The notes under the pieces were generated by a model. It searched no databases, was not told the origin of the DNA, and saw only the letters and a program-made list of their open reading frames with translations. Both the position numbers and the translations under genes were made by a program. Shown in pieces: positions 1-64,000 of a DNA stretch of 64,000 bases (position 1 is the first letter of the stretch; each line of letters begins with the position of its first letter). Source of the stretch: Collimonas humicola (GTDB lineage: Bacteria; Pseudomonadota; Gammaproteobacteria; Burkholderiales; Burkholderiaceae_D); NCBI RefSeq assembly GCF_018304945.1, contig NZ_JAGQEE010000008.1, positions 1 through 64,000 on the forward strand, in the 5' to 3' direction.

Positions 1-96
1 CCGAAGGCGAGTTTTGCCCCTCACCCGGCTGGCGCGCGCCGGATTTGGGGACCCGACCGAAGGGAGGGCAACGGCTTTGCGGTCGCCTTTTCTTTG

Positions 97-130
97 CTTA
101 CTTTCTTTTGGCGAAGCAAAAGAAAGTGAG
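97..130. repeat. Hairpin in REP-like intergenic block
   Basis: Imperfect 14-bp inverted repeat: arm 97-110 (cttactttcttttg) faces 117-130 (caaaagaaagtgag) with a 6-nt loop and one mismatch. It lies in a non-coding stretch of about 300 bp at the left edge. From general knowledge, similar intergenic blocks recur in many beta- and gammaproteobacterial genomes. No second copy was noticed in this window, so the repeat status is inferred. Confidence 0.45.
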
Positions 131-229
131 CGGCTGCCGGGCCGCCCCCGGCTTGCATCCACGGAGCAGCAACCGTTTTAGCAACCCTCAGACCGTTCTT
201 AGCTTGCCAAGACCTGCACTCCGTAGAAC

Positions 230-292
230 GTCAAATGGGGTCAGAGTAATTTTCGCAAAAACCGCGAAAAAAAAACTCTGACCCCATTTGAC
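230..292. repeat. REP-like palindrome (18-bp perfect arms)
   Basis: Perfect 18-bp inverted repeat: arm 230-247 (gtcaaatggggtcagagt) and arm 275-292 (its exact reverse complement). An inner stem, 250-256 (ttttcgc) against 264-270 (gcgaaaa), makes it a long two-stage hairpin. The GGGGTCAGAGT core resembles the palindromes associated with REP-associated tyrosine transposases (RAYTs, IS200/IS605-like); that link is from memory. No RAYT gene is in the window. It ends about 15 bp past the stop codon of the downstream histidine-kinase gene, so it could also act as a terminator or 3' mRNA stabiliser. Confidence 0.6.
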
Positions 293-308
293 TGCGTCGC
301 GGGTGAAT

Positions 309-1682
309 TTAGCTTAAGGCAGGCAAACGCAAGGTCACTTCCAGGCCGCCCGCAGGGTGGTTTCGCAACTGCAAAGTAGCGCGGTGATTCTCCGCGATAT
401 TGCGCGCAATCGTCAGCCCAAGCCCGGTGCCGCCAGTATCCCGCGACCGCGAAGTCTCCAGCCGGAAGAACGGATCAAACACCGTCTCCAGCAATTCCGC
501 AGGAATCCCCGCCCCGCCATCCCGAATCCGGATCACGATATCCGCCCCCTCCCGCCCCAGCTGCAAACGCGCATAACGCCCGTACTTGGTCGCGTTATCC
601 ACCAGGTTAGTCAGGCAACGCCGCAAAGCATTAGGCTGCGCCACGATCGAAGCCCGGGTGCGCCCCTCCAGCGTGACATCCTGCCGCGCATCCACCGCAT
701 CGGCACAGACGCTGTCAAGCAGGGAATCGATATCCAGCTTCTGCATCGCCTCCGCCGAATCCATGCTGCGCGCCAGATCCAGCCCCTCGCGCACCATGCT
801 CTGCATGACCGCCAGGTCCTCCAGCAATTTCTGGCGCAACTCGCCGTCGCCCACTTTTTCCAGGCGCAGGCGCAAACGCGTCAAAGGCGTCTGCAAATCA
901 TGCGTGATCGCTGCCAGCATGTGAGTGCGATGCTGGATCTGCCGCTTGATGCGCGCCTGCATGGCATTGAAAGCGGTCGCAGCCTGCCGCACTTCGGTAG
1001 GCCCGCTTTCATCCAGCGGCGGCCGGTCGATATCGCTGCCCAGTTCGCCGGCGGCATTCGCCAGCAGCTGGATCGGCCGCGCCGTCATCTTGGCGACGAT
1101 AAACGCCAGCACCGCGATCAGCACCATGAACAAGGCAAAATACAGCGAAGGAAAGGGCATGCCGGGTGGACGGCCGCCGGGCGCGCCGGGCTCGCGCATC
1201 ACGCGCAGCTTGACCTTCAGCACGGCGCCGTCCTTGAGGGCGACATACACCGCCTGGCATTCATCGAAATGCCGTGGATCCTGGCCCCTGCGTTCACGCA
1301 GCTTGCAATCCTTCTGCTTGACGACGGTCACGCGGCGTTCGCTGCCCAGCTTGGATTTTATCGCGCTCGTCAGCGAAGGGTTGTCGTTGACCGTCGGTTC
1401 GGTTTCGTTGACCAGGCTCGATTCGAGGCCGAATTTTTCACTGGTCTGCAGCACGATGCTGCGCGTATCGGGACCGACATTGTCGATTGAAATGACGATC
1501 TGTTCGATGCGGTCGGCAATCCGCGATTCGTACCATTCCTTGAAGTTCTTGCGCCGCTCGCTATCCGCCAGCCAGCCGGTGCTGCCGACCGCAACCAGGA
1601 TCCCAGCCAGCAGAATCAGGAATACCCGGTTCGCCACCGAGCCAAAGAAATTTCTCACTGACAGTAGTCCTTTTTCTACCAC
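309..1682 (-). CDS. Sensor histidine kinase (EnvZ-type)
   Basis: Inner-membrane sensor kinase of 457 aa, partner of the response regulator 31 bp upstream in the same operon. It has TM1 at about 19-38, a periplasmic sensor segment of about 140 residues, TM2 at about 180-197, a HAMP linker at about 198-250, and a HisKA dimerisation helix with phospho-acceptor H261 in ITHDLQTPLTRL. The ATPase domain shows the N box (LVDNATKYG), G1 (DGGAGIP) and G2 (GGTGLGLTIA). All catalytic boxes are intact. The H box is EnvZ-like rather than BaeS-like. The signal is unknown; the neighbouring Spy-like and RND efflux genes suggest envelope or toxic-compound stress (inference). Confidence 0.9.
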   Translation of the reverse strand: MVEKGLLSVRNFFGSVANRVFLILLAGILVAVGSTGWLADSERRKNFKEWYESRIADRIEQIVISIDNVGPDTRSIVLQTSEKFGLESSLVNETEPTVNDNPSLTSAIKSKLGSERRVTVVKQKDCKLRERRGQDPRHFDECQAVYVALKDGAVLKVKLRVMREPGAPGGRPPGMPFPSLYFALFMVLIAVLAFIVAKMTARPIQLLANAAGELGSDIDRPPLDESGPTEVRQAATAFNAMQARIKRQIQHRTHMLAAITHDLQTPLTRLRLRLEKVGDGELRQKLLEDLAVMQSMVREGLDLARSMDSAEAMQKLDIDSLLDSVCADAVDARQDVTLEGRTRASIVAQPNALRRCLTNLVDNATKYGRYARLQLGREGADIVIRIRDGGAGIPAELLETVFDPFFRLETSRSRDTGGTGLGLTIARNIAENHRATLQLRNHPAGGLEVTLRLPALS

Positions 1683-1713
1683 GCGGCCGTCGCGATTGGA
1701 TCATGCAGCCGCA

Positions 1714-2436
1714 TCACGACTCTACTGTCACGGCGGTGGCCAGCACATAGCCTTCGTTGCGCACGGTCTTGATGATCACCGGCGTGCGGGCATCGTCGCC
1801 CAGCTTCTGGCGCAGGCGGCTGATCTGGATGTCGACCGAACGGTCGAAAGGATCGGATTCGCGGCCCTGGGTCAGCTCCAGCAGCTGGTCGCGGTTCAGC
1901 ACCCGGTTCGGATGATCGAGGAACACCTTGAGAATGCGATATTCCGCGCCCGACAGAGCCACCACCAGGCCGTCATGGTTGACCAGATGACGCGCGATCA
2001 GGTCCAGCGTCCAGTGGCCGAACTGGATCTGCTGGGCTTCCGGCGACACCATATTCGGCGGCAAGGCTTGAGTGCGGCGCAACACGCTGCGGATGCGGGC
2101 AAACAGTTCGCGCGGCTCGAACGGCTTCGACAGATAGTCGTCGGCGCCCATTTCCAGGCCCAGGATGCGGTCCAGCGGCTCGCCGCGCGCGGTCAGCATG
2201 ATCACCGGGATATTCGAATCGGCGCGCAGGTTGCGGCACAGCGTCAGGCCGTCTTCGCCGGGCAAGGTGAGATCCAGCACCACCAGGTCGACCCGTGTTT
2301 CCGCCAGCACTTTGCGCATGTCGCTGCCGTTGGTCGCCATCAGGGTGCGGAAGCCGTTGGCATCCAGGTATTCGGCCAGCAAAGTCCGGATTTCGTGGTC
2401 GTCGTCGACCACCAATATATGAGCAGCGGTTTCCAT
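1714..2436 (-). CDS. OmpR-family response regulator
   Basis: DNA-binding response regulator of 240 aa. The receiver domain (about 5-118) has the acidic pocket VVDDD, phospho-acceptor D55 (LVVLDLTLPG) and conserved K104 (YLSKPF). The C-terminal winged helix (about 140-235) ends in the typical DVQI-like/RLRQKLGDD and TVRNEGYVL motifs. It is the first gene of a two-gene operon with the kinase and is divergent from a Spy/CpxP-like gene across a 366-bp spacer. Likely targets, by position and by analogy with BaeR, are that gene and the mdtABC-nodT operon; no binding site was identified by eye. Confidence 0.92.
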   Translation of the reverse strand: METAAHILVVDDDHEIRTLLAEYLDANGFRTLMATNGSDMRKVLAETRVDLVVLDLTLPGEDGLTLCRNLRADSNIPVIMLTARGEPLDRILGLEMGADDYLSKPFEPRELFARIRSVLRRTQALPPNMVSPEAQQIQFGHWTLDLIARHLVNHDGLVVALSGAEYRILKVFLDHPNRVLNRDQLLELTQGRESDPFDRSVDIQISRLRQKLGDDARTPVIIKTVRNEGYVLATAVTVES

Positions 2437-2802
2437 ATGCTTGATTATCCTAGTAGCTGCAGTAAGACCGGAAGTACGGCCAATCCAAAATTCAGGCTAT
2501 CCATGCCGGCCATCGCCGTTGATAACGATGCTGGCAAGACAAACTATAACCGATACATAACGACTGCAAATCGACAACAAGTATTTGCCGTTTTCAGGAT
2601 TATGGCAAGCCGGCGCAAGAAAGACGATAGTAATTTGTATATTGGCATATCCGCCTCGCATCCCGACACTTTAGGATACAAAGCAAACTTGAGGCCATAC
2701 AAGCAGATACAAAGCTTGGACTCTATGAAAAACCGGCGACACACCAGCGCGTTCCAATGCGAACTGTGCAGATTGCACTCACATTCATAGAAGGACTCCA
2801 CC
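2437..2802. promoter_or_regulatory. Divergent intergenic region (regulator / spy-like)
   Basis: A non-coding 366-bp spacer between the two start codons, richer in A/T than its surroundings at about 2520-2740. It must hold the promoters of both the two-component operon (minus) and the Spy-like gene (plus). The latter has a clear Shine-Dalgarno (AAGGA) 7 nt before its ATG. I could not assign a -35/-10 pair or an OmpR-type direct repeat with confidence. Confidence 0.5.
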
Positions 2803-3309
2803 ATGTTCAAGCTTCGCAAACAATTACTGATCGGCGTGACCGCATTGAGCATCGCCGCCATGGGCCTGAGCGCCCACGCCCAGACCGACGGCGCCAGGAA
2901 GGGCCCGCCGACACCGGAACAGCAAGCCAAATTTGCCGACCACATGGCAAAAATGCAGGCCAAATGGCATGACGACCTGAAGATCACCGCAGCGCAGGAA
3001 TCCGCCTGGCAAACCTTCATCGGCAAGATCAAGCCGGTCAGGCCGGCCGAGCCGCCAAAGCGTCCAAGCAAGGAGGAGTGGGACAAACTGACAGCGCCGG
3101 AACGCCTGGACCACCGGATGGAATTCCTGAAACGTGCTGAAACCCGCCTGGCCGAGCATACCGCCGCAGTCAAGGAATTCTATGCCGTCCTGACGCCGGT
3201 GCAGCAAAAGGTCTTTGACGAGCACTTCAAGCAGCTGGAAAAACGCCGCTTCGGCCATCACGGCTCCCACCGCGGCGGCCCTGACAGCGCTCCGGAAGGC
3301 CGCCCATAA
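2803..3309 (+). CDS. Spy/CpxP-family periplasmic protein
   Basis: A secreted protein of 168 aa: signal peptide 1-25 with an AHA-Q type cleavage site, then an all-helical, charged mature part containing one clear LTxxQ-type motif (LTPVQQKVFDEHF) near residue 130. The tail is rich in H, R, G and P. The LTxxQ family includes Spy, CpxP and metal-resistance sensors such as ZraP/CnrX. Spy-type members act as ATP-independent chaperones in the periplasm. Position beside a divergent two-component system and before an efflux operon fits an envelope-stress-induced role. The His-rich C-terminus leaves a metal-binding alternative open. Confidence 0.8.
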   Translation: MFKLRKQLLIGVTALSIAAMGLSAHAQTDGARKGPPTPEQQAKFADHMAKMQAKWHDDLKITAAQESAWQTFIGKIKPVRPAEPPKRPSKEEWDKLTAPERLDHRMEFLKRAETRLAEHTAAVKEFYAVLTPVQQKVFDEHFKQLEKRRFGHHGSHRGGPDSAPEGRP

Positions 3310-3344
3310 CGCGTGAGCCGGACCCCGCCTGCCGGGCATATGGC

Positions 3345-3392
3345 GAAGCCGTAGACGTTGCGCGCATCACAAGCGCGCAACCCTGCGGCTTC
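3345..3392 (+). other. Nested hairpin downstream of the spy-like gene
   Basis: Two nested perfect stems: outer 3345-3351 (gaagccg) with 3386-3392 (cggcttc), and inner 3357-3365 (gttgcgcgc) with 3373-3381 (gcgcgcaac). It starts 36 bp after the spy-like stop codon. There is no strong T-run, so it is a weak terminator candidate or an mRNA 3'-end stabiliser. The rest of 3310-3631 has an AT-rich part (about 3475-3550) likely to contain the efflux-operon promoter. Confidence 0.4.
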
Positions 3393-3631
3393 ATCATTTA
3401 CTGCCCTGCAATTGGCGCGCGGCAGCGCCAATTGCCGTTGGCATTGCATGCCGATACACTGCCAGAAGCCGTTCATTAAATTGAAACAATTTCTAATAAA
3501 TACACACGGCGGTAAAATTTACTCGCTAAACTCATGTAATTACACTTCAACAATCTGCTGATTCCTGATTTCTGGTTCCAGCGGATCCATGCATTGCATC
3601 CGACCACACTCTGACCGACCTCCTGCCTGCG

Positions 3632-5047
3632 ATGACTACTACACCGACTCCAAAAATCGACCAACCTAGCCAGCTCCGGCCTGCCCGGCTTCCCAACCAG
3701 CGCCAGGGCGGATTTCAGCGCAGCTGGCTGTGGCTGGTTGCTGTCGCGGTGCTGGCCGTGGCAGCCTACCTGATCTGGGGCCGTACCCATCCGGCCGCAG
3801 ACGCCGCCGCAGGAAAACAGGACCAGGCGGGGCAGGCCGCAAACGGCGGCGCCAAAGGCGGCGGCAAGGGCGGCAAGCGCGGCGCCTTCGCCGGCGCCGG
3901 CGGACCATTACCGGTCGGCGTTGCGGCCGCCAAGAGCGGCGATATCAATATCTATATTTCGGGACTGGGCAGCGTCACTCCCGAAGCCACGGCCGTGGTC
4001 AAGAGCCGGGTCGACGGCCAATTGATGAAATTGCATTTCCAGGAGGGCCAGGTGGTGAAAGCCGGCGCCTTGCTGGCCGAACTGGATCCGCGCCCTTACC
4101 AGGTGGCCGTGATGCAGGCCGAAGGCCAGCTGGCCAAGGACACCGCCTTGCTGAAGGCAGCGCAAATCGACCTGCAGCGCTACCGCACCTTGCTGGCCCA
4201 GGATTCTATCGCCAGCCAGCAGGTCGACACCCAGGCGGCGCTGGTCAAGCAGTATGAAGGCACGGTCAAGTCGGACCAGGGTTCACTCGAAAGCGCCCGC
4301 CTGCAGCTGACCTACTCGCGCGTCACCGCGCCGATCGGCGGCCGCCTCGGCCTGCGCCAGGTCGACCTTGGCAACGTGGTGCACTCCAGCGACGCCAACG
4401 GCATCGTCATCATCACCCAGCTGCAGCCGATCACGACCGTGTTCAGCATCCCGGAAGATAATATTCCCAGCGTCATGAAGCAGATCCAGGCCGGCAAGAA
4501 ACTGCCGACCGACGTCTGGGACCGCGACCAGAAGAACAAGCTCGACAGCGGCCACCTGCTGACCATCGACAACCAGGTCGACAGCACGACCGGCACCGTC
4601 AAGCTCAAGGCGGAAACGCCGAACGCCGACTACGCCCTGTTTCCCAGCCAGTTCGTCAATGCCCGCATGCTGCTCGATACCCGCAAGGACGCCATCGTGA
4701 TTCCGAACGCCGCCATCCAGCGCGGCGCCAAAGGTACTTTCGTGTATGTCGTCAAGCCCGACCATAGCGTCACCATCCGCCAGGTAACGGCCGGTCCGAC
4801 CGAAGGCGAATCGACCGCCATCGAGCAAGGCATCTCCATCGGCGAAACCGTGGTCATCGACGGCATCGACAAACTCAAGGAAGGCGCCAAAGTGGAACCT
4901 GTGGTGCGCGGCGGTCCGGCCGCGGCGACAGCCTCTGCCGACGGCTCCAGCGCTGGCGCGCACAAGGGCGGCCACCGCCGTCGCCAGGACGCCGCTGGCG
5001 ATGCGCCTGCCGCGCCCGCCGCAGCCAACAAGAGCAACAGCCAATAA
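3632..5047 (+). CDS. mdtA: RND efflux periplasmic adaptor (MdtA-like)
   Basis: Membrane-fusion protein of 471 aa that links an inner-membrane RND pump to an outer-membrane channel. It has a cytoplasmic N-tail, one membrane anchor (about 31-49), a Gly/Ala/Lys-rich linker (about 60-92), a split biotinyl-lipoyl domain around a coiled coil of about 60 residues, a beta-barrel domain and a C-terminal membrane-proximal domain. The last 45 residues are Ala/Gly/His/Arg-rich. It is the first gene of the operon, 22 bp before mdtB. No good Shine-Dalgarno precedes the ATG. Two adjacent different RND subunits match the heteromultimeric MdtABC type rather than AcrAB. Confidence 0.9.
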   Translation: MTTTPTPKIDQPSQLRPARLPNQRQGGFQRSWLWLVAVAVLAVAAYLIWGRTHPAADAAAGKQDQAGQAANGGAKGGGKGGKRGAFAGAGGPLPVGVAAAKSGDINIYISGLGSVTPEATAVVKSRVDGQLMKLHFQEGQVVKAGALLAELDPRPYQVAVMQAEGQLAKDTALLKAAQIDLQRYRTLLAQDSIASQQVDTQAALVKQYEGTVKSDQGSLESARLQLTYSRVTAPIGGRLGLRQVDLGNVVHSSDANGIVIITQLQPITTVFSIPEDNIPSVMKQIQAGKKLPTDVWDRDQKNKLDSGHLLTIDNQVDSTTGTVKLKAETPNADYALFPSQFVNARMLLDTRKDAIVIPNAAIQRGAKGTFVYVVKPDHSVTIRQVTAGPTEGESTAIEQGISIGETVVIDGIDKLKEGAKVEPVVRGGPAAATASADGSSAGAHKGGHRRRQDAAGDAPAAPAAANKSNSQ

Positions 5048-5069
5048 CCGGCCGTAAAGAACGGAACGC

Positions 5070-8000
5070 ATGAATCCCTCACGCCAGTTTATTCTCCGGC
5101 CGGTCGCCACATCCCTGTTGATGCTGGCGATTTTCCTGGCCGGTATCGTCGCCTACAAGCAGCTACCGCTTTCGGCCCTGCCGGAAGTGGACTACCCGAC
5201 CATCCAGGTGGTGACGCTGTATCCCGGCGCCAGCCCTGACGTCATGACATCGTCGGTGACGGCGCCGCTGGAGCGGCAGTTCGGCCAGATGCCGGGCCTT
5301 AACCAGATGTCGTCGACCAGTTCCGGCGGCGCTTCGGTCATCACGCTGCAGTTCAGCCTGGACCTGAGCCTTGATATCGCCGAACAGGAAGTGCAGGCGG
5401 CCATCAACGCCGGCGGCAACCTGCTGCCGTCCGACCTGCCGACGCCGCCGATCTACAACAAGGTCAATCCGGCCGACACCCCTATCCTGTCGCTGGCGAT
5501 CACCTCTAAGACCCTGCCGCTGCCGAAGGTCCAGGATCTGATCGACACCCGCCTGGCGCAAAAGATTTCGCAAGTGCCGGGCGTGGGCCTGGTCAGCCTG
5601 TCGGGCGGCCAGCGGCCTGCCGTGCGGCTGCAGCTGAATCCGCGCGCGATAGCCGCGCTGGGCCTGAATCTTGACGATGTCCGCACCGCCATCGGCAATG
5701 CCAACGTCAACCAGGCCAAGGGCAGTTTCGACGGCCCCTCGCGCGCCTCGACCATCGACGCCAACGACCAGCTGCGCTCAGCCGACGAATACCGCAACCT
5801 GATCATTGCCTACAAGAGCGGCGCGCCGATCCGCGTCTCCGATATCGCCGATGTCGTCGACGATGCCGAAAACGTGCGGCTGGCTGCCTGGGCCAACCAG
5901 TCGCCGGCGATCATCCTGAACATCCAGCGGCAACCGGGCGCCAACGTCATCGGCGTGGTCGACAGCATCAAGAAGATCCTGCCGAAACTGCAGGACACCC
6001 TGCCCGGCGCCATCGATGTCCAGATCCTGACCGACCGCACTACCACCATCCGCGCTTCGGTGTCAGATGTGCAGTTCGAACTGCTGCTGTCGATCGCGCT
6101 GGTGGTGATGGTGATTTTCCTGTTCCTGCGCAGCGTCCCCGCCACCATCATTCCCAGCGTGGCGGTGCCGCTGTCGCTGATCGGCACCTTCGGCGTCATG
6201 TACCTGACCGGATTTTCAGTCAACAACCTGACCCTGATGGCGCTCACCATCGCCACCGGCTTCGTGGTCGACGACGCGATCGTAATGATCGAGAATATCT
6301 CGCGCTATATCGAAGAAGGCATGAAGCCGCTGCAGGCGGCCTTGAAAGGCGCCGAGCAGATCGGTTTCACTATTATTTCCCTGACGTTTTCCTTGATTGC
6401 GGTGCTGATTCCGCTGCTGTTCATGGGCGACGTGGTAGGACGCCTGTTCCGCGAATTCGCCATCACGCTGGCGGTGGCGATCCTCATCTCGGCCGTGATT
6501 TCGCTGACGCTGACGCCGATGATGTGCGCCAGGCTGCTGCATCACATTCCGGAAGAAAAGCAAAGCTGGTTCTACCGCAAGAGCGGCGATTTCCTCGACA
6601 AGATCATCGCCCGCTACGGCGTCGCCCTGGAATGGGTGCTGCGCCATCAGTTCTCCACCCTGATCGTCGCCATCGGCACGCTGGTGCTGACCGCGGTGCT
6701 GTACATTTTCATACCGAAAGGCTTTTTCCCGGTGCAGGACACCGGCGTCATCCAGGGCATTTCGGAAGCCAGCCAATCGGTTTCCTTCTCCGCCATGGCG
6801 GAACGGCAGCAGGCGCTGGCGGCAGTGGTGCTGAAGGATCCGGCAGTCGAAAGCCTGTCTTCCTTCATCGGCATCGACGGCACCAACGCCACGCTCAACA
6901 GCGGCCGCATGCTGATCAACCTGAAGCCGCGCGACCAGCGCAACATGAGCGCCAGCGACATCATCCGCCGCCTGCAGCCGGAACTGGACCGCCAGGTCGG
7001 CGGCATCACGCTGTACATGCAGCCGGTGCAAGACTTGACCATCGAGGACAGCGTCAGCCGTACCCAGTATCAGTTCAGCGTCGAGGATGCCAATCCCGAC
7101 GAACTCAGCATCTGGGTGCCCAAGCTGATCGAACGCCTGCGCCAGATTCCACAGCTGGCCGATATCGCCAGCAACCAGCAGGATCTCGGCCTGCAAGCTT
7201 ATATCGCCATCGATCGCGATGCCGCTTCGCGCCTCGGCATCACCACCGCCGCGATCGACAATGCCTTGTACAACGCCTTCGGCCAGCGCCTGATCTCGAC
7301 TATTTATACCCAGTCGAACCAGTACCGGGTGGTGATGGAAGTGAAGCCGGAATTCCAGAAAGGTCCGGCGGCGCTGAACAGCATCTACCTGGTGTCGGGC
7401 AATGGCAACCAGGTGCCTTTGTCCAGCATCGCCACCATCGAAGAACGCACCTCGCCGCTGGTGATCAATCATATCGGCCAGTTCCCCGCCACCACGATTT
7501 CCTTCAACCTGGCGGCGGGAGCCTCGCTGGGCGACGCGGTCAAGGCGATCCATGCGGCGGAACTGGAAATCGGCTTGCCGGACAGTATCCAGACCAATTT
7601 CCAGGGCGCGGCGCTGGCGTTCCAAGCCTCGCTCAGCAATACCCTGATCCTGATCCTGGCGGCGATCATCACCATGTATATCGTGCTCGGCGTGCTGTAT
7701 GAAAGCTATATCCACCCGATCACCATCCTGTCGACGCTGCCGTCGGCCGGCGTCGGCGCCTTGCTGTCGCTGATGATCGCCGGCAGCGATCTCGGCATCA
7801 TCGGCATCATCGGGATTATCCTGCTGATCGGCATCGTCAAGAAAAACGCCATCATGATGATCGACTTCGCCCTGGATGCCGAGCGCAACGAAGGCAAGAG
7901 CCCGCGCGAGGCGATCTACCAGGCTTGCCTGCTGCGCTTCCGTCCTATCCTGATGACCACCATGGCGGCGCTGCTGGGCGCCCTGCCGCTGATGCTGGGC

Positions 8001-8225
8001 AGCGGCGTCGGCTCGGAACTGCGGCAGCCGCTGGGGATCACCATGGTCGGCGGCCTGCTGGTATCGCAGGTGCTGACCTTGTTCACCACGCCGGTCATCT
8101 ACCTGGCCTTCGACAACCTGGCGCGCCGCATGCGCGAACGCTTCGGCAACAAGGACGCCGGCAGCGACGAGGACCAGCATAATGACGAGGACGACGGCAC
8201 CACAGCGGAGCCGGTCAAGCCGTGA
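5070..8225 (+). CDS. mdtB: RND multidrug efflux permease subunit MdtB
   Basis: Inner-membrane proton-driven exporter of 1051 aa, the usual size for HAE1-type RND pumps. It has an N-terminal TM segment, two large periplasmic loops and two blocks of TM helices. The TM4 proton-relay motif [13 protein letters not shown] and the TM10 lysine ([14 protein letters not shown]) are present, so it should transport protons. The start motif [17 protein letters not shown] is typical of MdtB. It lies 7 bp before mdtC, which it resembles throughout, as expected for the duplicated MdtB/MdtC pair that forms a B2C trimer in E. coli. The C-terminal tail is acidic (D/E-rich). Confidence 0.93.
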
Positions 8226-8232
8226 TGACAGC

Positions 8233-11200
8233 ATGAATATATCGCGTCCCTTTATCCAGCGGCCGATCGCCACCACCCTGCTGACCATCGGCGTGGCGCT
8301 GGCCGGCATGGTGGCGTTCCGGCTGTTGCCGGTGTCGCCCTTGCCGCAGGTCGATTTCCCAACCATCTCGATCTCGGCCGGCTTGCCTGGCGCCAGTCCG
8401 GAAACCATGGCAGCCACTGTAGCGACGCCGCTGGAGCGCGCGCTCGGCTCGATTGCCGGCGTCACCGAAATGACTTCCTCAAGCTCGCTCAGTTCGACCC
8501 GCATCACCATGCAGTTCGATCTCAGCCGCGACATCGACGGCGCCGCGCGCGATGTCCAGGCGGCGCTCAACGCTGCCCGCAACCTGCTGCCGACCGGCCT
8601 GCCCAGCAATCCGAGCTATCGCAAGGTGAACCCGGCCGATGCGCCGATCATGATCCTGTCGCTGACCTCGGACAGCATGACGCAAGGCCAGATGTACGAC
8701 GCCGCCGACACCATCCTGGCGCAGAAACTGTCGCAGGTGAGCGGCATCGGCCAGGTCAGCGTCGGCGGCAGCTCGCAGCCGGCGGTACGGGTCGAGCTGA
8801 ATCCGACCGCGCTCAACAAGTACGGCATCGGCAGCGCCGATGTGCGCACCGCGATTGCCGCCACCAACGCCAACCGCCCCAAGGGCGTGCTGGAAGACGG
8901 CGACAAGAACTGGCAGATCTACGCTAACGACCAGGCCAAGACCGCCGCCGAGTATATGCCGCTGATCGTCGCCTATCGCAACGGCGCGGCAGTACGGGTC
9001 AGCGATGTCGCCACGGTGGTCGATTCGGTCGCCAACGTGCGCAACGCCGGTTCCGCCAACGGCAAGCCTTCCGTCCTGGTCATCCTGAACCGCCAGCCGG
9101 GCGCCAACATCATCGAGACCGTCGACGAAGTACGCGCCCTGCTGCCGCAGCTGCGCGCCTCGATTCCGGCCGCCATCAACCTCGACGTCGTGCTGGACCG
9201 CACGCCGACCATCCGCGCTTCCCTGCGCGAAACAGAACGCACCCTGCTGATGTCGATCGGCCTGGTGATCATGGTGGTGTTCCTGTTCCTGCGCAACGGC
9301 CGCGCCACGCTGATTCCGGCGGTGGCGGTGCCGGTTTCGCTGATCGGCACTTTCGGCGTCATGTACCTGCTCGGCTACAGCCTCGACAACCTGTCGCTGA
9401 TGGCGCTGACGATTGCCACCGGCTTCGTGGTGGATGATGCGATCGTGGTGCTGGAAAACGTCTCGCGTCATATCGAACAAGGCAAGAAGCCGTTTGCCGC
9501 GGCCATGCTGGGGGCCAAGGAAGTCGGCTTCACGGTGCTGTCGATGAGTATCTCGCTGATCGCGGTGTTTATCCCCATCCTCTTGATGGGCGGCATCGTC
9601 GGCCGCCTGTTCCGCGAATTTGCGGTCACCCTGTCGGTAGCGATCCTGGTCTCGCTGCTGGTCTCGCTGACCACCACGCCGATGATGTGCGCGCGCCTCC
9701 TGAAACACGAACCGCAGCGCAAGCAGGGACGTTTTTTCAACGCCACCGAACGCGCCTTCAACGCCATGCTGCGCGGCTATGAACGTTCGCTGGCATGGGC
9801 GCTGCGCTTTTCGCCCCTGATGATGATCATCCTGTTCGCCACCATCGTGCTGAATGTCTATCTGTACACCGTGATTCCCAAGGGCTTTTTCCCGCAGCAG
9901 GATACCGGCCTGGTGATAGGCGGCATCCAGGGCGACCAGTCGATTTCTTTCCAGTCGATGAAGAGCAAGCTCAATGAATTCGTCGGCATCGTCCGCAACG
10001 ACCCCGATGTGCAGAGCGTGATCGCCTTCACCGGCGGCGGCCAGAGCAACCGCGGCAATATGTTCATTACGCTCAAGCCGCTGACCGTGCGCAAGCTCAC
10101 CGCGGACCAGGTGATCGCCCGCCTGCGCGGCAAGCTCAGCCATGTGCCGGGCGCCAACCTGTTCATGCAATCGGTGCAGGATATCCGCGTCGGCGGCCGC
10201 TCCAGCGACGCCCAGTACCAGTACACCCTGCAGTCGGACGACCTGAACGAGCTGCGCACCTGGGAACCGAAGATCCGCGAAGCCTTCAGCGCCCTGCCCC
10301 AACTGGCCGACGTCAATACCGACCAGCAGGACAAGGGCTTGCAGACCACCCTGACCATCGACCGCGAGACGGCGATCCGCAATGGCGTCACGCCGCAGCT
10401 GATCGACTCCACCCTGAACGATCTGTTCGGCCAGCGCCAGGTATCGACCATCTACAGCGGCATGAACCAGTATCACGTCGTAATGGAAGCGGCGCCGCAG
10501 TACTGGCAAAGCCCGCAAGTGCTGCATGACACCTATGTCAGCATTCCCGCCAGCACCGCCAACCTGTCGCCCACCACCTCTGCCCTCGGCACGCCGCCGG
10601 CGTTGACGGCCAACGGCAAGCTGGCTTCCAACTCGTCGCTGGCGCTGACCTTGTCGACCGCGGCAGAAAAGCAGATGCCGCTGGCGGCGTTCTCCAGCTT
10701 CCAGCCGACCAATACCTCGCTCGGCGTCAATCACCAGAGCCAGTTCATCGCCTCAACCATCTCCTTCAACCTGCCGGCCGGCGTCTCGCTGTCGGAAGCG
10801 ACGCTGGCGATCAACGATGCGCTGGCCCGGATCGGCGTGCCGACCTCGGTGCATGGCAGCTTCCAGGGCACCGCCAATGTGTTCCAGTCATCCCTGAACA
10901 GCCAGCCGGTGCTGATCCTGACGGCGCTGCTGGCGGTCTATATCGTGCTCGGCGTCCTGTATGAGAGCTATGTGCACCCGGTCACCATCATCTCGACCCT
11001 GCCTTCGGCCGGCGTCGGCGCCCTGCTGGCATTGCTGGCGACCGGCACCGATTTCAGCCTGATCGCCCTGATCGGCGTGATCCTGCTGATCGGCATCGTC
11101 AAGAAGAATGCGATCATGATGATCGACTTCGCCCTGCATGTGGAACGCGAACAGGGGCTGTCGCCGCGCGATTCCATCTTCGAAGCCTGCCGCCTGCGTT

Positions 11201-11454
11201 TCCGGCCGATCATGATGACCACCATGGCCGCCATGCTGGGCGCAGTGCCGCTGGCGCTGGGCGCCGGCGACGGCGCCGAACTGCGGCGGCCGCTGGGGAT
11301 CGCGATTGTCGGCGGCCTGATCATGAGCCAGCTGCTGACCTTGTACACGACCCCGGTGGTGTATCTGTACATGGACAGGTTCCGCCTGTGGAGCAAGGAT
11401 AAATGGGAACGGCGCAGCGGCAGGCCCGCGCCGGATGCAGCTGAAGCGGTGTAA
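8233..11454 (+). CDS. mdtC: RND multidrug efflux permease subunit MdtC
   Basis: Second RND pump subunit, 1073 aa from the ATG at 8233. An in-frame upstream ATG at 8182 lies inside mdtB, but [17 protein letters not shown] is the family start and follows the mdtB stop by 7 bp. The TM4 ([13 protein letters not shown]) and TM10 ([14 protein letters not shown]) relay residues are intact. About residues 770-815 form a Ser/Thr/Ala/Pro-rich insertion in the second periplasmic domain that MdtB lacks. It probably forms a mixed trimer with MdtB and works with MdtA and the downstream outer-membrane lipoprotein. Confidence 0.93.
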
Positions 11455-11501
11455 GCTAGAGACGCCGCAAGCACGACCGAAAGACAATCAACGGATCTGA
11501 T

Positions 11502-13001
11502 ATGAAACACTTGCAAGCACCTATGCATAAAACCCTGCTGGCGGCGGCTGCCGCGGCGCTGTTGCTGAGCGCCTGCGCGGTCGGCCCTGATTATGTGCGG
11601 CCGGCCACCGAAGCGCCAACCGCATTCAAGGAAAACAAGGACTGGAAAACCGCCACGCCGAAAGACCAGGAACTACGCGGCAACTGGTGGGAAATCTATC
11701 AGGATCCACAGCTCAACGGTTTGATCGAACAAGTCAATATCTCCAATCAGAATCTGGTGCAGGCCGAAGCACAGTTTCGCCAGGCCGCGGCGCTGGTGCA
11801 GTCGGCGCGGGCAGCTTACCTGCCGACGGTATCGGCCAGCGTTTCCGCTACCCGCTCGGGCGGCGGACGCACCGGCAGCAACAGCAGCAACAACGGCGGC
11901 GGCTCGGTGTCGAACAGCTTCTCGCTCGGTCCAAGCGTGAGCTGGGAACCGGACCTGTGGGGCCGCATCAGCCGCACGGTGGAAGCCAACCAGGCCACGG
12001 CCCAGGCCAGCGCCGCGGATCTGCAGGCAACCAGGCTGAGCGCGCAAGCCACGCTGGCGCAAAACTACCTGCAATTGCGGGTGCTCGACGCGCAGCAAAC
12101 CCTGTTCGACGATACCGTTGCCGCCTACCAGAGATCGTACCAGCTGACACAGAACCAGTATGCGGTCGGGGTGGTGTCCAAGGCCGACGTGATCCAGGCC
12201 CAGACCCAGCTCAAGGGCGCCCAGGCGCAGGCGCTGGACAACGGCGTGCTGCGCGCCCAATTGGAACATGCCATCGCCATGCTGACCGGGCAGCCGGCCT
12301 CGACTTTCTCAATTGCGCCGGCCGCCATGGTGGCGATGCTGCCGGCGATTCCGGTCGGCGTCCCGTCCACCTTGCTGGAACGGCGTCCCGACATCAGCGC
12401 CGCCGAGCGCCGCGCGGCGGCAGCCAATGCCCAGATCGGCGTCGCCAAGGCGGCTTATTTTCCGAACCTGACCCTGTCTGCTTCCGGCGGCTTCCAGAGC
12501 AACAGCTTCGCCAACTGGCTGACCGTGCCGAACCGTATCTGGTCGCTCGGCCCGGCGCTGGCGGCAACCCTGTTTGACGGCGGTGCACGGCGCGCCCAGA
12601 GCGACCAGGCGATCGCCGGCTTCGACGCCAGCGTCGCCGCCTACAAGCAGACCGTGCTGACCGGCTTCCAGGAGGTGGAAGACAACCTGGCGGCCTTGCG
12701 CATCCTGGAACAGGAAGCGGCGGTGCAGGATGAAACAGTCAAGTCGGCGCGGCTGGCGGTGGAACTGATCCTCAATCAATACAAGTCTGGCCTGGTGAAT
12801 TACACTAGCGTGGCGACGGTGCAGGCAACTGCGCTCAGCGCAGAGCGCTCAGCGCTGGATATCCAGAACCGGCGCCTGTCTGCCAGCGTGTTGCTGATCA
12901 AGGCCCTGGGCGGCGGCTGGGACCAGGCTGAACTGCCGGCCAACAAGGTATTGAACGACCGCGACGCCACACTCGCCAGCGGCAAGCCGGCCGCGAAGTA
13001 G
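11502..13001 (+). CDS. NodT-family outer-membrane efflux lipoprotein
   Basis: TolC-like outer-membrane channel of the RND efflux set. It is a lipoprotein: an N-terminal hydrophobic stretch ends in the lipobox LLLSAC followed by AVGPDYVRP, the standard start of NodT/OprM-type channels. Two OEP repeats follow (about 60-260 and 290-480), each with long alpha-helical hairpins; a Ser/Gly/Asn-rich loop lies near residue 120-140. 499 aa from 11502; an ATG at 11523 that starts 7 residues later directly before the signal sequence is equally possible. It is 47 bp after mdtC and completes a tripartite pump, unlike E. coli mdtABC, which borrows TolC. Confidence 0.9.
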   Translation: MKHLQAPMHKTLLAAAAAALLLSACAVGPDYVRPATEAPTAFKENKDWKTATPKDQELRGNWWEIYQDPQLNGLIEQVNISNQNLVQAEAQFRQAAALVQSARAAYLPTVSASVSATRSGGGRTGSNSSNNGGGSVSNSFSLGPSVSWEPDLWGRISRTVEANQATAQASAADLQATRLSAQATLAQNYLQLRVLDAQQTLFDDTVAAYQRSYQLTQNQYAVGVVSKADVIQAQTQLKGAQAQALDNGVLRAQLEHAIAMLTGQPASTFSIAPAAMVAMLPAIPVGVPSTLLERRPDISAAERRAAAANAQIGVAKAAYFPNLTLSASGGFQSNSFANWLTVPNRIWSLGPALAATLFDGGARRAQSDQAIAGFDASVAAYKQTVLTGFQEVEDNLAALRILEQEAAVQDETVKSARLAVELILNQYKSGLVNYTSVATVQATALSAERSALDIQNRRLSASVLLIKALGGGWDQAELPANKVLNDRDATLASGKPAAK

Positions 13002-13059
13002 CCGTATGGCCGCAGCCGGCGGCGTAGTTCGGGACAAGAATGAGATAAACGGGGGAATC

Positions 13060-13491
13060 ATGAAATTCAGCTCCAGCTGGCAATTGTTTGCGCTGGGCTC
13101 GGCATTTTTCGCCGGCCTGACAGCGATCTTCGGTAAATTCGGCGTGGTCGGCATGAACTCCAATTTCGCCACCTTCATCCGCACCGTGGTGATCCTGTTC
13201 GTGATCGCCGGCATCGTCACCTTGCGCGACGAATGGCAGAAGCCGGCGCTGGTCGGCGCCTCCAACTGGCTGTTCCTGGTGCTGTCGGCGATCGCCACCG
13301 GCCTGTCCTGGCTGTGCTATTACCACGCGCTGCAAATCGGTCCGATTTCAAAAGTAGCGCCTATCGACAAGCTGAGCGTCGCCTTCGCCATCGTGCTGGG
13401 CCTGCTGTTTGCCGGCGAACAGCTGACCTGGCCGGTGGCCATCGGCGGCTCACTGATCGTGGCCGGCTCGGTCGTGATTATCGCGTTCTAA
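13060..13491 (+). CDS. Half-size EamA/DMT-family permease
   Basis: Small inner-membrane protein, 143 aa from the ATG at 13060, which has a good ribosome site (GGGGGAATC). It shows about five hydrophobic helices and one EamA domain, with the typical segment KVAPIDKLSVAFAIVLGLLF near the end. Most drug/metabolite transporters have two such domains (about 300 aa), so this is a single-domain member that presumably dimerises. Substrate unknown. It follows the efflux operon by 58 bp and could be co-transcribed. Its stop is only 8 bp from the end of the convergent pabBC gene. Confidence 0.8.
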   Translation: MKFSSSWQLFALGSAFFAGLTAIFGKFGVVGMNSNFATFIRTVVILFVIAGIVTLRDEWQKPALVGASNWLFLVLSAIATGLSWLCYYHALQIGPISKVAPIDKLSVAFAIVLGLLFAGEQLTWPVAIGGSLIVAGSVVIIAF

Positions 13492-13499
13492 GGAACATG

Positions 13500-15380
13500 C
13501 TAAGCGAGGTGCAGCAGCGTCGCCGGCATGGCGCCGCGCAAGGCGTTGCACACCATGATTTCTTCCGCCGCCAGTAAATCATCCATGCCGAGGCTGCGCT
13601 CGGCGGCATCCCATGCCGGATCGTTCAACACCACGCTACGCATCACGCCCGGCAGCAGTCCCGCGCCCAGCGGCGGCGTATACCAGCGGCCTTCCAGCTT
13701 GAGGAAGACGCTGCTGCGGCCGCCTTCGGTCAATTCTCCCCGCTGGTTAAAGAACAGCATGTCGAAAGCGCCCAGCTGCTGTGCCTGCTGCCAGGCCTGG
13801 TCGTAACGCTGCCGCACCGTGGTTTTATGGCGCAGGAACAAATCGTCCGATTGCGTCGGCGCCGGCGCGATCAGCAAGCTGACCGGTGTCGCCAATGCCG
13901 TCAGCTCAGCGCTCTGCAGGCTGCAACCGCCATCGGCGGACAAGCTGAGCCGCAAGCGCATGGCGCCGGCAGCCGGCAAGGCGGCGCAATGCGCCTGCAC
14001 CGCGCCGCGCAGGGCCGCAGCATCGCAGGGAAAGCCGAAATAGGCGGCGGATCCCTGCAGGCGCCGCAAATGCAGGTCCAGGTGACGGCAACCGTCGGCC
14101 TTGGTCGCATACATGGTTTCAAACAAGGAAAAATCAGGCGGCAAGCCGGTCAGGAATTTCGCCTTCAAAGCGCATTCCGCATATTCTTCCGCCGCCACGC
14201 CGTCATGCACGATGCCGGCGCCGACGCCCATTTCACCGCGCCGTATAGCGGCGCCATCCTGCCCTTGCTGCGCCGCCGGCTGCAGCCACAGCGTGCGGAT
14301 CGGCACCGACAGGCAGAAGTCGCCGAACTGGCGGCCGGCCGGTTCTGCATCGAACCAGCCTATCGCGCCGGTATACAGGCCGCGCGGCTCCGGTTCCAGT
14401 TCCTGGATGATCTGCATGGTGCGATGCTTGGGCGCGCCGGTGATCGAACCGCAGGGATACAGCGCCTGTATGACGGCGCTGAGGCTGACATCGTCGCGCA
14501 CCTGGGCCTGCACCGTGGATGTCATCTGCAGCACGGTATTGAACTGCGTCACCTCGAACAGATGCGGCACCTGCACCGAGCCGGGCACCGCGATGCGCCC
14601 CAGGTCGTTGCGCAGCAAATCGACGATCATCAGGTTCTCCGCCAGGTTCTTGGGATCGGCCGCGAGCGCTTGCGCCGCCTGGAGATCCAATCCGGCGTCG
14701 CCGCTGGCGGCGGCGGTGCCCTTCATCGGCCGCGCCGTCAGCCAGCCATCGGCATGCCGCACAAACAGTTCCGGCGACAGCGACAGCACAGTCGCGCCGT
14801 CAGCCAGCTGGATCAAGCCGCCATAGGGCACCGGCTGCCGGCTTCTGAGCTGGCGGAACAGCGTGAGCGGACTGCCGTAGACATCGAAACGCAGGCGATA
14901 AGTGTAATTGACCTGGTAGGTGTCGCCCGCCTCGATGTAGGCGTGGATCCTGGCAATGGCCTCGGCAAACTGCGTTGCGCTGACATTCGGCTGCAGATTG
15001 GCGATGCCGGCGCTGCCGCCGGCGTCGCCTTCGGCGGCCTGGCGCTGTTCCAGCCATTGGTCGACCTCGCTGTCGCTCAAATGCCGACATTGCGAAAACA
15101 ATAGAATCTGCGCCAGCATTGGCGGCGGCGATGGCGCGGCTTGGGAAATCCCCTGCAAGCCCAGCCCGAGTTCATAAGTGAACAGGCCGACCGCGTGCAA
15201 CCCCTCGCGCAAAGCCTGTTGCATCTGGGCGATCAACAGCGGCAGCTGGCCGGCGGCAAAACATTGCAAGCTGCGCACATGGCCGGTGTACAGGCGCGAT
15301 GAGGGAGAGTCCGGCACGGCCGCAGTGCGGTCATCCAGCAATGCGAAACATTCGGTCGGTGAGCGAGGCGTATTGATCAT
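13500..15380 (-). CDS. pabB: Aminodeoxychorismate synthase/lyase fusion (PabB-PabC)
   Basis: A bifunctional enzyme for p-aminobenzoate, the folate precursor. Residues 1 to about 405 are the chorismate-binding component I of aminodeoxychorismate synthase. The PMKGTA motif near residue 218 carries the lysine typical of PabB (TrpE has alanine there), and GSITGAPKHRTMQII is the conserved chorismate-site signature. Residues about 415-626 are a class IV PLP aminotransferase fold (starts near LFETMY; FNQRGELTEGGRSSVF near the end) expected to act as 4-amino-4-deoxychorismate lyase. The start is uncertain: ATG at 15380 (626 aa) or GTG at 15401 (633 aa); neither has a clear Shine-Dalgarno. The glutaminase partner PabA is not in the window. 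Confidence 0.9.
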   Translation of the reverse strand: MINTPRSPTECFALLDDRTAAVPDSPSSRLYTGHVRSLQCFAAGQLPLLIAQMQQALREGLHAVGLFTYELGLGLQGISQAAPSPPPMLAQILLFSQCRHLSDSEVDQWLEQRQAAEGDAGGSAGIANLQPNVSATQFAEAIARIHAYIEAGDTYQVNYTYRLRFDVYGSPLTLFRQLRSRQPVPYGGLIQLADGATVLSLSPELFVRHADGWLTARPMKGTAAASGDAGLDLQAAQALAADPKNLAENLMIVDLLRNDLGRIAVPGSVQVPHLFEVTQFNTVLQMTSTVQAQVRDDVSLSAVIQALYPCGSITGAPKHRTMQIIQELEPEPRGLYTGAIGWFDAEPAGRQFGDFCLSVPIRTLWLQPAAQQGQDGAAIRRGEMGVGAGIVHDGVAAEEYAECALKAKFLTGLPPDFSLFETMYATKADGCRHLDLHLRRLQGSAAYFGFPCDAAALRGAVQAHCAALPAAGAMRLRLSLSADGGCSLQSAELTALATPVSLLIAPAPTQSDDLFLRHKTTVRQRYDQAWQQAQQLGAFDMLFFNQRGELTEGGRSSVFLKLEGRWYTPPLGAGLLPGVMRSVVLNDPAWDAAERSLGMDDLLAAEEIMVCNALRGAMPATLLHLA

Positions 15381-15559
15381 GATTTTTTGCGAAGGTGCCA
15401 CGGGCGGCTGATGCGACAGCCTGCATGCTACCCGATCAGAAGCGAAATGGTTAAAACGTTATAATTATGCTCTTTGTAAGCGCAGCGGATCCACCCCGGC
15501 CAGATGCTTGCCGCGGCGAGATAGTTTGCGTCTTGAACAGCACTCCTCACCTATCCCCG

Positions 15560-16954
15560 ATGGCTATATCCCGCGTCTTTCTCACGCCACTGATCGTGGC
15601 TTGCGCTCTGTTCATGGAAAACATGGACTCCACCGTGATCGCCACTTCATTGCCGATGATGGCGCAAGACATGGGAGAAAGCCCGATCGCGCTCAAGCTG
15701 GCGATGACCTCGTACCTGGTAAGCCTGGCGGTGTTCATCCCGATTAGCGGCTGGATGGCCGACCGCTTCGGCGCCCGCACCGTATTCCGCAGCGCCATCG
15801 GCGTCTTCATGCTGGGCTCCATCCTGTGCGGCATGTCGGGTACGCTGGCGCAATTCGTCGCCGCCCGCTTCCTGCAAGGGATAGGCGGCGCCATGATGGT
15901 GCCGGTGGGCCGCCTCGTGATCCTGCGCACTACCTCCAAGGCGGAGCTGGTGCGCGCCCTCAGCTACCTGACCATCCCGGCCTTGTTGGGACCGGTCATC
16001 GGCCCGCCGCTGGGCGGCTTCATCACCACCTATTTCCACTGGCGCTGGATTTTCTTCATCAACGTCCCGATCAGCATACTCGGCATCTACCTGGCCACGC
16101 GCTATATCGAAAACCTGCGCAGCGACGACACCGTGCCGCTGGACCTGCCCGGCTTCCTGCTATCTGCCGTCGGCTGTTCGACCCTGATGTTCGGGCTGGC
16201 CAGCGCCGGCCGCCACCTAGTGGCCGGCGATGTTTCGCTGATCTGCGTGGCGGTCGGCAGCCTCAGCTTGCTGGCCTATGTATGGCACGCATTGCGCACA
16301 CCGCATCCGCTGATCAATCTGCGCTTGCTGAAAATCCCGACGCTTCGCATGAATGTCTACGGCGGCTCGCTGTTCCGCATCGGCGTCGGCGCCCTGCCTT
16401 TCCTGCTGCCGCTGCTGTTCCAGCTGGGCTTCGGCCTGACGCCGTTCCAGTCGGGCCTGCTGACCTGCGCTTCTGCGGCCGGCGCGATCTTCGTCAAGAC
16501 CATGACCACCAAGGTGTTGAAACGGTTCGGCTTCAGGAGCGTGCTGGTGTACAACACCTTGCTCGGCGCCTTGTCGATGGCCGCTTTCGGCGTACTCAAG
16601 GCGGACACCTCGCATGTCTTCATTATTCTTTTGCTGTTGCTGGGCGGTTGCGTGCGGTCCATGCAGTTCACCAGCCTGAATGCCATTGCCTATGCGGAAA
16701 TCGACCAGCGGCAAATGAGCCAGGCCACCAGCCTGACCAGCGTCGCCCAGCAACTGGCTATCGGCCTGGGCGTGACAGTTGGCGGCTTTGCGTTGCAGGT
16801 CTCGAACCAGGTCCAGGGCCATGCCGCCATCGTCAGCGCCGACTTCTGGCCCGCCTTTTTGGCGATCGCCCTGATCGCCATGGCTTCGCTGCCGTTTGCC
16901 TTGAAGCTGCAGCCGGACGCCGGCGCCGAAATGTCGGGTCGCAGGGCTGGTTGA
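15560..16954 (+). CDS. MFS drug exporter, DHA2 family (MdtD-like)
   Basis: Inner-membrane proton-coupled exporter, 464 aa from ATG 15560, with about 13-14 TM helices. Motif A (GWMADRFGART), motif C (GPVIGPPLGGF) and MENMDSTVIATSLP in TM1 are standard for the EmrB/QacA family. LQGIGGAMMVPVGRL is shared with E. coli MdtD. A TTG at 15533 preceded by GAGATAG would add 9 residues and is a possible start. In E. coli mdtD follows mdtC; here the gene sits 3.5 kb downstream as a separate unit, so a link to the pump cluster is only suggestive. Substrate unknown. Confidence 0.85.
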   Translation: MAISRVFLTPLIVACALFMENMDSTVIATSLPMMAQDMGESPIALKLAMTSYLVSLAVFIPISGWMADRFGARTVFRSAIGVFMLGSILCGMSGTLAQFVAARFLQGIGGAMMVPVGRLVILRTTSKAELVRALSYLTIPALLGPVIGPPLGGFITTYFHWRWIFFINVPISILGIYLATRYIENLRSDDTVPLDLPGFLLSAVGCSTLMFGLASAGRHLVAGDVSLICVAVGSLSLLAYVWHALRTPHPLINLRLLKIPTLRMNVYGGSLFRIGVGALPFLLPLLFQLGFGLTPFQSGLLTCASAAGAIFVKTMTTKVLKRFGFRSVLVYNTLLGALSMAAFGVLKADTSHVFIILLLLLGGCVRSMQFTSLNAIAYAEIDQRQMSQATSLTSVAQQLAIGLGVTVGGFALQVSNQVQGHAAIVSADFWPAFLAIALIAMASLPFALKLQPDAGAEMSGRRAG

Positions 16955-16969
16955 ACCCACTACCTGCGT

Positions 16970-19900
16970 TTAATCGAAGCGCAGGTTATACGTGACTTCA
17001 AGGCCGTTGATGGTGCCGCCGCGCATCACCATCGACCAGCGCCGTGAAAATTGCCAGGTCAGCTTCAGGATGCTGGCGGCGCTGGTCAGGCTCTGTTCAT
17101 AGCCGAGATTGATCTTCTCGGTAATCGCCTTGCCCAGGTTCACCACTTGCTCGTTGTCGATGCCGGAATCGCTGGAACCGATCGAGAATTCGTCGAAGCC
17201 TATGCCCTGTGCGATCTTCTTGCCGCCGTAATTTCCCAGCAGCGCCAGCGCCTGTCCGGCCGCCTGGCGCTGGCCCAGCGCCGAACTGTCGCTGCCATGG
17301 CCGAACATCAGCCAGGAAAGTTTTTCTTCATCCGACACGTTCGGCTCGGACACCAGCTTGACCCGCAGGTTGGATGGGTTGCCGGTGATTTCGGCGCCGG
17401 CCTCGATTTCCTGGTTGCGCTTCATGGCCAGGATATTGATGTTCGGATTGTCGATCGGCCCCTGGAAATTGATCAGCCCGCGTTCGATCGCCAGCTTGCG
17501 GCCGAATACCTCATAGGTGCCGTTGGCGACACGGATGGTGCCGGTCGCGCGCAAGGGCTGGTAAGGCTCGCTGCGCACCTGCATGGCGCCGCGCAGCAGC
17601 AGATCGGCGCCGCTGCCGCGGAAACGGAAATCGTCGCCGAAATCGACTTCCACATTCATCACCGGCGTGGCGGCGCCGGCCGGCTTCTGCGCCGTCTTGG
17701 CCAGCTTTTCCTGTTCCGTGAGCGGTGTCGCCCGCGCCGTCTTCACGTCCTTGCGCACGATGACGACATCGTCGCCCAGCGTCGGCGCGCTGCTCTTCGG
17801 CAGGTCGAACAGCGCCTTGTCGATCTTGAACTTGCCATCGACATGCAGCTGCTCTTTGACGTTGGCGATCTTGGCCTGGCCGGACAGCATCAGCTGGCGA
17901 TCCGGGCTGGCAAACAATTGAAGGCGATCGGCGATCACGCTGGCGGTGAGGTCGGGATTGTCGTGGCCCAGCTGCAGCCTGCCGGTGGCGCGCACATTGC
18001 CGTCGCCGCCGTGGAATTCCAGCTGCTGCAGATCGACCACGTTGTCCGCCAGGCTCAGGCGCGCAGTGCCGTCCTTTAACTTGATCCCCTGGTCAAACAA
18101 AGTGACGGCCAGCTGGTCGCCGTTGACCTTGCCCGACAGCTTAGGCTTGCCCAGCTCGCCGCCCAGGTTCAAATCCATGCCGATGCTGCCGTCAAGCGCC
18201 ACTTGCGGCCCGATCAGCGCGCCTATCGATTTCAGCTGCGGCACCCGCAGAACCGCCTGTCCGGACAAGGCCGAACTGTCGCTGAAACCCCAGACGCCGT
18301 CGGTCTTCTGCAAAGCCAGTTGCACTTGCGCCGCCAGCGTGCCGATCCTGGCGGCCGCCACTTGCGTATCCAGCTTGATATGGCTGGCCTGCAGATCCGC
18401 GCGCAATTTCAGTTCCGACAAACCCAGGCTGACATCGCCGCGTCCCGGATTGACGCGCAGGTCGCCGCTGCGGCGGGCGATCTGCAGGAAACCGCTCATG
18501 CTGTCCGCCAGCGTGAAATCCCAGCTGCTATCGAGCACCAGGTCTGTCTTGACCGGCAATTCCGCGGCGCCAAACTCGTGCGCCAGGCTCAGGATGGTGG
18601 CCACGTTAAGAGCATTGATGGCGCCGGCGGACTGCAGCTTGCCGTGATCGAAACTGAAATTCTTCAGGTCGATCTGGGCGTCCGCCACATTCAGGCGCGT
18701 GGCGCCGAGCAATACGCGGCCTGCTTCGGCAGTCACCGACAACGGGCTCGCCATGCTGATGCGCGGCACGCCCTGGTTTTGCAGTTCGCTGATCTGCCCT
18801 TGCCAGCCGTAGCCTGCCTTGCTTTCGCTCAGTTTCCCCTGCGCCGCCATGGTCAGGTGCAAAGGCTTGCCGTGCAGGGTGCCGCTGCTCTCCAGTTTCA
18901 AGGTGTGCGCTGCATAGGTGCCGGCCAGGTTCAGGTTGAGCTTATCCAGCGCCACGTCGGCGCTATGCAGGCCGCGCCCGTCTATGCTCAGCGCCAGGCG
19001 GTTGCTGCTGGAATTGAGACTGGCGTTCAGGTCCGCCTGCACATCGGCCTGGCCCGACAGGCTGTCCAGACTATGCTCGCCAAAGGCCAGCTTCTCTGCA
19101 TGGTAGGTGGCCTGCACATTCGGTTTCTGCATGGTGCCGCTGAGTTGCCCGTCCAGGTGCACGGCGCCCGCAATGCCGAATCCCAGCCGCTGCAATTCCG
19201 GCGCATCCACCTTCAGGTTGAGACGGTCGCCGGCAGCGCCAAAGCTGCCTTTGGCGTGCACCTCATTGCCAGCCACCGACAATGCCAGTTCGCTTGGCAG
19301 CAGGCGCATGCCCGCCAGATTGAGCAAGCCGCTGCCGCTCATCGGCAACTGGTCGTAGCTGCTGTCGCGGACTGCGAATTTCAGTTTCAGCTTGAGTTCC
19401 GGCGTCAGGTTGCCGGCGGCATCGATATCCATGTTGATATTGGCGGCAACCGCGCGCGCGGCGGGCGCCGGAACCGGGGCCGGCCGCTTGCCCGCATGCG
19501 CAGTCGCCTTGACCGGCGCGCTGCTGTTAATCCAGAGGAAGGGATTGAAGTCGCGCAAAGTCCCCTTTACCGCATATGCCATGCCGCTATCGAAGCCGAG
19601 GCTGCCGCTGGCGTCGAGGCGCGCGGCGCCGGCGGCCAGCTGAGCGGTTTTCAGGAGGACCTGCTTGGCGTCGATCACCGCTTCCAGCTTTGCCTTGTAG
19701 GTGGCATCCGCCAGATCCAGGCTGATCTGCTGGTTGTCCGGCGTCAGCTTGAGGTTGAGAGGGCCGCGCAGCTGCGTGGGCTTCAGCTTGCCATGCAAGG
19801 CTTGCAGATCCAGGCCGGCGACATTGAAGTTGAATTCGCCGCTGTGCTTGTTCTTGCCGTCGCTATGATATTCACCCTGGCCGCTGATGCTGGCGTCTTT

Positions 19901-20992
19901 CACCAGCTTCAGCTGCAGTTGCGAGAGTCGCTGGGTCTGGGTATCGAGCCGCAGCTCGGCGCTGGCGCTGGTCAGCGGCAAGCGGTCCTGGTCCAGGGCG
20001 CCAGCCATGGCATTGACAATGCGCACCGGACCGCTTACTGCCAGGGTAGACAAATCGACGCTGGCGCCAGCCGCCGTTGCCGGCGGCGCCACCGGCTTGA
20101 GGGTCGCCTGCAGGCTCAGGTCGGCCTGCGGCGCACCGCTGCTGAACAGTTTCGGATTGACGTGGGCGACATGCAGGTCCAGCGTCTGGAACGGGATCGC
20201 CGCGAACGGCGTGGCGGCGACCTTGGCGCTGCCGCTCAGTTTGTCGCCGCGCGCGGTGAGGTCTACTCCCAGCGCCGCCAGGCTGCCGGACAGTACCGCG
20301 TCCAGCTGATATTTTTCCTTTTCATATTCGCCGCCGAGCTCGGCGCCGCCGCTCAGCGCAAATGGCGACACGCCGTTCAGGCTGAGCTTGGCGCTGGCCT
20401 TGCCGTAGGGTGTAACTAGCCGTTCCACCACCAGATTGTGCTGCACGCCGTCCGATTCGCCATGCAATTGCAGATGGCTCAATTCAGTCGTGCTCAACCC
20501 CTGGTGCAAGGACAGCTTGTTCAGCGAGATATCGTTGAGCAGCAGCTGCAGCGGCAGCTTCAGGCTGGCCGGCATCACCGTCGGTGTCGGCGGCGTCGGC
20601 TCCAGGCGAGCGTCGACATCGCCGACATGCAGGTAAGCAACCTGCAGTTTCAAGGGCGAGAAACTAAGCTGCCACTTGGCATCGATGCGGTCGATCTTGT
20701 ATTGCTGGGTAGCGTCGCGATACACCAGGTCACGCAGCCGCAAGCCGTCCGCCAACGTACCGCCGGCCAGCTGGCCCGACAGGTTGCCGTGCAGCGCCCA
20801 GGTACTCAGTTGCCACAGTGCGCGCGCGCCAGACTCCGTGCGCAGGCCATAGAACAAGCCCCCCGCCAGCAGGATCAGCACCAACGGGAAAGCCGCCAGC
20901 AAGCGCCACAGCCAGCGCAGGCGGCCGGGAGCAGCACCAGGATTTGGCGGCACTGCGGCTGGTTCGGCTGGGCTGGTGGTGGCTTCGGTCAT
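16970..20992 (-). CDS. tamB: Translocation and assembly module protein TamB
   Basis: Very long (1340 aa) periplasm-spanning protein anchored in the inner membrane by one N-terminal helix (about 28-47). The body is repetitive beta-rich sequence (AsmA/DUF490 type, bridge-like lipid transport proteins), and the conserved C-terminal TamB domain (about 980-1340) ends in a beta-strand (LEVTYNLRFD). It works with TamA in outer-membrane protein assembly and, in recent models, phospholipid transport to the outer membrane. tamB follows tamA by 25 bp on the same strand, the canonical operon. A Pro/Ala linker (about residues 495-515) interrupts the body. Confidence 0.95.
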   Translation of the reverse strand: MTEATTSPAEPAAVPPNPGAAPGRLRWLWRLLAAFPLVLILLAGGLFYGLRTESGARALWQLSTWALHGNLSGQLAGGTLADGLRLRDLVYRDATQQYKIDRIDAKWQLSFSPLKLQVAYLHVGDVDARLEPTPPTPTVMPASLKLPLQLLLNDISLNKLSLHQGLSTTELSHLQLHGESDGVQHNLVVERLVTPYGKASAKLSLNGVSPFALSGGAELGGEYEKEKYQLDAVLSGSLAALGVDLTARGDKLSGSAKVAATPFAAIPFQTLDLHVAHVNPKLFSSGAPQADLSLQATLKPVAPPATAAGASVDLSTLAVSGPVRIVNAMAGALDQDRLPLTSASAELRLDTQTQRLSQLQLKLVKDASISGQGEYHSDGKNKHSGEFNFNVAGLDLQALHGKLKPTQLRGPLNLKLTPDNQQISLDLADATYKAKLEAVIDAKQVLLKTAQLAAGAARLDASGSLGFDSGMAYAVKGTLRDFNPFLWINSSAPVKATAHAGKRPAPVPAPAARAVAANINMDIDAAGNLTPELKLKLKFAVRDSSYDQLPMSGSGLLNLAGMRLLPSELALSVAGNEVHAKGSFGAAGDRLNLKVDAPELQRLGFGIAGAVHLDGQLSGTMQKPNVQATYHAEKLAFGEHSLDSLSGQADVQADLNASLNSSSNRLALSIDGRGLHSADVALDKLNLNLAGTYAAHTLKLESSGTLHGKPLHLTMAAQGKLSESKAGYGWQGQISELQNQGVPRISMASPLSVTAEAGRVLLGATRLNVADAQIDLKNFSFDHGKLQSAGAINALNVATILSLAHEFGAAELPVKTDLVLDSSWDFTLADSMSGFLQIARRSGDLRVNPGRGDVSLGLSELKLRADLQASHIKLDTQVAAARIGTLAAQVQLALQKTDGVWGFSDSSALSGQAVLRVPQLKSIGALIGPQVALDGSIGMDLNLGGELGKPKLSGKVNGDQLAVTLFDQGIKLKDGTARLSLADNVVDLQQLEFHGGDGNVRATGRLQLGHDNPDLTASVIADRLQLFASPDRQLMLSGQAKIANVKEQLHVDGKFKIDKALFDLPKSSAPTLGDDVVIVRKDVKTARATPLTEQEKLAKTAQKPAGAATPVMNVEVDFGDDFRFRGSGADLLLRGAMQVRSEPYQPLRATGTIRVANGTYEVFGRKLAIERGLINFQGPIDNPNINILAMKRNQEIEAGAEITGNPSNLRVKLVSEPNVSDEEKLSWLMFGHGSDSSALGQRQAAGQALALLGNYGGKKIAQGIGFDEFSIGSSDSGIDNEQVVNLGKAITEKINLGYEQSLTSAASILKLTWQFSRRWSMVMRGGTINGLEVTYNLRFD

Positions 20993-21017
20993 GCGTTCAA
21001 TCTTGGAAAGGGATAAA

Positions 21018-22811
21018 TCAAAAGGCGATGCCTAGCGAAATATGCGGCCGGAACTGCTTGGCCTGGACGCCATAGGCAAGATCGAGGTTGACGGTGCCGA
21101 CCGGACTGCGATAGCGCACGCCGGGGCCGACCCCGACCTTGATGCTGCGCCTGGCCCAGCTATCGGTGGCGGTGCCGGCATCGTAGAACAGGGCGCCGCC
21201 CCACTGCTCGCTGATCCAGTGCTGGTATTCGGCGCTGGCGGTCACCATGTACTTGGTCGGATACACCGTGCCGTTTTGCGAATTGCCTATGCTTTCGTAG
21301 CTGTAGCCGCGCACCGATTCGTTGCCGCCGGCGCGAAACAGCAAGGAAGCCGGCACGGCGGCGCTGGAGCCGGTGGTAAACACGCCGCCCAGCTCGGTGC
21401 GCAAGATCACAACGTCGCGCTTGGCCACCGGGAAATAATGCTTATAGCGGCCATCGGCGCGGAAAAAGGTCTGGTCGGTCAGGAGACCTTTCAGGGCGAA
21501 GCCGGTCTGGATCGAAAAAATATGGCCGCTGCGCGGGAAAATCGGGTTGTCCACTCCGCGCCTGACCCAGGCGAAACCGGGCACCAGGGCCTGGTGCTGG
21601 CCCGGCTGGATCACGGTGTTCGGCGGCAGCACGGCGCCGTCGGTCTGCTGCAGGCGGTCGCGATAATAGTCCAGGGTCAATGCGGTATCGTAGTTTTCCA
21701 GCGAACGGGCGCGCTTCAGGCCGATCTTCATGCTGCGCAAATCGACGCCTTGCAAGGTGGTCCGGTCATACGAGCCGTTGACGCCGTTGATGAAGCTGCG
21801 GCTGTCCGGCGGCATCGACAGATCCAGCGCGCCATACTGGCGCCGCTGCTCGATCTTGGTCTGGGCATCGAACACCCAGGCCTTGCCGAACACGTTGTAG
21901 TTGGTGTAACGGCCTTGCACCTGGGCGCCGGTATCCGAAGCATAGCCGACGCCGGTGCGTATGCGCTGGGTCTGGAATTCGGTAACCTGCACATTCACCG
22001 GCGTTTCCTGCGCATGCAGAGGATCGTCGTCGATGCTGACGATGACGTTGCCGAAGTAAGGCGTGTTCTGGATCTGCCTTTGCAGCAGCAGCAAGCGTTC
22101 GACGCTGTACTCCTCCCCCACCTGCAGGGGATTGACGTTCTCGATGATGCTGTTCGGATAACGCTTGGTGCCGGTGATGCGCAAGGGGCCAAGGGTAAAG
22201 CCGGGGCCGCTGTCATATTGCACGCTCAGTTGCGCATCGTTGTCTTCCGGCGTGATGCGCGCTTCCGACTGCGCCACCTTGGCCGCCGGATAGCGCTTCT
22301 TGAGCAATACCTGCAAGCCATCCTCCTTGGCCTTGGCCCAGTCGGCCTGGCGGAACGGCTGGCCGACCGGCAGCCCCCAGTTCTGCTTGATCTGGCTGAC
22401 GCGCTCAGGTGCTTCGCTGGCGGCTTTGTCGACGACATCGACGGCGGCGGCGGACACCATGGTGCGCTGCTGCGGATCGACTGCCAGGTGAATCGTCTTT
22501 GTCTCGCCAGGCTCCACGGTCACCTTGGTCTTCGGCGAAAAATAACCTTCCGTCGAAGTCAGCTGCGTGACTTGCTCGTCCACCGTATCGATCAGGAATT
22601 TCAACTGGTCCTCGCTCAAATCTTCGCGATCCTTATAGCGCGACAAATCCAGATGCTGCTCCAGCAGCGCTTTCAAGTCGCCGGGGGCGTCGATCTCCAC
22701 CCTGTATGCAGCGTGAGCAGCGGACGCGGCAAAGCCGCCGGCCATGACGAGCAGAGCGAAAACCGTGCGATGGACGGCTGGCGTCAAGCGCCCGCCAAAA
22801 CGATGCATCAT
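21018..22811 (-). CDS. tamA: Outer-membrane assembly factor TamA
   Basis: BamA/Omp85-superfamily outer-membrane protein of 597 aa. A signal peptide (cleavage near AHA-AYR) is followed by three POTRA-like repeats (about 35-260) and a 16-strand barrel (about 270-597) ending in a terminal phenylalanine (HISLGIAF), the outer-membrane targeting signature. FRAGGNESVRGYSYESIG is the loop 6 (V/I)RG(F/Y) motif. A TTG at 22817 would extend it by two residues; the ATGs at 22811/22808 are more likely. It is the first gene of tamAB and acts with TamB in autotransporter and other barrel assembly. Confidence 0.95.
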   Translation of the reverse strand: MMHRFGGRLTPAVHRTVFALLVMAGGFAASAAHAAYRVEIDAPGDLKALLEQHLDLSRYKDREDLSEDQLKFLIDTVDEQVTQLTSTEGYFSPKTKVTVEPGETKTIHLAVDPQQRTMVSAAAVDVVDKAASEAPERVSQIKQNWGLPVGQPFRQADWAKAKEDGLQVLLKKRYPAAKVAQSEARITPEDNDAQLSVQYDSGPGFTLGPLRITGTKRYPNSIIENVNPLQVGEEYSVERLLLLQRQIQNTPYFGNVIVSIDDDPLHAQETPVNVQVTEFQTQRIRTGVGYASDTGAQVQGRYTNYNVFGKAWVFDAQTKIEQRRQYGALDLSMPPDSRSFINGVNGSYDRTTLQGVDLRSMKIGLKRARSLENYDTALTLDYYRDRLQQTDGAVLPPNTVIQPGQHQALVPGFAWVRRGVDNPIFPRSGHIFSIQTGFALKGLLTDQTFFRADGRYKHYFPVAKRDVVILRTELGGVFTTGSSAAVPASLLFRAGGNESVRGYSYESIGNSQNGTVYPTKYMVTASAEYQHWISEQWGGALFYDAGTATDSWARRSIKVGVGPGVRYRSPVGTVNLDLAYGVQAKQFRPHISLGIAF

Positions 22812-23052
22812 GCGCAACTGCCTGTAACGGGCAGCGGCATGGTTTTTGTCTTCGAGAGAAACGGTAGGTACATAGGCAAGAGCAACAAAGACGGAAGGTC
22901 ATTCTAACAAATATTATTTTTATCTTGCGAAAACGACATTGCTCCCAAACGCTATTGTAGGGGATCCCGGCTGCGTATAGCCAGATGTAACATGATTTAA
23001 CGTCATGTCGGCGCCAGACGGCAAGTGCTTTCGCTTGCCGTCGGCCGATAAT

Positions 23053-24444
23053 TTACCCCGGATGCGTCATGTTCTGCGGCTGCACCCATTCCGCGAACTC
23101 TTGTTCGGTCACATAGCCAAGCGCCAATGCCGCCTGTTTCAGGGTGCTGCCGTCATGATGCGCATGCTTGGCGATCTGCGCCGCGCGGTCGTAACCGATG
23201 TGCGGCGCCAGCGCTGTCACCAGCATCAGCGAGCGCTCCATCAGCTCGGCGATGCGGTCGCGGTTGGCGGCGATGCCATCGGCGCAATGCTCTTCAAAGC
23301 TGCTCATGCCGTCCGCCAGCAGACGCACGCTCTGCAGGAAATTATGCGCGATCAGCGGTTTGAAAACATTCAGCTCAAAGTTGCCGGAAGCGCCGCCGAA
23401 ATTGATCACCACATCGTTGCCGAAAACCTGGCAGCACAGCATGGTCAGCGCTTCGCACTGGGTCGGATTGACTTTGCCCGGCATGATCGAGCTGCCCGGC
23501 TCGTTCTCCGGGATGCTGATCTCGCCCAGGCCCGAGCGCGGCCCGGAAGCCAGCCAGCGCACATCGTTGGCGATCTTCATCAGGGCCGCCGCCAGGGTTT
23601 TCAAGGCGCCGTGGGCGGCCACCAGGCCGTCGTGCGCCGCCAGCGCGGCGAATTTATTGTCGGCGCTGCGGAATGGCAGGCCTTCGGTCTTGGCCAGCTG
23701 AGCCGCCACGCGGCTGCCGAAATCCTTGGGCGCGTTGAGGCCGGTGCCGACCGCGGTGCCGCCGGCGGCCAGGTCGCACAGCGGCTCCAGCGCGGCCTTG
23801 ATGATCTTTTCCGCCAGGTCCAGCTGGGCGACGTAGCCGGAAAATTCCTGGCCCAGGGTCAGCGGCGTGGCGTCCTGCAGATGGGTGCGGCCGATCTTGA
23901 CGATGTCGTCGAATTCAGTGGATTTGCGCTGCAAGGTGGCGCGCAGTTTTTGCAGCGCCGGCAGCAGCTTGCTGGCGACCGCCAGCGCAGCGGCCACGTG
24001 CATCGCGGTCGGGAAGATATCGTTGGACGACTGGCTCATGTTGACGGCATCGTTGGGATGCACCAGGCGCTCTTCCCCGCGCACGCCGCCGAGTATTTCG
24101 GAAGCGCGGTTGGCCAGCACTTCGTTCATGTTCATATTGCTCTGGGTGCCGGAGCCGGTCTGCCAGATCGACAGGGGGAATTCATCCGGATGCTTGCCAG
24201 CGATCACTTCCTGCGCCGCCTGGATGATGGCGCCGGCCTGGCCCTTCTGCAGCTTGCCGAGATCCAGGTTGACCTGCGCGCAGGCCTGCTTGACCGCCGC
24301 CAGCGCGACGATCAGTTCAGCCGGCATGCGTTCGCTGGAAATATGGAAATGATGCAGGCTGCGCTGCGTCTGCGCGCCCCATAGCTTGTCGTCCGGGACT
24401 TCGATCTTGCCAAAGGTGTCGCGTTCGGTTCTGGTGGTGGTCAT
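23053..24444 (-). CDS. fumC: Fumarate hydratase class II
   Basis: Catalyses fumarate + water to L-malate in the TCA cycle. It is the iron-independent, homotetrameric type. 463 aa from ATG 24444, which has a good ribosome site (GGAGCTCAA). The frame stays open about 50 codons further upstream, but that part has no family similarity. The superfamily signature [17 protein letters not shown] is present, along with [11 protein letters not shown] and the catalytic region [12 protein letters not shown]. Length and order match E. coli FumC (467 aa). It appears to be monocistronic. A 9-bp hairpin just downstream (23017-23042) lacks a T-run. Confidence 0.96.
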
Positions 24445-24505
24445 TTGAGCTCCATAGAGGACGACGCTGCACGCAATGAGATCAGGCAGGCATGGCGTCA
24501 AAACC

Positions 24506-27346
24506 CTATGGTAATACTTTTCCCTCGCGCAGGAGGACTTCGATGTCGGCTGCTGAGACCGGTTCGCTGAAATAGAAACCTTGCATTTCATCGCAGCGAT
24601 GGCGTTGCAGGTATGACAGCTGTTCCTGGGTTTCCACGCCCTCCGCGATCACCTGCAGGCGCAAGTTGTGGGCCAGAGAAATGATGGACGCCACGATCGC
24701 TGCATCGTCCTGGTCGACCGTGATATCGCGCACGAACGACTGGTCGATCTTGAGCGCGTCGATAGGGAAACTCTTGAGGTAAGCCAGGCTGGAATAACCG
24801 GTGCCGAAATCGTCGATCGACAATTGCACGCCTATCGATTTCAAGTCGTTGAGGATGCCGACCGCCAGTTCGACGTCGGTCATCACCAGGCTCTCGGTCA
24901 GCTCGATTTCGAGATAATGCGGCGCCAGTCCGGTATCTTCCAGCACCTTGGCCACCTGCTGCACCAGGTTCTGCTGGAAGAACTGGCGGGTCGACAGGTT
25001 GACCGACATGCGCAGGTAGCCCAGTCCCATGCGCTGCCAGGTCTTGTTCTGTTCGCAGGCGGTGTGCATGACCCATGCTCCCATCTGCACGATCAGGCCG
25101 GTTTCTTCCGCCAGGTTGATGAAGCGGGTCGGCGAAATCATGCCGAGCTGCGGATGCTTCCAGCGGATCAGGGCTTCCATGCCGACCATGCGGCCGGTGC
25201 GCAGGTCGACCTGCGGCTGGTAATACAGCAGCAGTTCCTTGCGCTCCAGCGCATTGCGCAGGTCGCCCTCGATGCGCAGGCGCTCCAGCGCACGCTCGTT
25301 CATCGCCGCGGTATAGAACTGGTAATTGTTGTTGCCCATTTCCTTGGCGCGGTACATGGCGATGTCAGCGTGCTTGAGCAGGCTTTCCGGATCGGCGCCG
25401 TCGTTCGGATAGACCGCAACGCCGATGCTGCAGCTCAGGAAAAAGTCGTAGCCCTCGATCTGCAGCGGCCGCGCGATGGCGTCCATCATGCCCTGGATCA
25501 GGCCGACGCTGAGTTCTTCGTCGAGACGTTCCGGCAGGATCAGGACAAATTCGTCGCTGCCGAGACGGGCGATGGTGTCGGCCTCGCGCGTGAAGGATTT
25601 AAGCCGGCTGGCGACTTCCTTCAGCAGCAGGTCGCCGGCATTGTGGCCGAGCGTATCGTTGACGAACTTGAAGCGGTCGAGGTCGACGAACAGCACCCAT
25701 ACCCGGTGGCCGTACAGCTCGCCGTAGACGATCGCCTGGCTCAGGCGGTCGCTCAGCACGTTGCGGTTGGCCAGGCCGGTCAAGGTGTCGTGGCGCGCCT
25801 GGTGCTCCAGCTCCGCCTCGTAACTCTTCATCTCGGTAATGTCGTACAGGGAGGTGACGAAGTGGCTGACCCGGCCGGAGCTGTCTTTCACCGGCGCCAC
25901 GTACAGCTCATTCCAGAACAAGGTGCCGTCCTTGCGGTAGCTGCGGAACACCGCATTGGCGCTGCGTTTCTCGCGCAGGGCGGAACGGATTTCTTCCAGG
26001 CCGATCTGGTCGTGGTCGTCGCCCTGCAAGACTTCCAGGTTGCGGCCGATCATGTCGCTGGCGCTGTAGCCGGTGATCCGCTCGAACGCCGGATTGACGT
26101 ATTCCACCAGATAGTCTGGCAGCTTGGCGCTGGAGATGATGATTGCATTGGCGCTCGATTCGATGGCGCGTTCGCGCAGCTGCAAGGCATCCTCGGCGCG
26201 CTTGCGGGCGACGATATCCTCTTTCATCATCTGCGTCGCCAGCCGCACCTGCTGGGTGCGGGCGTCGACCAGCTGTTCGATCCGCTTGGAACGCGTCGAC
26301 AGGAAATACAGGTAAGTTGCGCCCATCCAGCTGAGCAGGCTGCCCAGTACCAGCACCAGGATCGAGCCGGCGTTTTTCTTGGTGAACACGCGCGGCGGCG
26401 CCGAGGCTTCGATGTACCAGGACTTGCCGGCCAGTTCGAAGGTTTGCGACATGTCTTGCGGCGCATCGTACAGCAGCCAGGCCGGCAGCCAGCGGCTGGC
26501 GCTGGACGGCCCTGCCGGGCTGCCCTGGCGATACACCAGCGTGCCCGCTTCCGGCGCGGCGCTGGCATACACGCGCAGATAGAAATCTTCGCGCGCCTGC
26601 ACGCCGTCGCGCGCCAGCACGTTATTGACAAAAGCATCAGCCCGCAGCGCCGCGCTGGTAAAACCGACCAAGGCACGGCGCCGGTCGTCGACGCTCTCCA
26701 GCACCGCGCCATGCTGGTAGACCGGCATCAACACCAGCATGCCCAGCTTGCCGCCGTCCTTGCTCGCCTTCAGCTCGAACAAATCGGTGGAAGCCGCCTG
26801 GCCGGTGTCGCGCGCGCGCTCCATCGCATCCGCCTGGATCGTGCTGGGCGAGACGTCCAGGGCGAATGCCGCTTCGTTGCCCGCCATCGGCTCGATATAT
26901 TCCACTACCCGGTATTGCTCATGGCCGGCTGCCGGCTCAGGCTTGCCGTCGCTAAGCTGGCGAATCGTGAAATTGGGGATGTGCTTGCGGATTTCCGCTT
27001 CATAGGCCGGCCGTTGCGCGGCTGACACGAGACGCTGGAAACCGAGTGATTTGATATAGGGAGCGCGGCGCAGCATCGGCGCCGTGAAATTGTGGAATTG
27101 TTCACGGCTGACGCCGTCCATCGTGACAAACAGGCGGTTCACCGTTTCCAGCTCATGCACCAGGCCATCGAGGCCGTCGACCACGGCCTTGAGGTGGCTG
27201 CTGCCCAGACGCCGGAATTCAGCATCCATTTTCTCGTATTCGAGATGGCGTACCGAGACAAACAAGCCGAGCGTAATGGCCAGACCCAATATCAAACTGG
27301 ACAAAGAGGCAATGGGTATGAAAATTGACGAACCACGACGAAACAT
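24506..27346 (-). CDS. CHASE-PAS-GSDEF-EAL cyclic-di-GMP protein
   Basis: Membrane-bound signalling protein of 946 aa: TM1 (about 11-31), periplasmic CHASE sensor (about 70-235), TM2 (about 325-347), short coiled coil, PAS/PAC (about 390-505), GGDEF domain (about 515-680) and EAL domain (about 690-945). The diguanylate-cyclase signature reads GSDEF (596-600) instead of GGDEF, so cyclase activity is doubtful. The EAL domain keeps EAL (724-726), [24 protein letters not shown] and AEGVET, so phosphodiesterase activity is likely. The CHASE ligand is unknown. It stands alone, 61 bp upstream of fumC but with no evident functional link. Confidence 0.92.
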
Positions 27347-27494
27347 TTCTACTCCATTGCGAACAATAGGCGAAATATTACACGGACTTGTTACCTGATA
27401 ACGCCGCGTGTCGATTTCTTTTTAGTGCACAAAATCAACTAAAAGCCGCAACGCAAGAATCGACGATCATGCTGACATAAACGCTGGCGAAAAA

Positions 27495-27842
27495 TCAGGT
27501 GGATTTCGGCGCATCGGCATCAGGCAGCAAGCAGCCCTGCAAGATTTGCAGATCGTTGTCCTTGGCAAAATTGACCACAAAATGATAGGCCAGGGGCTCG
27601 ATCTGACGCAGATCTTCGTTGACGACCACTGAGCGTACGCCATTCAGCAGCACCGGCCGGACATAGGGGGAATATTGCAGATGCGCGTTGCGTCCGCCCG
27701 CGCCTTCCGGGCGAAAACAGGACATGACGCCGCACAGGCGCTCTGCCCAGTCGCTGGGACGGAACTGCCGGCCATCGCTGGTGATGCCTTGGATGAAAAA
27801 TTCTTTGGCGGGCGCGTCAGGAGATGGAATGGTATCAGCCAT
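27495..27842 (-). CDS. DUF3579 family protein
   Basis: Small soluble protein of 115 aa without signal peptide or TM segment. The sequence (FFIQGITSDGRQFRPSDWAERLCGVMS near the N-terminus) matches the DUF3579 family, which is largely restricted to Betaproteobacteria. Function is unknown. It precedes the CobD/CbiB-like and NudL-like genes on the opposite side of a 197-bp gap; all are on the minus strand. No Shine-Dalgarno is evident before the ATG. Confidence 0.8.
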   Translation of the reverse strand: MADTIPSPDAPAKEFFIQGITSDGRQFRPSDWAERLCGVMSCFRPEGAGGRNAHLQYSPYVRPVLLNGVRSVVVNEDLRQIEPLAYHFVVNFAKDNDLQILQGCLLPDADAPKST

Positions 27843-28039
27843 GCGTACAGCTCGTTTCTTCTATAACGCTTGCTACAGAGATTTGCTTGCCTCGTACCGC
27901 TGGCAAGCTACAATTTTCAAGCAACTCGATTACGTGGTCAGAACCCATGGCGACCTGCGCCAGGATTATTCTTACGTATTATATCTTATAGAAGACTAGG
28001 ACACCATCCCGAATACCCAGCCTCCGTGCTGCCCGCCGA

Positions 28040-28996
28040 TTACCCCAGCCAGACCGCAACTGACAACAATAGCAACAAGAACATCCACAGCAGCAAGGCG
28101 CGCCACACCAGGCCGACCGTGCTTTGCAGCGCGCGCGGCGTAGGCAGGTCGCCTGGCGGGCTGTCGCCGTCCATGGCGGTCGAATCGACGGTCGATGCGT
28201 CCGCCGGCAGGATCACCGCGGCGGTTTCCAGCGGCGTGCCGAGCAGCACGCCCATGGCGCCGCCGCCAGTGGAAAGGATGATGCCGTCGGTTTCGTTTTT
28301 CCAACGCCCGGCGAAATTGCGCCAGGCGTAAATTGCATCTTCGAAATTGCCAACCACGGCAAACGCCGCCGCCGTCAGGCGCGCCGGGATCCAGTCTATC
28401 CAGTAAAAAGCCTGGGCCGCAAAACGGCCGAAGGCTTCATTGCGCATATGGTCGGGCTCGTTCCAGCCGCGCGCCAGGTATTCCGCGATGCGATACATGA
28501 CGGCGCAGGCGGGACCGACCGGCATCAGGAACCAGAAAAACACGCCGAACACGTGGCGGTGGGTGGTGATCAGCGCCTTCTCCACGGCGATGCGCGAGAT
28601 CTCGCTGACGTCCATGTCGGTGGTGTCGATCTTGGCCCACTCCGCCAGCAAGGTGCGCGCGGTGGCTTCGTCGCCGCTGTTGAGCGCCAGCTGGATCGAG
28701 CTGAAATAATGGCTGTAGTGGCGGAAACCGAGGGTCAGATAGACCATCAGGATATTCCACAGCAGCGCCGCCCAGGCGCCGATATGCACGCATAGCCAAT
28801 AGATCAGCGCGGTCGGCACGGTCAGCGCCAGGATCACGCAGAACCAGCCCAGCCGGCCCTGGCGCGCCTGGCCGGCATTGAACGAAGCTTCTATCCTGCT
28901 TGCGAAATGCTTCACCCACGCGTACACGGGATTGTCCGCACGAAGCGGCTTGAGTTGCTCGATCAGCAATGCAAACAGAATAGAGAGAAATGTCAT
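28040..28996 (-). CDS. CobD/CbiB-family membrane protein
   Basis: Inner-membrane protein of 318 aa. It has an N-terminal TM (FLSILFALLIEQLKPLR), two TM segments at about 50-95, further helices at about 155-175 and 200-225, and a C-terminal TM (about 298-317). In cobalamin makers CbiB attaches the aminopropanol arm to adenosyl-cobyric acid; relatives include AmpE. No other cobalamin gene is nearby, and many betaproteobacteria carry this stand-alone paralogue, so enzymatic function should not be assumed. ATG 28996 with AAGG 7 nt upstream is preferred over the TTG one codon earlier. Confidence 0.75.
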   Translation of the reverse strand: MTFLSILFALLIEQLKPLRADNPVYAWVKHFASRIEASFNAGQARQGRLGWFCVILALTVPTALIYWLCVHIGAWAALLWNILMVYLTLGFRHYSHYFSSIQLALNSGDEATARTLLAEWAKIDTTDMDVSEISRIAVEKALITTHRHVFGVFFWFLMPVGPACAVMYRIAEYLARGWNEPDHMRNEAFGRFAAQAFYWIDWIPARLTAAAFAVVGNFEDAIYAWRNFAGRWKNETDGIILSTGGGAMGVLLGTPLETAAVILPADASTVDSTAMDGDSPPGDLPTPRALQSTVGLVWRALLLWMFLLLLLSVAVWLG

Positions 28997-29215
28997 CAAC
29001 CAGCCTTATAAGTCAACCAACAGCGCAGCACGCTGCTGCAAGATATGCATAACCCGCCCGCAACGCTATAGAACACAAATGTGCAGTGCGCTGGCCTTGC
29101 CATAACGTCTAACAATTGCAATAGCCCATACGATAACGCAGCACAGACGCAGAATCAAACTTGTATCGATCTTGTTTGCTGCCATTTCATATTTTCCGCC
29201 GGCCATTTTGCTGCC

Positions 29216-29890
29216 CTAGGCGCGCAAAAAATGAAACAGGTTTCTCAGCATGGCAGCGGTTGCGCCCCAGATGAAGAAGCGTTCGTAAGGCATTGCATAG
29301 AAAGTCCGGCGATAACCGTCGGGCAGATCGATGCTGCGCAATTGATGATTCAAGCCATCCATCAGGAAGGCCAGCGGCACCTCGAAAATTTCCGCCACTT
29401 CATTGGGATCGGCGCGCAAGTTCACCGGCGGATTGACCAGGCACACCACCGGCGTGACGCGGTAGCCGGTGCCGGTAAAATATTCCGGCAAGCTGCCGAT
29501 CACCTCGACCTGGCTGCGCGCCAGGCCGATCTCTTCTTCCGCTTCGCGCAAGGCTGTCTCTATCGGCGAGGCATCGCTCTGCTCCATCCGTCCGCCCGGA
29601 AAACTCACCTGGCCGGCGTGATCGGTCAGGTGCGCGGAGCGCTGGGTGAACAGCAGGGTCGGCTGCTCTTCATGCATGACGATGGGAATCAGCACCGAGG
29701 CGGGCGTCACCGGCTTGCCCGGCGACATGCGCAGGATGGCCTGGCTGCCCATGTTCTCGGGATGCCATTCCGGCTGGTGCGCAAAGCGCTTGCGCAACCA
29801 TGCCGCACTCATCCTTTCCGGCGCCAGCGCAGACTCGCCGGCAACGGCATCGACCGGCAGCATCAAGGGATCGAAAGTCAATTTAACCAA
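29216..29890 (-). CDS. NUDIX CoA pyrophosphatase (NudL/YeaB-like)
   Basis: Predicted hydrolase of coenzyme A to 3',5'-ADP and 4'-phosphopantetheine, 224 aa. It combines the Nudix box (GX5EX7REUXEEXGU, here from GGRMEQSD to REAEEEIGL) with the upstream CoA-specific UPF0035 motif (LFTQRSAHLTDHAGQVSFPGG). The start chosen is a TTG at 29890 because it has a good ribosome site (AGGAA, 7 nt before); the first ATG is 9 codons later. It lies between the rplS terminator and the CobD/CbiB-like gene, all on the minus strand. Confidence 0.85.
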   Translation of the reverse strand: MVKLTFDPLMLPVDAVAGESALAPERMSAAWLRKRFAHQPEWHPENMGSQAILRMSPGKPVTPASVLIPIVMHEEQPTLLFTQRSAHLTDHAGQVSFPGGRMEQSDASPIETALREAEEEIGLARSQVEVIGSLPEYFTGTGYRVTPVVCLVNPPVNLRADPNEVAEIFEVPLAFLMDGLNHQLRSIDLPDGYRRTFYAMPYERFFIWGATAAMLRNLFHFLRA

Positions 29891-30033
29891 GAAAATTCCT
29901 ATAACAACTATTCTGTACTTTACCGCGACAGCGAAGAATGACCTACCACATTCACAGATAATAACAATTTACGATATTTTACTTTGAAGCAACTAGATCT
30001 GCGGCCCGATCTGCAATCGGCAAAAAATGACAG

Positions 30034-30064
30034 ATAAAAAAAGGGGCGCCTGACGGCGCCCCTT
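30034..30064 (-). terminator. Rho-independent terminator of the rpsP-rplS operon
   Basis: A perfect 10-bp stem, 30041-30050 (aaggggcgcc) with 30055-30064 (ggcgcccctt), TGAC tetraloop, followed on the minus strand by seven T's (30036-30042 as A's). It starts 33 bp after the rplS stop codon. Confidence 0.9.
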
Positions 30065-30097
30065 CTCATGCAATACCTATGCCTGCTTCGGCACAAC

Positions 30098-30490
30098 TTA
30101 CTCAGCTGCTGGCGCAGCCTTTGCAGTGTTGCGACGTTGCGGCAGTTTTTCCTTGATACGCGCCGACTTACCGGAACGCTCACGCAGGTAGTACAGTTTG
30201 GCGCGACGGACATCGCCGCGACGCTTGACTTCGATCGAAGCGATCAATGGCGAGTACAGTTGGAATGTACGCTCAACGCCTTCGCCGGAAGAAATCTTGC
30301 GGACGATGAAGTTGGAGTTCAAACCACGGTTACGACGCGAAATCACGACGCCTTCGTAAGCCTGGGCGCGCTTGCGTGTGCCTTCGACTACGTTGACGCT
30401 GACCACGACTGTATCGCCTGGTGCGAATTCAGGGATATTCTTGCCGAGGCGGGCAATTTCTTCTTGCTCAAGTTGTTGGATCAAGTCCAT
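30098..30490 (-). CDS. rplS: 50S ribosomal protein L19
   Basis: Structural component of the large subunit at the 30S-50S interface. 130 aa from the ATG at 30490, which has a proper GGAGC site 7 nt upstream; the ATG four codons earlier (30502) overlaps that site and is unlikely. Conserved stretches include [34 protein letters not shown] and [16 protein letters not shown]. The C-terminus carries a short Ala/Pro-rich extension beyond the usual 115 aa. It is the last gene of the rpsP-rimM-trmD-rplS operon, after a 162-bp gap from trmD, and is followed by a strong terminator. Confidence 0.98.
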
Positions 30491-30652
30491 TTTTAGCTCC
30501 ATATACCATCTTGCTGACGCCGTTTTTTGCCTTGGCCGCTGGCCGAGGCTGCTCAGTAGAGGATGGGGTTAAACACAGGTGGCCGGCTGGCCTCCCCTTG
30601 GTACTGCTTTTACTGCTGCTTGCTACTTCGATATGGCCGCACGCTCGCGCGC

Positions 30653-31402
30653 TCAGCCCATATTCCGTAAAAACTTTTCATCTGCGGCGCTGAGCAAGCC
30701 TGCTGCGCGTATCTTTTGAATCAGATCCGGGCGCTTCCTTGCGGTTGCCGACAGCATTTGCTGACGCCGCCATTTTTCAATCTCGGCATGATGGCCGCCC
30801 ATCAGCACCGGCGGCACCGGCACGCCTTCATACTGTTCCGGCCGGGTGTAATGCGGGCAATCCAGCAAGCCATTGACAAAACTGTCCTCGACCGCCGAAG
30901 CGCCATCATTCAATACGCCCGGCAGCTGCCGGATTACCGCATCCATCAAGGCCATCGCAGGCAGTTCGCCGCCGGACAGAACGAAATCGCCAAGGCTGAT
31001 TTCTTCATCCACGCAACGGTCCAGCAAGCGCTGATCGACCGCTTCGTAACGACCGCACAGCAATACCAGACCCGGCTCGCTACGCAATTCCATGACGCGC
31101 TGATGCGTCAATGGCCGGCCTTGCGGCGACAGATAGATGACCCTTGGTGCAGGAAGGCTTTGCTGCAGCTGACGCGCCTTGGCGGCCTCCAGCGCAGCTT
31201 CCAGCGGCTTTGCCATCATCACCATGCCTGGCCCGCCGCCATAAGGCCGGTCGTCCACGGTACGATGATTGTCGGTAGTGAAATCACGCGGATTCCACAA
31301 CGCCAGCTCACATCTTTTCTGTTCAAACGCCCGCCGGGTCACGCCCGACTGCGTCAACGCAGCAAACATTTCGGGAAACAGAGTGACGACATCAAATTGC
31401 AT
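30653..31402 (-). CDS. trmD: tRNA (guanine-37-N1)-methyltransferase TrmD
   Basis: Methylates G37 next to the anticodon using S-adenosylmethionine, preventing +1 frameshifting. 249 aa from ATG 31402 (AAGGTGAG site upstream); an in-frame ATG five codons earlier is less likely. The SPOUT trefoil-knot elements are present: [21 protein letters not shown], and [20 protein letters not shown]. The N-terminal [13 protein letters not shown] and [13 protein letters not shown] are diagnostic. It sits between rimM and rplS, the standard order. Confidence 0.97.
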
Positions 31403-31470
31403 ACCGCTCACCTTCATGTTTCGCTTGCGATCTTGTTTGCTGCTTCAGTTGCCTGGAGCGTAGTCCGGAT

Positions 31471-32034
31471 TCAATAATCCAGGCCCCAGTCAACCGTAAT
31501 TTTCTTTGCAGCCTGATCCACCGTCTTGACGAACTGCTCAACGAAGGGGATCAATAATTCCGGTGCTGCCTTGTCCTGCCCCGCGACTGCCGGCACGGTA
31601 ATCCGAAGAATCGGATGCGCGCCGTTGTCCATCAGGTCAGCCACCACGCCCAGATGCTCGCCCTGCAGATTATCAACCACCGAGCCGATCAGATCGACCC
31701 AATAGAATTCATCGTCAGCAAGCGCCGGGAAATGGCTGCGCGGGATGTGCACCACGGTGCCCTTCATCGCTTCGGCTGCATCGCGCCCTGCCACGCCCAT
31801 CAGGCGCGCCACAATGTCGCCACTGTGGTTTTTCGCCTGCAGCATGTCGACATCGCGCAGTTCCGGCGAACTCTGCCGGCCCAGCCACCATGTCTTGGCA
31901 TGCAACAACGCGTCTGCATCCGCCGAATACGGTTTGATCCGCACCCAGCCATTGATACCGTAAGCGCCGGTGATATAACCGACCACGACCAGATCCGAAG
32001 GTATTGCTGCCCCGGTTTGTGCTGTGGTCGACAT
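31471..32034 (-). CDS. rimM: Ribosome maturation factor RimM
   Basis: 16S rRNA processing and 30S maturation factor that binds ribosomal protein S19. 187 aa from ATG 32034. The frame is open to a TTG at 32079, three bases past the rpsP stop, without a better ribosome site. The N-terminal RimM fold begins at VVVGYITGAYGINGWVRIKP; the PRC-barrel half includes EFYWVDLIGSVV and LGVVADLMDNGAHPIL. The protein ends ITVDWGLDY, the usual C-terminus. 68 bp before trmD and 47 bp after rpsP. Confidence 0.95.
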   Translation of the reverse strand: MSTTAQTGAAIPSDLVVVGYITGAYGINGWVRIKPYSADADALLHAKTWWLGRQSSPELRDVDMLQAKNHSGDIVARLMGVAGRDAAEAMKGTVVHIPRSHFPALADDEFYWVDLIGSVVDNLQGEHLGVVADLMDNGAHPILRITVPAVAGQDKAAPELLIPFVEQFVKTVDQAAKKITVDWGLDY

Positions 32035-32081
32035 TTCTGCTAACGCGCTCAACGGTTCAGGCTGCAGACTCAGTTGCAAAA

Positions 32082-32336
32082 TTAAGCTGCAGTTTTCTTG
32101 GCAGCGTCAGCAACCAGGCGTGCAACTGTCGGCGACATCTGCGCGCCAACACCTTGCCAATGCGTCAGGCGGTCCTGAGCAATACGGAAAGTCTCTTCAG
32201 CACCAGACGCTACCGGATTGTAAAAACCGATGCGCTCGATGAAGCGACCGTCACGGCGATTGCGCGAATCAGTAGCTACGATGTTGTAAAAAGGACGCTT
32301 CTTTGCGCCACCACGGGATAAACGAATAACGACCAT
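32082..32336 (-). CDS. rpsP: 30S ribosomal protein S16
   Basis: Small-subunit assembly protein, 84 aa from ATG 32336 (GGAAA site upstream). [20 protein letters not shown] and [19 protein letters not shown] are the universal S16 N-terminal signatures. It is the first gene of the operon. A consensus -10 box lies about 40 bp upstream. Confidence 0.98.
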
Positions 32337-32376
32337 AATGTTTCCAAAAAGTGTTCGAACACGGAAAAAGCCGCAA

Positions 32377-32406
32377 ATTATAACGCAAATTATGCCTACC
32401 CCGCAA
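32377..32406 (-). promoter_or_regulatory. Candidate sigma70 promoter for rpsP operon
   Basis: On the minus strand TTGCGG (32401-32406) is separated by 18 bp from a perfect TATAAT (32377-32382). A start site near 32370 would leave a leader of about 35 nt before rpsP. Seen by eye only. Confidence 0.6.
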
Positions 32407-32705
32407 CCAAAGCTGGTCATCGGTGTGGCGTCACTACGTCAAAAGGTGTGCAGGCTGTAAAAATCGCCGTACTGCTCTGTGAGCAAGTAGCAAGCGCTCT
32501 GGGTGGGTGCTATCAGTGACAGTCAATTGATACAGGCTGTACACTGAGCCCTCAATTCGCTGTCCGATGCTTACGATGCGTGTTGGCAACATCAGTAGCG
32601 ATAACGGCGCTAGTATATTAGCAATTTCCGTATTTGAGGCAAATTGTGCACTTTTGCCTTGTTTTTTTGCCGCATGGACCAGATAAACCACTCAACTCCC
32701 CGCCA
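32407..32705. other. Intergenic region rpsP / TM2 gene
   Basis: About 300 bp between the two divergent units. I see no convincing gene. A short open frame on the minus strand at 32434-32691 has no ribosome site and no family resemblance. The promoter of the TM2 gene should lie in the right half, but no clear -35/-10 was assigned. Confidence 0.4.
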
Positions 32706-33125
32706 ATGACATCGTCCCACAAGAACAAGACACTCACCACTTTCCTCGCTACTGTATTCGGCAGCATCGGCCTGCATCGGTTTTACCTAAAGGGATTCAG
32801 CGATATCTGGGGCTGGCTGCATTTTGCTTCCTTGCCAGTTTCGCTGCTGGCTTACTGGCTATGGTGCAAGGATCAGCAGGCCGCATTCCTGTTCGGACCA
32901 TTGATTGTTTCCGGATTGATTGCCTTTCTGGAATCACTGGTCATTGGCCTGACCCCGGATGAAAAATGGGACGCCAAATACAATGCCAATTCCGGCCGGC
33001 AATCGGACTCCAGCTGGTTTGTGGTCCTGCTGGTTGTGCTGACCCTGGGCGTAGGCGCGATCGGCCTGATCGGTGCGATTGCCCGCACCTTCGACCTGAT
33101 GTACACCGGCGGCGCCTACGGTTGA
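32706..33125 (+). CDS. TM2-domain membrane protein
   Basis: Small inner-membrane protein of 139 aa from ATG 32706. It starts with a short charged segment followed by the TM2 domain hallmark: LATVFGSIGLHRFYLKGFSDIW then two hydrophobic helices with a turn (about 35-80). A third TM (about 108-130) follows a hydrophilic loop. TM2 proteins are of unknown function in bacteria. No good Shine-Dalgarno precedes the ATG; the frame is open upstream to 32634. Its original downstream terminator was interrupted by the IS4-type element that starts 37 bp after the stop codon. Confidence 0.75.
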   Translation: MTSSHKNKTLTTFLATVFGSIGLHRFYLKGFSDIWGWLHFASLPVSLLAYWLWCKDQQAAFLFGPLIVSGLIAFLESLVIGLTPDEKWDAKYNANSGRQSDSSWFVVLLVVLTLGVGAIGLIGAIARTFDLMYTGGAYG

Positions 33126-33138
33126 CATGCCCATGAGC

Positions 33139-33161
33139 CGTAAAAAAAGCAGCCGAGGCTG
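33139..33161 (+). terminator. Left half of an IS-split palindromic terminator
   Basis: Left arm 33139-33154 plus GA centre and the first five bases of the right arm, ending at the insertion point. With the right-hand fragment 34589-34599 it would rebuild a perfect 16-bp-arm palindrome with seven A's and seven T's, a bidirectional terminator. As it stands only a 5-bp stem remains (cagcc-ga-ggctg) and the T-run is gone on this side. Confidence 0.8.
33150..33161. repeat. Target-site duplication, left copy
   Basis: The 12-bp sequence cagccgaggctg is identical to 34577-34588 and directly abuts the left end of the IS. Length 12 bp fits the IS4 family (usually 9-13 bp). Confidence 0.95.
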
Positions 33162-33170
33162 TAATGCCGT

Positions 33171-34496
33171 TCAGTTAAGGTCTCTTTTCAGGACCCGAAC
33201 GGAGTAACGTTGAGGTAGCGCTTTGACGACCCGGTCGCAATGTCGACCGGGTCGGTCTTCGTTCAGCAGGGCGATTAATCGTTGCCGCAAGCGTTGCAAC
33301 AGAGCCGGCAACTTGCCATATGAGCGAGTTACTGCGGCCCAGTGCAGTTCGTACTGGATGACGTGAAAGGCACGCACGAAGCTAATTTCAGTCGGTTCAC
33401 ATTTCACGGCTAGCGCCGTTTTTGCCATTTCCAGTCTGATTAAGTTGTACGCGGTCAGTGTTCCCCATATTTCCTGGTAGACGCCTTCTACCGTTTTGCT
33501 GCGCAGCGTAAGAGTCTTGCCCAACATAGTCTGCTTCAATTCCCGATAGCTCGTTTCAATTTGCCAACGTCGTTCATAGCACGCAGTAATGTCGACGGCT
33601 TTGTAACGCTTACGATCGAACAATGATGTAAGCAGAATCTGTTTGCGCGCAGATGGATCGATTACGGTAATGGCTCGTACCTGCCAGAATTCGGGCAGTT
33701 CAGGACATTTGCGACGCGCCTGCGGCGATATGCGCATCTGGATTAATGCGTCGCCAGTGCTTTCCTCTAGCACTTCCCATTTCGTGTTGGCTTTGGCTGG
33801 AATGATGAAGTGGCGATTGTTGCCCCGGCCAGTTAAGTTGCATAAGATTTCCGCCGACAAAAAGCCTTTGTCAAAGGCCGTGAGGGAATCGTCGGGAATA
33901 GAGGACACCAGTGCTTTGGCATACTGCATTTCGTGCGTACCGTAGGGACCAAAGGCAGCACTACGAATCAGGTGCGTCGAGACATCCGTTAGCGTGACCC
34001 CGCGTATCTGAGGATAGCTCGACACGGCACAGGCGTAGCGTTGGGCGCCGAAATGCTGACGGTGTTCTGGCGTATCAACCGCTTTTAAGGTTGTGCCGTC
34101 CATGGCGAACAACCTCAAGCCCTTGAATTGGTAGTGTTTGTTGTCCTGATCGCACCACGCGCGGGCGGATAACTCAAACAGCGCTTGCAACGGCGCCGCC
34201 CCAAGTCGCTGGCGTGCTTGCGCGACCGCACTTTTGCTGACGAACGGAGCTTGGACATCTGGCAGGGCCAGATCCAAATCGTCGATGACTTCGCTGATGG
34301 ATTGATGCCGATACAGCGCCAAGGCAACTACCAACCAGACCACCTGCTCGGCTGGGAGCCGACGGTGCCGGATGCTCGCCTTGCCAGTGTAATTGATTGC
34401 CTTCTCTATCCACTCATATGGTAAATGTTGCCCCAGGCGCTCCCAGTTGGGTGCCTCCTGAGTTTCAGCCATAAAATGGATCGCGTCATCAAGCAT
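33171..34496 (-). CDS. IS4-family DDE transposase
   Basis: Transposase of 441 aa covering nearly the whole element. The N-terminal region (about 10-95) matches the IS4-type N-terminal domain. The RNase-H-like core has AMDGTTLKAVD (first Asp), AFDKGFLSAE (second Asp) and YERRWQIETSYRELK, which is exactly the IS4 Y-(2)-R-(3)-E-(6)-K signature with the catalytic Glu. No frameshift or stop. ATG 34496 is the first start after an in-frame stop; a GGAGG lies 16 nt upstream, further than usual, so translation may be weak. Confidence 0.95.
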   Translation of the reverse strand: MLDDAIHFMAETQEAPNWERLGQHLPYEWIEKAINYTGKASIRHRRLPAEQVVWLVVALALYRHQSISEVIDDLDLALPDVQAPFVSKSAVAQARQRLGAAPLQALFELSARAWCDQDNKHYQFKGLRLFAMDGTTLKAVDTPEHRQHFGAQRYACAVSSYPQIRGVTLTDVSTHLIRSAAFGPYGTHEMQYAKALVSSIPDDSLTAFDKGFLSAEILCNLTGRGNNRHFIIPAKANTKWEVLEESTGDALIQMRISPQARRKCPELPEFWQVRAITVIDPSARKQILLTSLFDRKRYKAVDITACYERRWQIETSYRELKQTMLGKTLTLRSKTVEGVYQEIWGTLTAYNLIRLEMAKTALAVKCEPTEISFVRAFHVIQYELHWAAVTRSYGKLPALLQRLRQRLIALLNEDRPGRHCDRVVKALPQRYSVRVLKRDLN

Positions 34497-34545
34497 GCAC
34501 GCAGGTTAACAGCCTCCAATTGCGTTTACAACACTTAAAAACAAA

Positions 34546-34575
34546 AATGCCGTTCAGTCTTAACTGAACGGCATT
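34546..34575 (-). terminator. Hairpin with U-tract at the IS right end
   Basis: Perfect 13-bp stem, 34546-34558 (aatgccgttcagt) with 34563-34575, 4-nt loop. Read on the minus strand it is followed by ATTTTTGTTTTT, the pattern of a Rho-independent terminator. It is built from a second, inverted copy of the IS terminal repeat. It faces transcripts entering the IS from the acyl-CoA dehydrogenase operon. Confidence 0.75.
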
Positions 34576-34576
34576 A

Positions 34577-34599
34577 CAGCCGAGGCTGCTTTTTTTACG
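34577..34599 (-). terminator. Right half of the IS-split terminator
   Basis: Right copy of the 12-bp target duplication (34577-34588) followed by ctttttttacg (34589-34599). For the minus-strand acyl-CoA dehydrogenase operon the stem is now only 5 bp, and the T-run that should follow has been displaced by the IS. Confidence 0.8.
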
Positions 34600-34611
34600 C
34601 TTGAAGCGATC

Positions 34612-36402
34612 TCAGAACTGATCTTCCGTCAGCGCCATCACGCCGCTGCTGCCTTCGATTACCGAGATGCGGTAAGCCTCAGCCTGGGACAGGATATGCT
34701 CGGCAAAGAAACGCGCCGTGCCGATCTTGGCCTGGTAGAAGCCGCTGTCGCCGGCGCCCTCGGCCAGCTTGCGCTTTGCCGCCAGCGCAGCGCGGCCGAG
34801 CTGCCAGCCGCCCAGCACGACGCCGGCCAGCTTCAGGTACGGCACGCTGCCTGCAAACACACCCTTGATATCGCTTTTCAGGTTGTCGACGACATAGCTG
34901 ACCACCTGCTCCAGCGCATCGGCGCCGCTGGCCAGCTGCTTGCCGATCGCCACCAGTTCGGCGGCGCCGCTGCCCGCCAGTTCCGCCTGGGTAGCGCGCA
35001 CCTGGGCGATGATCGCCTTGGCGACAGCGCCGCCGTCGCGTACGGTCTTGCGGCCGATCAGGTCGTTGGCCTGGATCGCCGTGGTGCCTTCGTAAATCGT
35101 CAGGATCCGCGCATCGCGATAGAACTGCGCGGCGCCGGTTTCTTCGATAAAGCCCATGCCGCCGTGGACCTGCACGCCGGTCGAGGCCACATCGATCGAG
35201 ATCTCGGTCGACCAGCCCTTGACCACCGGCACCATGTATTCATAGAACGCCTGGTTGGCCTTGCGGACCGCTTCGTCAGCATGATGATGGGCTGCGTCGT
35301 GCGCCGCCGCGGTGACATAGGCCAGCGCCCGCGCCGCTTCGATCTGCGAGCGCATGCTCATCAGCATCCGCCGCACATCCGGCTGATGGATGATGGTCAC
35401 GGCGCCTGCCGAGCCGGCCAGGTCGCGCGACTGCACCCGGTCCTTGGCATATGCCACGGCCTTTTGATAAGCACGCTCTGCCACGCTGATGCCTTGCAGG
35501 CCGACCGCAAAACGCGCCGCGTTCATCATGATGAACATGTATTCCAGGCCGCGGTTTTCCTGGCCGACCAGGGTACCGATCGCGCCGCCATGGTCGCCGA
35601 ACTGCAGCACCGCGGTCGGGCTGGCCTTGATGCCCAGCTTGTGTTCCAGCGAGACGCAATGGACGTCGTTGCGCGCGCCCGGCGTACCGTCGGCGTTGAC
35701 CATGAATTTCGGCACGATGAACAGCGAAATGCCTTTCACCCCTTCCGGCGCATTCGGCGTACGCGCCAGCACCAGGTGCACGATATTTTCCGCCATATCG
35801 TGTTCACCGTAGGTGATGAAAATCTTGGTGCCGGAAATCTTGTAGGTGCCATCGTCCTGCGGCACGGCGCGGGTGCGCACCAGCGCCAGGTCGGAGCCGG
35901 CCTGCGGCTCGGTCAGATTCATGGTGCCGGTCCATTTGCCGGACACCAGGTTTTCCAAGTAGATGCGTTTTTGCTCGTCGCTGCCGGCGGTCAGCAGCGC
36001 TTCGATCGCGCCATCGCTCAGCAGCGGGCACAGGGCGAAGGAAAGATTGGCGGCGTTCAGCATTTCGATGCAAGGCGTCGCCACCAGCTTCGGCAAACCC
36101 TGGCCGCCGAATTCGACCGGATGCTGCACACCTTGCCAGCCAGCTTCGGCAAACGCCTTGAAGGCCTCCTTGAAACCCTTGCTGGTGGTGACTTCGCCAT
36201 CGTGCCAATAGCTTGGCTCCTGATCGCCGCTACGATTCAGCGGCGCCACCACTTCACTGCAAAACTTGGCGTTCTCTTGCAACACTGCTTCCACGGTTTC
36301 CGGGGTCGCGTCTTCGCAACCGGGCAGCGTGCTGACCTGCTCCAGGCCAGCCAGTTCGTTCAGTACGAACAGCATGTCCTTCAACGGGGCGACATAACTC
36401 AT
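34612..36402 (-). CDS. Acyl-CoA dehydrogenase (DmdC/FadE-like)
   Basis: FAD enzyme of 596 aa that introduces an alpha-beta double bond into acyl-CoA and passes electrons to ETF. It has the N-terminal helical domain, the middle beta domain (TMNLTEPQAGSDLALVRTRA, KIFITYGEHD) and the C-terminal helical domain. IYEGTTAIQANDLIGRK carries the catalytic Glu. An extra C-terminal domain (about 470-590) distinguishes this long subfamily, often annotated as 3-methylmercaptopropionyl-CoA dehydrogenase. The chain specificity is not readable here. A strong AGGAG lies 9 nt before the ATG. It follows etfB-etfA, its likely electron acceptor. Confidence 0.92.
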   Translation of the reverse strand: MSYVAPLKDMLFVLNELAGLEQVSTLPGCEDATPETVEAVLQENAKFCSEVVAPLNRSGDQEPSYWHDGEVTTSKGFKEAFKAFAEAGWQGVQHPVEFGGQGLPKLVATPCIEMLNAANLSFALCPLLSDGAIEALLTAGSDEQKRIYLENLVSGKWTGTMNLTEPQAGSDLALVRTRAVPQDDGTYKISGTKIFITYGEHDMAENIVHLVLARTPNAPEGVKGISLFIVPKFMVNADGTPGARNDVHCVSLEHKLGIKASPTAVLQFGDHGGAIGTLVGQENRGLEYMFIMMNAARFAVGLQGISVAERAYQKAVAYAKDRVQSRDLAGSAGAVTIIHQPDVRRMLMSMRSQIEAARALAYVTAAAHDAAHHHADEAVRKANQAFYEYMVPVVKGWSTEISIDVASTGVQVHGGMGFIEETGAAQFYRDARILTIYEGTTAIQANDLIGRKTVRDGGAVAKAIIAQVRATQAELAGSGAAELVAIGKQLASGADALEQVVSYVVDNLKSDIKGVFAGSVPYLKLAGVVLGGWQLGRAALAAKRKLAEGAGDSGFYQAKIGTARFFAEHILSQAEAYRISVIEGSSGVMALTEDQF

Positions 36403-36423
36403 GATGTGCTACTCCTAAAAATC

Positions 36424-36470
36424 GGGGTGGCAAGAGAAGCCGGCGTCGCCGGCGTTCGCATTGCCACCCC
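36424..36470. other. Long hairpin between etfA and acyl-CoA dehydrogenase
   Basis: Outer 10-bp perfect stem, 36424-36433 (ggggtggcaa) with 36461-36470 (ttgccacccc), enclosing an inner stem gccgg/ccggc (36439-36443 and 36449-36453). It sits in the 136-bp gap of the etf operon, 22 bp upstream of the dehydrogenase start codon and therefore near its ribosome site. No T-run on the minus strand. A processing or stability element is more likely than a terminator. Confidence 0.55.
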
Positions 36471-36538
36471 TATGCATTCGATTTTCAACGGGACACCGGC
36501 TGGCGGCCCCCGTCAAACGCCCGTCGGCTGAAAGCGGC

Positions 36539-37468
36539 TTAGCCCAGTTCGGCCACCAGCTGCGGCACGATCTCGAACAGGTCGCCGACAATGCCATAGT
36601 CCGCCACCGAGAAAATCGGCGCTTCTTCGTCCTTGTTGATGGCGACGATGACCTTGGAATCCTTCATCCCGGCCAGATGCTGGATCGCGCCGGAAATACC
36701 GACGGCGATGTACAGCTGCGGCGCGACGATCTTGCCGGTCTGGCCGACCTGCCAGTCGTTCGGCACGAAACCGGCATCGACCGCGGCGCGCGAGGCGCCC
36801 ATCGCCGCGTTGAGCTTGTCGGCCAGCGGTTCCAGGATCTTGAAATTTTCCGCCGAACCCATGCCGCGGCCGCCGGAAACGATGATCTTGGCGGCGGTCA
36901 GCTCAGGACGGTCCGACTTGGCCAGTTCACGCGAAACGAAAGCCGATTTGCCGAAGTCGGCTGCTGCGGCAATGTTTTCCACGGCAGCGGAACCGCCGCC
37001 GGCAGCGGCGTCGAAACCGGTGGTGCGGACAGTGATGACTTTCACCGCATCGCTCGATTGCACGGTGGCGATCGCATTGCCGGCATAGATTGGACGCTCG
37101 AAAGTGTCAGGGCTGTCGACCTTGGTGATTTCGGAAATCTGGCCGACATCCAGCTTGGCGGCAACCCGCGGCAGGATATTTTTGCCGTAGGCGGTAGCCG
37201 GCGCCAGAATGTGGCTGTAGGCCGCAGCCAGGGCCAATACTTGCGCGGCGACATTTTCCGCCAGGCCGTCGGCGAAATAAGCGGCATCGGCGACCAATAC
37301 TTTGCTGACGCCCGCCAGTTGGGCGGCGGCTTGCGCGGCTGCGCCGCAGCTGCTGCCGGCGACCAGCACGTGGACTTCGCCGCCGCATTGGCTGGCGGCG
37401 GTAACGGTATTGAGAGTGCTGCCTTTTAACGAGGCATTATCGTGTTCAGCGATGACTAAGGCTGTCAT
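36539..37468 (-). CDS. etfA: Electron transfer flavoprotein, alpha subunit
   Basis: FAD-carrying subunit of the heterodimeric ETF that shuttles electrons from acyl-CoA dehydrogenases to ETF-quinone oxidoreductase. 309 aa, normal length. The C-terminal FAD domain has [40 protein letters not shown] and [19 protein letters not shown], all diagnostic. Strong ribosome site (AGGAGCCCAC before ATG). Order etfB-etfA-acyl-CoA dehydrogenase on the minus strand. Confidence 0.97.
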
Positions 37469-37558
37469 GTGGGCTCCTGGTTTTATTGACGCGCGCCTGC
37501 AATCTTGCGGCGCTGCGCCTGGTTCTTGATGAGTGTCCGGTAAGTGCGTCTGCCGCGC

Positions 37559-38311
37559 TTACAGTACCTTGGCTTCGTTCTTCAGCTTGGCGACCAGCGT
37601 GGCGACGTCAGGCACCTTGATGCCGGCGCTGCGCTTGGCAGGCTCCACTACTTTCAGCGTCTTCAGGCGCGGTGCGACATCGACGCCGAGATCGGCCGGC
37701 TTGAACACGTCCAGGGTTTTCTTCTTGGCTTTCATGATGTTCGGCAGCGTCACATAGCGCGGCTCGTTCAGGCGCAAGTCGGTGGTGATGATCGCCGGCA
37801 GCGTCAGGGCGATGGTTTCCAGGCCACCGTCGACTTCACGCGTCACAGTCACCTTGCCGTCTTCCAGCACCACCTTGGAAGCGAAAGTCGCTTGCGGCCA
37901 GCCCAGCAGCGCGGCCAGCATCTGGCCAGTCTGATTGCAATCGTCGTCGATCGCCTGCTTGCCGAGGATGATCAGCTGCGGCTGTTCCTTGTCGGCCACG
38001 GCCTTCAGCAGTTTCGCCACTGCCAGCGGCTGCAGGTCGGTGTCGGCGGTATCGACCAGGATGCCGCGGTCGGCGCCGATCGCCATCGCGGTGCGCAGGG
38101 TTTCCTGGCATTGCGTAACGCCGCAGGAAATCGCGATTACTTCAGTGACCTTGCCGCCTTCTTTCAGGCGCGTGGCTTCTTCCACCGCGATTTCGTCAAA
38201 CGGATTCATCGACATCTTGACGTTGGCAATATCTACACCGCTGCCGTCCGACTTGACCCGCACCTTGACGTTGTAGTCGACGACACGCTTGACTGGTACT
38301 AATACTTTCAT
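37559..38311 (-). CDS. etfB: Electron transfer flavoprotein, beta subunit
   Basis: AMP-binding partner of EtfA, 250 aa. [19 protein letters not shown] at the N-terminus, the region [14 protein letters not shown] and [19 protein letters not shown] near the end are standard for bacterial EtfB. First gene of the operon. A -10 box (TATAAT) lies about 100 bp upstream, and a palindrome upstream of that suggests TetR-type repression. Confidence 0.97.
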
Positions 38312-38410
38312 CGTTATGCCTTTTTATGGAAATAAAAAAATCTGGAACCTGAATAGACGCGGATAGTCGCGGTGACGCAAGGTTAACGTTTACGTAAATC
38401 TCAATTGGGA

Positions 38411-38416
38411 ATTATA
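38411..38416 (-). promoter_or_regulatory. -10 box of the etfB promoter (candidate)
   Basis: Perfect TATAAT on the minus strand, placing a start site near 38404 and a leader of about 90 nt. The -35 is poor (TTCAGC at 38436-38441, 19-bp spacing). Confidence 0.5.
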
Positions 38417-38444
38417 AGAGAGAATTCGGTTCGACGCTGAAATT

Positions 38445-38460
38445 TAGCACGATCGTTCTA
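38445..38460. promoter_or_regulatory. Palindromic operator upstream of etfB (candidate)
   Basis: TAGCACGATCGTTCTA is a 16-bp palindrome with a single mismatched pair, centred on CGATCG. It lies directly upstream of the putative -35. TetR-family regulators of fatty-acid degradation in Betaproteobacteria (FadP/PsrA class) bind short palindromes upstream of etf and acyl-CoA dehydrogenase genes; assignment to one of them is inference. Confidence 0.5.
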
Positions 38461-38711
38461 TTAAATCTTAGAGCAAATTACCTAATCGCACCCGGATCTT
38501 GTAAAACAAGACACGTTCAAGGCAATGTTCAGCTTGGGAATATGGTTGCCGGCCTGGGATGCAGGCGATGAAAAGGGAAGGCAGAGGAGGGAAAAGCAGG
38601 CAACAGTTCAAGCAAGGTACGGCCTACAGAACGCAGGCCGTGCGGTAATCGTTCACAACAATGACGCGATGAGCAAGGAAAAGACAAGCGCCGGTTCAAG
38701 CAGCTGGCTGC

Positions 38712-38939
38712 TTACTTGCGCTTCATGAAGAAAATGAACTCCCGGTTTTCTTCACTCTGTTCCAGCAAATCATTGCCAGTCTGCTTTGCGAATGCCTGGA
38801 AATCGCGCACTGAACCGGAGTCGGTAGCCAGCACACGCAGTACTTCTCCACTCAGCATGTCCGCCAACGCCTTCTTCGTTTTCAAAATCGGCAGTGGGCA
38901 GTGCAAACCGCGGGCGTCGAGTTCTTTATTAAATTCCAT
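38712..38939 (-). CDS. TusA-family sulfurtransferase
   Basis: Small cytoplasmic protein of 75 aa from ATG 38939 (an ATG two codons earlier is possible). It has the family fold: LDARGLHCPLPILKTKKAL with the conserved CPxP motif, whose cysteine can carry a persulfide, then LSGEVLRVLATDSGSVRDF. E. coli TusA relays sulfur for tRNA thiolation; paralogues serve in other sulfur-transfer paths. No partner genes (TusBCD, DsrE) are adjacent, so the specific role is open. Confidence 0.88.
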   Translation of the reverse strand: MEFNKELDARGLHCPLPILKTKKALADMLSGEVLRVLATDSGSVRDFQAFAKQTGNDLLEQSEENREFIFFMKRK

Positions 38940-39205
38940 AACCACTTCGTAATGTAAAGATTTTTAACATTTGCTGCTATTTACTGATTCTACTCCAAAC
39001 GATGCTGCGTTTGACGCATCGCAACATGCCATCAATCATTTTTACAACAGCATGGCGAATAGCAAATATGTCTTTAATACAATCTTTCTGCACATCTACA
39101 TGCTAATATTCAACTGACAAGTATCGCACTGTAACAAACACAATAACAAGCACAGTCGCCGGGCTTCCCAGCTCCCGTCTAGTGACAAATTCCGAGGAAA
39201 CGAGC

Positions 39206-40555
39206 ATGCGGGACAGCCATAGCGAAAAGCCCTTCAGCAACATCACACCGTTCTGGCAGCGCTTGCCTCAATTTTTCCTCTACCCTCTGCAGGGCCAGTT
39301 GATCTGGCACCCCGCAGTCTACGCCCTGATCGGCACCGGCTTGTGGCTGCTCGGCAGCGATCACGAAGAGGGCAGCTTCTCCCCCTTCATTCTTATCATT
39401 GCGATCCTGGTCGGCATCGGCTTTGCCATCGACCTGACGCGCCTAGCGTTTCGCATCCTGGAACAAACCTCACTTGGCAATTTGCGCTGCGCCGATTTTG
39501 ACGAGGCTGACGACGTCCACAAGATGTCCCCGTATAAGCTGTTGCTGATCATGATGGTGCAAGGCTTTTTCATCGGCATCCTGGCTTCCGTCCATCCCAT
39601 GCTGGGCCTGCTGGCAAGCGCCGTCGCCAACCTGATGCTGCCGGCCAGCCTTATGGTGCTCGGCTACACCCACAGCTTCTGCGACGCCATCAATCCGCTC
39701 AGGGTCTTCAAGATGATCAAGGCCTGCGGCTGGCCCTATCTGGCGCTGTGGGCCTTTAGTTTCATACTAGGCCAATGCGCGCCGATTGTCATCATGCTGT
39801 TTGCCGGTAAATTGCCGCTCGCCGTGCTGATCGCACTGGCTATTTTCGCGTGCGCATATTTCACTCTGGTCGGCTTCAATCTGATGGGATATACGATGTA
39901 CCAATACCATCAGGAGATCGGTTATTCGCCGGACCGCAATTTTGAAATCAACGCGCTTGCCGGCAGCCGCAATAACCGTCCCTTGAGCGACGACGACATC
40001 CTCGCGCAGCAGGTCGGCGCGCTGATTCGCGACGGCAATATCGATCTGGCGATGGAAATGATCTGGGAAGAACTGCGCTACGATCAGCTCAATCCGCAAC
40101 TGTCGGCCCACTACGCCAAGCTGCTGCTGTTAAAGGGCGACAAGGCCAAGCAGCTCGAATATGCGCCGCGCCACCTGTTTGCCCTGGCGCGCGCGGGAAA
40201 AGCCGGCCGCATAGGCGAAGCCTGGCAACAGGCGCGCCGGCTCGATCCTGAATTCAAGATCGAGAATCCTGACCATGTATTGGAAATCGCCGCCGCTGCC
40301 GCCGGCGTGCGCGAATATCAGATCGCGCTTGAAATTGTCTCCGGCTTCCACAAACGCGCGCCGCGCCACAAGGATGTAGCGGCGGTGCTGGTGCTGGCCG
40401 GCAAACTGCTCTCCGACCACCTGCGCCAGGATGCGCGTGCCCTGACGCTGTTCAACCACGTGATTGCACAATGGCCTGGCAGCCCGGCAGCCGCCGATGC
40501 GCAGCAATATAAAACGGTGATCGAGGGCTTGAGCCAGACTTCTGAACCTGCCTGA
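39206..40555 (+). CDS. Unknown multi-TM protein with TPR-like C-terminus
   Basis: Protein of 449 aa from ATG 39206, chosen because GAGGAAA lies 5-6 nt upstream; an earlier in-frame start at 39182 lacks one. Residues about 30-235 contain some six hydrophobic segments. Residues about 255-449 are soluble, helical and resemble tetratricopeptide repeats (for example GKAGRIGEAWQQARRLDPEF and DARALTLFNHVIAQWPGSP). I do not recognise a named family. It converges with the rhomboid protease gene 7 bp away, which also has a soluble helical C-terminal part. Confidence 0.75.
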   Translation: MRDSHSEKPFSNITPFWQRLPQFFLYPLQGQLIWHPAVYALIGTGLWLLGSDHEEGSFSPFILIIAILVGIGFAIDLTRLAFRILEQTSLGNLRCADFDEADDVHKMSPYKLLLIMMVQGFFIGILASVHPMLGLLASAVANLMLPASLMVLGYTHSFCDAINPLRVFKMIKACGWPYLALWAFSFILGQCAPIVIMLFAGKLPLAVLIALAIFACAYFTLVGFNLMGYTMYQYHQEIGYSPDRNFEINALAGSRNNRPLSDDDILAQQVGALIRDGNIDLAMEMIWEELRYDQLNPQLSAHYAKLLLLKGDKAKQLEYAPRHLFALARAGKAGRIGEAWQQARRLDPEFKIENPDHVLEIAAAAAGVREYQIALEIVSGFHKRAPRHKDVAAVLVLAGKLLSDHLRQDARALTLFNHVIAQWPGSPAAADAQQYKTVIEGLSQTSEPA

Positions 40556-40562
40556 CGCAGGT

Positions 40563-42152
40563 TTAATAGCGGTTGCCGGGACTGGAAACCCAGCGGCTTT
40601 CTTCACTCAAGGGGAACTGCCGCTGCAGCAACTGCTGATAGTGCTGCGCCTTGTCCCTCCTGCCCGCCGTCATGAAGCCGCGGGCGACAAACTGTATCAA
40701 CTGCGGCAGTTGCTGGTGCTGGCGCGCGGTCACCAGCAGGATCTGCAGGATGGCGGCGGCGGTCTGCGGCTGGCCGTTCATGGCGAAACGCCGGGCCACC
40801 GCCAGCGACTGGTCGTTGCTGAGCAGCGGCCGCGGCTCCGCGCTGGCGACATAGTCGAGATAAACCTGATGGATTTTCTCTTCGTCGAAGCGGTCTTTCG
40901 GCAGGCTCAGCAGCATCTCGGCGCTTTTGTGGAAAGCCGCCGAGGACGGCGCCCCCTTCGATAGATTGAACAGCTGCAGCAGCCAGTCCGGCTGCGGCGT
41001 CTTGTGCTGCGCCAGCGTCTTGCTGACCAGGCTGCTGAAGTCGCGCCGGGCACGCTCGAAGTCGAGCCGGGCCAGGGCGGCATAGGCGCTCTGCTGCAAG
41101 CTCCGCAACAGCTTGTCGTCGTCCCCGTTGGAGACATAGCTGGCATGCGCCTGCGCCAGCTTGCCGCGCGCCAGCAGCCGAAAGATCAAAGCCAGCAGAG
41201 CGCCGCCCAGCAGGCCGCCGATATGGGCGTAGTAATTGGTGTTCGAGGGGCCGCCAAACAGCAGGTCGAAAGCTTCCTTGCCGACCCAGATCGGCAGCAT
41301 GATCAGCGCCGGCGCCTTGAAGAAATCGAAATAAAACAGAAACCAATAAAAAAAGCGGATCTTGCGCAAGCCGTACAGCACCGTGTACATGCCCATGACG
41401 CCGGAAATGGCGCCTGAGGCGCCCAGCGAGAGCACCATGCTGTCGCCTTCGAACAGCAGGTAGAACGCCGCCGACAGCAAGCCGGAGAGCAGGTAAAACA
41501 GCAAGTACCAGCCGCCGCCCAGCAGGATTTCCACCGCGTAGCCGACCATCGCCAGGAACACCATGTTGCCCAGCACATGCTCGACGCTGGCATGCAGGAA
41601 CATATGGGTGAGCAAGGTGAACGGCCGCTCGCCGGCCTGCGCAGGGATCAGCGCATAGCGCTCGGTAAAGCTGCGGCTGCGGATGGCCAGGTAGTGTTCG
41701 CGCTGCTCTTTCCACTCTGCCAGGTCGTCGGCATCGACGGTGCCCAGCAGCGGCGGCTTGGCCTGCTGCATCAAGGCGCCGAATTTGCCGTCGGCATCAA
41801 GCACATGCCAGCGCTCGATCAGCGACTGGTAGTCTTTCAGGGAAGCCTGCCTGCCGTCTCGTGCAGCGGCCAGCTCGGCCCGCGTCCGTATCTGGCGCCA
41901 GCGTTCCAGTCCTTTGCGCATGGCGGCGCCCGCCTCCGGCTTGTTCTGGTTTTCCAGGAAACGGGCATAGGCCAGGAATTCGAATTCCGGCAGGCGCGAC
42001 TCGACCAGGTAATACTCGGCGGCCGGCTCCATATGGCTGCGTTCGCCCCATTGGATGCCGAAGTAGATCAGCAGGTTGAGCAGCACCAGCAGGATCGTGA
42101 CCAGCGGCGGGCGCCTCCAGTCTGGCTTACGGTCTACCGGGATGATCAGCAT
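40563..42152 (-). CDS. Rhomboid-family intramembrane serine protease
   Basis: Membrane protease of 529 aa. The catalytic serine is S246 in GASGAISG (GxSG motif), with the paired histidine H310 in YYAHIGGLLGGALLAL; HVLGN (H192, N196) supplies the HxxxN oxyanion residues, so it looks active. The architecture is unusual. TM1 (about 16-33) is followed by a soluble insertion of about 130 residues (about 40-170) before the six-helix core, and a helical soluble tail of about 200 residues (330-529) follows. E. coli GlpG is 276 aa. Substrates unknown. It is convergent with the TPR-like membrane protein. Confidence 0.88.
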   Translation of the reverse strand: MLIIPVDRKPDWRRPPLVTILLVLLNLLIYFGIQWGERSHMEPAAEYYLVESRLPEFEFLAYARFLENQNKPEAGAAMRKGLERWRQIRTRAELAAARDGRQASLKDYQSLIERWHVLDADGKFGALMQQAKPPLLGTVDADDLAEWKEQREHYLAIRSRSFTERYALIPAQAGERPFTLLTHMFLHASVEHVLGNMVFLAMVGYAVEILLGGGWYLLFYLLSGLLSAAFYLLFEGDSMVLSLGASGAISGVMGMYTVLYGLRKIRFFYWFLFYFDFFKAPALIMLPIWVGKEAFDLLFGGPSNTNYYAHIGGLLGGALLALIFRLLARGKLAQAHASYVSNGDDDKLLRSLQQSAYAALARLDFERARRDFSSLVSKTLAQHKTPQPDWLLQLFNLSKGAPSSAAFHKSAEMLLSLPKDRFDEEKIHQVYLDYVASAEPRPLLSNDQSLAVARRFAMNGQPQTAAAILQILLVTARQHQQLPQLIQFVARGFMTAGRRDKAQHYQQLLQRQFPLSEESRWVSSPGNRY

Positions 42153-42267
42153 GGCGGCTCAGGAGCAGGTCAGAATTTTCGATAGCGTGATTTTACCCAG
42201 TCATTGCCACCCGGCACCGTTATTTTTTACGCATCGGCTTTCTTCCGGCCTGGCCGGATATCCAGCC

Positions 42268-42822
42268 TCACGCCTTCAAGGCCGGTTCGGGCTGCGCCGG
42301 CTGCAACAGCGGCCGCTCGATGTATTCGACCGCCAGGCCCTGCGTTCGCATCCAGTCAGCCACGGCATGGCCGGTGCCGGCGCGCCATGGCCGCAATGCC
42401 GCTGGTTCCAGCAGGCGGTATTCCAGCAGTTCGGGCGACAGGCGGACAGTGCCGGTGGCCTTGACGTGATAGGCGATGATCAGCTCATTCTTGCGGATGA
42501 ATTCATACACGCCGACCAGGCTGATCTGCTGGGCGTCGAGGTTGGTTTCCTCTTTCAGTTCACGCGCAACGCCCTGCTCCGGCGTTTCATCGCGCTCCAT
42601 GAATCCGGTGATCAGCGCAAACATGCCCTCCTGCCATGCCGCATTGCGCGCCAGCAGGATCTTGCCGTCGATCTCGACGATCGCGGCCAGCACCGGCAGC
42701 GGATTGTCCCAGTGCGTCCAGTGCCCCTCCGGACAAGCCAGCCGCAATTTGCCGCCTTCGTCTTCATCGGCGCGCTGAATCAGCGATGCGGCGCAGACCG
42801 GACAGAATTTGAATTCGCTCAT
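42268..42822 (-). CDS. NUDIX hydrolase with zinc ribbon (NudC-like)
   Basis: Soluble enzyme of 184 aa from ATG 42822. An N-terminal zinc ribbon (FCPVCAASL...LACPEGH) is followed by the Nudix box (GFMERDETPEQGVARELKEETNL). The ribbon plus Nudix layout resembles NADH pyrophosphatase NudC, but it is shorter than E. coli NudC (257 aa) and lacks its N-terminal domain, so the substrate could be another nucleoside diphosphate derivative. It lies upstream of the rhomboid gene (115-bp gap) on the same strand. Confidence 0.82.
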   Translation of the reverse strand: MSEFKFCPVCAASLIQRADEDEGGKLRLACPEGHWTHWDNPLPVLAAIVEIDGKILLARNAAWQEGMFALITGFMERDETPEQGVARELKEETNLDAQQISLVGVYEFIRKNELIIAYHVKATGTVRLSPELLEYRLLEPAALRPWRAGTGHAVADWMRTQGLAVEYIERPLLQPAQPEPALKA

Positions 42823-42944
42823 GATGGTTTTTGTTGACTGCAGACAGAATAAAAAAGCGGGAAGAACCAATCCGCGATACTACTGCGATTTGATGCTTCC
42901 CGCTTTGCCGTCCCCGCTTTCGGGACCGCTGTTTTATACCCGCT

Positions 42945-45569
42945 TTATGCGCGCTCGCCGACCCAGGCAGCAACCCCTTGCAAGGCTGCCGCCAGGCCGC
43001 TCGGATCGGTGCCGCCGGCCTGCGCCATGTCAGGACGGCCGCCGCCCTTGCCGCCGACCTGCTGGGCGACGAAGTTGACCAGCTCGCCGGCCTTGACCTT
43101 GGCAGTGGCGTCGGCGGTGACGCCGGCGATCAGGCTGACCTTGCCATCCTTGACCGCCGCCAGCACGATGGCCGCGGTTTTCAACTTGTCTTTCAGCTTG
43201 TCCATGGTTTCGCGCAAGGTGGCGCTGTCGGCGCCTTCCAGCGTCGCCGCCAGCACCTTGATGCCGTTGACGTCGACCGCCTGCAGCACCAGCTCGTCGC
43301 CCTGGTTCGCCGCCAGCTTCGATTTCAGGCCGGCCAGTTCTTTTTCCAGCGCCTTGACGTGATCCTGCACCTGCGCGATGCGCTGGGTCAGCTCTTCCGG
43401 CTGCGTTTTCAATGCAGCGGCAGCTTCGTTGACGCGGTTGCTCAGGCTTTGCACCAGCGCCAGGCCGGCTTCGCCGGTGACCGCTTCGATGCGGCGGATG
43501 CCGGCGGCAACGCCGCCTTCGCCGACGATCTTGAACAGGCCGATATCGCCGGTGCGGCTGACATGGGTGCCGCCGCACAATTCGCGCGAAGTGCCGATAG
43601 CCAGGACCCGCACTTCATCGCCGTATTTTTCGCCGAACAAGGCCATGGCGCCGGCGCCGACGGCATCGTCGAACGACATCAATTTAGCTTCGGTGGCGAC
43701 GTTGGCGAGGATTTCGCGGTTGACGATTTCTTCGATGCGGCGGATTTCATCGGCGCTGACCGGCGCGTTGTGGCTGAAGTCGAAACGGGTCTTGTCGGCG
43801 TCGACCAGCGAACCCTTTTGCGCCACATGCGCGCCCAGCACTTCACGCAATGCCTTGTGCATCAGGTGAGTGGCCGAGTGATTGCGGATAGTGCGGCCGC
43901 GCACTGCGATATCGACCTTGGCGTTGAGCTTGTCGCCGACCGCCAGCGAACCGCTGCGCAGATTGCCGTGATGACCAAATACTTCGGCCTGGATTTTCAG
44001 CGTATCGGTCACCGCGAACAGCGCACCGGCGGCTTCCAGCACGCCGCAGTCGCCTACCTGGCCGCCTGATTCGGCATAGAACGGCGTGGTGTCAAGCACC
44101 ACGATGGCGTCCTGGCCGGCCTCGATTTTCTGCACCGCGCTGCCGTCCACATACAGGGCCAGCACCTTGGCTTCATGCGCCAGCTCGTCATAGCCGACGA
44201 AACGGGTCTTGTCGCCGCTGTATTCCACAGCTGCTGTCATTTTAAATTTACCGCCCTCGCGCGCCGCCGTTTTCTGGCGTTCCATGGCTTCCGCAAACCC
44301 GGCTTCGTCCAGTTCGATTTCGCGCTCGCGGCAGATATCCGCCGTCAAATCCAGCGGGAAGCCAAACGTGTCATACAAAGTAAATGCGGTGGCGCCGCTC
44401 AGTTTCTTCGGATTCTTGAGCAGTTCGGCCTCCAGAATCTTCATGCCGTGTTCCAGGGTTTCGCCGAAGCGCTCTTCTTCCTGCTTCAGGATCTGCTCGA
44501 CACGCTCGGCGGCGGCAGGCAATTCGGGATAGGCAGCGCCCATTTCCAGCACCAGGTCCTTGACCAGCTTGTAGAAGAACGGCTTGGTCTGGCCCAGCTT
44601 GTGGCCGTGGCGCAACGCGCGGCGGATGATACGGCGCAGCACGTAGCCTCGGCCTTCATTGCCGGGAATTACGCCGTCGACCACCAGGAAGGAACAGGCG
44701 CGGATGTGATCGGCGATCACTTTCAGCGAATTGTTTTCCAGGTCCGTGCTATTGGTTTCACGCGCAGCGGCCTTGATCAGGCGCTGGAACAGGTCGATCT
44801 CATAGTTGCTGTGCACGTGCTGCAGCACTGCGGCCAGGCGTTCCAGGCCCATGCCGGTGTCGACGCATTGCTTAGGCAGCGGCGTCAGGGTGGCGACGCC
44901 GGTTTTCGGATCGATCTGGCGGTCGAACTGCATGAACACGTTGTTCCAGATTTCGATGTAGCGGTCGCCGTCCTGCTCCGGGCTGCCCGGAGGACCGCCC
45001 CAGACGTCAGGACCGTGGTCGTAGAAAATCTCGGAACAAGGGCCGCACGGACCGGTGTCGGCCATCTGCCAGAAATTGTCCGACGCGTAAGGCGCACCCT
45101 TGTTGTCGCCGATGCGCACGATGCGTTCTTTCGGCAGGCCGATGACCTTGTGCCAGATATCGTAGGCTTCGTCGTCGGTTTCATACACCGTGGCCCACAG
45201 TTTATCGGCCGGCAGGCCGTACACCTTGGTCAGCAGCTCCCAGGCCCAGACCAGCGAATCGTGCTTGAAGTAGTCGCCGAACGACCAGTTGCCCAGCATT
45301 TCGAAAAAAGTGTGGTGGCGCGCGGTATAGCCGACGTTTTCCAGGTCGTTGTGCTTGCCGCCGGCGCGCAGGCAGCGCTGCACCGAGGTGGCGCGCACAT
45401 AGTTGCGCTTTTCGGTGCCCAGGAACACGTCCTTGAACTGCACCATACCGGAGTTGGTAAACAGCAGTGTCGGATCGTTGCCGGGGACCAGGCTCGACGA
45501 GCGCACGATAGTGTGCCCTTTGGATTCAAAGAATTGGAGAAACTTTTCGCGGATTTCGGCTGAGTTCAT
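42945..45569 (-). CDS. alaS: Alanyl-tRNA synthetase
   Basis: Charges tRNA-Ala. 874 aa from ATG 45569, matching the usual 875; the frame is open 64 codons further but [19 protein letters not shown] is the family start. Class II catalytic core (about 1-250, e.g. [18 protein letters not shown]), tRNA-binding part, editing domain with the zinc-binding HSATH ([13 protein letters not shown]) and CGGTH motifs, and a C-terminal coiled coil plus DHHA1 domain ([15 protein letters not shown]). No frameshift. Confidence 0.98.
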
Positions 45570-45723
45570 GTTCTTGGGCAAAAAATGAAACGGAATAAAG
45601 GCAATCGACATTCGGCAGCGCGAAGAAACCGGGGGCCGGTCCAGCGGGCGTTGCCAAATAGGTACTTTTGCAAACCTTCGATTATACGTGATACCTGCAG
45701 GGCGATTCAGCAGGAAGCGCATG

Positions 45724-45758
45724 AAAAAAGCCCGGCGGGATCGCTCCCGGCGGGCTTT
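45724..45758 (-). terminator. Rho-independent terminator upstream of alaS
   Basis: Stem 45727-45740 with 45745-45758, TCGC loop and one internal G-G mismatch, followed on the minus strand by six T's (45724-45729 as A's). It lies 85 bp after the stop of the small secreted protein gene and insulates alaS from it. Confidence 0.8.
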
Positions 45759-45843
45759 CAATGATATCAGGTAAGGAATTCAGATAAATCCGGCCTGAAT
45801 CCGCCCCGGTATCCGCTGCACTGCGCAGCCGTACTGCGCGCTA

Positions 45844-46074
45844 TTAAGCGCCTTTGTTCACTGGTGTCGCGGTGATCTTGTGGCTCTTGTGGTGATGCTT
45901 CTTGTGCTTTTTCATGACCTTGGCTGGAGCCGCATCCGGAGCAGCGGCAGCAGGAGCGGCCATCGGTGCGGCAGGCGCTGGAGCTGGAGCCGGGGCTGGA
46001 GCAGCGGTTTGCGCCATGACTGGCAGAGCGAAAGCAGCGACGACTACGGCAGCCAGCAATTTATTGATCTTCAT
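45844..46074 (-). CDS. Small secreted Ala/Pro- and His/Lys-rich protein
   Basis: 76 aa. Clear signal peptide (1-21, VMA-Q cleavage), then alternating Ala-Pro (about 24-50) and a basic patch KKHKKHHHKSHK (about 55-66). Good ribosome site (AAAGGATG). No named family recognised; the layout recalls acid-shock-type or metal-binding small periplasmic proteins, which is only a resemblance of composition. Own terminator downstream. Confidence 0.7.
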   Translation of the reverse strand: MKINKLLAAVVVAAFALPVMAQTAAPAPAPAPAPAAPMAAPAAAAPDAAPAKVMKKHKKHHHKSHKITATPVNKGA

Positions 46075-46136
46075 TTGGACATCCTTTTCAGTTAAATAAA
46101 AACAAGTGAATTTATTGCACTAAAGATAACACAGGA

Positions 46137-46724
46137 TCAGCCATTCGTCTTGTCACGATGAATACGGCCTGAAACTCGGTTCTGCACTCGATTAACGCGG
46201 GCCTGTTCATTTGCGTTGACATGACCGTTGCGGGCGACACGGGCCTCTGTGCGGTCGACATGCGCTTCGCCGCGCTGAAGATTGCCGACCTGGCGCTTGT
46301 CCAGGCTGCCGGACTTGATGCCGTTTTCGATCCGCTGCTCCTGATTGGCGTTGCGCTGCACATCGGCCTGCATGCGCTGGCTGGAGACCGAGTTCGGATT
46401 GCCGACCGCGCCGTTATGCTTGTCTGCATTGATATTCTGGCTGACCTTGTTCTGCATGCCCTGGATCCGGGCTTTTTCCGCCGGGCTCAGATTGCCGTTC
46501 TTGAGGGCATTGGCTTCGGTGCGGTCGATCCGGGCTTCCTGATGCTCCAGCTGGCCGGCTTCGCGCGTGGTCAGCTGGCCGGACTTGAGACCGCTTTCGA
46601 TCCGGTTCTGCTGGTTGATGTCGCGCTGGGTTTCGCTGGCGGCGGTCTGGGCGAAGACCGGCGCTGCCAACAAGGTGGTCACGAGCGCGGTCAGCAGGAA
46701 GGAAATCGATTTTGTGGTTTTCAT
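46137..46724 (-). CDS. Secreted protein with internal tandem duplication
   Basis: 195 aa from ATG 46724 (AAAGGA site). Signal peptide 1-25 (FAQ). The mature protein has two 67-residue repeats, residues 38-104 and 128-194, offset by exactly 90 residues, with 32 identical positions by my count. Each runs RIE.G.KSG.L..R..G.L, then DRTEA, then a QN.VS segment. The repeats are polar, Gln/Arg/Asn-rich and predicted helical, with no cysteine. I do not recognise the family with certainty. Its stop codon is 62 bp before the start of the 76-aa secreted protein on the same strand, so they may be co-transcribed. Confidence 0.75.
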   Translation of the reverse strand: MKTTKSISFLLTALVTTLLAAPVFAQTAASETQRDINQQNRIESGLKSGQLTTREAGQLEHQEARIDRTEANALKNGNLSPAEKARIQGMQNKVSQNINADKHNGAVGNPNSVSSQRMQADVQRNANQEQRIENGIKSGSLDKRQVGNLQRGEAHVDRTEARVARNGHVNANEQARVNRVQNRVSGRIHRDKTNG

Positions 46725-46861
46725 GGTGGTCCTTTCGGTGTGGCTGGTTGGGCTGATGAGCAGCTTGCTCATGTGACCTTAAACGCCAGCCATGACCGTA
46801 CGCCGACCAAGAATTTGTAAGCCGTGTAACGAATCGTAAAGCTAAGTGCAGGCGCTGGTCC

Positions 46862-47638
46862 TCAGGCAAAGTCCGCTGCAATCAGATCGATCCGGTCGGT
46901 ACAGAAACCGTCCACGCCCCAGCCCAGTATCTCGGTCGCCCGCGCCGGCGTATTCACGGTATAGCAAAACAAGCCGTAGCCGGCCTGCTTGACAGCCTGG
47001 GCCTGCATCGGCGACAGGTATTTGTGATTGGTATGCAGGGCCACCGCATCCAGTTCTTCCAGCCGCTGCTGCCAGTCGTCCTCGATAGCGTCGCTCAGGA
47101 AACCGCGCGGGATGTCCGGCGCCGCGACCTGGGCGGCGCGCAGCGCATCAAAGGAAAATGAAGAAAACAAGGGCAAGGCCGGATCCGGCCAAGTGCCCTG
47201 GCCCGCTGCGGTGTGGGCCGCCAGTTCGGCTTCGAAGACTTCCTCGGTCAGCTGCGCCACCACGCGTCCGGTCTCGATTTCAAACCCCTCGGCCGGCTTG
47301 ATTTCGACGTTCATCCAGATCGCGTTCTGGCGGCAGAAGTCCAGCACCTGGCGATAAGTGCAGATGCGCTCGCCGGCAAATTGCGGCCCCAGCCAGCTGC
47401 CGGCGTCCATGGACGTCAGCTGGTCGGCGTTGAAATCGGCGACTTTGCCGACGCCGCGCACGGTGCGGCCGAACACCGGATCATGCATCAGGATCGGCAC
47501 GCCGTCGCGCGACAGCATGACGTCGAACTCGACCGCGTGGAAACCGTGCTCCAGGCCGCAGCGCATGGCCGCAATGGTATTTTCCGGAGCCAGCGTACCG
47601 CCGCCGCGATGCGCGACTATTTTGGGATAAGGCCACAT
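46862..47638 (-). CDS. ugpQ: Glycerophosphodiester phosphodiesterase
   Basis: Hydrolyses glycerophosphodiesters to glycerol-3-phosphate and an alcohol. Cytoplasmic UgpQ type: 258 aa from ATG 47638 without signal peptide. The open frame runs 81 codons further upstream with no similarity. IVAHRGGGTLAPENTIAAM holds the catalytic His-Arg and Glu, FDVMLSRDGVPILMHDP the metal ligands and second His, and MNVEIKP the following Glu. It ends with GVDGFCTDRIDL, the last TIM-barrel strand. No ugp transport genes adjoin. Confidence 0.92.
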   Translation of the reverse strand: MWPYPKIVAHRGGGTLAPENTIAAMRCGLEHGFHAVEFDVMLSRDGVPILMHDPVFGRTVRGVGKVADFNADQLTSMDAGSWLGPQFAGERICTYRQVLDFCRQNAIWMNVEIKPAEGFEIETGRVVAQLTEEVFEAELAAHTAAGQGTWPDPALPLFSSFSFDALRAAQVAAPDIPRGFLSDAIEDDWQQRLEELDAVALHTNHKYLSPMQAQAVKQAGYGLFCYTVNTPARATEILGWGVDGFCTDRIDLIAADFA

Positions 47639-47867
47639 GAATCTTCTCTTTCTATCGAAATTGCAAGAATGACAGGCGTGTATTGCGGGCAGTGTCTGCT
47701 GCCGGCAGGCCGTCGCTAACCTCATTCTTAATGGATTTAGGTATTTTGGCAATCTGCGACTGCCGGCGGCGATTCGCGCCATGCAATCCCGCTTTCGTCG
47801 CATTCCGCTTTTTGGCGATAGCGAGCCGGCCCAGAATAGCCTCATTCCCACTACTTCAAGGACTGCC

Positions 47868-48152
47868 ATGAACGACGCCAACCAGAATTTGCAGGACGCT
47901 CGCCGCCAAGTCGAACGGAAAATAGGCTTTTATCTGCACCTGGCGGTCTATTTGATTATAAACAGCGGCCTGTTGCTGTTGAATTTCTTGCATAATCCCG
48001 GTCAGCCTTGGGTGCTGGGACCGGTCCTTGGCTGGGGCATCGGCCTGCTGTTCCACGGCCTGGCGGTGTTCCTCAGAGACCCGGGCGCGCAGTGGAAGCA
48101 GCGCATGATAGAACGAGAATTACAAAAACATCACCGTACTCCGCCAACATGA
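47868..48152 (+). CDS. 2TM-domain protein (kinase-associated)
   Basis: 94 aa from ATG 47868, which has AAGGA 7 nt upstream. It contains the 2TM domain: a short amphipathic helix (ARRQVERKIGFYLHLAVYLI), two TM helices with the intervening NPGQPWVLGPVLGWGIGLLFHG, and a charged tail. Such domains occur alone or fused to LytS-type kinases. Its stop overlaps the start of the kinase gene (ATGA), so the two are translationally coupled. A small membrane partner of the kinase is the natural inference. Confidence 0.85.
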   Translation: MNDANQNLQDARRQVERKIGFYLHLAVYLIINSGLLLLNFLHNPGQPWVLGPVLGWGIGLLFHGLAVFLRDPGAQWKQRMIERELQKHHRTPPT

Positions 48153-49261
48153 AGCCAAGCACTACATTGCCGCCAGACGCATTGCCGCCCACCGCCGAAC
48201 CGCTGGCGCGGCGTCTGCTGCGCACCCTGTACATCAATCTCGGCATCGACGTCATGTGCGCTGTGATTGTGACTTACGTAATGCGCCTCAGCGACCAGTT
48301 CCTGCCTAACCTGGTGTTTTCGCTGTGCATCGGCCTGACGGCGATGGTGCTGATCGAAGCCGGCCGCTCTCTGGTCTGGCGCAACGCTACGCCGCCCAAA
48401 GTGCATTTCCTCGCTTACATACTGGTGGCGGCAGGCATCGCCCAATTTATCGGCATCCGCCTGGCCGACCTGCTGCTCGGACTGCCCACAGACAATTTTT
48501 CTTCCATGTATATGAATGTTAGCGGCCTCGGCCTGATTATCCTGACAGTCTCGGTCTGCGTCGGCGCCACCTTGTTTTTCTGGAACCTCAGCACGCTGGC
48601 TGAATTGCGCAACCAGGCCGCCACCGAAAGGGCGCGCGCCGCCGCCGTCGAGAAACAAGCCTTGCAGGCGCAGCTGCAGATGCTGCAGGCGCAGATCGAA
48701 CCGCATATGCTGTTCAATACGCTGGCCACCTTGCAAAGCCTGATTGCGCTGGATGCGCCGCGGGCGCAGCAGATGCTGGACCAGCTGATCCAGTTCCTGC
48801 GCGCTTCGCTATCCTCCTCGCGCATAGAGCAAACCACGCTGGCGCAGGAATTCAGCCTGATGGAAGCCTACCTGGAACTGATGTCGCTGCGCATGGGCAG
48901 CCGCCTCAGCTTCGAGCTGCAGTTGCCGGCGGCGCTGCGCGATACCGTGATTGCGCCGATGCTGCTGCAGCCGCTGGTGGAAAACGCCATCAAGCATGGC
49001 CTGGAACCCAAGATCGAAGGCGGCCGCATCGAGGTCAGCGCCAGCCGCCAGGGCCAGCTGCTGCTGCTCGACGTCAGCGATACCGGCCTCGGGCTTGCGG
49101 CCGAACCGCTGCAGACGCCTGCCAGCCACGGCAGCCACATCGGCCTCAGCAATATCCACGAACGCCTGCAGGCGCTGTACGGCGCTCAGGCCAGCCTGAG
49201 CGTCAAGCCTAATCTGCCGCATGGCGTCATCGCCCAACTCCAACTACCTGTCCTGTCATGA
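48149..49261 (+). CDS. LytS/YehU-type sensor histidine kinase
   Basis: 370 aa from ATG 48149. Four TM helices (about 27-46, 54-72, 86-110, 124-146), a coiled coil, a His_kinase domain with phospho-acceptor H186 in QIEPHMLFNTLATL, and a HATPase domain (LLQPLVENAIKHGLEPK; DTGLGL; GSHIGLSNIHERL). It overlaps both the 2TM gene and the response-regulator gene by ATGA. The frame extends upstream to 48008 but that part is antisense-like composition overlapping the 2TM gene. Confidence 0.92.
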   Translation: MKPSTTLPPDALPPTAEPLARRLLRTLYINLGIDVMCAVIVTYVMRLSDQFLPNLVFSLCIGLTAMVLIEAGRSLVWRNATPPKVHFLAYILVAAGIAQFIGIRLADLLLGLPTDNFSSMYMNVSGLGLIILTVSVCVGATLFFWNLSTLAELRNQAATERARAAAVEKQALQAQLQMLQAQIEPHMLFNTLATLQSLIALDAPRAQQMLDQLIQFLRASLSSSRIEQTTLAQEFSLMEAYLELMSLRMGSRLSFELQLPAALRDTVIAPMLLQPLVENAIKHGLEPKIEGGRIEVSASRQGQLLLLDVSDTGLGLAAEPLQTPASHGSHIGLSNIHERLQALYGAQASLSVKPNLPHGVIAQLQLPVLS

Positions 49262-50052
49262 CTACCTCATCCAATCTGCGCGCCCTGATAGCCGAAGACG
49301 AACCGATTTTGGCGGCGGCGCTGCTGCAGGCCTTGCAGCGCCTGTGGCCGGAACTGCAGATCGTCGCAAGCGTCGACAACGGCCAGGCGGTGGTAGAGCA
49401 AACCTTGAAACAACGTCCCGACATCCTCTTCCTGGATATCAAGATGCCCGGCAAAAGCGGCCTGGAAGCGGCCCAGGAACTGGCTGAGGAATGGCCGGAG
49501 AATGAAGCGTTTCCGCTGATCGTGTTTGTCACCGCCTACGACGAATATGCGATCTCCGCCTTCGAACATGCCGCCGCCGATTACGTGCTGAAGCCGATCA
49601 GCGATGCCCGCCTGGGCAAGACCATCGCCCGCCTGCAGCAGCGCCTGCAGCAAAACGGCGACGGCAATGCCGCGCTCGACCGCCTGATCGACCAGTTGCA
49701 CAATATGCAACCCCGCACCAGCATCGAGCCGCTGACCGTGATACGTGCCGCGGTCGGCAACCAGATCCGCATGATCCCGATCAACGAGGTGATCTATTTC
49801 GAAGCCAGCGACAAATACATCAACGTCGTCACCGCCGACAGCGAATCGCTGATACGCACCAGCCTCAAGGAATTGCTGCCGCAGATCGACAGCCGCCAGT
49901 TCTGGCAGGTGCACCGCGGCACCATCGTCAACCACCAGTGCATCCAGATGGCGATACGCGACGAAAACGGCAAGCTCTCCCTGAAGCTGCGCGGCCGCGG
50001 CGAAAGCCTGGCGGTCAGCCGGGTATTTGCGCATCTTTTCAAGCAAATGTAG
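49258..50052 (+). CDS. LytTR-family response regulator
   Basis: 264 aa. Receiver domain (about 8-130) with phospho-acceptor D60 (DILFLDIKMPG) and K of LKPIS; LytTR DNA-binding domain (about 158-262) with INEVIYFEASDKYINV and FWQVHRGTIVN. Coupled by ATGA overlap to the kinase, forming a 2TM-LytS-LytTR operon. Targets unknown; LytTR regulators bind paired direct repeats, which I did not find here. Confidence 0.93.
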   Translation: MTTSSNLRALIAEDEPILAAALLQALQRLWPELQIVASVDNGQAVVEQTLKQRPDILFLDIKMPGKSGLEAAQELAEEWPENEAFPLIVFVTAYDEYAISAFEHAAADYVLKPISDARLGKTIARLQQRLQQNGDGNAALDRLIDQLHNMQPRTSIEPLTVIRAAVGNQIRMIPINEVIYFEASDKYINVVTADSESLIRTSLKELLPQIDSRQFWQVHRGTIVNHQCIQMAIRDENGKLSLKLRGRGESLAVSRVFAHLFKQM

Positions 50053-50244
50053 GGGCCGGCGCCTTGCACGGGATGGATGGCAGCCGGGATATTGTTTTTG
50101 ACAACAAATCCGCGTCCCCCATGACCCTTTTGGCGATTGCTGAATCGCAGTGCAACAAAATCCCTGGCAGGCTGCCTGCAAAGCGTCACGCTACGGTAAA
50201 ATGAGCCATCACCTCATTCTGCAAAGCGTATAAATAAATCCTCC

Positions 50245-52020
50245 ATGAGCACAGATCACACCAACGGCCACACCCCACCTGCCCCTGCCACGTCCAATTT
50301 CCTGCGCGGCATCATCGAAACCGATTTGACGGCTGGCGCCTATGCCGGCCGCCAGGACAGCCAGGGTCAGCCATTGCCGCAAGTGGTCACGCGCTTTCCG
50401 CCGGAGCCTAACGGCTACCTGCATATCGGTCACGCCAAGTCGATCTGCGTCAACTTCGGCCTGGCGCGCGATTACGCCGGCCGTTGCCATTTGCGCTTCG
50501 ACGACACCAATCCGGAAAAAGAGGAACAGGAATACGTCGACACCATCATCGACAGCGTGCGCTGGCTCGGCTTCGACTGGAAGGACAGCACAGGCGAGCA
50601 TCTTTATTTCGCCAGCAACTACTTCGACAAGCTGTATGAAATGGCGGAATACCTGATCACTGCCGGCCTGGCCTATGTCGACAGCCAGAGCGCTGAGGAA
50701 ATGGCCGCCAGCCGCGGCAATTTCGGCGAGGCGGGCAAGGATTCGCCGTTCCGCAACCGTCCCGCGGCCGAATCGCTGGACTTGTTCCGCCGCATGAAAG
50801 CGGGGGAATTCAAGGACGGCGAACACATCGTGCGCGCCAAGATCGACATGGCCTCGCCCAATATGAACCTGCGCGATCCGGCCATCTACCGCATCCGCCA
50901 CGCTCACCATCACCGTACCGGCGACAAGTGGTGCATCTACCCGATGTACGACTACACGCATCCGATTTCCGATGCGCTGGAAAACATTTCGCACTCGGTC
51001 TGCACCCTGGAATTCCAGGATCACCGGCCGTTCTACGACTGGATCCTGGAACACCTGAGCAGCGCCGGTTTCCTGCAAAAGCCGGTGCCGCACCAGTACG
51101 AATTCTCGCGCCTCAACGTCACCTATGTGATCACCAGCAAGCGCAAGCTGCGCCAGCTGGTCGACGAAGGCATCGTCGACGGCTGGGACGATCCGCGCAT
51201 GCCCACCCTGGTCGGCATCCGCCGCCGCGGCTTCACGCCCGAATCGTTGCAACTGTTTTGCGACCGCACCGGCGTCACCAAGTCGGACGGCTGGATCGAC
51301 ATGAGTTCGCTGGAAGGCGCGCTGCGCGAAGACCTCGACCCGAAGGCGCCGCGCGCGTCGGCGGTGCTGCGGCCGCTGAAACTGATTATCGATAATTTCC
51401 CGGAAGGCGAAACCGTGGCCTGCCACGCACCGGTCTATCCGCCGGCGCATCCGGAACACGCTACCGCACTGCGTCATTTTCCGATCAGCAACACGCTGTG
51501 GATCGAGCAGGAAGACTTCATGGAAACGCCTGTCAAAGGCTATTTCCGCCTGTTCCCGCCGACTGCCGACAAGCCGGGCAGCCGGGTCCGCCTGCGTCAC
51601 GGTTTCGTGGTCGAGTGCACCGGTTTCGACAAGGATGCCGATGGCAAGGTTACTGCCGTGCACTGCACGTACTTTCCTGACAGCAAGAGCGGCACGGAAG
51701 GCAGCGCCAACTACAAGGTCAAGGGCAATATTCACTGGATCAGCGTGGCCCATGCGCTGGAAGCCGAAGTGCGGCTGTACGACCGCCTGTTCACCGATCC
51801 GCATCCGGATGCCGGCGGCAAGGACTTCAAGGCAGCCTTGAATCCGAACGCCAAGGAAGTAATCACCGCCTATCTCGAACCGGGCCTCAAGGATGCCAAG
51901 CCGGAAGAGCGCTATCAGTTCGAACGGCATGGCTATTTCATCGCCGATCGCGTTGACTCAGTGCCTGGCAAGCCGGTGTTCAACCGGACTGTCACCTTGA
52001 AGGATAGCTGGAGCAAGTAA
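50245..52020 (+). CDS. glnS: Glutaminyl-tRNA synthetase
   Basis: Class I synthetase of 591 aa. HIGH-type motif in PPEPNGYLHIGHAKS, KMSKS-equivalent ITSKRKLRQL, and the GlnRS-specific LRFDDTNPEKEEQEYVDTI. The C-terminal beta-barrel anticodon-binding region runs from about 350. The N-terminus is about 20 residues longer than in E. coli (554 aa in total). The presence of glnS implies direct Gln charging. It is followed by a terminator-like hairpin. Confidence 0.98.
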   Translation: MSTDHTNGHTPPAPATSNFLRGIIETDLTAGAYAGRQDSQGQPLPQVVTRFPPEPNGYLHIGHAKSICVNFGLARDYAGRCHLRFDDTNPEKEEQEYVDTIIDSVRWLGFDWKDSTGEHLYFASNYFDKLYEMAEYLITAGLAYVDSQSAEEMAASRGNFGEAGKDSPFRNRPAAESLDLFRRMKAGEFKDGEHIVRAKIDMASPNMNLRDPAIYRIRHAHHHRTGDKWCIYPMYDYTHPISDALENISHSVCTLEFQDHRPFYDWILEHLSSAGFLQKPVPHQYEFSRLNVTYVITSKRKLRQLVDEGIVDGWDDPRMPTLVGIRRRGFTPESLQLFCDRTGVTKSDGWIDMSSLEGALREDLDPKAPRASAVLRPLKLIIDNFPEGETVACHAPVYPPAHPEHATALRHFPISNTLWIEQEDFMETPVKGYFRLFPPTADKPGSRVRLRHGFVVECTGFDKDADGKVTAVHCTYFPDSKSGTEGSANYKVKGNIHWISVAHALEAEVRLYDRLFTDPHPDAGGKDFKAALNPNAKEVITAYLEPGLKDAKPEERYQFERHGYFIADRVDSVPGKPVFNRTVTLKDSWSK

Positions 52021-52053
52021 CAGCCTGCCTCATTTTTCCCATGCAGCAATAAA

Positions 52054-52089
52054 AAAGACGCCACACCGCAAATTCGGTCCGGCGTCTTT
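52054..52089 (+). terminator. Terminator of glnS
   Basis: 9-bp stem 52054-52062 (aaagacgcc) with 52081-52089 (ggcgtcttt), plus an inner accg/cggt pairing. Followed by ATTCATTTT, a weak T-tract. 33 bp after the stop codon. Confidence 0.75.
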
Positions 52090-52192
52090 ATTCATTTTGC
52101 AGCCGGTGTTACATTAACTGACTATAAGCATCAGCGTTATGCGCTGATATGACGCCAAATAGGCAGTAAAAGTAAATACAGGGTAAGCGGAC

Positions 52193-52804
52193 GTGGGGCT
52201 AGCGGTTATACAGGTAGAGATGCAAGTACGGGGCGTTAACGGCCAGGTAACGCTGCTCAGTGACCGGATTCAGATCAAGCGCGCGGGCGCCATGGCCCGC
52301 CTGACGCAGGCCCGCAATAGCGACAAGGATATCCTGCTCACTGAGCTGAGCGGGGTCCGCATCCAGTTGCCCAACCTCCTCAGCAACGGCTACATCCGCT
52401 TTTTCCTGGTCAACGGCGAAGCAGCGGACGCCAGCCTGATCCGCGCCGCCAGCGATGGCAACACCGTCTTATTCAGCGGCCGCCAACTGTCCCGCTTCAC
52501 GCTGCTGAAAACCGCTGTTGAAAAAAAGATCGCGGCCAACCAGCCTGCGCCGATGCTGCTGTTGCCAGCGCCAGAGATCACAGCAACCGAAGCAACTGCA
52601 CCTGAAATAACTGCATCCGAGACAACCACGCCCGAGATGGCTGCTCCTGCAATCATTGCACCTGCAATTGCTGCCCCGATAATTCCTGCAGAACGCCCGC
52701 CGGTCGATTTCGATGCGCTAGACCGGGTGGCGGAACAGTACAAGCAAGGATTGATTTCACGTGCCGAATGGGTCGCCGCCAAGCGCAAACTGCTGGGTCT
52801 TTAG
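52193..52804 (+). CDS. SHOCT-domain protein
   Basis: 203 aa from the GTG at 52193; an ATG nine codons later (52220) is an equally possible start. The N-terminal half (about 10-105) looks like a beta-rich PH-like module (VTLLSDRIQIKRAG, TELSGVRIQLP, GYIRFFLVNGEA). A low-complexity Ala/Pro/Thr/Ile linker (about 120-165) joins it to a C-terminal SHOCT motif (LDRVAEQYKQGLISRAEWVAAKRKLLGL region). SHOCT modules mediate oligomerisation in diverse proteins. Function unknown; monocistronic. Confidence 0.75.
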   Translation: MGLAVIQVEMQVRGVNGQVTLLSDRIQIKRAGAMARLTQARNSDKDILLTELSGVRIQLPNLLSNGYIRFFLVNGEAADASLIRAASDGNTVLFSGRQLSRFTLLKTAVEKKIAANQPAPMLLLPAPEITATEATAPEITASETTTPEMAAPAIIAPAIAAPIIPAERPPVDFDALDRVAEQYKQGLISRAEWVAAKRKLLGL

Positions 52805-52897
52805 CCGTTTGCGCCGCGCTCAGCGGACTGGCCACGCAAGCACTATAATCATGCACCTTTCCTCCCGCATCGCGCGACCACCAACCAAGGAATACTC

Positions 52898-53407
52898 ATG
52901 ACCATCTCCATGTACAGCACTTCCATTCCCGTCTTCAAGCAAATGCTGAACGCCCTTAGCGACGTCCTGGCAAAAGCCGAAGCGCACGTCGCTGAAAAGA
53001 AGATCGATCCGAACGCGCTGCTGCAGGCACGCCTGTTCCCTGACATGTTCCCGCTGGTGCGCCAGGTGCAGATCGCCGCCGACTTCGCCAAGAGCGTGCC
53101 GGCACGCCTGGCCGGCGCCGAAGTTCCTTCCTATGAAGATAGCGAACAAAGCTTTGCCGACCTGCATGCCCGCATCAAGAAGACGCTGGCATTCATCGAC
53201 GGCTTGCCGGCGGAAAAGATCGATGGCAGCGAAGCGCTGGAAATCGTCTTGCGTCCTGGCACGCCGAAAGAGAAAAAACTGAACGGCCAGACTTACCTGC
53301 TGGGCTACGGCCTGCCGCAATTCTTTTTCCACGTCACCACTGCCTACGACATCCTGCGCCACAACGGCGTGGAAATCGGCAAGCGCGACTTCATGGGCGC
53401 TTACTAA
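52898..53407 (+). CDS. DUF1993 family protein
   Basis: 169 aa, soluble, with an AAGGAATACTC ribosome site. MYSTSIPVFKQMLNALSDVL at the N-terminus, LFPDMFPLVRQVQIAADFAK in the middle and GLPQFFFHVTTAYDILRHNGV near the end match DUF1993, a helical-bundle family related in fold to DinB-like proteins. Biochemical role unknown. Stands alone, with a strong terminator 28 bp downstream. Confidence 0.88.
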   Translation: MTISMYSTSIPVFKQMLNALSDVLAKAEAHVAEKKIDPNALLQARLFPDMFPLVRQVQIAADFAKSVPARLAGAEVPSYEDSEQSFADLHARIKKTLAFIDGLPAEKIDGSEALEIVLRPGTPKEKKLNGQTYLLGYGLPQFFFHVTTAYDILRHNGVEIGKRDFMGAY

Positions 53408-53434
53408 GTCTGACGGGATTTTCCTGTTGATTTG

Positions 53435-53459
53435 AAAAGCGGCCTAGGGCCGCTTTTTT
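53435..53459. terminator. Bidirectional terminator DUF1993 / LysR
   Basis: Stem 53439-53444 (gcggcc) with 53448-53453 (ggccgc), extended by AAAA/TTTT, TAG loop, six T's on the plus strand and four A's on the other side. Lies between convergent genes and can serve both. Confidence 0.88.
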
Positions 53460-53491
53460 CATGGCCGTCTGCCGTCACGGCATTTCACAAC

Positions 53492-54406
53492 TCAAGACAG
53501 CAGGTGCAGCTCTTCCTCCAGCATCGCACTCATGTCCAGCCGCAAGCGCTCGATCGGCGCCGCCAGCCGGCCGGGAGTCCTGGCATGCACCAGCCAGGTG
53601 TTCACGCCGCCCTTGAACTCAGGCACGTCCAGCACCTGCAGCTGATCGCGGAAAGCGCTGCGCGCCCACGCCCCAGGCATGATCATGCCGATGCCGATGC
53701 CGCGCGCCACCAGCGACAGCTGCAACTCGGTGCCGAAGGTTTCGACCGCCACATCGACCGGCAAACGCGCCGCATCCAGCGTGTGCCGGATGGAACGACG
53801 TATGCCGCAGCCATCCTGGTTCAGCACCCAGGCATGGCTTGCCAGTTGCGCCAAAGAGACGCTGCCATTGCTGCACAAAGAGGAAGCCTGGCTGGCGACG
53901 ATCAAGGGTATTTGATGCCCGAGCAAATGGGCCGTGAGAGTATTGGGCGGCATGACATCGTCCGGCAAGACTACTGCCGCCGCATCGATCGCATTGCTTT
54001 CCAGCAGAGTCAGCAAGGCTGGCGACCAGCCGGTGGTAATGCGCAAAGTCAGCTTGGTGAACTCGCTGCGCAGGCAATCAATCGGATGGGTCAGCGCCAG
54101 CTCCGCCAGGAATGGCGCCACCCCCAGACGGAATTCGCCGCTCGCCTGCGAACCCGGTTCCACCCCGGCCAGCAGATCGGCGACCGAACCCAGCACGCGG
54201 CGCCCGCGCTCATAGACTTCCCTGCCTGCCGCGGTAGGCTTGAGCGGCTTCGACTGCCGCTCCAGCAGCGCCACCCCCAGCCTGTCCTCCAGGCTTTGGA
54301 CGCGCCGGCTGATGCCAGGCTGGGTCAGATGCAGGCGGGCGGCGGCGGCAATGATCGAACCGGTCTCGACCACGGCGACAAAGGCTTCGATGTCATGGGT
54401 ATTCAT
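53492..54406 (-). CDS. LysR-family transcriptional regulator
   Basis: 304 aa. N-terminal winged helix-turn-helix (about 3-62: FVAVVETGSIIAAAARLHLTQPGISRRVQSLEDRLG) and a C-terminal periplasmic-binding-type co-inducer domain (about 90-295). Divergent from the MFS transporter gene, with a start-to-start gap of 137 bp that is AT-rich near the regulator (54406-54450). The classical LysR arrangement suggests it controls that transporter. The inducer is unknown. Confidence 0.92.
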   Translation of the reverse strand: MNTHDIEAFVAVVETGSIIAAAARLHLTQPGISRRVQSLEDRLGVALLERQSKPLKPTAAGREVYERGRRVLGSVADLLAGVEPGSQASGEFRLGVAPFLAELALTHPIDCLRSEFTKLTLRITTGWSPALLTLLESNAIDAAAVVLPDDVMPPNTLTAHLLGHQIPLIVASQASSLCSNGSVSLAQLASHAWVLNQDGCGIRRSIRHTLDAARLPVDVAVETFGTELQLSLVARGIGIGMIMPGAWARSAFRDQLQVLDVPEFKGGVNTWLVHARTPGRLAAPIERLRLDMSAMLEEELHLLS

Positions 54407-54543
54407 AACAAACTCGCATAATAGTTATGATAATAATTCACTTGTAGCATAAAGATCGCGGATGCACAATCGCTGCATTGAAAAATGCTTGCCAGGGAAC
54501 GGACTCCGCCGCCCCCGCTGCCAGCTTGCCACGTGAAAATGCC

Positions 54544-55803
54544 ATGAATGCCCCCTTGCCTCCCAATGCCGCCTGTCCCGCCACACACTCCGTCGCCCTG
54601 CCCGCCGCCAGCGGCGGCATCTCCTCCGCGCTGCAGATGCTGTTTGCCACCGCGGTCGGCGTCACCGTGATCAACCTGTTCGCCACCCAGACCCTGATCG
54701 CGACTATCGCAGCGGCGCTGGGCCTGGATCCCCGCCTGAGCGGCATGGTCGCCATGCTGCCCCAGCTGGGCTACGCTGCCGGCCTGATCCTGCTGGTGCC
54801 ACTGGCCGACCTGCTGGAAAACCGCCGCCTGATCGTGCGCCTGCTGGCCTGCTGCACACTGGCCCTGGCGACGGCTACGGTGTCGACTTCCGGCTGGCTG
54901 TTCCTGCTAGCGATCTTTCTGGCCGGCAGCGCTTCCAGCGCGATCCAGATCATGGTGCCTCTGGCCGCCCTGATGGCGCCGGAAGCGCACCGCGGTCGTG
55001 TGGTCGGCAATGTGATGAGCGGCCTGATGCTCGGGATCCTGCTGTCGCGGCCGCTGGCCAGCCTGCTGGTCGACCTCGGCGGCTGGCGCTTGCTGTATCT
55101 GGTGCTGACGATGTCGGTGGCGTTGGTGGCAGCCACTCTGAGCCGCACGCTGCCGAGGCGGCAGCCGCTGGCAGGACTGTCGTACCTGACCCTGATCAAA
55201 TCCCTGTGGCATCTGCTGCTGAGCCAGCCGGTGCTGCGCCGACGCGCCCTGACCGCGGCATTGGCAATGGCCACCTTCAGCCTGTTCTGGACCGCCGTCG
55301 CGCTGCTGCTGACGCAAGCGCCGTTCCATCTGGACCAGCGCCATATCGCCCTGTTCGCGCTGGCCGGCGCCGCCGGCGCTATCGCCGCGCCGCTCGCCGG
55401 CCGCATCGGCGACCGCGGCTGGAGCCGCCCTGCCAGTCATGCGGCGCACCTGACGATGATCGCAGCTTTGGTGCTGGCCGGGGTCGCCGGCTCCGGCTGG
55501 GGCGGCTTTACAGCGGCCGCGCATCCGCTGGCGGCGATTGCCATGCTGGTGCTGGCAGCGATCGGCCTGGATGCCGGCGTCACCACCGACCAGACGCTGG
55601 GCCGGCGCGCCATCAACCTGCTGCAGCCGGAAGCGCGCGGCAGGTTGAATGGCTTGTTTGTCGGGATTTTTTTCGTCGGCGGCGCCCTCGGCGCAGCCAG
55701 CGCCGCGCTGGCCTGGGTCAATGGCGGCTGGACCGCGGTCTGCCTGCTGGGCATTGCTTACGCGACGACGACCTTGGTGATTGGCGCGCTGCAAAAACAT
55801 TAA
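54544..55803 (+). CDS. MFS transporter
   Basis: 419 aa from ATG 54544 (a TTG at 54478 would add 22 residues). About 12 TM helices in two halves with a central charged loop (RTLPRRQPLAGL). Motif-A-like LADLLENRRLIVRLLA and the second-half RIGDRGWSR are present. Similar to small-molecule exporters of the arabinose/drug group, but substrate cannot be read from sequence. Probably regulated by the divergent LysR gene. Confidence 0.85.
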   Translation: MNAPLPPNAACPATHSVALPAASGGISSALQMLFATAVGVTVINLFATQTLIATIAAALGLDPRLSGMVAMLPQLGYAAGLILLVPLADLLENRRLIVRLLACCTLALATATVSTSGWLFLLAIFLAGSASSAIQIMVPLAALMAPEAHRGRVVGNVMSGLMLGILLSRPLASLLVDLGGWRLLYLVLTMSVALVAATLSRTLPRRQPLAGLSYLTLIKSLWHLLLSQPVLRRRALTAALAMATFSLFWTAVALLLTQAPFHLDQRHIALFALAGAAGAIAAPLAGRIGDRGWSRPASHAAHLTMIAALVLAGVAGSGWGGFTAAAHPLAAIAMLVLAAIGLDAGVTTDQTLGRRAINLLQPEARGRLNGLFVGIFFVGGALGAASAALAWVNGGWTAVCLLGIAYATTTLVIGALQKH

Positions 55804-55846
55804 GGCGCAATCCGGCCGGCATCGCGCTGTTGCTTGCGCCGAGCGC

Positions 55847-57517
55847 TTACTTCCTGGCCGGATCGCTGCCGGCGACGTAATACGGCACTTCCACCCGCGG
55901 CAAGGGATTGCGGCCTCGGATCTGGTCAGCGATTTTTTCGGCGATCATGATGGTCGGCGCATTCAGGTTGCCGGTCGTGATCAGCGGCATGATGGAAGCA
56001 TCCACCACGCGCAAGCCATCCAGGCCGTGCACCCGCCCCTGGTTATCCACCACGGCCATCTCGTCGTAGCCCATGGCGTTGGAACAGGATGGATGGAAAG
56101 CGGTTTCCGCATGCTGGCGCACAAAGGCGTCCAGCTCGGCATCGCTCTGCACTTGCACGCCCGGGGAAATTTCGCGGCCGGCATAGGCCGACAAGGCCTG
56201 CTGGCCGATGATCTCGCGCGTGATGCGGATGCCGTTGCGGAATTCCTGCCAGTCCTGTTCGGTCGACATGTAGTTGAACAGGATGCTCGGATGCTGGCGC
56301 GGATCCTTCGAACGCAGATGGATGCGGCCGCGGCTGGGCGAGCGCATCGAGCCCATGTGCGCCTGGAAGCTATGCACCTTGATCGGATTGCTGCCGTTGT
56401 AATTGATCGCCACCGGCAGGAAGTGATACTGGATGTTCGGCCACTCGAAGCTGTCGTCGCTGCGGATGAAGCCGCCGGCTTCGAACTGGTTGCTGGCGCC
56501 GATGCCGCTTCCCATCAGCAGCCACTCAGCGCCGATCTGCGGCTGGTTCCACGGCTTGAGCGCTGGCGCCAGCGATACCGGCTGCTTGCATTCGTATTGC
56601 TGATAGATTTCCAGATGGTCCTGCAGGTTGGCGCCGACGCCAGGCAAATCCAGCACCACCGGAATGTCGTGCTGGCGCAGCAGCGCCGCCGGACCGACGC
56701 CGGAACGCTGCAGGATCTGCGGCGAGGCAATCGCGCCGGAGCACAGCAGCACTTCGCGCCTTGCCTGCGCCGTTTGCGGCTGTTCGTTGTGCAGCCAGGC
56801 GACGCCGACTGCGCGCTTGCCGGAGAAGAGGATGCGGTCGGTCAAGGCGTGGGTGACGATGGTCAGGTTGGGCCGCGCACGCGCCTGGTCCAGATAGCCG
56901 CGCGCGGTGCTGGCGCGCCGTCCATGCGGCGTGGTGGTGCGGTCCATCGGCCCGAAGCCTTCCTGCTGGTAGCCGTTGAGGTCGTCGGTGCGCGGATAGC
57001 CCGCCTGGACGCCGGCTTCCACCATCGCATGGTAGAGCACATTGTTGCCGCTCTTCGGCGTGGTGACGCTGACCGGACCGTCGCCGCCGTGATAATCGTT
57101 GCCGCCGATATCGCGCGTTTCAGCCTTCTTGAAGTAAGGCAGGCAATCCAGGTAAGACCAGTTTTCCAGGCCCTCGCGCCTGGCCCAGTGATCGTAGTCG
57201 AGCGCATTGCCGCGGATATAGCACATGCCGTTGATCAGCGACGAACCGCCCAGGCCCTTGCCGCGGCCGCACTCCATGCGGCGGCCGTTCATGTGCGGTT
57301 CCGGATCGGTTTCGTAGGCCCAGTTATAGCGCCGCCCTTGCAGCGGAAAGGCCAGCGCCGCCGGCATCTGGGTGCGGAAATCGAAGCGGTAATCGGGACC
57401 GCCGGCTTCCAGCAGCAGGACGGTGGTGCCGGCATCTTCCGTCAGGCGGGTCGCCAGCACATTGCCGGCCGAACCGGCGCCGATGATGATGTAGTCGTAT
57501 TCTTTTGCGTGTTGCAT
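55847..57517 (-). CDS. betA: Choline dehydrogenase
   Basis: GMC-family FAD oxidoreductase of 556 aa that oxidises choline to betaine aldehyde at the membrane. FAD-binding [16 protein letters not shown] at the N-terminus, GMC signatures around [17 protein letters not shown] and [16 protein letters not shown], the active-site His region [12 protein letters not shown], and [15 protein letters not shown] at the C-terminus. Last gene of betI-betB-betA, 59 bp after betB. Confidence 0.96.
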
Positions 57518-57576
57518 GATGCTCCTTGCTTGCCGCTGCCGCTCGCGCGGCAGGGTGATGAAACGCGACGTTTTTT

Positions 57577-59049
57577 TTAAAACACCGAGGTATAGGCGCC
57601 CAGCTCCACCTGAATCGATTTGATGCGCGTGTAGTGTTCCAGCGTGGTGAGCCCGTTTTCGCGGCCGACGCCGGACTGCTTGTAGCCGCCCACCGGCATT
57701 TCCGCCGCCGACTCGCCCCAGGTATTGATCCAGCAGATGCCGGCTTCCAGCTGATGGATCACGCGATGGGCGCGGCTCAGGTTTTCTGTCATCAGGCCGG
57801 CCGCCAGGCCATATTCCGTATCGTTGGCGCGGCGTATCACTTCATCTTCTTCCTCGAAGCCGAGGATGCACATGACCGGGCCGAAGATTTCTTCGCGCAC
57901 GATCTTCATCTCGTCGCGGCAGTCGGTGAACACCGTCGGCTGCACGAATGCGCCCTGGGCAAAAGCGCCGCCGACTTCGCGCTTGCCGCCGGTCAGCAGA
58001 CGCGCGCCTTGGGCGATGCCGGATTCGATGTAGGACAGCACGCTATCCATGTGCGGAAAACTGACCAGCGGGCCGAAGTTGGTGCTGGCGTCGAGCGGCA
58101 TGCCGAGACGGATGCGCGCCACCCGCTCCAGCACCTTGGCTTCGAACGCCTGCTTGATCGCACTGTGCACGAAGACCCGCGTGCCGTTGGTGCAGACCTG
58201 GCCGGAGCTGTAGAAATTGGCCATGACGGCGACGTCGGCGGCACGCTCCAGGTCGGCGTCGGCAAACACGATCAGCGGCGACTTGCCGCCCAGTTCCATG
58301 GTCACTTCCTTCAGGGTCGAGCTGGAAGCGCTGGCCATCACTTTCTTGCCGGTAGCGGTGCCGCCGGTGAAGGAGATTTTCTCGATGCCGGCATGCTCGG
58401 TCAGCCAGGTGCCGACTTCGCGGCCGCTGCCGGTGAGGACGTTGAAGACGCCGTCCGGCAGGCCTGCCTCAGTGTAGATTTCGGCCAGCTTGAGCGTGCT
58501 CAGCGGCGTCACTTCGCTCGGCTTGAAAATCATGGCATTGCCTGCCGCCAGCGCCGGCGCCGACTTCCACAGGGCGATCTGGATCGGATAATTCCAGGCG
58601 CCGATGCCGGCCACCACGCCCAGCGGTTCGCGTCGGGTGTAGACAAACGAGCTTTCGCGCAAAGGGATTTGCGTGCCTTCGATGGACGGCACCAGGCCGG
58701 CGTAATATTCAAGGACGTCGGCGCCGGTGACGATATCGACCGCACGGGTTTCCGACAGCGCCTTGCCGGTATCCAGGGTTTCCAGCTCTGCCAGTTCGTC
58801 ATTGCGCTCGCGCAGGATGGCTACTGCACGGCGCAGCACGCGCGAACGCTGCATGGCGGTTTGCGCGGCCCAGACGCGCTGGCCCTGCCTGGCGCTGGCG
58901 ACAGCGCGGTCGACGTCTTCCTTGGTGGCGCGCTGGACTTCGGCCAGCACTTCGCCGTTGGCGGGATTGATGGTCTGGAAGGTATCGCTGCCGCTGGCGT
59001 CGACACGGCGGCCGCCGATGTAAAGTTGTTGTTGCTTGAAAACAGGCAT
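57577..59049 (-). CDS. betB: Betaine aldehyde dehydrogenase
   Basis: NAD(P)-dependent aldehyde dehydrogenase of 490 aa forming glycine betaine. Start ATG 59049, fixed by GAGGAG with normal spacing; an earlier frame start at 59064 has none. Catalytic cysteine in [15 protein letters not shown], general-base glutamate in [12 protein letters not shown], nucleotide-binding [12 protein letters not shown]. 41 bp after betI. Confidence 0.96.
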
Positions 59050-59090
59050 GCAGATTCTCCTCAATGGGTTGCTGTCAGATAGGTCAAAGA

Positions 59091-59687
59091 TCAGGCCGCT
59101 GCAGTGGCTGCGCCGCTCTTCTTTGCCAATTGGTAGTCCAGATATTCATAGGCCATCTGCCGGGCCGCATCGGCATCGAAAGCCTTGCCGGACAAGGATC
59201 CGCGCAGCCATAGTCCGTCGATCATGGCGGCCAGCCCGCGCGCAGCCTGGCGTGCCTGCAGCAGCGGCAGTTCGCGCTGAAATTGGCAGCACAGGTTGGA
59301 GCGCAGGCGCTGGTCGTTGACGTGCTGCAGCCGGCGCAGCGATTCCTGGTGCATGCTGGAAGACCAGAACGCCAGCCAGGTTTTCATCACGGGACCGCTC
59401 ACCTGGCTGTCGTTGAAATTGGCGTCGACGATGGCGCGCAGGTGCGCGGCGGCGCTGTCGGTGCTGAGTTCGTTGCGGCGGCGCCGGGTATCGGCGCTTA
59501 AATCGTGCAGGATCTGGCGCATGGTGGCTTCCAGCAGACCGCTTTTGTCGCCGAAATAGTGGCTGATGATGCCGGTCGACAGTCCTGCCTGGCGGGCGAT
59601 CAGGGCAATGGTGGCGTCCGCCAGGCCGGCCCGGTCGATCACTTCCAGCGTTGCCTGGATCAGCTGCTTGCGGCGCAGCGGCAGCAT
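59091..59687 (-). CDS. betI: HTH-type repressor BetI
   Basis: TetR-family repressor of the bet genes, released by choline in E. coli. 198 aa from ATG 59687, preceded at some distance by GAGGAAAA; a TTG at 59744 would add 19 residues without a better site. [46 protein letters not shown] and [14 protein letters not shown] match BetI closely. First gene of betIBA, divergent from betT, with a strong palindrome in between. Confidence 0.95.
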
Positions 59688-59768
59688 CTCGTTTCTTTTC
59701 CTCAACTCACTCTCCCATTGCGTTCGCGGAAAGCGGTCCGCCAATCCGCTGCATGAAATCAGTATAAT

Positions 59769-59798
59769 TTAAATTGATTGGACGTTCAATCAATTTAA
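59769..59798. promoter_or_regulatory. Probable BetI operator
   Basis: Perfect 12-bp arms, 59769-59780 (ttaaattgattg) and 59787-59798 (caatcaatttaa), around GACGTT, which is itself nearly palindromic. It lies in the betI-betT divergent region. The TTGATTGGACGTTCAATCAA form agrees with what I recall of BetI boxes in other proteobacteria. It can control both promoters. Confidence 0.85.
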
Positions 59799-59957
59799 GA
59801 TTAGGCTCTCATCGTGATGTCAGTGACAACATCATATTTTTCTTTCGACAACAATATCCATACCCGGCAACAGAATCGGAATGAGGTTTATTCAAATGCA
59901 ACAACAGGCAAACACGAGACACCAATCGGCCATGCCGGCACGCCGCGGGCAAACCCA

Positions 59958-61541
59958 ATGAGCGCGGCGACCATCATCGCCGGCAGCCTGCCGGCCAAGA
60001 TCGGGCTCAACCGCCCGGTATTCTTTTCATCGGCGCTGCTGATCATCGCCTTCACCATCGTCATCATCGCTTTCCCTCAGGCCTCGACCACCTGGCTGTC
60101 GCAAGCCCAGGTCATGCTGGCCAGCAGTTTCGGCTGGTACTACATGCTGATAGTGGCCGCCTACCTCGGCTTCATCGTCTGGCTGGCGGCCTCGCCTTAC
60201 GGCAAGATAAAACTGGGCGCGGACGATGAGCAGCCGGCTTTCAGTTACGGCGCCTGGGCCGGCATGCTGTTTTCTTCGGGGATCGGGATTTCGCTGCTCT
60301 ATTTCGGCGCTTCGGAGCCTATTACGCATTACCTGCATCCGCCGCAGGGGGCAGCGGCGACACCGGCAGCCGCCGGCCAGGCGATGACGCTGACCTTCCT
60401 CCACTGGGGCCTGCACGGCTGGGCCATCTACGCGCTGATCGCGGTGGCGCTGGGATATTTTGCGTATCGCCACCAGCAACCACTGGCTTTGCGCTCCGCC
60501 CTGTATCCCTTGCTGGGCGAACGCGTGCATGGCGTCGCCGGCCATGCGGTGGATTGCTTCGGCATCGTGGTGACGGTGCTGGGCCTGGTCAGCAACCTCG
60601 GCATCGGCTCGCTGCAGATCAGCGCCGGCCTGGAACACCTGTTCGGCCTGCAAAACGGCCATGGCACGCTGCTGGCGGTCATCATCGTGATGACGATCGT
60701 CGCCACGCTGGCCGCCGTCTCCGGGATCGAGACAGGGATACGCCGCCTGTCGAATCTGAACGTGGTGCTGTTTGCCAGCCTGCTGATCTTCGCCTTGGCC
60801 ATGGGCCCGACCCTGCACCTGTTGAACGCCCTGATCCAGAACCTGGGCGACTACCTCAGCAATGTCGTCGGCAAGACTTTCGACCTGTACGCCTACGACC
60901 GCCCCAGCGACTGGCTCGGAAAATGGACCCTGTTCTACTGGGCCTGGTGGATTTCCTGGGCGCCATTCGTCGGCCTGTTCATTGCTCGCATCTCGCGCGG
61001 CCGCACCATCCGCGAAGTGGTGACCGGCGTGCTGCTGCTGCCGCTGGCGTTCACGCTGGTGTGGCTGTCCGTGTTCGGCAACAGCGCGCTTGACCTGCTG
61101 ATCAACCACGGCGCCACCGAACTGAGCCAGAGCGCGCTGCAACAGCCGGCCATGACCATGTACAAATTGCTGGCCCACTACCCGTTCGGCACGGCCATGT
61201 CAGGCGTGGCGATCTTCGTCGGCTTCGTGCTGTTCCTGACGCCGGCCGATTCCGGCGCCGTGATGCTGGCCAATTTGTCGATCCGCGACAGCAGCAATGG
61301 CGGCGAAGGCGATGCACCGCACTGGCTGCGCATATTCTGGTCGGCGCTGATCATGGCGGTGACCGCCGGCCTGATGTTCGCGGATAACATCAGCTCCATC
61401 CAGACCACCATCGTGCTTGCTTCCCTGCCGTTTTCTCTGGTTCTGGTGCTGTATATGGTGTGCCTGCTGAAGAGCTTGCGGATGGAATTCAAACCCGTGG
61501 TTGCTCCCAAAGCCATGGCAAAGACATTCAGGCAAACATAG
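59958..61541 (+). CDS. betT: BCCT choline transporter BetT
   Basis: High-affinity proton-driven choline importer of the betaine/choline/carnitine family. 527 aa from ATG 59958, which matches where BetT proteins begin; GTG 59814/ATG 59817 would add up to 48 residues of unrelated sequence, and no candidate has a good ribosome site. Twelve TM helices; AMLFSSGIGISLLYFGASEPITHY and WTLFYWAWWISWAPFVGLFIARISRGRTIREV (TM8 region) are diagnostic. The C-terminus stops about 35 residues after the last helix, far shorter than the long osmosensing tail of E. coli BetT (677 aa). Confidence 0.92.
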   Translation: MSAATIIAGSLPAKIGLNRPVFFSSALLIIAFTIVIIAFPQASTTWLSQAQVMLASSFGWYYMLIVAAYLGFIVWLAASPYGKIKLGADDEQPAFSYGAWAGMLFSSGIGISLLYFGASEPITHYLHPPQGAAATPAAAGQAMTLTFLHWGLHGWAIYALIAVALGYFAYRHQQPLALRSALYPLLGERVHGVAGHAVDCFGIVVTVLGLVSNLGIGSLQISAGLEHLFGLQNGHGTLLAVIIVMTIVATLAAVSGIETGIRRLSNLNVVLFASLLIFALAMGPTLHLLNALIQNLGDYLSNVVGKTFDLYAYDRPSDWLGKWTLFYWAWWISWAPFVGLFIARISRGRTIREVVTGVLLLPLAFTLVWLSVFGNSALDLLINHGATELSQSALQQPAMTMYKLLAHYPFGTAMSGVAIFVGFVLFLTPADSGAVMLANLSIRDSSNGGEGDAPHWLRIFWSALIMAVTAGLMFADNISSIQTTIVLASLPFSLVLVLYMVCLLKSLRMEFKPVVAPKAMAKTFRQT

Positions 61542-61555
61542 CCAAAATCCGGCCG

Positions 61556-61587
61556 AAAAAAAAGCTGCGCAATGCGCAGCTTTTTTT
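61556..61587. terminator. Bidirectional terminator betT / permease
   Basis: Stem gctgcgc (61564-61570) with gcgcagc (61574-61580), AAT loop, eight A's before and seven T's after, so it works on both strands between the convergent genes. Confidence 0.93.
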
Positions 61588-61613
61588 CAAGCGAATCAAA
61601 CCGGACTTCCGTC

Positions 61614-62909
61614 TCAGGACTTCTTCCGCAACAGAGCGTGCAAGATGATCGCCCCAAAAGTCGCGGTGCCGATGCCGCCCAGCGAGAACTGGCCCAGCTT
61701 CAGGGTAAAGTCGCCGGCGCCCAGCACCAGCGTCACGGCCGCCACGATCAGGTTGCGGTTATCGGAAAAATCCACCTTGTTCTCCACCCAGATCCGCGCG
61801 CCCGACACCGCGATCAGGCCAAACACCACGATCGAGACGCCGCCCAGCACCGCACCGGGAATGGTCTGGATCACGGCGCCGAATTTCGGCGAGAAGCCCA
61901 GGATGATCGCCAGGCAGGCCGCCACCACGAACACCAGCGTCGAATAGATTTTGGTGACCGCCATCACACCGATGTTTTCCGCATAAGTGGTAACGCCGGT
62001 GCCGCCGACGCTGCCTGAGACGATGGTCGCCAGGCCGTCGCCGACGAAGGCGCGGCCCATGTATTTGTCCAGGTTCTGCCCTGTCATGGCGGCCACCGCC
62101 TTGATATGGCCGAGATTTTCCGCCACCAGGATGATGGCGATAGGCGCCAGCAAGGCCATGGCGTCGGCCTTGAATACCGGCGCCGAGAAATGCGGGATGC
62201 CGAACCAGGCGGCGTTGGCGACAATCGCAAAGTCGATCGGCTTGCCAAGGCCGGCGCCGTTGGTCAGCACGGCATAGACGACATAAGCCAGCATCAGGCC
62301 GACCAGGATCAGCAGGCGCTGCAGCATGCCGCGCGCAAATACGGCGACCACGCCGACGCACAGCACCGTGCCGAGGGCCATCCAGGCATCGAAATTGTTG
62401 CCGCTGACGCCCTTGACCGCGATCGGCGCCAGGTTCAGACCGATCACCGCCACCACGGCGCCGGTGACCACCGGCGGCATCAGGGTTTCGATCCAGCGCG
62501 TGCCGATCGCCATCACCAGCAAGCCGATCAGCGCATACAGCACGCCGCAGGCAATGATGCCGCCCAGCGCCACGCCGAGATTGGCGTTCAAGCCGTGTCC
62601 GCCATACGCGCTGACGGCGATCACCAGGCCGATGAAGGAAAAACTGGAACCGAGGTAGCTTGGTACACGGCCGCCCACCAGCACGAAGAACAGCAAGGTG
62701 CCGATGCCTGACATGAAAATCGCCAGGTTCGGATCGAAACCCATCAGCAGCGGCGCCAGCACGGTCGAACCGAACATCGCCACCACGTGCTGCACGCCCA
62801 TCGCAAAAGTCTGCGGCCAAGGCAGGCGCTCGTCGGCGGCGATGACCTGGCCCTGCCCGTCCGCCGTGCCGGCGCGCAAACGCCACGTGGGAAAATAAGA
62901 TCCTGCCAT
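61614..62909 (-). CDS. NCS2 pyrimidine permease (RutG/UraA-like)
   Basis: Inner-membrane nucleobase:proton symporter of 431 aa with 14 TM spans. GGRVPSYLGSSFSFIG, IGTRWIETLMPPVVTGAVV, AENLGHIKAVAAMTGQN and the substrate motif GSVGGTGVTTYAENIGVM match the uracil subgroup; as far as I remember it, E. coli RutG is alike over its whole length. No other rut genes flank it, so it may import uracil for salvage rather than serve pyrimidine degradation. Strong ribosome site (GGAGGAACAC). Confidence 0.9.
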   Translation of the reverse strand: MAGSYFPTWRLRAGTADGQGQVIAADERLPWPQTFAMGVQHVVAMFGSTVLAPLLMGFDPNLAIFMSGIGTLLFFVLVGGRVPSYLGSSFSFIGLVIAVSAYGGHGLNANLGVALGGIIACGVLYALIGLLVMAIGTRWIETLMPPVVTGAVVAVIGLNLAPIAVKGVSGNNFDAWMALGTVLCVGVVAVFARGMLQRLLILVGLMLAYVVYAVLTNGAGLGKPIDFAIVANAAWFGIPHFSAPVFKADAMALLAPIAIILVAENLGHIKAVAAMTGQNLDKYMGRAFVGDGLATIVSGSVGGTGVTTYAENIGVMAVTKIYSTLVFVVAACLAIILGFSPKFGAVIQTIPGAVLGGVSIVVFGLIAVSGARIWVENKVDFSDNRNLIVAAVTLVLGAGDFTLKLGQFSLGGIGTATFGAIILHALLRKKS

Positions 62910-63080
62910 GTGTTCCTCCCTGTATGCCGATCAGCCATCTTCCTGCCGCCCGCGGACCGCAGGAAGATGGCTGAATCGTGTGATTGATTTTGTTTTTAAC
63001 CGGAGGCTAGTGTACGAAGGCAGCCATGAAATAACAATCGAGATCGGGACAAAATCGGGAGAAATCGACGCAACGGACAC

Positions 63081-63114
63081 AAAAAAAGCACCGGCCGGCG
63101 GCTCGGTGCTTTTT
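63081..63114 (-). terminator. Rho-independent terminator
   Basis: Stem AAAAGCACCG (63084-63093) with CGGTGCTTTT (63104-63113), GC-rich loop, T-run on the minus strand (seven A's at 63081-63087). 20 bp after the stop of the two-TM gene. Confidence 0.88.
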
Positions 63115-63133
63115 CATCGCCGGTTCAACGATG

Positions 63134-63652
63134 CTACGGGAAAACCGGAATATGCTTTTCAACCCCGGCAAAGGAGGCTTCCGGATGGCGTTTTTCAAGC
63201 AGCTCCTCGATTTCCGGCACGCGCTTGAACGGCACGTCCACCAGCAGCAGGATCTTGCCTTCCTCGATGCCGGCATGGAAGGCTTTCAGGCGGGAATTCG
63301 GCAAGGCCGCCGCCGCCATGCCCGACATCCAGCTGCCCAGCACCGCGCCGGCCAGGGTCAGCGCGACCAGCGCCAGCCAGTTCAGGTGCACCCACTCGGG
63401 CGGGAAATACACCAGCCACATGCCCAGCAGCAGGCCGATCACGCCGCCGGCCAGCAAGCCGACTTCCGCGCCGTTGGCCAGATCGGTCTTATGCAACACA
63501 TTGGCTTCCGGCATATCGGCCGGCAACTTGCCGTCGGCCGCCCAGAAGTGGATATGCCGGATCCCTACCCGCGCCAGCAATAATTCGTCCAGCATACCGC
63601 GCGCACTGGGAACATCCGGCAACATGAAGTAAAGCCTTTGTCTGCCCAACAT
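63134..63652 (-). CDS. Two-TM protein, DUF1269-like
   Basis: 172 aa. A soluble N-terminal alpha/beta segment (YFMLPDVPSARGMLDELL) is followed by two TM helices (about 64-84 and 90-112) rich in Gly and Ala, then a second alpha/beta segment (GKILLLVDVPFKRVPEIEELLEKRHPEA). This half-TM-half order resembles DUF1269 and related proteins with glycine-zipper-like membrane hairpins. Function unknown. Strong ribosome site (GGAGACCATC). Confidence 0.75.
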   Translation of the reverse strand: MLGRQRLYFMLPDVPSARGMLDELLLARVGIRHIHFWAADGKLPADMPEANVLHKTDLANGAEVGLLAGGVIGLLLGMWLVYFPPEWVHLNWLALVALTLAGAVLGSWMSGMAAAALPNSRLKAFHAGIEEGKILLLVDVPFKRVPEIEELLEKRHPEASFAGVEKHIPVFP

Positions 63653-63800
63653 GATGGTCTCCTATGACTGGTTATGCCTTCAGCATAGTCAATCGAGGTC
63701 GAATCCACAAAGTCTGATTGGCGCCTTGCGCCGTGAACAACCCGAAACAATGAAAAATGCGACAATCGCCATTCAGTTAACCAATCACGATGGAAACCCC

Positions 63801-64000
63801 ATGATCCTCGAATTAGCCGATATCCGTATCCAGCCGGGCAAGCAACAGGAATTCGACGCCGCGATCCAGCGCGGAGTCGAGCAAATCATCAGCAAGGCCA
63901 AGGGCTTTGCCGGTTACAAGGTGCACAAGGGAATTGAATCGCCGGAGCGCTATGTCCTGACCATCCTCTGGCAAACCCTGGAAAACCACACCGTGGATTT
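63801..64000 (+). CDS. ABM-domain monooxygenase-like protein (partial)
   Basis: Runs off the right edge; 66 codons visible from ATG 63801 (GGAAACCCC upstream; the ATG at 63790 meets a stop after four codons). ILELADIRIQPGKQQEFDAA, AKGFAGYKVHKGIESPERY and LTILWQTLENH match the antibiotic biosynthesis monooxygenase (ABM) ferredoxin-like fold, found in small quinol or haem-degrading monooxygenases and stress proteins. The specific function cannot be told from this part. Confidence 0.8.
   Translation, partial: MILELADIRIQPGKQQEFDAAIQRGVEQIISKAKGFAGYKVHKGIESPERYVLTILWQTLENHTVD

Follow-up and report, generated by a model that had tools for sequence, protein, structure and literature searches.

Most examined insertions of an IS4-subgroup lineage are centred on the dyad of intrinsic terminators

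The window, a stretch of 64,000 nucleotides of Collimonas humicola DNA, contains two genes that converge on an interrupted bidirectional terminator: a gene for a TM2-like membrane protein (32706–33125, plus strand), whose TM2 match is weak (E = 5.9e-5; 23.6 bits, below the Pfam cut-off of 27.9), and an acyl-CoA dehydrogenase gene (34612–36402, minus strand), assigned from a profile match. The left half of the terminator (33139–33161, CGTAAAAAAAGCAGCCGAGGCTG) comprises an A-tract and the first copy of a target-site duplication (33150–33161, CAGCCGAGGCTG), which is identical at 12 of 12 positions to the second copy (34577–34588); the latter, together with a T-tract, makes up the right half (34577–34599, CAGCCGAGGCTGCTTTTTTTACG). 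Both halves can be read directly. Removal of the intervening insertion sequence (IS) and of one repeat rebuilds CGTAAAAAAAGCAGCC-GA-GGCTGCTTTTTTTACG, a palindrome with perfect 16-bp arms, seven A and seven T; this palindrome has a fold energy of −21.3 kcal/mol and is divided by the IS at its dyad. The original prediction had placed the IS at 33162–34576 with a 12-bp duplication, coordinates that proved exact on re-reading of the sequence, and had described a palindrome of 16-bp arms around a GA centre, with seven A's and seven T's, between convergent transcription units, which the reconstruction confirms.

The IS (33162–34576, 1415 bp), whose ends are defined by its terminal repeats and the duplication, carries its transposase gene on the minus strand. 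The 18-bp terminal inverted repeat, TAATGCCGTTCAGTTAAG, lies on the plus strand at the transposase-stop end (33162–33179) and on the minus strand at the transposase-start end (34559–34576). The transposase (33171–34496, minus strand; 441 amino acids) consists of Nterm_IS4 and DDE_Tnp_1 domains (E = 8.3e-31 and 3.2e-25, respectively, both above the Pfam cut-off), and its residues 307–321, YERRWQIETSYRELK, form the YREK signature, Y-(2)-R-(3)-E-(6)-K as defined in PMC2266710. The traits tabulated there for the IS4 subgroup include duplications of 10–13 bp and ends of the form -AATR, which the 12-bp duplication and TAATG ends of the window IS fit; its 1415 bp and one 441-residue ORF also fall within the size range of 1400–1650 bp with a single ORF. 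The 5'-CAT ends tabulated in PMC2266710 for the IS231 subgroup are not those of the window IS, which ends in TAATG. In all membership features tested, the window IS is an ordinary IS4-subgroup element, and its novelty lies in its target rule. A second copy elsewhere in the same genome (L002) is 99% identical and has no duplication; one of its flanks, ACCCGACGGGTGGTCTTTTTT, is a half-terminator and the other is unrelated, which suggests a later deletion or recombination. At the cut-offs used, genome searches were positive in 2 of 399 genomes at the order level and 1 of 369 at the class level, the genome of the window being counted.

The transposase-start end of the IS contains an inward-facing intrinsic terminator (34536–34576, minus strand), built of a 13-bp stem, in which the terminal repeat forms the first arm, a 4-nt loop and TTTTTGTTTTT, and folding at −19.7 kcal/mol. 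Judging from its sequence, transcription from the acyl-CoA dehydrogenase gene would be expected to stop here. The same design, a stem of 12–14 bp followed by a T-rich run, is present in 29 of the 29 Burkholderiales elements of the terminator-targeting lineage displayed (5 of them without a duplication), with stem folds of −17.9 to −20.5 kcal/mol, and in elements with an ORF of more than 400 amino acids the inward terminator always lies at the transposase-start end. A comparable hairpin occurs in one of seven displayed elements of a related clade (L096), and in E. coli IS4 a hairpin with five T lies at the opposite end. The orientation of the elements showed no bias with respect to tract asymmetry, with 4 versus 5 strongly asymmetric cases among 52 full elements and 1 versus 0 among 20 miniature elements (Wilcoxon P = 0.40 and 0.52, respectively), and thus gives no support for selection acting through the inward terminator. 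A count of flanking ORFs was set aside, since short flanks produced spurious ORFs at many sites; among its tandem cases, 7 full elements faced the upstream gene and 2 did not, as against 0 and 2 miniature elements.

The orthologous site was searched for in 15 genomes of the same genus, that of the window (G000) among them, and 14 of these hold the neighbouring gene. Nine carry an empty, intact terminator (G002, G004–G008 and G012–G014), four have an IS4-type or miniature element inside it and one is rearranged. In the nearest empty-site relative, G007 (92% identity in the neighbouring gene), the core is AAAAAAGCAGCCGAGGCTGCTTTTTT, and the match of this core to the left half of the split terminator in the window shows the rebuilt site to be real. 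Relatives lacking the IS therefore have the same kind of terminator, and the nearest the same core, as the original prediction required. The one orthologous terminator is occupied by different such elements across the four genomes: G000 has the IS, G011 and G003 have miniature elements of 191 bp and 197 bp, respectively, and G009 has an element known from one end, at a contig end. The duplication is CAGCCGAGGCTG in both G000 and G011 and GCCAACCGGC in G003, and the single visible flank in G009 ends in CAGCTTGGGCTG. As the two copies in G003 match each other and differ from those in G000, the insertions in G003 and in the window are best read as independent hits. All four occupied sites probably arose by independent hits, the case being strongest for the window versus G003; the duplication common to G000 and G011 may stem from an ancestral insertion whose interior was later exchanged. 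In G001 (L231), there is no terminator beside the dehydrogenase gene and a GTGGGCA...TGCCCAC palindrome stands in its place.

To survey other insertions, 101 distinct copies with duplications (at most 2 mismatches) were combined with 23 from plasmids, Photobacterium and E. coli. The resulting 124 sites were classed as 52 full elements, 36 miniature elements, 10 distant relatives (from Vibrio, Photobacterium, Klebsiella, Rhizobium, Parashewanella and an E. coli plasmid), 10 E. coli sites, 11 sites of the related clade and 5 further sites, with the K-12 IS4 grouped with the other E. coli copies as a separate class. A rebuilt target was called terminator-like if the 22–23 bases around the duplication centre folded at −6 kcal/mol or better on either strand and if, in addition, 4 of 7 bases were A in the left or T in the right flanking window. 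This test was passed by the targets of 49 of the 52 full elements (3 failing), 27 of the 36 miniature elements (9 failing) and 8 of the 10 distant relatives (2 failing), and by 7 of the 10 distinct E. coli IS4 sites (3 failing). The same test was passed by 96 of 3643 random intergenic points (2.6%) and 636 of 26357 genic points, a background drawn from one same-genus genome (400 kb), with the window added in the matched-site test described below, as against targets from many genomes. Target stems are unlike from site to site, the architecture of a terminator being their only common feature. Among the copies examined, which are all standing insertions, the preference for terminators is real, strong and general. 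The original prediction had proposed that copies of the IS be collected and their empty sites rebuilt, and most of the copies examined do lie in terminator palindromes centred on the dyad.

An initial, stricter test called for 4 or more contiguous pairs around the duplication centre itself. It was replaced by the fold-energy test, because the hairpin is displaced by 0.5–1 base depending on duplication parity and loop size; the stricter test was passed by 20 of 46 full elements, 15 of 36 miniature elements, 3 of 8 distant relatives, 1 of 11 sites of the related clade and 0.26% of background centres. The survey took in 11 of 60 plasmid matches listed and 13 of 60 E. coli matches listed, the E. 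coli picks being mostly copies away from the usual insG locus. It left out eight elements lacking a recognisable duplication (several have half-terminator flanks, though L014, L016 and L212 show none clearly), E. coli repeats of sites already counted (L263, L264, L283 and L287) and duplicates of one locus; both members of one orthologous pair (L001 and L143) were counted. In eight uncounted copies known from one end only (L044, L051, L052, L058, L059, L063, L064 and L068), an A-run of at least 5 precedes the element, as judged by eye.

Terminators occupied by IS4 in E. coli include those beside crr, bamD and adhE. The adhE terminator holds IS4 in opposite orientations in two strains (L286 and L289), indicating two or more independent hits, and some E. 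coli IS4 copies interrupt genes. The miniature elements (L140–L179; G011, G003 and G009) are 123–460 bp long, have the same ends as the IS, number more than 20 in G011 alone and sit mostly in terminators; some contain a GTAGGGTGGGCA...TGCCCACGCG palindrome. Four sites (L104, L178, L179 and L159) have A- and T-tracts and no hairpin, so that a hairpin is not strictly required, and such hairpin-less exceptions are mostly miniature elements. None of the three copies of one 194-bp miniature element in G009 (L177–L179) passes the terminator test, a hint that its target rule may be laxer.

The position of the hairpin relative to the duplication was then compared with that of the tracts. In 26-base windows, 92 of the 108 sites were foldable (−6 kcal/mol or better), and in 92 of these 92 the hairpin centre lay within 1.5 bp of the duplication centre (SD 0.50), although a window of this length itself favours centred hairpins, 51% of random folds of equal strength being centred. 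With 40-base windows, 94 of 99 targets were centred within 1.5 bp versus 27% of random folds, and with 52-base windows 90 of 102 versus 18%. The midpoint of the A- and T-tracts is distributed somewhat more loosely around the duplication centre (SD 0.81, n = 84); at the five sites where hairpin centre and tract midpoint are at least 2 bp apart, the hairpin is nearer in four and the fifth is a tie. Among the 66 IS and miniature sites with 12-bp repeats, T is present at +11 in 66 and A at −11 in 60. Re-dealing the right halves among these 66 sites (200 shuffles) weakened the mean fold energy from −12.13 to −5.85 kcal/mol (SD 0.26) and lowered the share folding at −6 or better from 86% to 46%; as re-dealt halves pair worse, the arms match each other beyond what their GC-rich composition provides. 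When targets and intergenic background sites with A at −11 and T at +11 were also matched in tract strength and GC core, a hairpin was present in 48 of 49 targets versus 14 of 47 background sites (15 of 48 under an alternative grouping of the same background), and with stronger tracts in 42 of 42 versus 4 of 8. Recognition of AAA-N18-TTT by sequence only is disfavoured by these tests.

Elements of other kinds differ in their targets. Insertions of IS3 type (rve transposase, PF00665) in four host genomes lay in terminators in 0 of 19 cases; these represent 19 of 30 loci retrieved, from four groups of identical copies with ends defined by copy comparison, and a duplication was seen in 6, the centres of the remaining 13 being approximate. 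A related IS4 clade from the same bacterial family (L093–L100 and L208–L213; ends TAATGCCGTTAAGTTAAG or similar) has 0 of 11 insertions in terminators and uses GGGTCAGACCC-like sites, 7 of the 11 having a palindromic core GGTC(A/T)GACC, 3 a half GGGTCAG only and one (L094) neither; the left flank of L095 is cut by a contig end. A Photobacterium subgroup (L276 and L278–L281, on a plasmid of Photobacterium sp. GJ3) likewise has none of its five insertions in terminators, two of the five (L276 and L278) having near-identical flanks and possibly representing one event. The targets of this subgroup are TTCCCGCGCAGGCGGGAA-like palindromes, which resemble an extragenic repeat. In a tree of 50 transposases, terminator targeting is found on E. 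coli, Vibrio/Photobacterium, Rhizobium and Burkholderiales branches, and the GGGTCAGACCC-type group (5 rows) forms one clade (support 100/100) among the Burkholderiales rows. The tree is rooted at its midpoint, with some forks open and several long end branches, and a direction of target change along it would be a reading rather than a proof.

The target class, the centring, the excess of hairpins over matched background, the empty sites and the different target of the related clade make it very probable that the IS4-subgroup transposase chooses intrinsic (Rho-independent) terminators and joins the element's ends symmetrically about the hairpin dyad. A two-fold symmetric transpososome would dock on the two-fold symmetric DNA of the terminator, reading the dyad of the stem and the flanking A- and T-tracts, with the stem perhaps partly extruded under negative supercoiling. 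The ends would be joined about a centre with A near −11 and T near +11, such that the GC stem (10–13 bp) is duplicated. The inward terminator of the element may restore termination on one side of the broken site, and may shield the transposase gene from read-through transcription. Such recognition of DNA dyad and tracts is the most likely mechanism, ahead of recognition of duplex sequence only, with a transcription-coupled process third. The duplex reading, in which an A-tract and a T-tract some 18–20 bp apart around a GC-rich core are recognised and the hairpin is a passenger, is a serious competitor that we nevertheless think unlikely. It draws on the near-invariant T at +11 (66 of 66) and A at −11 (60 of 66), on tract-bearing sites with a weak hairpin or none (L178, L179, L159, L132 and L261) and on the K-12 IS4, which lies in AAA-N20-TTT with a poor hairpin; against it, hairpins at matched sites are far more frequent in targets (48 of 49 versus 14 of 47, and 42 of 42 versus 4 of 8 with stronger tracts), shuffling of right halves weakens pairing at unchanged composition, and insertion tracks the hairpin and not the tract midpoint in four of five diverging sites, with one tie. 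The symmetry- or hairpin-guided choice of the original prediction is accordingly supported by the centring, with the A-tract/GC/T-tract duplex also fitting and a minority of sites being hairpin-less.

Recruitment of the transpososome by a paused termination complex, or by supercoiling or the RNA hairpin at active terminators, appears improbable. The targets do resemble functional terminators, and the same terminators were hit repeatedly, at the orthologous site and, in both orientations, at adhE in two E. coli strains; yet the two-fold centring and the symmetric demands for A and T are those expected of DNA recognition, there is no bias to the T-tract side, and the related clade inserts outside terminators. 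Least probable by a wide measure is broad insertion with copies persisting only in dispensable terminators, a form of the entry into harmless places that had been put forward beside symmetry-guided choice. Terminators are gene-free, and certain E. coli IS4 copies do disrupt genes; however, random intergenic points pass the terminator test at only 2.6%, the centring is left unexplained, and with 0 of 19 IS3-type insertions in four host genomes and 0 of 11 insertions of the related IS4 clade in terminators, survival in harmless places cannot be the main cause. Returning to dyad recognition, a broader picture can be drawn tentatively, as one that we hold to be somewhat more doubtful than not: the lineage would home not on a sequence but on a structural class, the terminator palindrome, recognising its dyad, possibly as a cruciform, and splitting its centre; the Burkholderiales elements would bring a replacement terminator made from their own terminal repeat; and the target would have been re-specified at least once (to the GGGTCAGACCC-type), with the REP-like palindrome of Photobacterium as a possible second case.

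If dyad-centred targeting holds, the IS4 subgroup's arm specificity would amount to one for intrinsic terminators, where insertion spares genes, and a textbook IS family would be recast. Insertion at gene ends can alter operon boundaries and read-through, so that IS4-type elements, like the miniature elements derived from them, may reshape 3' ends both in Burkholderiales and in E. coli. The related clade with another target offers a natural comparison for what in a DDE transposase reads the shape or symmetry of a target, and the presence of IS4 in laboratory E. coli makes the question of its target directly testable.

Among known systems, IS231A, also of the IS4 family, prefers palindromic targets with flanking bendable DNA. 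It differs from the window IS in subgroup and ends, and its known targets are transposon ends, not terminators. E. coli IS4, with the target consensus AAA-N20-TTT, is the closer comparison; an insertion of IS4 in the pheST attenuator was reportedly described in 1984. In the account of PMC2266710, IS4 and the IS4 subgroup have in common with the present elements a YREK DDE transposase, a single ORF, duplications of 10–13 bp and AATR-type ends, and some members show strong arm specificity (De Palmenaer et al. 2008, PMC2266710). The main text of that article, figures aside, does not contain the word 'terminator'; here, by contrast with that account, the arms are identified with the A- and T-tracts of an intrinsic terminator, and hairpin centring and controls are added. 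Several ISs, among them the IS4-family member ISRm22, have been reported to target REPs (Tobes and Pareja 2006, PMC1525189), and REP-targeting ISs such as ISPsy8, which inserts at the symmetry axis of the hairpin, resemble the present elements in using the axis of an extragenic palindrome. As described in PMC1525189, however, REPs are repeat sequences of a genome, whereas the present targets have no common stem sequence: stems vary between sites instead of forming one repeated palindrome. Group IIC introns target the stem-loop of Rho-independent terminators (PMC7923331), but are described there as retroelements that insert beside the stem-loop, whereas here a DDE transposon splits the dyad and duplicates the stem. 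A literature search of incomplete coverage found no statement that intrinsic terminators are the target of IS4. Arm specificity, REP-targeting ISs and, reportedly, one attenuator insertion were thus already known; apparently new is a lineage that targets intrinsic terminators at their dyad.
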